DNA of 32,204 nucleotides from Bacillota bacterium (GTDB lineage Bacteria > Bacillota > SHA-98 > Ch115): positions 1 through 32,204 of the forward strand of contig DUSO01000171.1 of assembly GCA_012842565.1 (NCBI GenBank), written 5' to 3'. Positions 1 through 32,204 of the stretch are shown here, in pieces. A model generated the notes under the pieces. The model was not told the DNA's origin. It did no database searches and saw nothing but the letters and a program-made list of their open reading frames with translations. The position numbers and the translations under genes are program-made. Numbering within the stretch: position 1 is the stretch's first letter; each line of letters opens with the position of its first letter.

Positions 1-399
1 AGACGCCAGGCAGCGAGGTACCTGATGCTGGCAAAGTCGCTTGGAATCCCTCGGGCAGGGGATCTCCTGACCCAGTCCCTGCTTCGCATATCCAACCTTG
101 AGGCGGCAGTGTCCCGACTGGACCGCCAATTTGAGGCTGACCGGGATGCAGTGGCTACTTCCATTAAGCATATTGGTCTGGTTAGGTTTAATGCCTTCGG
201 TGATATCGGCGGTGGACAGAGCTTTTCCCTGGCGGCAGCAGACTCTAACGGTGATGGCGTCATACTTACCGCGCTCCATTCACGTGAGGAATTTCGTTTT
301 TATGCCAAGCCCCTCAAATCATGGTCTTCGACATACCCGCTCTCGAGGGAAGAAGGGGAGGCCATAGATGCCGCTAGGAGCCGCAAGCCCCGTACCTGA
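1..399 (+). CDS. DUF4446 family protein, 5' end outside the window
   Basis: The frame is open from base 1, so the gene starts upstream and the ATG at 25 is probably internal. The visible part has a helical, probably coiled-coil segment (LEAAVSRLDRQFEADRD), then the core I associate with DUF4446: VGLVRFNAFGDIGGGQSFSLA-like sequence, a variable acidic loop (DSNGDGV), SREEFRFYAKP and the closing LSREEGEAIDAA. Full-length members also carry an N-terminal membrane helix, which would lie outside the window. The function is unknown. In Clostridia these genes often sit beside parA/parB near the replication origin, which fits the parS site 3.2 kb downstream. Family assignment is fairly sure; the function is not. 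Confidence 0.8.
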   Translation, partial: RRQAARYLMLAKSLGIPRAGDLLTQSLLRISNLEAAVSRLDRQFEADRDAVATSIKHIGLVRFNAFGDIGGGQSFSLAAADSNGDGVILTALHSREEFRFYAKPLKSWSSTYPLSREEGEAIDAARSRKPRT

Positions 400-740
400 C
401 AGGGGAACCCGTGACATGCCGTGCGAGCCCCGCAAAAGCCTGGATGGCGTTGTAGGCTCGGTTCCGTCAGGCCTCTCACGTCAGGGATCGCCTCCGATCG
501 GCCTCGAGATCTCCGACCCTAAGGTTTCAAAAAAGGTCCAATGCATTGTAACACGCCATCTTGGCGGTATCCCATCCCTATAATGCTCATCTCGCTCCGG
601 TGGTGATGCCTACCCTGAGACTGCTACTCATATGTTCGGTTGCCTTACCCGTTGAGCATTGCCGCACCGCGCCAACTGGCTACTTTGTTAGTCTTGGAAA
701 TAGCCTCCCCTTCCAAATTTGATTCCCCAAGGCAGGAAAA
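400..740. other. Gene-free stretch after the DUF4446 gene
   Basis: No reading frame here has a plausible ribosome binding site or recognisable protein. The short ATG frame at 368-583 overlaps the DUF4446 gene in another frame and looks random. I see no clear terminator hairpin with a T-run. Confidence 0.5.
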
Positions 741-769
741 TTGACCCTGGCGGCGAATGAATTTATAGA
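741..769 (+). promoter_or_regulatory. SigA-type promoter for the M23 peptidase gene
   Basis: TTGACC (741-746) and TATAGA (764-769) are separated by 17 bp, close to the housekeeping consensus. Transcription would start near 776, leaving about 115 nt of leader before the ATG at 893. Seen by eye only. Confidence 0.55.
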
Positions 770-892
770 CAACCCCACTTTTTTCCCAGCCAGGTATCCG
801 CCTACCATAGGTGCATAATCCCAGGCATAACTCGCAATAATCTTGGTGTGGGTAGGCTGGTGTCCATTTTTGTTGCTTCAGGGGGGCGGCTC

Positions 893-1915
893 ATGCATGT
901 TCCTGCCATATTTGGTAGGCTTCGGAGGCTGAGGCGGAGTAGCTTGACATTCATGGTTGTACCATCCTCAAATGGCCCCGTCAGGTCCTTCTCCGTCTCA
1001 CTTCCTGCTGTCTGCGCGTGTGCGGGACTCGCCGCAGGGTTGATTATAGCCTTGGGGGCTACATATGCGCGGCTATGTGCGACGGCCGTTGCCGCGTATC
1101 GTGCACGTCTTCACAATGAGGCGCTTGTCGAGAGCTTGACTCGGGACAATCTCGAGCTCAGGACAGTGGCGGAGGAACAGAATGATCGCCTGGAGCTGAT
1201 ATCCCATAAGGTCCGGGCTTTGGAGGAGAAATTGGTCGCCCTGGATAATCTCGGCACGGAGATACGCGCCATAATCAGTGGTAAGTCAGGAAAGGCCCTC
1301 AACCAGGTGCCCAGCCGCGGCGTTTCGCGCACTTCCCCCGGGCGTGCGGCTGGCTTGCCCGCTCCGGCCACGCGGGGTGGTGGCGTGGCTGAAGCCAGCG
1401 ACGGTCATATGATGTCTGCCGATGAGTTAAGCATGTCACTAGATGATTTGCTTCGTCGGGCGGCATCGGTCTCGGCCGAATTCGCCGAACTCAAAGGCCA
1501 GGCGGTATCATACCGGCGAAGGCTTGACAGCACCCCTGACCTCTGGCCAGTCAGGGGAAGGATTTCCTCCGGATTTGGCCGTCGAATACACCCAATAACG
1601 CGGAGGATGCACTTCCATTCGGGAGTTGATATCGTGGTTCGGTCGGGGACCCCTGTGCACGCCACCGCGAAAGGGAAGGTGAGTTACGCTGGGTGGAGAT
1701 CCGGGTACGGTTGGTGCATAGAACTGGAACATGGTTATGGAGTTTCCACTCTATATGCGCACCTGTCCAGGTTTACAGTACGGTGCGGAGATAAGGTGGA
1801 TAAAGGCCAAGTGATAGCATACTCGGGGAGTTCCGGCACAAGTACGGGGCCCCATGTTCATTACGAAGTAAGACGCTATGATGCCCCGGTCAATCCATGG
1901 AACTACATGCACTGA
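893..1915 (+). CDS. M23 (LytM-type) metallopeptidase, membrane-anchored
   Basis: This is a predicted peptidoglycan endopeptidase of 340 aa. It has a basic N-terminus, one membrane segment (about residues 36-56), an extracytoplasmic coiled coil (about 77-130), a low-complexity linker and a C-terminal LytM domain. The zinc ligands are visible: HSGVD (H242, D246) and HVH (about H321 and H323 in GPHVHYEV). I chose the ATG at 893 because GGGGGG lies 6 nt upstream; a GTG at 848 would add 15 residues. The domain order matches coiled-coil M23 proteins that trim wall cross-links during growth or sporulation. The bactofilin gene 680 bp downstream is a suggestive partner, since M23 enzymes and bactofilins act together in cell-shape control in other bacteria. 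Whether it is active on the wall or works as a scaffold is unknown. Confidence 0.88.
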   Translation: MHVPAIFGRLRRLRRSSLTFMVVPSSNGPVRSFSVSLPAVCACAGLAAGLIIALGATYARLCATAVAAYRARLHNEALVESLTRDNLELRTVAEEQNDRLELISHKVRALEEKLVALDNLGTEIRAIISGKSGKALNQVPSRGVSRTSPGRAAGLPAPATRGGGVAEASDGHMMSADELSMSLDDLLRRAASVSAEFAELKGQAVSYRRRLDSTPDLWPVRGRISSGFGRRIHPITRRMHFHSGVDIVVRSGTPVHATAKGKVSYAGWRSGYGWCIELEHGYGVSTLYAHLSRFTVRCGDKVDKGQVIAYSGSSGTSTGPHVHYEVRRYDAPVNPWNYMH

Positions 1916-1925
1916 CAGGGGTAGA

Positions 1926-1952
1926 GGTGACCCGGTCGCCGCGGATCTTTTT
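1926..1952 (+). terminator. Possible weak terminator after the M23 gene
   Basis: GGTGACCCGGTCGCC (1926-1940) can fold into a 6-bp stem with one G-T pair and a 3-nt loop. Five T residues follow after a 7-nt gap (1948-1952). The gap makes this weaker than a standard intrinsic terminator. Confidence 0.3.
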
Positions 1953-2580
1953 ACTCCTGGAGACGCTTTGCAGTTTATTGGCGTATTGGCAGCTATTGTC
2001 AAGGATAGCAGATGGAATGCCGTGGGATCATAGAATCTCCACAACTACTAGCGCAAATAAATCAGACCTCCATCCTAACCGTAGCTGATGGGAAAAGTAC
2101 CCGTGCGACAGGGAAAAGTGAGGCCTGGTCAGGTCCCTCCGCATTCCCGGCGGCTAATCGCCAATATTCCATAGATGAAGTCAAAGGGCCTCTGCAGTCT
2201 GGCCGGTCGTATAGGCCGCAAGGACCAGAGGCGGTATAATGATACGATATGGCTTAAAGCGGTGGTCGCGGGGACGACGCGGGATGAAGGCGCGGAGAGA
2301 TGAGAAACCGGTTGATCCCGGCGGCATAAGGCACACCGTCTGCGGCGAACGACCCCACAAGTTTATCCTGCCCGGCGTGACAAACCGTCCCACTCTATTG
2401 TTTGGTATGGGCGCACCTTTCAGCCTTCCACGCGGGTACCCTGAAGGTTAGTGAAGCTCCGAAGTGAATGTCCGGGAGGGTAGCGGCCCGGCGCCGATCA
2501 GCCCGGGTGCGTTTTTGCATATTGTATGCCATTTCCTCCGAGAGGTATACGTGGTGGGGTTAATAGGCGGAGGGACACTG
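1953..2580. other. Gene-free stretch between the M23 and bactofilin genes
   Basis: No convincing gene is visible. A TATAAT hexamer at 2235-2240 lies after a GC-rich partial inverted repeat (CCTCTG about 2189, CAGAGG about 2226), but no acceptable -35 box is present at the right distance. The frame from 2464 is an upstream extension of the bactofilin frame without start support. Confidence 0.4.
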
Positions 2581-2595
2581 GGAGGGTGCCGAGGC

Positions 2596-3054
2596 ATGTT
2601 TAGCAGGAAAGCGGATCTCGCAGAGTCCCGCAAGTTCATTACGGTGGTAGGTACTGATACCAGGATCGAGGGAGTGATAAGTGGGAGCGGCTCCATTCGG
2701 GTAGATGGACAGGTCAAGGGGGAAATCAATATATCGGGCGATTTGACGATAGGGGATAAGGGTGTGGTAGAGGCCAAGGCCCTGGCCAGGAATGTGGTAA
2801 TTGCGGGCGAATTTCGCGGTTCCATCCAGGCAACGGGGAAACTTGAGATACCACCTAGCGGTCGGCTTTACGGGGATGTCGCGGTGTCTGCATTGATAAT
2901 CGACGACGGCGCGGTGTTTAAGGGTCGTTGCGATATAGTAAGGGCCGATAAGGCTGGTCTCAAGCTTCTCCCTGGGGGTACCGAGCCCGAGGCCGGGGAC
3001 CGGGGAAGGCAGGAGGAACCATCCCCCCGCGAGACGTCAGGCGAGGGCCGGTGA
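2596..3054 (+). CDS. Bactofilin (polymer-forming cytoskeletal protein)
   Basis: This is a 152-aa bactofilin. A short N-terminal tail (MFSRKADLAESRKF) precedes a beta-helix domain with the regular hydrophobic-glycine pattern of the family (residues about 13-110), including TRIEGVISGSGSIRVDGQVKGEI and GEFRGSIQATGKLEI. A charged, disordered C-terminal tail follows. Bactofilins self-assemble into filaments without nucleotide and organise wall enzymes or chromosome-segregation proteins. The ATG at 2596 has GGAGGG 9 nt upstream; an in-frame start at 2464 lacks this and would add a non-homologous leader. The position between an M23 peptidase and a parS site fits a role in cell shape, sporulation or ParB-linked organisation, but that role is inferred. 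Confidence 0.9.
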   Translation: MFSRKADLAESRKFITVVGTDTRIEGVISGSGSIRVDGQVKGEINISGDLTIGDKGVVEAKALARNVVIAGEFRGSIQATGKLEIPPSGRLYGDVAVSALIIDDGAVFKGRCDIVRADKAGLKLLPGGTEPEAGDRGRQEEPSPRETSGEGR

Positions 3055-4501
3055 CTGCGACGGAGTTAGGCCACCGCTGGCGACAATGATCTTGCTCTGG
3101 AGAGGTGCAGGTCCCATGGCGCTACCCTCCCGGTCGCCCCGCGGTGGCATTCGGGTGTTCGTATTCCGTCCACCTTCTGTCCGGCGACGGGGCTACGGTA
3201 CACCTGGGTGCGGTAGGCCCGGCGCCCGGGCGAGGTTGCGAGGGTATGCCTTACTAGTCCTGCCCATAACCTGGAATGCCGGAGAAGAGCCGTGAGCCAC
3301 GTTAGTGCCCGGGCCGGGAGAAGGCCATGGGGTCCTTCGCTGCACAAGCCATGACCCACATAAGCTACGACCTCGTGGAGGCGTCCCTTGGTGCTGGGCC
3401 GTGCTGTCTGGCTTCCGTGTTCTGAGACCCAGGCTTGAACCTCGGCTAAGGGTGTGTGAACGGGGTAAGGGCGTGCGAACAGCCGGCAGGCCCGAATTGA
3501 GGGCCCGCATGGCACCGGTCGCGTGAGCGGCAAGACCGTGGGCTGGCACGGATCGCACTTATCTCCCTGTCCCAAGGAGAACCTCTTCGTGGCTATCTCT
3601 TTGCGGTTATAACGCGAATGTTCCACGTGGAACATTCGCGACATGGGTCTGGCATCGCGGCCGGGCATCATCCTCTCTGGCTAAATGGGGTCGCCGTGCG
3701 GAAGCAAACTAACCCTGTCCGGGGCGGATGCATGGCGCCCCAAAGCTGGCCACCTTCAACGCTAGGGCGCTCACTACCTTAAACGTTGTGGCTCATGGAC
3801 AAATAGACGGGGGTTCTCGTTACCGAGGTCATGTGGCTCTGCCTTCTTCGCCATCCTACCAGGTCCCTAGCAAAGAGGGTAAAAAAACGGCTCAGCCACC
3901 CTGGGGGTACTTCTCCGCTCCCGGTCTCTATCGTTTGGCATCAAACAGCGAGCGGGGCCAGGAACGCGGGAAAGCCTGGTTAAGGCCATAGGCCCCGCGA
4001 GAGGCCCCAAAATAGGGCGAATGTTGAGATATCCAACCCCCGACGTGAACACGGCTATAACGCTGGAAGACATCTATCACGAACACAGGATTGAGGTAAG
4101 GGTTCGACAGTTGCCGGCCATCTTCATAGCTGAGGAGCGAGAAAACCCGGTGCCGGGGGACAAGACTCCCAGACTTCAGTGGGATGGAAGGAACTCGCGC
4201 CAAAGGGTATGGTATAGATACTTAAGGGGATTAACCGGGCAAGGGGTTGATGCTATCTGGAAGCCGTCCCTGAAAAAGGAGCCGAGCGGGTGCATTATCC
4301 TCAATGAACCGGGATGCTCCCCTAAAAACAAGCGCTGGTTCGATTCGGTCTAGTTTTCATGGGCGGTGGCGATGACGTGCCGTCATGAACGGCTACCTTG
4401 AAAATGCGCCGGATATCTTCATCAATCGATGGTGCCGGCACGGCCGGTCATTTGAGCCGGTCGGCCTGAATATACTCTGAGGGCCAGGTGATACTAGTAC
4501 C
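3055..4501. other. 1.45-kb gene-poor region carrying parS
   Basis: Open frames exist on both strands but none shows a recognisable family, ribosome binding site or protein-like composition. The longest (minus, 3066-3671) starts across the parS palindrome and is probably spurious. The plus-strand frame 4021-4353 (110 aa) has no clear SD and no family I recognise. The part at about 3290-3560 is rich in short GC stems and reads like structured RNA or a decayed element, but I could not assign it to any class. The only strong signal is parS at 3613-3640. Confidence 0.45.
3613..3640. promoter_or_regulatory. parS site (ParB/Spo0J binding site)
   Basis: TGTTCCACGTGGAACA (3619-3634) matches the conserved parS consensus found across bacteria, differing from the common Bacillus form only at the paired inner position. 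Here the symmetry extends to a perfect 28-bp palindrome, flanked by CGCGAA and TTCGCG. parS loads ParB, which spreads and recruits SMC and ParA for origin segregation. Most parS sites lie near oriC, so this argues that the window is origin-proximal, consistent with the DUF4446 and yyaC genes that often neighbour parAB. I found no second copy in the window. Confidence 0.88.
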
Positions 4502-5197
4502 ATGTATGAAAACCGCCACGCGGCAGGGAGAGCGCTCGGGAAAAGGCTCTCCACATTGAAGGGGAGAGATGTTGTCGTCTTGGGCTTGTTGCGGGGTGGT
4601 ATCCCGGTAGCCTTCGAGGTTGCCAGGGAGCTGGAGGCACCGCTTTACCCGCTGCTTCCGAGAAAGATAGGGGCACCGTCGGACCCTGAGCTCGCCATAG
4701 GAGCGGTCGCGCAGGATGGTACCGTGGTCTTAAACGAGGCACTGGTAAACCTGCTTTCGGTTGAGAAGAAATATATCGACGATACCGTAACGAAGGAACG
4801 CCTGTTAATCGAAAAGCGCCTTGCAGGGCTTGGCGAATTTGCCACACTCCCGGACCTCACCAGCAAGGTAGTAATCCTCGTGGATGATGGCATCGCTACC
4901 GGGTATACCATGTTGGCAGCCGCAACATCTGCCCGGAAGGCCAGACCCCGGCAGGTTATCATTGCAGCACCTGTTGCACCACGGGAGGCCCTCCGGCAAT
5001 TCTCTGGCGCTGCAGATGAGGTCGTGGTACTCTCCACCCCATATCCGTTCTTCGCCGTTGGCCAATTCTATTCAGATTTTTCGCCGGTTAGCGATGAGGA
5101 GGTGAATTCAATCCTTGCTCAGCACGCGTCCTGGCTCAGGCGGCAGCGTGAGCTCCAAGGGCGGCATGGGCCCGGTGCCGGTGATGCGAGCGTATAA
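4502..5197 (+). CDS. Phosphoribosyltransferase-domain protein (COG1926-like)
   Basis: This 231-aa protein has a type I phosphoribosyltransferase fold. The PRPP-binding loop is at about residues 124-136 (ILVDDGIATGYT), with the two acidic residues followed by the small-residue phosphate loop. Near the N-terminus LGLLRGGIPVAFEVA is the usual PPi-loop region, and PRKIGAPSDPELAIGAV is typical of the COG1926 subgroup rather than of Hpt, Apt or PyrE. The substrate is not known for this subgroup. The start ATG at 4502 has a modest AGGTGA about 12 nt upstream. The gene stands alone, with a small hairpin (GCC-GCC-TTC-GGC-C-GGC, about 5231-5247) downstream. Confidence 0.85.
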   Translation: MYENRHAAGRALGKRLSTLKGRDVVVLGLLRGGIPVAFEVARELEAPLYPLLPRKIGAPSDPELAIGAVAQDGTVVLNEALVNLLSVEKKYIDDTVTKERLLIEKRLAGLGEFATLPDLTSKVVILVDDGIATGYTMLAAATSARKARPRQVIIAAPVAPREALRQFSGAADEVVVLSTPYPFFAVGQFYSDFSPVSDEEVNSILAQHASWLRRQRELQGRHGPGAGDASV

Positions 5198-5368
5198 AGG
5201 CGCGGGGCATTTGCAAAGTAGTCCAACATGCCAGCCTTCGGCCGGCACCATCGAAGCGTGAAAACACGCGACGCATTTCAAAGTAGCGTGGCTACCAGTG
5301 AAAGGCCGATGTATAGGTCGATTTATAGAATGAAAAGTCAATGAGCAGAGGGTGGTGAAAGGAGCAGG

Positions 5369-5623
5369 ATGCCAAAGGGGATTATAGCCGTTGCCGAGGG
5401 ACTCACCAATGTGGGCGTGCTACTCGAACGAGAGGGCTATGCAGTCGTTGGTATCGACGGGAACCTCGGCCGTGTCGATGCTGTGGTGACCTCCGGCGTC
5501 GACACAGATATGTCGGGCGTTTCGGCGATATTCACGAAGGCCCCGGTTATAGACGTAGCTGGGAAGTCTCCCCGTGAAGTGCTACAGGCCGTGGAGGAGA
5601 CTATTGCCAAGAAGCGCCTATAG
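5369..5623 (+). CDS. YkuS/UPF0180 family small protein
   Basis: This 84-aa protein matches the UPF0180 pattern I recall: MPKGIIAVAEGLTNVGVLLEREGYAVV, then a central AVVTSGVDTDMSGV segment, then TKAPVIDVAGKSPREV. The start is clear: AAGGAG (5359-5364) lies 4 nt before the ATG. UPF0180 proteins occur in spore-forming Firmicutes and have no established biochemical function. It sits alone between the phosphoribosyltransferase gene and yyaC. Confidence 0.85.
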   Translation: MPKGIIAVAEGLTNVGVLLEREGYAVVGIDGNLGRVDAVVTSGVDTDMSGVSAIFTKAPVIDVAGKSPREVLQAVEETIAKKRL

Positions 5624-6113
5624 AGGTACGTGACGTTCTAGATCGTCTCCTATGCCGCCTGGGCTGGCATCTGCGGGGTTACGACAAGCCGCCCGGGGGG
5701 CCTCTCCGGGCGGGGACCTCAATAATGCGGCGGGCGCAGGTCATGTCTTGAGGACATGGGAAGCGGCTTGCGGCGGTCTTTTTTGTATCCGCAGTCTCGT
5801 ACCGGCCCCGGGCTGGAGACCGACCATTGACGTTGCAACTCAAGCCCCGGCGGGAGCTTCGTCGGCAATGTCGCCCGCAAAGCCTGCAGTTGGGCATAGC
5901 AATACGGCGTTGTAGCCATCTTGGGACCCCAGCCCCGGTCAGATCCCATGATGACGGCTGGCAGTCATGACTTAATCTTTCCCAGCTCCCCTTGCCCTGC
6001 CGGAGAGGAAGGGCGGTTATGAGGGATGCTGATAGCATTCCGGTTGCACTGACGGCGAAAAATGAGGGGTAAGGCAATGATCGATACAAAACGACATGGA
6101 TCGTAAAGATTTC
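5624..6113. other. Intergenic stretch with a GC-rich hairpin
   Basis: No gene is visible. CCGCCCGG (5689-5696) pairs perfectly with CCGGGCGG (5706-5713) across a 9-nt loop. No T-run follows on either strand, so at most it is a weak bidirectional transcription end between convergent genes. Confidence 0.4.
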
Positions 6114-6764
6114 CTAGCGGTGTCCCTGCCCGTAAGGTTTTTCAATTACGCCCAGTAACGCCGGCACAAGCCCGCATGCGATGGTCTTAGCCATTCTAAA
6201 TACAAGGCTTAGGCGGGTGTTTTGGAGGACGAGGTATTCCATATACCCGCCGACATTCACTATTCCGGTTATATGTAAGTCGCCCACAGCCGGCAAATCC
6301 TTATTGACCCCCGTGCCGGGCTTTACCGGTCCCTTACTGATCACAATGGCCCCCACGCTTTCCAGGCGCCCGAGGCATGCGTCGACGGCGATGACATAGG
6401 GCCTGGGGTAGGTCACAGTAACCCGGCGGATAGCATCTGAGAGATTTGCGGCATGCACCGGTTCGTCGAGAGTACCGAGCACCAAATCACCAGGGATGCC
6501 GAGCTCAACAAGGGTAGAGCCCACAAGAGGACCGAGAGAATCGCCCGTTGATCGATCGGTGCCGATGCACATTACGACTGGGGAGCGTGAAGGCTGTATT
6601 GCGAGATCGCAAGACAGGTAATGACGTAGGGCCCGCTCGACCACGGCGGGCGCCTCCGGGTCCTGCATATGCACGCGCAAAGAGGTCTCTTTTGGCGCGC
6701 TCGGCAGCCCCCAATGAAAGGGCGTTGTGACAGGTTGACCAGGCTGATCCGATCCCAGCCTCAT
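6114..6764 (-). CDS. yyaC: YyaC family spore protease homologue
   Basis: This 216-aa protein carries the YyaC signature: VVMCIGTDRSTGDSLGPLVG, then GTLDEPVHAANL and IAVDACLGR, then a C-terminal hydrophobic GLVPAL region. The family (DUF1256) resembles the germination protease GPR fold and is confined to endospore formers. In Bacillus it is encoded beside the parAB (soj-spo0J) locus. I chose the ATG at 6764 because AGGGGG lies about 8 nt upstream and because the RVHMQDPEA segment after it matches the family N-terminus. An upstream frame to 6830 and an internal ATG at 6668 are less likely. The gene opposes its neighbours and probably has a forespore-type promoter, which I could not identify. 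Confidence 0.88.
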   Translation of the reverse strand: MRLGSDQPGQPVTTPFHWGLPSAPKETSLRVHMQDPEAPAVVERALRHYLSCDLAIQPSRSPVVMCIGTDRSTGDSLGPLVGSTLVELGIPGDLVLGTLDEPVHAANLSDAIRRVTVTYPRPYVIAVDACLGRLESVGAIVISKGPVKPGTGVNKDLPAVGDLHITGIVNVGGYMEYLVLQNTRLSLVFRMAKTIACGLVPALLGVIEKPYGQGHR

Positions 6765-7616
6765 GATCCAACCCCCTGCTCTAGGTGTCTCCTGCAAACA
6801 CGGCTCTTGCATCGCCAGGGGCAATGGCATTCCGGCGGTAGCCAGGTGTCCCTGGCGAGCACGGTACTTGCCCTCCGGTGTCGGGCCCCTTAGTCAAACT
6901 CCATGTCTCACATACCAGGTGGTGCGTGCCGGCCACCGGTGGGCTACAGGTGCGCGGGAATGTCGACGCATAAAAAGTATATGAGCCGCCCCGGTCAGGT
7001 ATTCAAGGAGACCATTTTTGTCGCCATAGTCACCACGAAGCTCCCACACCATTTTCGTGAACTGGCGGGACAATATAACCCGTAGCGAACCCGGTGGCTT
7101 ATGGCCGGGTGGCCAGGGTAGCCGGCTCACCAGTAGCTGGAATCTTGTGTGCGCGAGACAATTAGACCAAAATATTCAATTTACTATTTTCCATAATTTA
7201 GAATAAAGGCCCCCGGGTCGCCGTGGCGGTATGCCCGCAGGGCACCATCCATGGGCATAACCTGCTGCCTGACCTGCATAGTGTACAGAGTAGTCGCACA
7301 TGCCAGCTCCGGCTACGTCATCGGGAGTTAAACGGCCCTGAATTCTCAAAGAAGCGTAAACGCACCGGGAGCCGGCCGGGGGCGCTCCTTGCCGTGATCC
7401 AAGCGGTGCGACCGGGGCCCGGGATATTTCCCGGGAAATCTTAGCGCAGAACTGGTTTTGGCGCGCAGGCCTGCCTGAGGTCAACAGAGGCATGGGTGCG
7501 AAACCATCGTGCGGGCCGGGCCGTCGGTCCGTGCGCAGCCACTCCATGCCAGGGGCAACAGGGTAAACAGCGGTGAGAGCGGGTTCCGATGACCAGGAAT
7601 ATGGGGGTATCAACTG
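6765..7616. other. Gene-free stretch between divergent yyaC and the YkvI-type gene
   Basis: No credible gene. The minus-strand frame at 7176-7613 looks random. A conspicuous AT-rich patch lies at about 7165-7208 in otherwise GC-rich DNA and could be a promoter region for either direction. I could not fit a -35/-10 pair with confidence. Confidence 0.45.
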
Positions 7617-8732
7617 GTGGCGGTATCAAAGTCCCCTTCTAGTGGTTCCTTTACATCCGTAGCGGCAGCGGCAGCTACATATATCGGGGCAGTGGTGGGA
7701 GCGGGTTTTGCCTCGGGGAAGGAAATATACCTTTTCTTTACAAGTCTGGGAGCGGCATCGAGGCCAGGGATAGTGGTATCCGCCTTCCTTTTCGTTCTTG
7801 CAGGTGGTGCCTTGCTGGATCTTTCGAGAAACCTCAAGAGGGACGATATCGAGGGGTTACTTGGAGCGACCCTGGGCGGCATCGGGGTACGGCTGCTCAC
7901 CCCTGCGATGATGGCCTTCATCTATGGGGCGCTCGCGATAATGCTCGCAGGCGGCGGGTCTTTAAGCCATACGGGCGCAAGCCTTGATCGGGACATCGGG
8001 ATCATAATCACCGCTACCATCGTCTGCGTCATCGTCCTGAATGGGTCCGGTGGTATACTACTAAGCAACCTGGTGATCGTCCCAGTGATGGCGGCAGTAA
8101 TGCTTTATACCGCCACCACCGTACTGATTCATCCGGAAATGTCCGGCCCAGACATGACCGGGGTTGGATGGATGTATGAGGGACAGTGGATATGCTCTAT
8201 TTGGGCTCCCGTGATATACACCTCTTATAACCTCTTGCTTGTCATGGGCATGCTTGCGGCAATCGGTAACCGCATCCCGGGATCAAGATCTGCTTACTTT
8301 TCAGCAACCGCAGGTGGCGTTGGTATCGGCCTCCTCCTGGGCATCATCAATGAAGCGATGCTCCGAAGCCCCGACGCTATCGCGGATTCAGAGATTCCGA
8401 TGCTAGCCATGGCCGCATTGAGGGGGCGAGGGGTCCAGCTTGCCTATCAAATAGCCGTGTATATGGCGATGATAACGAGCGCGACCAGTGCGGCATATAC
8501 AATTGGCAAGCGGCTTGGGCCCATAGTAAATTCCAGTCCGAGCCGCGTGGGGGCCTGGATCACTGTGTTGGCCGTGCCGCTTGCTCGCCGCGGCTTTACC
8601 ACACTCCTGACGCATATTTACCCGCTGGCCGGATACATCGGGATCCCTATGCTTTCAGCGATAATCATAAGATATCTGGTGGTCAAGCTTGCGGCAAGAG
8701 CAGGGATGAGCCCCAGAAACAAGCATCGGTAG
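7617..8732 (+). CDS. YkvI-type integral membrane protein (COG3949)
   Basis: This is a predicted polytopic inner-membrane protein of 371 aa with about ten hydrophobic segments. The N-terminal segment TYIGAVVGAGFASGKEIYLFF has the broken-helix GAG-FASGKE motif typical of the YkvI family, which belongs to the amino acid-polyamine-cation transporter-like (LeuT-fold) group. The substrate is unknown. The start is GTG at 7617, with GGGGG about 10 nt upstream; no better start exists because the first membrane segment begins about 15 residues in. The gene stands alone, 138 bp upstream of the longest VanW reading frame. Confidence 0.8.
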   Translation: MAVSKSPSSGSFTSVAAAAATYIGAVVGAGFASGKEIYLFFTSLGAASRPGIVVSAFLFVLAGGALLDLSRNLKRDDIEGLLGATLGGIGVRLLTPAMMAFIYGALAIMLAGGGSLSHTGASLDRDIGIIITATIVCVIVLNGSGGILLSNLVIVPVMAAVMLYTATTVLIHPEMSGPDMTGVGWMYEGQWICSIWAPVIYTSYNLLLVMGMLAAIGNRIPGSRSAYFSATAGGVGIGLLLGIINEAMLRSPDAIADSEIPMLAMAALRGRGVQLAYQIAVYMAMITSATSAAYTIGKRLGPIVNSSPSRVGAWITVLAVPLARRGFTTLLTHIYPLAGYIGIPMLSAIIIRYLVVKLAARAGMSPRNKHR

Positions 8733-9010
8733 CGGGAAGGATAACGGGAAAGAGCGGCAAATTCTATGATAGAGTGCGATAGAGTCCCTCGGGAAGCACG
8801 GTTCGCCCGGCGTAATATGGCGCCGGAAGAGTAGAAAGGCTGGGCGCACGAGTTCGCCATGGGAGCGCCGTGGCAGGCTCATGCGGCTCCGGACACAGAG
8901 GCGCGAGGTATATGGGTCTCCCATTGCGGCGCGCAGGCACCTCCAATGCCTCAGCGATGTTGCTGCGGGTCTTCCACGCGGCGACCCGACGATCAGGAAA
9001 CGGGGGCGCG

Positions 9011-10630
9011 ATGTTGTTGCAGGGTAGGCTAGGAGAGACAACGCCACTTTCCCTGAGGCCTGGGCGCAGTCTCGTATCCAGGCTGGCACACAATCCCGGG
9101 CCGGAGAGGCGTCTCCGTCCGGGGCACAACTCGGGACGGGGGTGCCTCGCGGAGGGCCCGCGCCCGCCACGCGCATCACGGGCGGGTATTCTCCTCATGG
9201 CCATGGTGACCATGATGATCGCAGCCGCCAGCATTACCCTGATTGCTGGATATTCGTCCCGGGAAGCTACGGAGAACGGCACAACCGCCTGGCGGCTCCC
9301 TATGGGGACGATGATCTGCGGGGTCGAGTTCGGGGGCCTTACTCGTGAGGAGGCAATCTCCCGCCTCCGGGGCATAGCCACCATCCTCGAAACCAGGCCG
9401 GTCGCCTTGAGCCATGAGGACCAGGTCTGGATTTTTGACCCTCGGGCCGTCGAGATGAGAGTCCTTGTGGAGGCAACAATAGAGAGGGCATTCGCAGAGC
9501 TGGAAAGGGGATTCAGGGGTATCCCCGGACCGGGCAACGGCCAGCCGGGCATCGGTCGCGGCGCTAACCGCAGCGGCAGCCATAGCGGCGTCGCGGAGAT
9601 CTCCCCCGTCATCACGGGGGATACAGGGGCACTACGGCAATACCTGTCAGCCCTCGCGGTCGAGATCAATCACCAGCCCCGGAACGCATATATCTTCATT
9701 GATCAAAAAGACCAGGTCCACCTCGTAAGATCAGCCCCGGGCCACAGCCTTGACTGGCGGGCGACCTGGACTCGGCTGTTTGAGGCCTTGCAATCCCCGG
9801 TCGGCAGGGAGATCCAATTGAGCGTGACGGAGGTGGATCCTCTTGTCACAACGGAGGACGTGCAAGCCATGGGCATAAGGGAGCTCGTAAGCTCCTTTTC
9901 CACCCAGCTGGGGAGCCTCGCAGAGGATCGTGTACACAACATCGAACTGGCAATAGAGGCAATTGATGGCTGTACGATTGCTCCCGGGGAAGAATTCTCA
10001 TTTAACGCAATCGTGGGGCCCAGGAGCCGGGAGGCTGGGTACAAAGAGGCGCCGGTCGTTTTGAATTCCGAACTCGTGCCGGGCATCGGCGGGGGTATCT
10101 GCCAGGTTTCATCCACGCTCTATAACGCAGCTCTCCTGGCAAACCTGGACATCACGGCGAGGACTCCTCATTCCATCGCACCTGCCTACGTCCCCCCGGG
10201 TAGGGATGCCACCGTAGCCTATAACTATCTTGACCTTCGTTTTAAGAACAGCCTGCCCAGCCATATAATGGTCGTCGCCAGGCTCGAGGGGCGGTCGGTG
10301 GTCGTCAAGCTTTTCGGCACGAAGCCACGAGACCAGGAGATAAGCATCGATGTTCGAATCGAAGAAAAGCTCCACCCGAGGATAATTGAAAAGAGGGATC
10401 CGACCCTGGCCCCAGGGGAGCGAAAGATGGAGGACAATGGCTCTCCGGGCTATGTGGTCTCAGTCTGGCGCTTGGTCAAGAAAGGCGGGAGCATCTATCG
10501 CGAGTTGATCTCTCGCGACCGGTACGACCCGCGCCCGGCACTGGTAAGGGTGAATTATGAGCCGGGCGGCGATATGGGCCCGGTCTCCGGGGCAGCTCGA
10601 GACGGGGACAGACCTGCTGCCGCGTGGTGA
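9011..10630 (+). CDS. VanW/YoaR family envelope protein
   Basis: This is a 539-aa protein anchored by one N-terminal membrane helix (about residues 59-80). Outside the membrane come two repeats resembling the putative peptidoglycan-binding domain found in YoaR (about 95-160 and 190-285), then the VanW domain (about 288-443) with EFSFNAIVGPRSREAGYKEA-type sequence, GGGICQVSSTLYNA and NSLPSHI. A C-terminal segment resembling a G5/beta-rich tail follows. The role is unproven; the family is linked to the cell wall and, in one lineage, to vancomycin-resistance clusters, though nothing here suggests resistance. The start is uncertain: ATG 9011 (GGGGG 4 nt upstream), GTG 8870 (GGGAG upstream, 47 aa longer) and ATG 9197 (just at the helix) are all possible. 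Confidence 0.85.
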   Translation: MLLQGRLGETTPLSLRPGRSLVSRLAHNPGPERRLRPGHNSGRGCLAEGPRPPRASRAGILLMAMVTMMIAAASITLIAGYSSREATENGTTAWRLPMGTMICGVEFGGLTREEAISRLRGIATILETRPVALSHEDQVWIFDPRAVEMRVLVEATIERAFAELERGFRGIPGPGNGQPGIGRGANRSGSHSGVAEISPVITGDTGALRQYLSALAVEINHQPRNAYIFIDQKDQVHLVRSAPGHSLDWRATWTRLFEALQSPVGREIQLSVTEVDPLVTTEDVQAMGIRELVSSFSTQLGSLAEDRVHNIELAIEAIDGCTIAPGEEFSFNAIVGPRSREAGYKEAPVVLNSELVPGIGGGICQVSSTLYNAALLANLDITARTPHSIAPAYVPPGRDATVAYNYLDLRFKNSLPSHIMVVARLEGRSVVVKLFGTKPRDQEISIDVRIEEKLHPRIIEKRDPTLAPGERKMEDNGSPGYVVSVWRLVKKGGSIYRELISRDRYDPRPALVRVNYEPGGDMGPVSGAARDGDRPAAAW

Positions 10631-10646
10631 CCGGAGGCCCCTGGCT

Positions 10647-10676
10647 GGCGCAATTTGGCGCAATTCAGTACAATTC
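10647..10676 (+). repeat. Three 10-bp tandem repeats abutting the -35 box
   Basis: GGCGCAATTT (10647-10656), GGCGCAATTC (10657-10666) and AGTACAATTC (10667-10676) run without gaps directly into TTGACA at 10677. The shared core is CAATTY at one-turn spacing. Such phasing suits an activator or repressor binding one helix face, or an UP-element-like contact by RNA polymerase. Confidence 0.6.
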
Positions 10677-10706
10677 TTGACAGCCGGGAAGGCCATGTGC
10701 TACACT
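10677..10706 (+). promoter_or_regulatory. SigA-type promoter of the ATP synthase operon
   Basis: TTGACA (10677-10682), an 18-bp spacer and TACACT (10701-10706). The -35 is perfect and the -10 matches four of six positions. Transcription would start near 10713, about 280 nt before atpZ, leaving a long leader. Confidence 0.55.
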
Positions 10707-10990
10707 TGCAGCGTCGAGGAGGACAGAATCTGGTATCCGACAGGTGGGCGCAACCGGCCTTTCCCGGAGATCTATGTGCTTACAATCGGGTGACACACTG
10801 CCTAATCTCCCCCGGGGCCGTTTAGTCTCTATTATGGGGTGATGGTTTTCGAAGCCGCGGTGTGCCCGTGGCTTCGGTGCTTTGAGCCGGCTGGGTGTGC
10901 CCCGCCGGGGGGCAATCACGGGCGTTCCCGGGAGGGCTCCATGGAGCCTTCGGCCCGTCGAGCCGGATAGCCAAGCCCAGGGTATGTTTA

Positions 10991-11320
10991 ATGTGGGACC
11001 TAAAGTTTGATCCCGACATAGTTCGCGCGCTCAAGTTTTACGGGACCATTGGCTTTAATGTAGCGGGGTCAATGATCCTGGGCTTCCTCTTTGGTCGCAT
11101 CCTTGACAAGAGGCTGGGGACAGAGCCGTTATGCTCAATATTCGGGTTTCTCTTGGGTGCCGCTTCCGGTTTCTGGGGAGTGTGGAAGCTTACCCTGAGC
11201 GAGTTCTCGGGGCACTCCGGAGGACGGCCTCGTGACAGGCAGGGGCGGTCCGATAACTGTAAACAGTCCGGCAACTGTAAAGCCGGGCCTGATCGAAAGG
11301 GTCGAAAAGGCAGGAAGTAA
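10991..11320 (+). CDS. atpZ: AtpZ/AtpI family F0F1 ATPase accessory protein
   Basis: This 109-aa protein has two membrane helices: GTIGFNVAGSMILGFLFGRILD and a second around CSIFGFLLGAASGFWGVWKL. The arrangement and the GRILDKRLGTEP loop are typical of the AtpZ family (PF09527), which is encoded first in many Firmicute atp operons. AtpZ and AtpI are implicated in assembling the c-ring and in Mg/Ca uptake. The tail beyond the second helix is hydrophilic and basic (DRKGRKGRK). I chose the ATG at 10991, where homologous sequence begins (MWDLKFDPDIVRALKFYG); an in-frame start at 10895 would add 32 unrelated residues. Confidence 0.85.
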   Translation: MWDLKFDPDIVRALKFYGTIGFNVAGSMILGFLFGRILDKRLGTEPLCSIFGFLLGAASGFWGVWKLTLSEFSGHSGGRPRDRQGRSDNCKQSGNCKAGPDRKGRKGRK

Positions 11321-11462
11321 ACTGGCCGGGAGTAGAGCTACAGGCCGCAGGGTTACCCGGGACCCGCTCCTCCTGGGGCACAAGTCTGCCGGGGGCTCCT
11401 ACCGGGCATTCGGGGACATTGTTCTTATTCTAAATGGAAAGGGAGTGAGCCGCTATTCCTTT

Positions 11463-11479
11463 CGCCCGCCCTGCGGGCG
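11463..11479 (+). other. GC hairpin in the atpI initiation region
   Basis: CGCCCGC (11463-11469), loop CCT and GCGGGCG (11473-11479) form a perfect 7-bp stem. It lies between an SD-like AAGGGAGTG and the TTG at 11482, so it could limit or position initiation of atpI. Confidence 0.45.
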
Positions 11480-11481
11480 AG

Positions 11482-11814
11482 TTGTTTTGCGGCAGTCTTA
11501 TGATGATAGTCCTTGCACTCATCTCGGGAATCATCCTCGCCTGGCTGGATTATAGAGCTCTGCTGGCCGCGGCGGCCAGGGCCGTGAGTCTGGACAGGGT
11601 AAAAGCCGTACAGTTTATGCGGTGGGCTACGGCCGGAAGGTTCGCCATAGTGTTTCTTGCCCTCGCAGCCGGGGCTATGCTCCTCGGATCTAAGGCTTTC
11701 ATTGTCTATGCCATTGCTTTTGCCCTTGTCAGGGCTTCGTTGATAGCATATTGTATTCCTCGTACGCGCGTTGCCACGAAGGGTGGTGCTTCCCGGAGGG
11801 AGGTCAGCTCATGA
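11482..11814 (+). CDS. atpI: ATP synthase subunit I (AtpI), possibly short at the N-terminus
   Basis: This is a hydrophobic protein of about 110 aa with segments MIVLALISGIILAWLDYRAL, FAIVFLALAAGAMLLG and AFIVYAIAFALVRASLIAYC, separated by a basic cytoplasmic loop with RWATAGRF. This matches the last three helices of AtpI (PF03899); the usual first helix is not visible. The stop overlaps the atpB start (ATGA at 11811-11814), so the two are translationally coupled. The start is unclear. TTG 11482 and ATG 11500 lack a good SD, while AAGGGAGTG (about 11439-11446) would suit an ATT at 11455. A 7-bp GC hairpin (11463-11479) lies between these options. A stop codon at 11446 rules out a longer frame. 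Confidence 0.72.
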   Translation: MFCGSLMMIVLALISGIILAWLDYRALLAAAARAVSLDRVKAVQFMRWATAGRFAIVFLALAAGAMLLGSKAFIVYAIAFALVRASLIAYCIPRTRVATKGGASRREVSS

Positions 11815-12479
11815 AGGAGTCACCGATCAGGACGCACTGGCTCGTTCACGTAGGCCGGCTTAGTGTCCACATGGATACAGTCATAATGACGTGGATTGTA
11901 ATGGGGATCCTGATTTCTATGGCCTGGTTCGCTACCAGGAGGATGAAGGTCATTCCTTTTGGGCTTCAGAACCTGATTGAGTGGGCCGTGGAAAGCCTGG
12001 ACGGACTTGTCAGGGAAAACATGGGTGCCGCAGCAAATGTCTGCTTCCCTGTCCTGGCAACTCTTTTCCTCTTTATATTGATCTCAAATCTTATTGGATT
12101 GGTGCCGGGGATGTCATCGCCCACATCTGACATCAATGTCACGTTGGGGCTCGCAGCGGTCGTACTGGGCCTCACCGTGTATGCCGGGGCAAAGACCAGG
12201 GGAATCGGTAAGTACCTTGCAAGCTTCATAAAGCCAAATCCACTTTTCTTGCCACTAAACATACTGGAGATGTTTACCCGTTCCTTTACCCTGGCCTTCC
12301 GACTTTTTGGCAACATGTTTGCCGGTGACATGCTTATTGTAATCCTCGGGAAGCTGGTGATGTTTATAGTCCCTATGCTGGGGCAGGCTTTCCATGTCTT
12401 TGTGAGCGTGCTCCAGGCCTACCTGTTCTTAATGCTCGCCACGGCCTATATCGCCGTTTCACTTCAGGAATCAGAATAG
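11811..12479 (+). CDS. atpB: F0F1 ATP synthase subunit a
   Basis: This 222-aa subunit forms the static half of the ion path next to the c-ring. Five to six membrane helices are visible. The essential arginine is in AFRLFGNMFAGDML, after the family motif PLNILEMFTRSFTLAFR. The C-terminal helix VSVLQAYLFLMLATAYI contains the conserved Gln/Tyr positions of the last helix. The ATG at 11811 follows GGAGGGAGG by 7 nt and overlaps the atpI stop codon. An upstream frame from 11751 only reflects overlap with atpI. The length is at the short end for bacterial a subunits, as in many Firmicutes. Confidence 0.95.
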   Translation: MKESPIRTHWLVHVGRLSVHMDTVIMTWIVMGILISMAWFATRRMKVIPFGLQNLIEWAVESLDGLVRENMGAAANVCFPVLATLFLFILISNLIGLVPGMSSPTSDINVTLGLAAVVLGLTVYAGAKTRGIGKYLASFIKPNPLFLPLNILEMFTRSFTLAFRLFGNMFAGDMLIVILGKLVMFIVPMLGQAFHVFVSVLQAYLFLMLATAYIAVSLQESE

Positions 12480-12563
12480 GCAGGAGACTGTAAGCGAGGC
12501 AATAAACCATAAGTGCGGCCTGTAAAACGGCCCAAAATGAGGAGTCTTACCGGAGGGATGTCT

Positions 12564-12821
12564 ATGATAACTGGTGCTATAGCACTGAAACTAGCTTCTT
12601 TACTTGCTGTCTGTATTATTGTCTCCGTTGCGGCCATAGCAGCGGGGTTTGGTGATGCGCAGGTAGCGGGCAAGGCCGTTGATGGGATAGCGCGTCAGCC
12701 TGAGGCCAAGTCAACAATCTTCTCGACGATGCTCATCGGAATCGGGTTGGTTGAGGCTACGCCGATCATCGCGTTGGTAGTGGCCCTTATCCTTCTATAC
12801 GCAAATCCATTGCTGGGATGA
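12564..12821 (+). CDS. atpE: F0F1 ATP synthase subunit c
   Basis: This 85-aa hairpin protein forms the rotor ring. Helix 1 is followed by the polar loop GIARQPEAKSTI, then helix 2 with the ion-carrying glutamate in GIGLVEATPIIAL. The C-terminus LILLYANPLLG resembles that of Ilyobacter-type c subunits. At the position of the Na-liganding Gln of Na+-type rings I read Asp (GDAQVAGK), and the Ser after the key Glu is Ala, although the following Thr is kept. H+ is therefore more likely than Na+, but this is not settled. The ATG at 12564 has GGAGGG 6 nt upstream; ATG 12558 abuts the SD and is unlikely. Confidence 0.93.
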   Translation: MITGAIALKLASLLAVCIIVSVAAIAAGFGDAQVAGKAVDGIARQPEAKSTIFSTMLIGIGLVEATPIIALVVALILLYANPLLG

Positions 12822-12837
12822 TGGGAAGTGGCGGGAC

Positions 12838-13335
12838 ATGATTGACATCGACCTGACATTCCTGGCGACCGTCGTAAACTTCCTCCTGCTAACCGGGCTT
12901 TTGACGCTTATCCTCTATCGCCCGGTAAAGAAGCTCCTGGCGGAGAGGGCTGACCGTATCAATAATGATATGGCGAAGGCCCGCGAGGACCGTGCCAGGG
13001 CCCAGGGGCTGGTGGCGGAATACGAGGAGAAGCTGGCCCAGCTACAGAAGGAAATGCACGACCGGATAGAGGAGGCCACGCTCCGCGGGGAAGCGGCTAA
13101 GGAGGAGATACTCCAAAAGGCCCGCGATGAGGCCCGGCGCATCCTGGAGTCGGCGTCTCTGGAAGCCGATAGGATAAGGCGAGAGGCTTGGATAAAGCTG
13201 AGGGATGATTTGGTGGATCTTACTATGGCGGCTTGCGCAAAGGTTGCCGCCTCCGGCAACATTGCGGTAAGTGAAGAAGAGGTGCGGCGGGCGCTGGGCG
13301 AAGTAGTTGACGCGGGTGGTGCTGGGAGATGCTGA
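12838..13335 (+). CDS. atpF: F0F1 ATP synthase subunit b
   Basis: This 165-aa peripheral-stalk subunit has one N-terminal membrane helix ([20 protein letters not shown]) followed by [14 protein letters not shown] and a long charged helix to about residue 130. The C-terminal part ([13 protein letters not shown]...[12 protein letters not shown]) is of normal length and should be the region that contacts delta. The start ATG at 12838 lies 16 nt after the atpE stop, with GCGGG upstream. The last 7 nt overlap the start of the next gene, the delta/alpha fusion, so coupled translation is likely. Delta is not fused to b here, unlike in mycobacteria. Confidence 0.94.
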
Positions 13336-15140
13336 CAACCAGGGAAGATGCTCCGGAAACATCAACAGTAAAGGTCTACCTCCCTGAACCCCCTACGGAC
13401 GCTACCCGGGGGTATATTATTGAAAAACTGAGACGGATCTTCGGCGATGGAGTGTCGATCAGCATCGATATCGACCCTTCGATCCTTGGGGGATTTGTAG
13501 TCCACTCGGGAGACCGGCTCATCGATGCGAGCGTCAGGGGGCGTATCGAACAATTGGAGCGGCTTCTCAAAGCGGTGGATATCCCGCCATGGGATAAGAC
13601 AGCCGACCCTCGTCAGATCATAAGGGCCTTGAAGAATGCCCTGGCCACGGCGACCCCCGGCGTGCGTGAAGAACGGGTGGGGACCGTGGCCTCCGTCGGA
13701 GATGGTGTGGTGCGCGTTGCCGGACTCGGGGAAGCCATGATCGGGGAAAAGGTCATCATAGGAGATTCTGTCCCCGCGAGTGTACTGGACCTGGATGAAA
13801 GCGAGGCAGGGTGTATACTACTGGGCCCCTGGAGCGATATCCGGGAGGGAGACGTCGTAAGGTGTACTGGTCGCCCCGTTGACGTGCCGGTGGGCCCGGA
13901 CCTCATAGGGCGGGTTGTAAACCCCCTGGGGGATCCCCTGGACGGCAAGGGACCTATAAGAAGCCTCAGGCGAAGGCCGATAGAGGGACCCGCACCAAAG
14001 GTATCGCAGCGCGAACCGGTACGCACGCCGCTCCAGACGGGGCTGAAAGTGATAGACGCTCTGGTTCCCATAGGGCGAGGCCAGCGCGAGCTCATAATCG
14101 GTGACCGTCAAACCGGCAAGACGGCGATTGCCCTGGACACGATCCTCAACCAAAGGGATTCAGGGGTAATCTGTATCTATGTGGCAATCGGGCAGAAGGC
14201 GTCGACCATTGCCCAGGTTATCAAGACCCTTGAAGATCGCGGGGCCATGGATTATAGCCTTGTGGTAGCGGCCTCCTCCAGCGACCCTGCGCCGCTGCGG
14301 TACATCGCGCCGTATGCAGGCTGCGCCATGGCGGAGGAATTCATGTACTCCGGGAAGGACGTACTCATCGTCTATGACGACCTGTCGAAGCATGCGGTAG
14401 CTCATAGGGAGATATCCCTCTTGCTCCGCAGGCCGCCGGGGAGGGAAGCATACCCGGGCGATATATTCTACGTGCACGGCAGACTGCTGGAGCGGGCCGG
14501 TAAGCTCACCGGGGCGCTGGGCGGGGGCTCCATGACGGCCTTGCCGATTGTAGAGACGCTGGCCGGGGATATTTCGTCATATATTCCGACGAACGTAATC
14601 TCGATCACCGATGGCCAGATATTTACTGAAGCTGATCTCTTCTTTGCCGGCAACAGGCCGGCCGTAAACGTTGGGCTTTCGGTCTCGAGGGTGGGGGGAG
14701 ATGCCCAGATACCCGCGATGAAGAAAATCGCGGGCCCATTAAGGCTTGAACTCGCACAGTACAGGGAGCATGCCGCTTTCGCCCAGTTCGGGGCCGACTT
14801 GGACAAGGCTACCCGGCAGCAGCTGGCGAGAGGGGAACGCTTGATGGAAGCGTTGAAACAGAGGCAATATAGCCCCATGCCGGTGGAGGAACAGTGTGCG
14901 TTCCTCTATGCCATGACGTCCCCTGGAATTGAAGAACTCAAGCTGGAGGATGTCCCTGCGTTCGAGGTCCAGTTTATCTCTTTCGTCAGGGAAAATTATC
15001 CTGGTGTCCTCAGGCGCATCAAGCAGGCCGGTGTCCTTTCCGAAGAGGATATGCGTCTCCTGTCGGAGGCTGCATCCAGGGTAAGGCGTGACTTATTGGC
15101 CCAGAACCACGCAAGGGGAAATCAGGCAAAGGCGAGCTGA
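13329..15140 (+). CDS. atpA: ATP synthase alpha subunit with fused delta C-terminal domain
   Basis: This 603-aa protein is about 100 residues longer than a normal alpha subunit. Residues about 93-603 are a complete alpha: the N-terminal helix ([13 protein letters not shown]), the beta-barrel (about 115-180), the P-loop GDRQTGKT (258-265), VLIVYDD (345-351), the arginine finger in [10 protein letters not shown] (R454) and a helical C-terminal domain. Residues about 13-80 match the C-terminal domain of delta/[13 protein letters not shown], a helix, then [20 protein letters not shown] and [17 protein letters not shown]. The six-helix delta N-terminal domain, about 105 aa, is absent, and no separate atpH is present. 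The frame is continuous, and the ATG overlaps the atpF stop. Alpha normally binds the delta N-domain through its own N-terminal helix, so the fusion probably alters how stalk and head connect. Confidence 0.93.
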
Positions 15141-15241
15141 CCAGGGTCGGGTAAGGGTGAGCTGAGCAGAGAGCTGGCTGGCCGGGGAAATATGAGCCGG
15201 GTGGCGTACGGACTGCCTTTTAGTACAAGGGTGATCATGTC

Positions 15242-17660
<2,419 letters not shown>

Positions 17661-17683
17661 GCGGAGGTGGCCGCAAGGGGGAA

Positions 17684-18154
17684 GTGGCATATGGGGTAGC
17701 ACGCAAAAAAATCCAGCTTGATGTGGTAACCCCTGATAAGGTTGAATTCTCCCGCCCCGTAGAGAGCATAATCGCGCCCGCCTGGGACGGGTACATCGGC
17801 ATCCTGCCAGGGCATATGCACCTTCTGACGAACCTCCAGACCGGGGTCCTTACCATCAAGGACGAGGGGGAGGAGATCCGGATGGCGGTGCGCGAGGGCT
17901 TTATGGAGGTTACCCCCACTAAGGTGGTGGTCCTCGCCGAGGCTGCCGAGATGGCTGAGGAAATCGACGTGGAAAGGGCGCTCGAGGCGAAGCGCCAGGC
18001 GGAAGAGATGATGGCCCGGAGTACCGAACACATAACGCTGGTGAAGGCGCAGGCCCGGCTCCAGAGGGCCGTCAACCGCCTCAAGGTGGCGAGATATAAA
18101 GAGAATGGTTTGAAGGGTACCTCCGGTGCCGAGAATGAACGCCGTGCGGAATAA
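17684..18154 (+). CDS. atpC: F0F1 ATP synthase subunit epsilon
   Basis: This 156-aa subunit has an N-terminal beta-sandwich (IQLDVVTPDKVEFSRPVESI, APAWDGYIGILPGHMHLLT, VREGFMEVTPTKVVVLAEAA) and a C-terminal pair of helices (about 92-140). It regulates ATP hydrolysis and links gamma to the c-ring. A hydrophilic tail of about 20 residues extends beyond the helices. The start is GTG 17684, with AAGGGG close upstream and GGAGG further away; no ATG is available in frame. It closes the atp operon, and a new promoter follows. Confidence 0.92.
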   Translation: MAYGVARKKIQLDVVTPDKVEFSRPVESIIAPAWDGYIGILPGHMHLLTNLQTGVLTIKDEGEEIRMAVREGFMEVTPTKVVVLAEAAEMAEEIDVERALEAKRQAEEMMARSTEHITLVKAQARLQRAVNRLKVARYKENGLKGTSGAENERRAE

Positions 18155-18180
18155 ACTCGGCTGGGCCCGCCGGGGCCGCC

Positions 18181-18209
18181 TTGTCAGCGCTTGAGACACA
18201 GGGTATAAT
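18181..18209 (+). promoter_or_regulatory. SigA-type promoter for the tmk-like gene cluster
   Basis: TTGTCA (18181-18186), a 17-bp spacer and a perfect TATAAT (18204-18209). Transcription would begin near 18216. This overlaps the ATG at 18215 and so supports the downstream GTG start at 18287 for the kinase-like gene. Confidence 0.68.
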
Positions 18210-18286
18210 GAGGTATGCGGGCGCCCGGCCCTTCTATCCTGAGCGCCCGGTTCTTCAAGGAGAAGCGGCCTGAGGGGGATGACCTG

Positions 18287-19015
18287 GTGGTGCGAGGTAG
18301 ATTCATCGTCTTTGAAGGAATTGACGGGTCAGGGGTTACGACTCAGGCCCACAGGCTAAAGGAATACGTCGGCAAGAAACTCGGGTTGCCTGTGCACCTT
18401 ACCAAGGAACCTACTGACGGCCCGGTCGGAGGGCTAATAAGGACGATACTGGCCAAGCGGGTGGGGGTGCCGACACGTGATGGCCGCCTCGAGAGTGTAG
18501 ACCCGCGGTGCCTTGCGTTGCTGTTCGCGGCCGACAGGATTGATCACCTCGAGGTCGACATCCTCCCAAAGCTCCAAAACGGGGTAACGATAATATGTGA
18601 CAGGTATTACCTCTCCTCTTTTGCCTATCAATCCCTTTCGGTAGATCTGAAGTGGATACGAGAGATCAATTCTAAATGTATTCATCCCGATCTCACCATC
18701 ATGCTCAGGGTACCCCCGCTGGTAGCTGAAAAACGCCGTCTCCAGGATCGGTGGCACGTGGAACTCTATGAGGAGACGCCGAAGCTGGAACATGTGAGTG
18801 CAAATTATCTGAGTATAATCAAGGAATTGCAGAGGGAGGGGCACCGGGTAGAGATCATAGACGGCAACAGGCCCCCCAATGAAGTTCATAAGGACGTGGT
18901 GCGGCTGGTGAGGTCGCTATTCACAACTACCGGAAACAAAAAAGCCCGGGCCAGGGGGTCTCCGCAGCTGGGAATAGACTTTGCCAGCGAAGGGGGCGGG
19001 TCCGCTGACGCGTGA
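18287..19015 (+). CDS. Thymidylate kinase-like protein with altered P-loop
   Basis: This 242-aa protein has the dTMP kinase layout: an N-terminal P-loop strand FIVFEGIDGSG, EPTDGPVGGLIRTIL (closer to archaeal-type enzymes than to Bacillus Tmk), CDRYYLSSFAYQS, and a lid region around KRRLQDRWHVELYEE. The P-loop reads GIDGSGVTTQ: the lysine that normally contacts the ATP phosphates is valine (codon GTT). It is either an enzyme using another residue or a kinase-like protein with another role. I chose GTG 18287 because GAGGGGG lies 8 nt upstream and because the promoter would start transcription at about 18216; ATG 18215 gives 266 aa. The next gene overlaps its end by 35 nt. Confidence 0.8.
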   Translation: MVRGRFIVFEGIDGSGVTTQAHRLKEYVGKKLGLPVHLTKEPTDGPVGGLIRTILAKRVGVPTRDGRLESVDPRCLALLFAADRIDHLEVDILPKLQNGVTIICDRYYLSSFAYQSLSVDLKWIREINSKCIHPDLTIMLRVPPLVAEKRRLQDRWHVELYEETPKLEHVSANYLSIIKELQREGHRVEIIDGNRPPNEVHKDVVRLVRSLFTTTGNKKARARGSPQLGIDFASEGGGSADA

Positions 19016-19775
19016 CGCCTATTCTCCTCCTAAGAGACGTATAAGAAATATCATATTCGACCTAGACGGGACGCTGGTGGATTCCCATAGTGGTATCATC
19101 GAGGCGTTGAATTATGCCCTGGTAAGGACGGGATACAGGCCTTTTGACGAGGCCGAAGCGAATCAACGCATGGGATTCTCGCTGGAAGATACCCTCCGGG
19201 ATAAGATCGCCGAGAAGGATATGCACCGGGTATGTACTCTCTATAGGGAATATTATCATAAGATATCTCCGCTCAGGACCAGGGTGTTCCCCGGAGTTGT
19301 GGATACTCTCAGACGCCTTGATAGGATGGGTATCCGGTGCGCAATTGCGTCGAATAAACCAAGGTATTCTGCGATACACCTTCTCGAGGCATTGGGGCTT
19401 CATCAATACTTTCCGGTCGTGGTAGGCGGGGAATGTGTCCCGCTGCCAAAACCCGACCCGGGCATGATCCTGCTGGCCATGTCGAGGCTGGGTGCCAGCC
19501 CGGAGAATACAATATATGTGGGAGATTCCGAGGTAGATGCGATAGCCGGCCGTTCGGCAGGACTGGAGGTAATAGTGGTACTGAATGGAATCAGGTCCCT
19601 TTGGCACAATACGGACTCGGGCAATGGTGTGAGGATGCTCCGGCATGTGTCCGATATTGTAGGACTGGTGGATGCAGAGGAGGACCCGGGGGCATGCGGA
19701 GCCGCGGCTGCCACCTTCCAGCTGTCCCGTTCCAGCAGCCGTCAGGATCAGAAGCAGGCAGGTCGTGAGGAATAG
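18981..19775 (+). CDS. HAD-superfamily phosphatase (Gph/PpaX-like)
   Basis: This is a 264-aa HAD hydrolase. Motif I is IFDLDGTLVDS, motif II is in CAIASNKP, motif III is the lysine of PKPDPGM, and motif IV is YVGDSEVDAIAG. A helical cap (about 40-100) places it near phosphoglycolate phosphatase and pyrophosphatase PpaX; the substrate cannot be read from sequence. The start is TTG 18981, with GGGA about 7 nt upstream. A CTG at 19005 preceded by GGGGGCGGG is an alternative. A low-complexity tail (ATFQLSRSSSRQDQKQ) ends the protein. It overlaps the upstream kinase-like gene and abuts the next gene, so the three are likely cotranscribed. Confidence 0.86.
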   Translation: MPAKGAGPLTRDAYSPPKRRIRNIIFDLDGTLVDSHSGIIEALNYALVRTGYRPFDEAEANQRMGFSLEDTLRDKIAEKDMHRVCTLYREYYHKISPLRTRVFPGVVDTLRRLDRMGIRCAIASNKPRYSAIHLLEALGLHQYFPVVVGGECVPLPKPDPGMILLAMSRLGASPENTIYVGDSEVDAIAGRSAGLEVIVVLNGIRSLWHNTDSGNGVRMLRHVSDIVGLVDAEEDPGACGAAAATFQLSRSSSRQDQKQAGREE

Positions 19776-20582
19776 ATGGGTGTTGAAGCAGGAACGCCCG
19801 TAACCCCGCCGGGGACAGATATTGAGCAAAACATGGAGGGACGCGGGGTACGACGCGAGATTCTGAGTGTCCGGGGGCTCAGCAAGCGCTTCGGGACGCT
19901 GCAGGTATTGCGCGATATCAGCTTCACCGTGAATAGCGGCGAAGTCGTTGTCATCCTGGGGCGCAGCGGGTCAGGCAAGAGCACCCTCCTGCGGTGTATC
20001 AACTTTCTCGAGCCCGTCGATGCTGGCGAGATATGGATAGCGGGCGAGAAGATAGACCCCCGGCGGTCCAACCTCCAGCGACTCCGCCAGGGCATCGGGT
20101 TTGTATTCCAGCATTTCAACCTGTTCCCCCACCTTACTGCGCTGGGGAATGTCACCCTCGCTCTCCGGGTTGTAAAGCGCATCAGCAAGGATGAAGCGCA
20201 GGAGATCGGTATGAAGGCTCTAAGCCAGGTCGGGCTTGCCGCAAAGGCATCCTCGTACCCCGAGGAACTCTCCGGCGGCCAGCAACAACGAGTTGCGATT
20301 GCGAGGGCGCTTGCGATGAACCCGGACCTCATGTTGTTCGATGAACCTACCTCCGCCCTCGACCCCGAGCTTATCGGCGAGGTGCTTAACGTCATGGAAT
20401 CCCTTGCGGGGAGAGGGATGACCATGATTGTGGTGACCCATGAGATGGGCTTCGCCCAAAGGGTAGCAGATAGGGCTCTCTTTATGCACGAAGGGAGGAT
20501 TGTAGAGGAGGCCGCCCCTGCCGAACTATTTTCGAACCCCAGGACCGAGGAGGCCAGGAGCTTCATAGGCTCGATTCTCTAG
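19776..20582 (+). CDS. Polar amino acid-type ABC transporter ATPase (GlnQ-like)
   Basis: This 268-aa ATPase has Walker A GRSGSGKST, the Q-loop in FVFQHFNLFPHLTALGNV, signature LSGGQQQR, Walker B LMLFDEPTSALDPE and the switch histidine in VVTHEMGFA. The FQHFNLFPH and EMGFAQRVADR motifs place it in the polar amino acid family. No matching permease or binding protein is next to it, so it is an orphan here. The ATG follows the stop of the HAD gene directly. About 25 residues precede the ABC fold, which is longer than usual; an ATG at about residue 20 (MEGRGVRREILSV) could be the real start. Confidence 0.88.
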   Translation: MGVEAGTPVTPPGTDIEQNMEGRGVRREILSVRGLSKRFGTLQVLRDISFTVNSGEVVVILGRSGSGKSTLLRCINFLEPVDAGEIWIAGEKIDPRRSNLQRLRQGIGFVFQHFNLFPHLTALGNVTLALRVVKRISKDEAQEIGMKALSQVGLAAKASSYPEELSGGQQQRVAIARALAMNPDLMLFDEPTSALDPELIGEVLNVMESLAGRGMTMIVVTHEMGFAQRVADRALFMHEGRIVEEAAPAELFSNPRTEEARSFIGSIL

Positions 20583-20817
20583 ATTCCAGGCCGGCCGGGT
20601 TCAATGGCTAGACGGGCGTCGCTTGTGCTGCTGGATGATCTCATTTGGCAGCACGGATCACCTATAATGGTTCAGGGGAAGGCGAGAGAAGCAGCCCGGT
20701 AAGCAGCACCCCCTTTGCCCCGCTTGCTAAAGTGAGCGAACTATTCGCGCTACACACTACACAGAGGAGCCATACTCCCCGGGCCTCTCTTCCCTTTAGT
20801 ACTATACCGTACCAGCA

Positions 20818-22266
20818 TTAGTAAGCCTTCGCAAAATAGACTATGCGCCCTCCATCTTTACCACACCGGACGCATGTCCCCTTCCCGGCATCTTCGAAGG
20901 GGATGCATCTGATGGTGGCCCCGGTTTCGGCTTTGATCGCGGCCTCGCACTCAGCGCTGCCGCACCAGCCGGCCCGGATAAACCCGGGCAGCGCGCTACT
21001 GGCAATGGACTGGAATTCGTCATATGTATCGACATCATGCGTATTCTCGTCACGGAATCGCCTTGCTCGCTCGTAAAGACCCTTTTGTATCTCGTCCAGC
21101 ACACGGGCCACAGTCTCCTCGATGCCCTCCTGCGAGACACTCTCTTTTTCCCCGGAGTGGCGTCGCGCGAGCATAACCTGCCCAGCCTTGAGATCGCGAG
21201 GGCCGATCTCCATTCGTAGCGGGACGCCACGGAGCTCCCAGTCGTTGAATTTCCACCCGGGCGAGTATTCTTCGCGATCGTCCAGATGGACCCGGAAGCG
21301 TCCGGAGAGTCTTGCGGCAATTTCCCTTGCCCTGGCAAGGACAGCCTCCTTGTCCTTTGGAGGCATAATCGGCACGATGACCACCTGAATTGGCGCCACC
21401 GCCGGGGGCAGGGCCAGCCCGCGCTCATCGCCGTGGACCATGACCAGGGCCCCTATAAGGCGCGTGCTCACACCCCACGACGTCTGCCATACGTGTTTTA
21501 ACCGGTTATCCTCGTCCAGGAAGGTTATGTCGAAAACCCTGGCGAAGTTCTGGCCCAGGTTGTGGGAGGTGCCCGCCTGGAGTGCCCGGCCGTCCGTCAT
21601 GAGCGCCTCGATGCAGTAGGTTCTAAGTGCGCCGGCAAATTTTTCGCTCTCGGTTTTCTGCCCCCACACTACGGGAATTGCAAGGTCATTGGTGGCAAAG
21701 TCTCTGTAGACATCCAGCATTCTCAGGGCCTCTTGCTCAGCTTCCTCGGCCGTGCGGTGCGCGGTGTGCCCTTCCTGCCACAGGAATTCGGTGGTCCTCA
21801 GGAAAGGCCTTGTCGTTTTCTCCCAGCGTAGCACATTGCACCATTGGTTTATCAGGACAGGAAGGTCTCTCCATGATTTTATCCACCTGGAATACATGCT
21901 GCAGATTATAGTCTCCGACGTGGGCCGGACGACGAGCCGTTCCGCGAGCTCTTCTTGGCCTCCCCTCGTGACCCAGGCGACCTCAGGCGCAAATCCTTCG
22001 ACATGTTCACTTTCCTTGCGGAGGAGGCTCTCCGGGATAAGGAGAGGGAAGTATGCGTTCTTATGGCCCGTTGCTTTGAACCGGCCGTCGAGAAGCCTTT
22101 GGATATTCTCCCATATGGCGAATCCATGGGGCCGAATTACCATACACCCGCGCACCGGGGCATAATCGGCCAGTTCGGCCTTGAGGACCACGTCGGTATA
22201 CCAGCGAGAGAAGTCCTCGGATTTCGGAGTGATGTGTTCGACAAACCCAGCCTGTTCGGTTTTCAT
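20818..22266 (-). CDS. proS: Prolyl-tRNA synthetase, archaeal/eukaryotic-type (ProS type 3)
   Basis: This 482-aa class II synthetase charges tRNA(Pro). Motif 2 is in LRWEKTTRPFLRTTEFLWQEGHTAH and motif 3 around the GVSTRLIGALVMVHGDERGL region. An anticodon-binding domain follows (about 285-390). The C-terminal zinc-type domain has CGSAEC and CVRCG, and the protein ends in tyrosine (FAKAY), as in ProS type 3. It lacks the editing insert of the bacterial type. ATG 22266 is the only possible start, since a TAA lies in frame just upstream, but it has no SD at normal spacing. Expression is controlled by a proline T-box ending about 220 nt upstream. Confidence 0.95.
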   Translation of the reverse strand: MKTEQAGFVEHITPKSEDFSRWYTDVVLKAELADYAPVRGCMVIRPHGFAIWENIQRLLDGRFKATGHKNAYFPLLIPESLLRKESEHVEGFAPEVAWVTRGGQEELAERLVVRPTSETIICSMYSRWIKSWRDLPVLINQWCNVLRWEKTTRPFLRTTEFLWQEGHTAHRTAEEAEQEALRMLDVYRDFATNDLAIPVVWGQKTESEKFAGALRTYCIEALMTDGRALQAGTSHNLGQNFARVFDITFLDEDNRLKHVWQTSWGVSTRLIGALVMVHGDERGLALPPAVAPIQVVIVPIMPPKDKEAVLARAREIAARLSGRFRVHLDDREEYSPGWKFNDWELRGVPLRMEIGPRDLKAGQVMLARRHSGEKESVSQEGIEETVARVLDEIQKGLYERARRFRDENTHDVDTYDEFQSIASSALPGFIRAGWCGSAECEAAIKAETGATIRCIPFEDAGKGTCVRCGKDGGRIVYFAKAY

Positions 22267-22487
22267 CGAATTTTACAGCGGCCCGGGCTCCGCAGGACCC
22301 CGCAGCCTCCTGCGTTTATGTGCAGGGAGGGGGCCGCTACTTCCTCCTTTCTCACGTTTATGATAATCGCAATCCTGCACCGGCGGCGCCTTGGGCTGGC
22401 GGCAATCTTGGGCCGGCGGCAGCGAAGAAGGCCGGCAACGTGCCGGGTAAGGCCCGTAATATACCGGGTTATGAGCTACCTCGAAAC
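22267..22487 (-). other. Long untranslated segment between the T-box and proS
   Basis: The minus strand carries a strong AAAGGAGG (22350-22343) with no start codon within 20 nt. Closer to proS is the hairpin CGCAG-GAGG-CTGCG, whose loop is itself SD-like. Neither is at a normal distance from ATG 22266. They could act as a ribosome standby site, or a leader peptide may have been lost. Confidence 0.35.
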
Positions 22488-22750
22488 AAAAAAGCCTTCG
22501 CCCGGCTGAGGGCGAAAGCTTGCTTCCGCGGTACCACCCCAATTGGCCCAGGGTAAGTCCAGGGCCCGCTCAAAACCCGGGCAACCCTTTCTGGATTTCA
22601 GGGTTGCCAGCCCCTGTAACGGGGGGTTCCGGCATGGCTCATCGCCTGCAGCTCACGGGTGGGTTCAGGCACGGATATGGCGGGTATCTCACCCAAAGGC
22701 CCGCTCTCTGTGACATTATCCTGATACCTTACTATTCCCGGTCATCGCCA
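22488..22750 (-). promoter_or_regulatory. Proline T-box riboswitch upstream of proS
   Basis: On the minus strand, Stem I begins with CGATGACGGGAATAGTAAG, containing the AGTA motif. AGAGAGC follows, then a specifier loop reading GAACCCACC (about 22666-22658), with CCC (Pro) in the position followed by a purine. Downstream is the T-box sequence GGGTGGTACCGCGG (22539-22526). The terminator is an 11-bp stem, AGCTTTCGCCC with GGGCGAAGGCT (22520-22494), and a T-run (22493-22488). Uncharged tRNA(Pro) should stabilise the antiterminator and allow proS transcription. Confidence 0.9.
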
Positions 22751-22751
22751 T

Positions 22752-22774
22752 TTCAAATCTCAATTTGATTTGAA
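22752..22774. repeat. AT-rich inverted repeat just upstream of the T-box
   Basis: TTCAAATC (22752-22759) and GATTTGAA (22767-22774) form a perfect 8-bp stem with a 7-nt loop. It lies in the 5' part of the proS leader, between the promoter and Stem I. It could be a 5' stabilising stem or a protein-binding site. Confidence 0.5.
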
Positions 22775-22804
22775 CCTTCCCGGCCTGGTCGTGGCGTCAC
22801 CTGG

Positions 22805-22833
22805 AATATATCATGTAGTGTTGATAATTGCAA
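22805..22833 (-). promoter_or_regulatory. Candidate proS promoter
   Basis: On the minus strand TTGCAA (22833-22828), a 17-bp spacer and TATATT (22810-22805) give a plausible SigA promoter. The start would be near 22798, about 50 nt before T-box Stem I. Confidence 0.5.
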
Positions 22834-22983
22834 TATGCTGGGGTAGTGAGCATTCCAGCCGCGCTTTTACAAGGGAATCGTGCCATGCAGGAAATTGATG
22901 GGGCCTGTCGAATCCCTAGATTCGGGCGAACCGGGTAGAGGCATTGCTGTTAAACAAAGGAGTTATCATTTCCAAAGGAGGGG

Positions 22984-24030
22984 ATGGCCGCGATACCGGC
23001 CCGGCACCAGCATTTTCAAGGGTTCATGGTAGGTCTTCGCGGCGGTGGCATGGCATTGAAGGAAGCCCACCTCGGGCGCTCGGAGAGCCGGGCTGAGCGG
23101 CTCAAAAGGCTAGAGTCTATCCTCTATCGTAATCCTCATGGTGCGTCCGCCAGAGAGCTGGCCCGGGCTTTGAATGTGGACAGGAGAACAATCTACCGGG
23201 ACATCGACTCTCTTACCCGGGTTGGCGTGCCCGTCTATCAGGAGGGGGGTCGTTTTTGCCTGGACCGGGAGTGCTCCCTCACGACGGTGCGGCTGAACCT
23301 GAATGAAGCCATGGCGCTCTATATCGCGGCGAGGCTCCTGTCACGTCACAGCGACGAGCACAACCCCCATGTCATTTCAGCCCTCGAAAAGCTCGCAACC
23401 GCATCACCGGACCCGACGATCTCGGAACATATAGGCCGGGCCGCTGGTGTCGTGAGGAACCGGCGCCGGAACCCTTCTTATGTAAGAGTCCTGGAGACCC
23501 TCACCAGGGCATGGGCAGACAAGAGGCAGGTCCACATCAAGTACTGCTCATCCGATGGCAAAATCACCGAACGGGTCATTGATCCATACTTCCTCGAGCC
23601 CTCTCCCGTTGGGTATGCATGCTATGTGATCGCTTATGACCACCTGCGGTCTGCGGTCCGGACATTCAAGGTCGAGAGGATTAAAGAGGCAACGATCCTT
23701 GACCGGGAATACGAGGTCGACCCTGATTTCGACCCATATGAACGTCTTCAGGGGTGCTGGGGGGTCATGTGGGGCGACGAGACCCGGGTACGCCTTAAAT
23801 TCTCGCCGGCAGTGGCCCGCCGCGTCAAGGAATCCCAGTGGCACCCGAGTCAGGTGGTCGAGGATTGCAGCGATGGGGCGTGCATCCTGACAGTAAGAGT
23901 GGGTGCCACTATAGAGATGCTGCCATGGGTCCGGAGCTGGGGCGGAGAGGTGGAAGTCCTGGAACCCCCGGAACTGCGCGAACAGGTGGTCCAGGAGATA
24001 GCAAAGCTGAGGAAGGCGTATGGGGTTTGA
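22984..24030 (+). CDS. WYL-domain transcriptional regulator (YafY-like)
   Basis: This 348-aa regulator has an N-terminal winged HTH (ILYRNPHGASARELARALNVDRRTIYRDIDSLTRVGVPV) and a WYL domain (about 165-250) with KYCSSDGKITERVIDPYFLEPS. A C-terminal WCX-like segment (VRLKFSPAVARRVKE...LRVGATIEMLPWVRSWGGEVEVLEP) follows. WYL proteins bind a ligand, sometimes a nucleotide or nucleic acid, and control nearby genes. ATG 22984 is only about 3 nt from AAAGGAGG, which is close; the same motif also occurs at 22955-22961. ATG 23050 is an alternative (326 aa). It diverges from proS and converges on the ABC operon, 14 bp apart. Confidence 0.88.
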   Translation: MAAIPARHQHFQGFMVGLRGGGMALKEAHLGRSESRAERLKRLESILYRNPHGASARELARALNVDRRTIYRDIDSLTRVGVPVYQEGGRFCLDRECSLTTVRLNLNEAMALYIAARLLSRHSDEHNPHVISALEKLATASPDPTISEHIGRAAGVVRNRRRNPSYVRVLETLTRAWADKRQVHIKYCSSDGKITERVIDPYFLEPSPVGYACYVIAYDHLRSAVRTFKVERIKEATILDREYEVDPDFDPYERLQGCWGVMWGDETRVRLKFSPAVARRVKESQWHPSQVVEDCSDGACILTVRVGATIEMLPWVRSWGGEVEVLEPPELREQVVQEIAKLRKAYGV

Positions 24031-24044
24031 GGACCGGATATTCG

Positions 24045-24806
24045 TCAGGTTTTCGATTCATGCCACGTGAGCAGGCGTGCCTCCAGATAGGCGACAACCC
24101 AATAGCTTATGAGCCCGAGGAAGCTCATCACCGTGACGGAACTCAATATCATCACGATGTCATATGTCTCGCTCCCTAGAGTGAGGAGGAACCCCAGGCC
24201 GGCCTTGGCCCCCATTAATTCCCCTATAATGGCCGCTACCACGGCCTGCGTCGTCGATATCCTGAAGCCCGCCATGGCCATAGGGAGGGCTGCCGGGACT
24301 TCAAGCCACAAGAAACGCTGCCATCTCGAGGCTTTGAGGATACGGAGGAGGTTTATCATGTCTTTCCCGATAGACCGGATTCCCAGCATGACATTTATGG
24401 TGATCGGGAAGAACACAACAAGTGCGACGAGGACGACCTTCGAAGTAATCCCCAGTCCGAACCAGAGGAGGAATAGTGGCGCAAGAGATATCTTGGGCGC
24501 GGTCTGAGCGATCAGGATATAGGGAGAGATTACTCTCTCGAGGAGTTCGGACTTTGCGAGAACATAACCAAAGATAACCCCCAGGACGCTCCCGATTAAA
24601 GTGCCTATGGCGATCTCCTCGAAAGTCACACCTAGGTGTTTTTGCAGATCTCCTGTGTGCCAGAGTTTGACAATACCTGCCAGGACCCGCTCCGGGGGCG
24701 GGAGGAGGTAGGCGGGTATTCGGCTCACCTCCACATAACCCTTCCAGATGGCGAGAAATGCTACCAGGACCAGAAGGCTCAGCAATCTCTTTCCCCATTT
24801 ATTCAA
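24045..24806 (-). CDS. ABC transporter permease (TauC/SsuC family), second permease
   Basis: This is a 253-aa inner-membrane permease. About six helices follow the short N-terminus; YLLPPPERVL is typical of the TauC/SsuC/ThiX group. The EAA loop that contacts the ATPase is GIRSIGKDMINLLRILKASRWQRFLWLEVPAALP. The start is TTG 24806, with GGGGGGG 8 nt upstream. It closely resembles the first permease (27039-27878), including the ending WHESK, so the pair is probably a duplication forming a heterodimer or serving two related substrates. It is last in the operon, separated from the binding-protein gene by 238 bp. Confidence 0.9.
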   Translation of the reverse strand: MNKWGKRLLSLLVLVAFLAIWKGYVEVSRIPAYLLPPPERVLAGIVKLWHTGDLQKHLGVTFEEIAIGTLIGSVLGVIFGYVLAKSELLERVISPYILIAQTAPKISLAPLFLLWFGLGITSKVVLVALVVFFPITINVMLGIRSIGKDMINLLRILKASRWQRFLWLEVPAALPMAMAGFRISTTQAVVAAIIGELMGAKAGLGFLLTLGSETYDIVMILSSVTVMSFLGLISYWVVAYLEARLLTWHESKT

Positions 24807-24988
24807 GGCAGTTCCCCCCCAACCGGGCCTCCATACCGGGCCTTACCCTAGCCTGTCCCGAGCTTTGGGGTACCCCCTGCGGCTGAGGCGACGTCCTCGC
24901 TCGGCACATAGCCTCGCCCTCGAGGGGGCACCCCGCTCTCTCTCCCGGTTACCCCAGGATACGCCACGCGACTTTATACTTCGACGGC

Positions 24989-25003
24989 GCCGATTCTATC
25001 GGC
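24989..25003 (-). other. Hairpin between the binding-protein and second permease genes
   Basis: GCCGAT-AGA-ATCGGC on the minus strand is a perfect 6-bp stem, about 40 nt after the binding-protein stop. No T-run follows. Such stems often protect the mRNA 3' end of a binding-protein gene and set unequal expression within an operon. Confidence 0.4.
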
Positions 25004-25044
25004 ACGGACGACTACTTCGAACATCCAACTTCGTAGAATCTGTG

Positions 25045-26043
25045 CTACTTCAAGAATTCGTTCGTTACCAGCGTCTTTGCATCGAAAGCCTTGTCTATGA
25101 CACCATACTCCTTCATGACATCTATGGACCTCTGCCAGCGCTCCACGTCTCCCCAGCCCAGGCCATGGGCCCTGGTGTTGTCGCTCTGCCACAGGTAGTT
25201 TATGAAGGCCTTGTCGAAGATCTCTTCAAGCGACTTCTCCTGCCCGGCATAGGTTGGAGCATACTTCTGCACCGCTAGGTTGATTGCCTCGTCCAGGTGG
25301 CCTCCTATGATCCACTTCAAGCTCTTGTCGAGAGCGCGTATGAACTTCCTGGCCAGCTCAGGCTTTTCCCTGAGCAGTTTTTCGCTGGTGACCAGGACGT
25401 TTCCATGGGAGGGCAGGAATTCATCCGACCTGAATTCCGCCACGTCAACACCTCTATTTCGAAGCTCGAATGTCCTCAACATCGAGAAGCAGATGGCATC
25501 CACCTGGTCGGTAGCCAGGGCGTTTACGATGGCTCCTGTGCCTACGATCTCTATTTTGACGTCCTTGACCGAAAGCCCGGCCTTCTTGAGAAGCACCTGC
25601 AACTGGATGTAGTTGGGGCTCCCGTAGCTGGTGATCGCTACGCGTTTGCCCTTGAGGTCCTTCGGCTCCTTTATGCCGCTCGACTTCTTGAAGATGGTGG
25701 CGCCCAGCCCGCGCTGGTAAGTAGTGTGAATTACCTTGACCGGTATGCCCTGGGATTTGGCCAGTATTACCGCATCAGCATTGGGAAAGCCAAACTCTAC
25801 GTTACCGACTGCCACATTCTTGACGATATCCGCCGCCGCGGCATAGTAGAAATCCACGTCGAGGCCCTCTTCGGCAAAGAACCCCTTCTCCTTGGCAACA
25901 TAAAGAGGCGCGTAATAAGGGACGGCGGCGCCGTCGATCTGGATGGTCACCTTTTCCGGTGCGGGCGCGGCCGACACGAGACCTGCCGTTGCCAGGACTA
26001 GAAGCAGTGTGGTTGCTAGAAGCCACGATAAATATTTCCGCAT
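25045..26043 (-). CDS. NMT1/THI5-type ABC substrate-binding protein
   Basis: This is a 332-aa secreted binding protein. A signal peptide (MRKYLSWLLATTLLLVLATAGLVSA) ends in an AxA-like site (VSA-AP) and contains no lipobox cysteine. The mature protein begins KVTIQIDGAAVPYYAPLYVAKEKGFFAEEGLDVDF, the NMT1/TauA/SsuA fold, with GNVEFGFPNADAVILAKSQGIPV and KDLKGKRVAITSYGS. Family ligands include pyrimidine precursors, sulfonates, nitrate and riboflavin. The start ATG 26043 has AGGAGG 8 nt upstream; the frame to 26127 is not supported. The uridine phosphorylase just upstream suggests a nucleoside or pyrimidine ligand. Confidence 0.9.
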   Translation of the reverse strand: MRKYLSWLLATTLLLVLATAGLVSAAPAPEKVTIQIDGAAVPYYAPLYVAKEKGFFAEEGLDVDFYYAAAADIVKNVAVGNVEFGFPNADAVILAKSQGIPVKVIHTTYQRGLGATIFKKSSGIKEPKDLKGKRVAITSYGSPNYIQLQVLLKKAGLSVKDVKIEIVGTGAIVNALATDQVDAICFSMLRTFELRNRGVDVAEFRSDEFLPSHGNVLVTSEKLLREKPELARKFIRALDKSLKWIIGGHLDEAINLAVQKYAPTYAGQEKSLEEIFDKAFINYLWQSDNTRAHGLGWGDVERWQRSIDVMKEYGVIDKAFDAKTLVTNEFLK

Positions 26044-26214
26044 TTGTTGTTCCTCCTCGTAGAATATTGGCCTCCTCACGAGACCAGCCTGCGGGACCCG
26101 CCTGGGACACCCGCCAGCGAGGCCCACCCGCGGGCCTGTTCGAGAGGCCGGCCAGAGTTGTCAGTCTCACCGGGTTCTGAAGTATTGCCTGTTTTGCGGC
26201 ACTTCACAGTCTTG

Positions 26215-27042
26215 TCAGCTATTAGAAAGCGTGCCCGAAGGTGCTATCAGAGATAACGACAAGTGCTTCTTCCCACTCCTTTCCTTTAGTGAATCCCAGC
26301 GTGCAAGCAGGCTTGCCGCCTCGCACGCGGCTGAGACCAGCTTCCCCTGGCTCTTTTCATAATGAGGATCCCATTCGTCAGTGATTCTGTTGCAGTGTAC
26401 TGCGTAAATCGCACCACCCCTAAAGCCCAGAGCATTTGCGAGGGTGAGGACGGTGTCGGCCTCCATTTCGATATTGATCACCCTGGACTGCTGGAGTTCC
26501 TGGACGATACCACCTGAACCAGGCCTCCGGGCTGGCACGGAGATCCTGCCCTGCCCCTCATAAAACGAACCTATACTTGCCCCGATCCCGACGTGGTAGG
26601 AATAACCAAGGCGTTCGCAGGCTTCGACGAGGGATAGTACAATTTCATAGCTGGCCACTGCAGGGTACTCGGGACGCACATAGAATTGGGAGCTGCCTCC
26701 GAGCCTCACGCTCCCTGCACTTATGATCAGGTCACCACAGGCAATCTCCGGGACTATCGCTCCTGTGCCCCCGACCCTTATGAAGGTAGTTACCCCCAGC
26801 CGCGCCAGCTCGACGACGGCGATCTCCGTGGAGGGGCCACCGATTCCTGTTGAGCAAACGGTAATGGGGGTGCCCTTGTAAGAGCCTCTGGCCACCTTGA
26901 ATTCTCTATTCTGGGACAAAACGGAAAAACCATCCAGCAATGTCCCTATGAGCTCCACGCGACCGGGATCCCCCGGCAGGAGGGCTATAGGAGCCAGGTC
27001 ACCCTTTTTGCACCTCAGGTGAGGGGTTTCCATATTTCTCAT
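26215..27042 (-). CDS. udp: Uridine phosphorylase
   Basis: This 275-aa nucleoside phosphorylase splits uridine with phosphate into uracil and ribose 1-phosphate. It follows the E. coli Udp pattern closely: GDPGRVELI, NREFKVARG, CSTGIGGPSTEIAVVEL and IRVGGTGAI (phosphate site), and NIEMEADTVLTLANALGFRGGAIYAVHCNRIT (ribose site). The uracil-contacting Gln and Arg of E. coli Udp (in GQERYDTY) are kept as GQGR, supporting uridine over purine nucleosides. The start ATG 27042 overlaps the permease stop (ATGA), so the two are coupled. The C-terminal 15-20 residues are unlike Udp. Confidence 0.9.
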   Translation of the reverse strand: MRNMETPHLRCKKGDLAPIALLPGDPGRVELIGTLLDGFSVLSQNREFKVARGSYKGTPITVCSTGIGGPSTEIAVVELARLGVTTFIRVGGTGAIVPEIACGDLIISAGSVRLGGSSQFYVRPEYPAVASYEIVLSLVEACERLGYSYHVGIGASIGSFYEGQGRISVPARRPGSGGIVQELQQSRVINIEMEADTVLTLANALGFRGGAIYAVHCNRITDEWDPHYEKSQGKLVSAACEAASLLARWDSLKERSGKKHLSLSLIAPSGTLSNS

Positions 27043-27878
27043 ACATCTTGGCCCCCAATCTTCGCCTTTGATTCGTGCCAGTAGAGCACCCGATTTTCCA
27101 CCGCCATGACGGCCATGTACGTAACGATCCCCAACAACGTAGTGAGCAGTATCGCGGCAATGAGAAGGCCGGAATTATAAGTCATGTTCCCGAGGACAAG
27201 CAGGTAGCCAAGTCCCGTCTTGCCGGAGACCCATTCCGCCACGATGGCTCCTATGACCGCCTGGACCATGCCGAGGCGTAAGCCCGCAAAGATCAGTGGG
27301 AGGGAAGCGAACAGTTCCACCGAGATAAACCGCTGCCAGGCGGTGGCCTTAAGGATACGTAACAGATTGCGAACGTTTGTGTCTATAGAACGCAGCCCCA
27401 GTATGGTATTCACCATGACAGGGAAGAAGGTCATCGACACTATCAGGACCACTTTCGATGTAAGCCCCAGCCCAAACCAGATTACGAAGAGTGGTATCAG
27501 GGCAATCTTGGGCGCCGTCTGCGCAAATAGGATGTAGGGAGAGAATATTTCCTCCACAAGCCGCCATCTCCCCAGGAGGTAGCCCGCCAGGATCCCCCCG
27601 ATTGACCCTATCACAAATCCCACTATGACCTCGGACAGGGTAACAAACAGGTGCTTGAAGACCTCCCCCGACACGATGAGTTCGACCAGGGAATCAAGTA
27701 CCCGCTCCGGGGGCGGGAGGAGGTATTCCGGCACACCCTTGAATACCACATAGGCTTTCCAGCCGCCTATGGCCAGTATGAACAGCAGGATCGTGAGGAT
27801 TCCCTCCAATGTCCTGCGGTTTCCATTTAGGGCGGGTCCCGGCGGCTGGGCTTCTAACTGTACTGCTCTGGAAGGCAT
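27039..27878 (-). CDS. ABC transporter permease (TauC/SsuC family), first permease
   Basis: This 279-aa permease is of the same family as the one at 24045-24806, with EYLLPPPERVLDSL, about six helices, an EAA loop (GLRSIDTNVRNLLRILKATAWQRFISVELFASLP) and the ending YWHESKA. I chose ATG 27878 because AGGAGG lies 9 nt upstream; the longer frame to 27965 has no such support. Its stop overlaps the udp start. The operon order, ATPase, permease, udp, binding protein, second permease, indicates one import system. Confidence 0.9.
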   Translation of the reverse strand: MPSRAVQLEAQPPGPALNGNRRTLEGILTILLFILAIGGWKAYVVFKGVPEYLLPPPERVLDSLVELIVSGEVFKHLFVTLSEVIVGFVIGSIGGILAGYLLGRWRLVEEIFSPYILFAQTAPKIALIPLFVIWFGLGLTSKVVLIVSMTFFPVMVNTILGLRSIDTNVRNLLRILKATAWQRFISVELFASLPLIFAGLRLGMVQAVIGAIVAEWVSGKTGLGYLLVLGNMTYNSGLLIAAILLTTLLGIVTYMAVMAVENRVLYWHESKAKIGGQDV

Positions 27879-27998
27879 TTCGCCTGACCTCCTGACCTGA
27901 GGTTGTTGCCGGGAACGCCCGGCACTCATCATGGGCGTCCCTGCACTGGCGGCGCGCCATAACAATTCTTCGTCGAGGGCTTAACCCATTGTAGGGGC

Positions 27999-28760
27999 CT
28001 AACCCAGGAGGTCCCTAAGGACCTTGGTGTACCGCAAGAAATCCGGACTCTCTCTGACCTCCCGCGTCCTGGGACGTGGCAGGCCTATCTCAATGACATC
28101 GTGGATCTTGCCCGGCCGGGGGGTCATGACCACTACCCGGTCGGACAAGAACACGGCCTCGTCTATACCGTGGGTGATGAAGACCACCGTTTTCTTGCGC
28201 TCATTCCAGATATCCAGGAGCACCTGGTTTAGCTTGTCCCGCGTCAGCGCATCCAGGGCGCCGAACGGCTCATCCATCAACAGGACTTCAGGGTTGTAAG
28301 AGAGGGCACGAACGATGGATACCCTCTGTTTCATGCCTCCCGAGAGTTCCTTGGGAAGGGCGCTCTCGAACCCTTTAAGTCCTGCCACCTCCAGGAGACC
28401 TGCCAGGTTGTCCAGGGATTCTTTGGATCTATCGCCGATGATGTCCAGCGGGAATCGCGCATTCTCGAGGACCGTCTTCCACGGCAATAACACCGGGTCC
28501 TGGAACACAAAGCCGATGTTGGGCCTGCGGGAATTGTTGCTTCCTCCCTTGAGGATGATCTCCCCCTCGCTGGGCTCGGTGAGGCCCGCTATTATGCTGA
28601 GAAGGGTAGACTTGCCGCAGCCGGACGGCCCTATTATCGAGAGGAATTCTTCCCGATAAATATCCAGATTAATGTCTTTAAGGGCCTCTACAGTCTTCCT
28701 GGCGGCTCCCGACCTGAATATCTTGCTCACGCCGCGGATAGAAATTGCAACCTCTCCCAC
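27999..28760 (-). CDS. ABC transporter ATPase (TauB/SsuB family)
   Basis: This 253-aa ATPase has Walker A GPSGCGKST, the Q-loop in GFVFQDPVLLPWKTVLENA, signature LSGGMKQR, Walker B VLLMDEPFGALDALTR and the switch region VFITHGIDEAVFLSDRVVVM. The PWKTVLEN and DALTR features are typical of the nitrate/sulfonate/taurine/thiamine-precursor group. I chose GTG 28760, with GGGAG 8 nt upstream, over GTG 28793, which would begin inside the 23-bp repeats. It powers the two permeases encoded downstream. Confidence 0.9.
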   Translation of the reverse strand: MGEVAISIRGVSKIFRSGAARKTVEALKDINLDIYREEFLSIIGPSGCGKSTLLSIIAGLTEPSEGEIILKGGSNNSRRPNIGFVFQDPVLLPWKTVLENARFPLDIIGDRSKESLDNLAGLLEVAGLKGFESALPKELSGGMKQRVSIVRALSYNPEVLLMDEPFGALDALTRDKLNQVLLDIWNERKKTVVFITHGIDEAVFLSDRVVVMTPRPGKIHDVIEIGLPRPRTREVRESPDFLRYTKVLRDLLG

Positions 28761-28773
28761 CAGACTCACTCCC

Positions 28774-28842
28774 GAATTAGTGCCCCATGACACATGGAAT
28801 CAATGCCCCGTGATACACCGAATTAGTGTCCCGTGAGACATC
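28774..28842. repeat. Three tandem 23-bp repeats, probable GntR operator
   Basis: Three copies start at 28774, 28797 and 28820 with an exact 23-bp period. Each has GAATYARTG followed by YCCCRTGANACAY. Within each copy, GTGYC and GANAC form an imperfect inverted repeat; the third copy has TGTC and GACA as exact halves. They sit between gntR and the ABC operon, just upstream of the favoured ATPase start, where the promoter should be. A GntR/UTRA dimer binding each copy is the simplest reading. Confidence 0.72.
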
Positions 28843-28856
28843 GGCGTTCCTTGCGA

Positions 28857-29618
28857 CTAGCGCCTCCTGCGGATTACGTAAAATGTAAATTTCTCGGTCC
28901 TGAAATAGTCCTTCGAATAGAGGACCGGTTGCCGGTTCATCCCGAAGTGTACCTGGTCTAGGACCAGGAGGGGTTCCCCGGGGCGCGCATGAAGCCTGGA
29001 CACTATATTGTCATCCGCCGTAGTGGCTGATATGTACGAGACTGCATGGGTGATTTTCAACCTGCACTCCGATTCGAGGAAGGTAAAGAGCCCGGCTTCG
29101 AGCTTTGGGATCTCGAGAGTGATATCCCTGCCCGAGAGGAACCGCCTCGGGATGACATCATAGGAGTAGACAACGCGTTCCCCGTCTGCGGTCCTGACCC
29201 GCTCGATGGTTATGACCTCCTCGCCCTCCGCAACTTGCAGTTTTCTCGCTACCTCGGAGCCGGCAGGCTGCTCGCCGACTCTTATGCCCTCAGTGCCGGC
29301 CTTCATTCCGAGTTTCCTGATGATCTCGGTTATACTTCTCAGCTCCTCGAGCCCGCTCTCTATAAAAGAACCTCCCTGGAGGATAAATGTGCCGAGGCCT
29401 TGTTTTCGGGCTACGATTCCTTCTTCTTCAAGCATGCGAAGCGCCTCGCGGACCGTGGTGCGGCTTACCCCCAGCTGACTTGCGATCACGTTTTCAGGAG
29501 GCAACGTGCGGCCTACAAGGTCTTCTCCCTTTGAGATAAGCTCCTGAATTTTCGTCTTGACCTGCAGGTACAGAGGCTCTTTGTCAGACCTGATCCGCTC
29601 GAATACTGTTCCATCCAT
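28857..29618 (-). CDS. GntR family regulator with UTRA domain (HutC subfamily)
   Basis: This is a 253-aa regulator. The N-terminal winged helix (about 10-75) includes PLYLQVKTKIQELI and the recognition helix region LGVSRTTVREALRMLEEEGIVARKQGLGTFI. The C-terminal UTRA domain (about 90-250) includes ARKLQVAEGEEVITIERVRTADGERV and a final KDYFRTEKFTFYVIRRRR, typical of the ligand-sensing fold. HutC-type proteins usually repress neighbouring transport and catabolism genes and release DNA on ligand binding. It lies directly upstream of the ABC/udp operon, with repeated operators in the gap, so a nucleoside or its breakdown product is a likely effector. The start ATG at 29618 has a weak SD. Confidence 0.92.
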   Translation of the reverse strand: MDGTVFERIRSDKEPLYLQVKTKIQELISKGEDLVGRTLPPENVIASQLGVSRTTVREALRMLEEEGIVARKQGLGTFILQGGSFIESGLEELRSITEIIRKLGMKAGTEGIRVGEQPAGSEVARKLQVAEGEEVITIERVRTADGERVVYSYDVIPRRFLSGRDITLEIPKLEAGLFTFLESECRLKITHAVSYISATTADDNIVSRLHARPGEPLLVLDQVHFGMNRQPVLYSKDYFRTEKFTFYVIRRRR

Positions 29619-29954
29619 TCGTGCGCAACCCTCATTGCTTACGGGATGTCTGCAATCCCTACGATACCCGCAATCCCTGCAATACCCGGCTCGCGATCCT
29701 TACTGCGTGCGGTAAATGTCATACATCCGATGACCGACTTTTATATTTCGACATATCCTTCATTTTTCCTGCAAGCAACGCGGGTTTATCTCTCGCCATT
29801 CTTTGCCACCATTCCTATTTTTTTCAGTGGCATGAATGCCGCGCAGGTTTACCGGGCCAGGGTCCGGCCTCTGGCCCCAGGGTCTGGTCTCTAGCCCCGG
29901 ACCTTGCGACTTTCCCCCGGGTGAAATAGAATCAAAGCGAGGGGGTGTCTATCC
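29619..29954. other. Divergent intergenic region between gntR and the zinc-ribbon-like gene
   Basis: It should hold promoters for both genes; the AT-rich stretch at about 29735-29825 is the likely place, but I could not fix boxes. Four 9-bp tandem units (29652-29687) are listed separately. No gene is visible. Confidence 0.45.
29652..29687. repeat. Four 9-bp tandem units upstream of gntR
   Basis: GCAATCCCT, ACGATACCC, GCAATCCCT and GCAATACCC lie end to end about 35 bp upstream of gntR. They differ from the 23-bp repeats and could be a separate regulator site or a simple tandem duplication. Confidence 0.5.
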
Positions 29955-30329
29955 GTGGGTTTGTTTTCCAGGCTATTCGGCCCGGCATCACCATTGGCTA
30001 AATCGGGGGGCCATCATGCGACATCAGCGGCCGGCAGCGACCGCAACGCTGTCTGGGTCTATGTACGGTGTAAGAAGTGCGGGGAGGTGGTGGCGCTCCG
30101 TCTCCGTAAGAGCGACGAAATACAGCGCGACTGTGACGGGGTTTGCACGACGCCCGGCGCGGTGTTCTTTGTGAGGAAAGATGTCATGGGGACGAAGTGC
30201 TTCAACAGGATGGACCTCTTGGTGGAATTCGACGTGAATTACAGGGTCGTAGGTCATAAGGTGATAGGCGGGGAGCTTGTGACGCGGGAGGATTATGCGA
30301 AGCTGCAGGGAGCTCAGGCTGGGAGCTAA
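29955..30329 (+). CDS. Small conserved-type protein with a CxxC knuckle
   Basis: This is a 124-aa protein of unknown function. After a short amphipathic start (MGLFSRLFGPAS), the core reads VWVYVRCKKCGEVVALRLRKSDEIQ, with a CKKC pair; later cysteines occur in RDCDGVC and GTKCFNR. Metal binding is possible but unproven. The second half (RMDLLVEFDVNYRVVGHKVIGGELVTREDY) looks like beta-strands. The start is GTG 29955 with GAGGGGG about 9 nt upstream. Codon use and a good SD support a real gene. I do not recognise a named family. Confidence 0.75.
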   Translation: MGLFSRLFGPASPLAKSGGHHATSAAGSDRNAVWVYVRCKKCGEVVALRLRKSDEIQRDCDGVCTTPGAVFFVRKDVMGTKCFNRMDLLVEFDVNYRVVGHKVIGGELVTREDYAKLQGAQAGS

Positions 30330-30425
30330 GCGTGCCGGGAGTGGCGGGACCGATCGGGCGGCGGCACTAGCTGGTAGCGGGACGGCGCCTGCACTGTCTT
30401 CATGTCGCCCCGCCGCCCTCATGTC

Positions 30426-30712
30426 TCAGTAGCTCACCGGAACAATCCGACCTTCAGTTGCTGAATCCTGAATGGCCTGCATTATCACGGCACATTTGTA
30501 TCCATCCTCGAAGGTAGCCCCATAGGCCCGATTTCCTTGTCATTCACGACGCCATCGAGAGAATGTGAGTTCATTCAGCCATGAACATAGCTCACGGGCC
30601 TCTGCCAGGGCAGGGTCCTGGCCAGAGGCTTTTCGCAGATGACGTGCTTCCTGGCTCTCATTGCGGCGATGTAGGAGGCTTTAATGGGCCAGGAAGGTGA
30701 TGGCGGGTGGAA
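30426..30712 (-). pseudogene. Remnant of a Gfo/Idh/MocA-type dehydrogenase
   Basis: On the minus strand, near 30680-30610, one frame reads KASYIAAMRARKHVICEKPLA, the conserved lysine-containing motif of this NAD(P)-dependent oxidoreductase family. The frame then shifts to DPALAEARELCSWLNELT and stops. Further on, ATFEDGYKCAVIMQAIQDSA followed by TEGRIVPVSY and a TGA at 30428-30426 is the typical C-terminus. About 200-250 central residues and the N-terminal Rossmann motif are missing, with at least two frameshifts, so the gene is dead. Confidence 0.8.
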
Positions 30713-31112
30713 AGAGTAGATGCGAAATATGGGCCGGTTCATATCTCACTGGTGACTTCGCAGATTGTGACGCTACTTGTCGCAGCCATGTTGTAGGATT
30801 GAATTGGGTGGGGCGAGGTGCCCTCGGGCCCGGCAGGGTGAATTGCTCCCGGGTCCGGGGGCGAGGGGCCCCCGGAAGGCGGCCCGCCCTGTAGCGGGCA
30901 TCCCAAACCCGCAGCGGGCGCCTATGTTCACTGCAGTGGTAGCTAGCTTTAGGCACCGGCGAAACACCCGAATTCGCTTTCACTGTATCACGTGGCTCAT
31001 ACTCGCGTCCGAAGGGGTGCTTGTGTTTTCCCCGGCAGCAGCTGGCTTGGGCCCTGTCCGGGGGGGGCCGGATGAATCCAGAGAATTCAGACCATGTGGG
31101 AGGTTGGTTTAA
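30713..31112. other. Gene-free stretch after the dehydrogenase remnant
   Basis: Only short overlapping frames in GC-rich DNA are present, none with protein-like features. The stretch ends with GGGAGG (31098-31103), the ribosome binding site of the vWA gene. Confidence 0.45.
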
Positions 31113-31655
31113 GTGAAATTGAGAACAGTCTTAAATCATTCGTTCGTCGTAATGAATGAGGCAAATACCGTATACCTCTTAGTCGAAGTGGAAGCCCCAA
31201 GCATGGAGAGGCCTGCATCAAGACGTCCCCTGAATCTCTCCATTGTGCTGGACCGCAGCGGTTCGATGGCGGGCGGCAAACTCGAACATGCAAAGTCCGC
31301 CGCGGCCTTTGTCGTCCGCAATCTCTGCGATGAGGATAGCATTTCTGTGGTGACCTTTGACGATAAGGTGGACACGCCGGTGCCGTCCCGTCCGGTTGTC
31401 GAACATGAAAAGGCGGAGATCATCCGACTCATCGAAGACATCTCTTGCGGCAACACGACCAACCTCAGCGGGGGACTCCTGATGGGGTGCTACCAGGTGC
31501 GCCAGGCCCTCTCAGATGACCGCATAAGCCGGGTGATCCTATTGAGCGATGGGCAGGCGAATGAAGGTATCGTCAACCCCAGCATCCTCGTGTCCAAAGC
31601 TGTCGATTCCGGCCCCCATTGGCGCCGCCGGCACCGGAGAGAATGGCAGTTGTGA
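31113..31655 (+). CDS. vWA-domain protein, truncated
   Basis: This is a 180-aa fragment with a von Willebrand factor A domain. The metal site is complete: DRSGSM (D47, S49, S51), NTTN (T115 or T116) and LSDGQ (D146). The start is GTG 31113 with GGGAGG 9 nt upstream. Related bacterial vWA proteins are about 400 aa and continue past this point with a VSTFGVG-like strand and a C-terminal domain. Here the frame changes at about residue 165 into a basic, unrelated end (GPHWRRRHRREWQL). The rest of the gene is not found downstream, where a mobile-element-like segment begins. Probably inactive. Confidence 0.78.
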   Translation: MKLRTVLNHSFVVMNEANTVYLLVEVEAPSMERPASRRPLNLSIVLDRSGSMAGGKLEHAKSAAAFVVRNLCDEDSISVVTFDDKVDTPVPSRPVVEHEKAEIIRLIEDISCGNTTNLSGGLLMGCYQVRQALSDDRISRVILLSDGQANEGIVNPSILVSKAVDSGPHWRRRHRREWQL

Positions 31656-31690
31656 ATAGGTCATGGAATTGTATTCGACAGATAAAATCA

Positions 31691-31708
31691 CCCCGGTCAA
31701 AACCGGGG
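31691..31708 (-). terminator. Possible terminator hairpin
   Basis: CCCCGGT (31691-31697) and ACCGGGG (31702-31708) form a perfect 7-bp stem with loop CAAA. On the minus strand it is followed by TGATTTTATC, a weak T-rich tail, 35 bp after the 96-aa gene. On the plus strand it follows the truncated vWA gene without a T-run. Confidence 0.45.
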
Positions 31709-31742
31709 CGATCGCAGGATGAATCTATTCGGTCTGATACTC

Positions 31743-32033
31743 TCACGTGTCCATGAAAGCGCGACTATAGCCGTTCCCTGCTCGATTCCTGCCGAATTCA
31801 TGCCCTTCCTCAAGTAAAGCCTCTCGCTCTAGCATCTCGCGCTCCAGTAATGACTCATAATACAAGGCATGCATCGCTGACTCTACCCTTTCTATCGCAT
31901 CCAGTGAGGTAAACCTCAGGGTTGCCTTGCCTCCCTCATGAATTAGCGTCAACATCGCCCGCACGTCCGCGAAGCCTGACACGATAACATCTGATTCAAC
32001 CTTTGTCCCCTCAGAGACCACTATGTCCTTCAC
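31743..32033 (-). CDS. Small hypothetical protein downstream of a transposon-type ATPase
   Basis: This is a 96-aa protein of unknown family. Strand-like sequence (KDIVVSEGTKVESDVIVSGFADVRAML) is followed by a long charged helix (LDAIERVESAMHALYYESLLEREMLEREALLEEGHEF). The start is GTG 32033, with a strong AGGAGG about 7 nt upstream, and the gap to the upstream ATPase gene is only 14 nt, so the two form an operon. It may be an accessory protein of the same element. Confidence 0.65.
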   Translation of the reverse strand: MKDIVVSEGTKVESDVIVSGFADVRAMLTLIHEGGKATLRFTSLDAIERVESAMHALYYESLLEREMLEREALLEEGHEFGRNRAGNGYSRAFMDT

Positions 32034-32047
32034 TTCTCTCCTCCTCC

Positions 32048-32204
32048 CTAAAGTGTAAGTTCCTCTATCGCCCGTTTCAGGTTATCACCATCCACAAGCT
32101 GTTGCCTGTGGGTGTATGCGTCCATGAGACACCCCTTGCATAGCCGTGCTACAAGCCAGATCGCTCCCTTGGAGTATTCATAGATGCGACCTATGACATC
32201 ATCG
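32048..32204 (-). CDS. C-terminus of an ExeA/TniB-like AAA ATPase (partial)
   Basis: Only the last 51 residues are in the window, ending at TAG (32050-32048). The sequence has KGAIWLVARLCKGCLMDAY and LVDGDNLKRAIEEL, which matches the small helical lid domain of ExeA-type AAA ATPases that accompany DDE transposases (typically GxPRLVNNLC...LLDA...VD...AxEEL). This suggests a transposon beyond the right edge. The family call rests on a short stretch. Confidence 0.6.
   Translation of the reverse strand, partial: DDVIGRIYEYSKGAIWLVARLCKGCLMDAYTHRQQLVDGDNLKRAIEELTL

Follow-up and report, generated by a model that had tools for sequence, protein, structure and literature searches.

The lysine of the Walker-A motif is regarded as the hallmark of P-loop kinases, in which it contacts the phosphates of ATP. 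Relocation of a catalytic lysine to another strand is established for the WNK protein kinases, some members of which carry a cysteine at the vacated place. For mycobacterial CoaE, one study ascribes to the P-loop lysine a part in ATP binding, and reports that a Lys14Ala mutant lost 19% of its kcat, with other kinetic parameters also affected; its authors put forward Arg140, close to the lid, as the compensating residue (PMC3019153). The P-loop lysine is therefore not always essential. In type II thymidylate kinases (Tmk), the catalytic arginine is located in the LID (PMC3169407). PDB entry 5X8J is titled as a K16M mutant of the Thermus Tmk; no paper with "K16M" was found in the literature searched.

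The window, a stretch of 32,204 nucleotides from a Bacillota bacterium (contig DUSO01000171.1 of assembly GCA_012842565.1), encodes a protein resembling the type II Tmks (TIGR00041/PF02223; Aquifex 4S2E/4S35, S. aureus 2CCJ); it scored 149.3 bits against TIGR00041 (curated cut-off 83.25) and 133.4 bits against PF02223 (E 9.7e-39, cut-off 27 bits), with a fold match over residues 2-215. The DR(Y/F) motif and the LID arginine R150 are both kept, as is a glycine after the P-loop aspartate, which PMC3169407 assigns to type II enzymes. In contrast to these enzymes, the seventh position of the Walker-A motif GxxxxGK[ST] is valine (Val17), residue 40 is lysine rather than arginine, and the canonical TREPGGT is replaced by TKEPTDGP; the arginine of the LID motif DR[ILM]E, present in 31 of 31 canonical rows, is missing, position 160 being leucine, and the protein carries a tail and an insertion of about 11 residues, the latter nearly limited to the window's class among the aligned rows. 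The original prediction, that a GTT valine codon stands at the lysine position while DRY and EPTDGP are retained, was borne out when codon 17 and residues 105-107 and 41-46 were read. The C-terminal tail (18926-19012) is weakly conserved. The window protein and two relatives with threonine at position 17 had PHROG 761, thymidylate kinase, as their top-ranking PHROG.

The gene lies within the forward-strand ORF 18215-19015, whose translation includes ...VVRGRFIVFEGIDGSGVTTQ... and contains FEGIDGSGVTTQ. The GTG at 18287, from which residues are counted here, is the likely start, because relatives begin two residues upstream of the same (K/R)-G-(K/R)-(F/L), and a GTG stands at the same place in a locus of the same family (L041). 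The interval first stated, 18287-18400, covers the 5' part of the gene alone, which runs to 19015 (Table 1). Of 15 loci compared, 10 have atpC upstream of tmk, and 14 have proS downstream of it on the opposite strand. An overlapping HAD phosphatase gene had been taken as a hint of nucleotide control; a homologue was found near tmk in only 1 of 22 class loci searched (14 genomes, some counted twice), that of L041, and the HAD gene was rejected as a conserved partner of tmk.

Table 1. Positions of tmk, its motifs and the overlapping ORF in the window
Feature	Position	Strand	Basis
tmk, thymidylate kinase (Tmk) without P-loop lysine, 242 aa	18287..19015	+	ORF, profile scores, start by comparison with relatives
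P-loop GIDGSGVTT, residues 11-19	18317..18343	+	sequence and alignments
Val17 codon GTT, Walker-A lysine position	18335..18337	+	sequence, alignment, codon comparison
Lys40 codon AAG of TKEP, candidate substitute lysine; aligns with Arg36 of S. aureus Tmk	18404..18406	+	alignments, covariation
EPTDGP motif, residues 41-46, where the canonical motif is EPGGT	18407..18424	+	alignments
Insertion after helix 2, about residues 60-70, about 11 residues	18464..18496	+	alignments
DRY motif, residues 105-107, end of strand 3 in model	18599..18607	+	sequence, AlphaFold model
LID segment, residues 150-162, with R150, R151, R155, E162	18734..18772	+	alignment
HAD hydrolase ORF, mechanical TTG start, overlaps tmk 3' end	18981..19775	+	ORF, profile, class-locus search

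The departure from lysine is a feature of the clade, as one of the proposed checks had asked: across 17 genomes of the class, residue 17 is valine in 10 and cysteine in 5, that is, one or the other in all 15 with a readable gene. The remaining two (G012 and G016, 91 and 81% complete) gave weak matches only. One of the five cysteine-bearing genomes, G011, has a run of unknown bases after GAGCT. When a profile of the class was run over 398 genomes of the window's own phylum and the best 30 loci were read, relatives were found in other classes. The members of this wider subfamily have in common EP[TS]xGP, FAADRxDH and a LID with arginines; some retain the lysine (GSGKTT, GSGKST or GSGKGT), and in further lineages the alignment with homologues places isoleucine, leucine, threonine or serine at position 17. 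As judged from these alignments, the EP[TS]xGP subfamily, with members in Bacillota and on viral contigs, has lost the P-loop lysine repeatedly, to V, C, I, L, T and S. The sequences were collected with profiles built from the window's clade, that is, from lysine-less forms, and are therefore a biased sample; GTTTQ forms may also be carried by other phyla. A DNA pattern for lysine-less P-loops gave 30 matches in the 398 genomes, the Tmk-like ones all being subfamily members, so that no lysine-less Tmk outside the subfamily was found by this pattern; the result is a lower bound, because AGY serine, CTN and TGY codons escape the pattern.

All 22 viral loci matching the lysine-less P-loop pattern were Tmk-like, with threonine at position 17 in 20 and serine in 2. 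The TMP kinase of Halogranum tailed virus 1 (AGM11404.1; L239, KC292026.1) has GAGTTT, without the P-loop lysine, and serine at residue 40; its gene adjoins a dUTPase gene. The scan of viral contigs found no Tmk with cysteine at position 17. For aliphatic residues it returned six stretches, in which a Tmk was recognizable by motif only in an already known phage contig (I17, K40); three of the six had no Tmk motif in frame. Plasmid searches yielded Tmks of less than 60% identity only, the one read, from Monoglobus, having K17 and A40, and a viral library of predicted structures added nothing new beyond dTMP kinases at 15-30% identity.

The original prediction offered compensation by another residue, and as far as sequence goes this is supported, with Lys40 as a specific covarying candidate. 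In an alignment of 131 Tmk-like rows, in which residue 40 directly precedes the EP motif, lysine occupies position 40 in 46 of the 46 rows with V, C, I or L at position 17, and in none of the 51 rows with Lys17 (0/37 canonical, 0/14 subfamily). In the canonical rows residue 40 is arginine in 34 of 37, so that K40 adds no charge relative to canonical enzymes. Thr/Ser17 rows have K40 in 2 of 34, and neither lysine in the other 32, and a lysine may therefore be dispensable altogether. A tree of 113 rows (18 canonical rows omitted) implies at least 10 changes in the class of residue 17. It contains six independent pairs that differ in aliphatic 17, and in every one K40 differs as well and in a consistent direction (p = 0.031, the lowest value attainable with six pairs); K40 was the sole state to do so at 6/6 pairs among 1160 column/state tests. 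No state tied to Thr/Ser17 always went in the same direction (pair scan, best 16 rows), and the alignment and pair scan revealed no basic residue besides K40 that is common to lysine-less forms and absent from lysine-bearing relatives.

Trees built without columns 17 and 40 retained the direction of the association, with fewer strictly supported pairs. Quick trees gave two such pairs, whether viral rows were included or left out, and six on all branches; a careful tree, from which 27 viral rows and 11 near-copies were removed to leave 75 rows, gave four (p = 0.125), and again six on all branches. The pairs never pointed in the opposite direction, and none of these trees is significant alone. 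A further class search (30 loci, of which 2 had already been seen and 5 were unparsed) added six aliphatic-17 sequences, all with K40, from six families, five of them new, and 17 parsed Lys17 sequences, all with Arg40. Five annotated records combine K17 with Q, K, A or R at position 40, or T17 with Ser40. A canonical-type phage Tmk (L236, MT835680.1) carries both Lys17 and Lys40, and the two lysines are therefore not mutually exclusive; K40 was present in 1 of 72 Lys17 sequences read overall. The swap between positions 17 and 40 seems reversible, since one genus (g150 of family f95) has K17 and R40 and is nested among Ile/Leu17-K40 genera. Six further loci (L077, L078, L079, L213-L215) encode a Tmk with GSGKGTQ and Arg40, as if the lysine had been regained; a glycine after the P-loop lysine is as in adenylate kinases.

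An AlphaFold model of the window Tmk, made from 34 rows including viral relatives, reached a pLDDT of 92.3 (an input of nine near relatives alone gave 45.7, and that model was discarded). Its top matches are solved Tmks, several of them substrate-bound; the best was human Tmk 1e2g (Z 27.7, 192 residues, rmsd 1.3), and Aquifex Tmk 4s35 matched with Z 27.6. In the model, strand 2 ends at residue 40 and helix 1 starts at residue 17. Counting along the alignment, residues 40 and 17 correspond to Arg36 and Lys15 of S. aureus Tmk, and in a docking study of the latter enzyme both are tabulated as contacts of docked compounds, at one site (PMC8304590). On this basis, it is plausible that Lys40 could reach the transferred phosphate.

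We reasoned that an essential dTMP kinase with a Tmk fold very probably works here without the Walker-A lysine: in this branch Lys40, where strand 2 ends, would neutralise the ATP beta and gamma phosphates and the transferred phosphoryl group, with help from R106 of the DRY motif and from R150 and R155 of the LID. An active enzyme whose phosphate-binding lysine has shifted out of the P-loop to this position is a reading to which we give about even weight, and the specific role of Lys40 as functional replacement is, on the covariation, just as finely balanced. Somewhat more tentatively, the family may represent a natural P-loop kinase lineage with the Walker-A lysine moved, in which an aliphatic residue or Cys replaces K17 where Lys40 is present, the swap was made and at least once reversed in bacterial dTMP kinases, and the Thr/Ser17 forms of bacteria and of bacterial and archaeal viruses use neither lysine. 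The arrangement would resemble that of the WNK kinases, in that the missing catalytic lysine is apparently replaced by one on another strand and a cysteine stands at the vacated place in some members; unlike in WNK, the fold is unrelated and the replacement is deduced from covariation. As in the CoaE Lys14Ala mutant, which retains most of its kcat (PMC3019153), a P-loop kinase would be working without the lysine, although CoaE is a case of a laboratory mutant and the Tmk one of a natural lineage.

The main rival to relocation onto Lys40 is that the LID and DRY arginines (R150, R151/R155 and R106), together with backbone amides, suffice in all lysine-less forms, K40 tuning only packing or the binding of the dTMP phosphate. 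The LID arginines are kept in the window Tmk, R150 and R106 are invariant in 44 lysine-less rows, the Thr/Ser17 forms mostly do with neither lysine, and the 19% loss of kcat in CoaE, with Arg140 as proposed compensator, points the same way (PMC3019153). However, the lysine-bearing members of the subfamily carry the same LID and DRY arginines, and the strict tracking of aliphatic 17 by K40 is therefore left unexplained; we regard this explanation as possible, but would not expect it to prevail.

A second alternative is that a monovalent cation or an ordered water replaces the lysine ammonium group, above all in the Thr/Ser17 forms. The uniform presence of threonine or serine at position 17 in the 22 viral loci is in its favour, and potassium stimulates some P-loop NTPases (PMC9599734); such a replacement does not, however, predict K40 alongside aliphatic residues, and we consider it improbable.

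The original prediction also raised a role other than dTMP phosphorylation, and suggested a search for a second, canonical tmk. That search found none: PF02223 matched once in the window genome (97.8% complete). In the class, 15 of 17 genomes have one TIGR00041 match above the cut-off, and no genome has two; weak second matches occurred in some, the strongest, in G005, being rejected as a different P-loop protein with GTGKST (46 bits against TIGR00041, below the cut-off, and 45.8 against PF02223, above it). ThyX was found in 17 of 17 class genomes, and a T4-type dNMP kinase (DNMK) in 0 of 17. Given the sole Tmk match, the presence of ThyX and the lack of matches to DNMK, the window protein very probably serves as the dTMP kinase of the cell, and is in all likelihood catalytically active as such.

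Outside the class, 44 lysine-less genomes were found, of which 26, each at least 90% complete, were searched with PF02223, and three more were searched separately. A single match was obtained in 24 of the 26, including four genomes that are single contigs (G369, G162, G399 and G430); G477 and G479 had a weak second match. G216 likewise had a weak second match. G217 and G310 had two further matches each, one of which was read in each genome (L165, L166) and is a lysine-bearing Tmk-like protein with SSWNSS replacing the EP motif, a second PF02223 match lying about 0.7 kb away; an archaeal protein (L010) resembles this type. In two other loci, L055 (G044) and L056 (G018), the sole PF02223 match is a divergent GDGSGKATQ form, with alanine after the lysine.

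In 11 pairwise comparisons of class tmk genes, dN was 0.006-0.155 and dS 0.10-1.85 (saturated in two), and codon 17 in 14 distinct genes is GTT, GTC or GTA for valine and TGT for cysteine; the class genes are under purifying selection, with silent variation within the valine codon. That the reaction was lost or changed, through another donor or substrate or as a pseudo-kinase, with an unrelated enzyme making dTDP, finds a precedent in Pseudomonas putida, where a T4-like dNMP kinase can take over from Tmk (PMC10653934). Against it stand the purifying selection, the absence of a second PF02223 match from 24 of the 26 lysine-less genomes elsewhere, and the lack of DNMK in the class, DNMK and PF02223 matches being the replacements sought; a changed reaction is thus very unlikely. 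Sequencing error or a decaying gene, for which no point in favour was found, is excluded by the varied Val/Cys codons in the 15 readable class genomes and by the low dN relative to dS, and its probability is practically negligible.

The literature searched, with subscription journals mostly outside it, yielded no account of thymidylate kinases that naturally lack the lysine, and the covariation of K40 with aliphatic/Cys17, as seen in the alignments, is a new observation. Entire lineages seem to carry out an essential reaction in the absence of the Walker-A lysine, and they offer natural replacements together with a covarying partner and what looks like a reversal. The natural variants at hand make the role of the P-loop lysine testable, and motif rules that score lysine-less P-loops as inactive can be wrong and call for caution.
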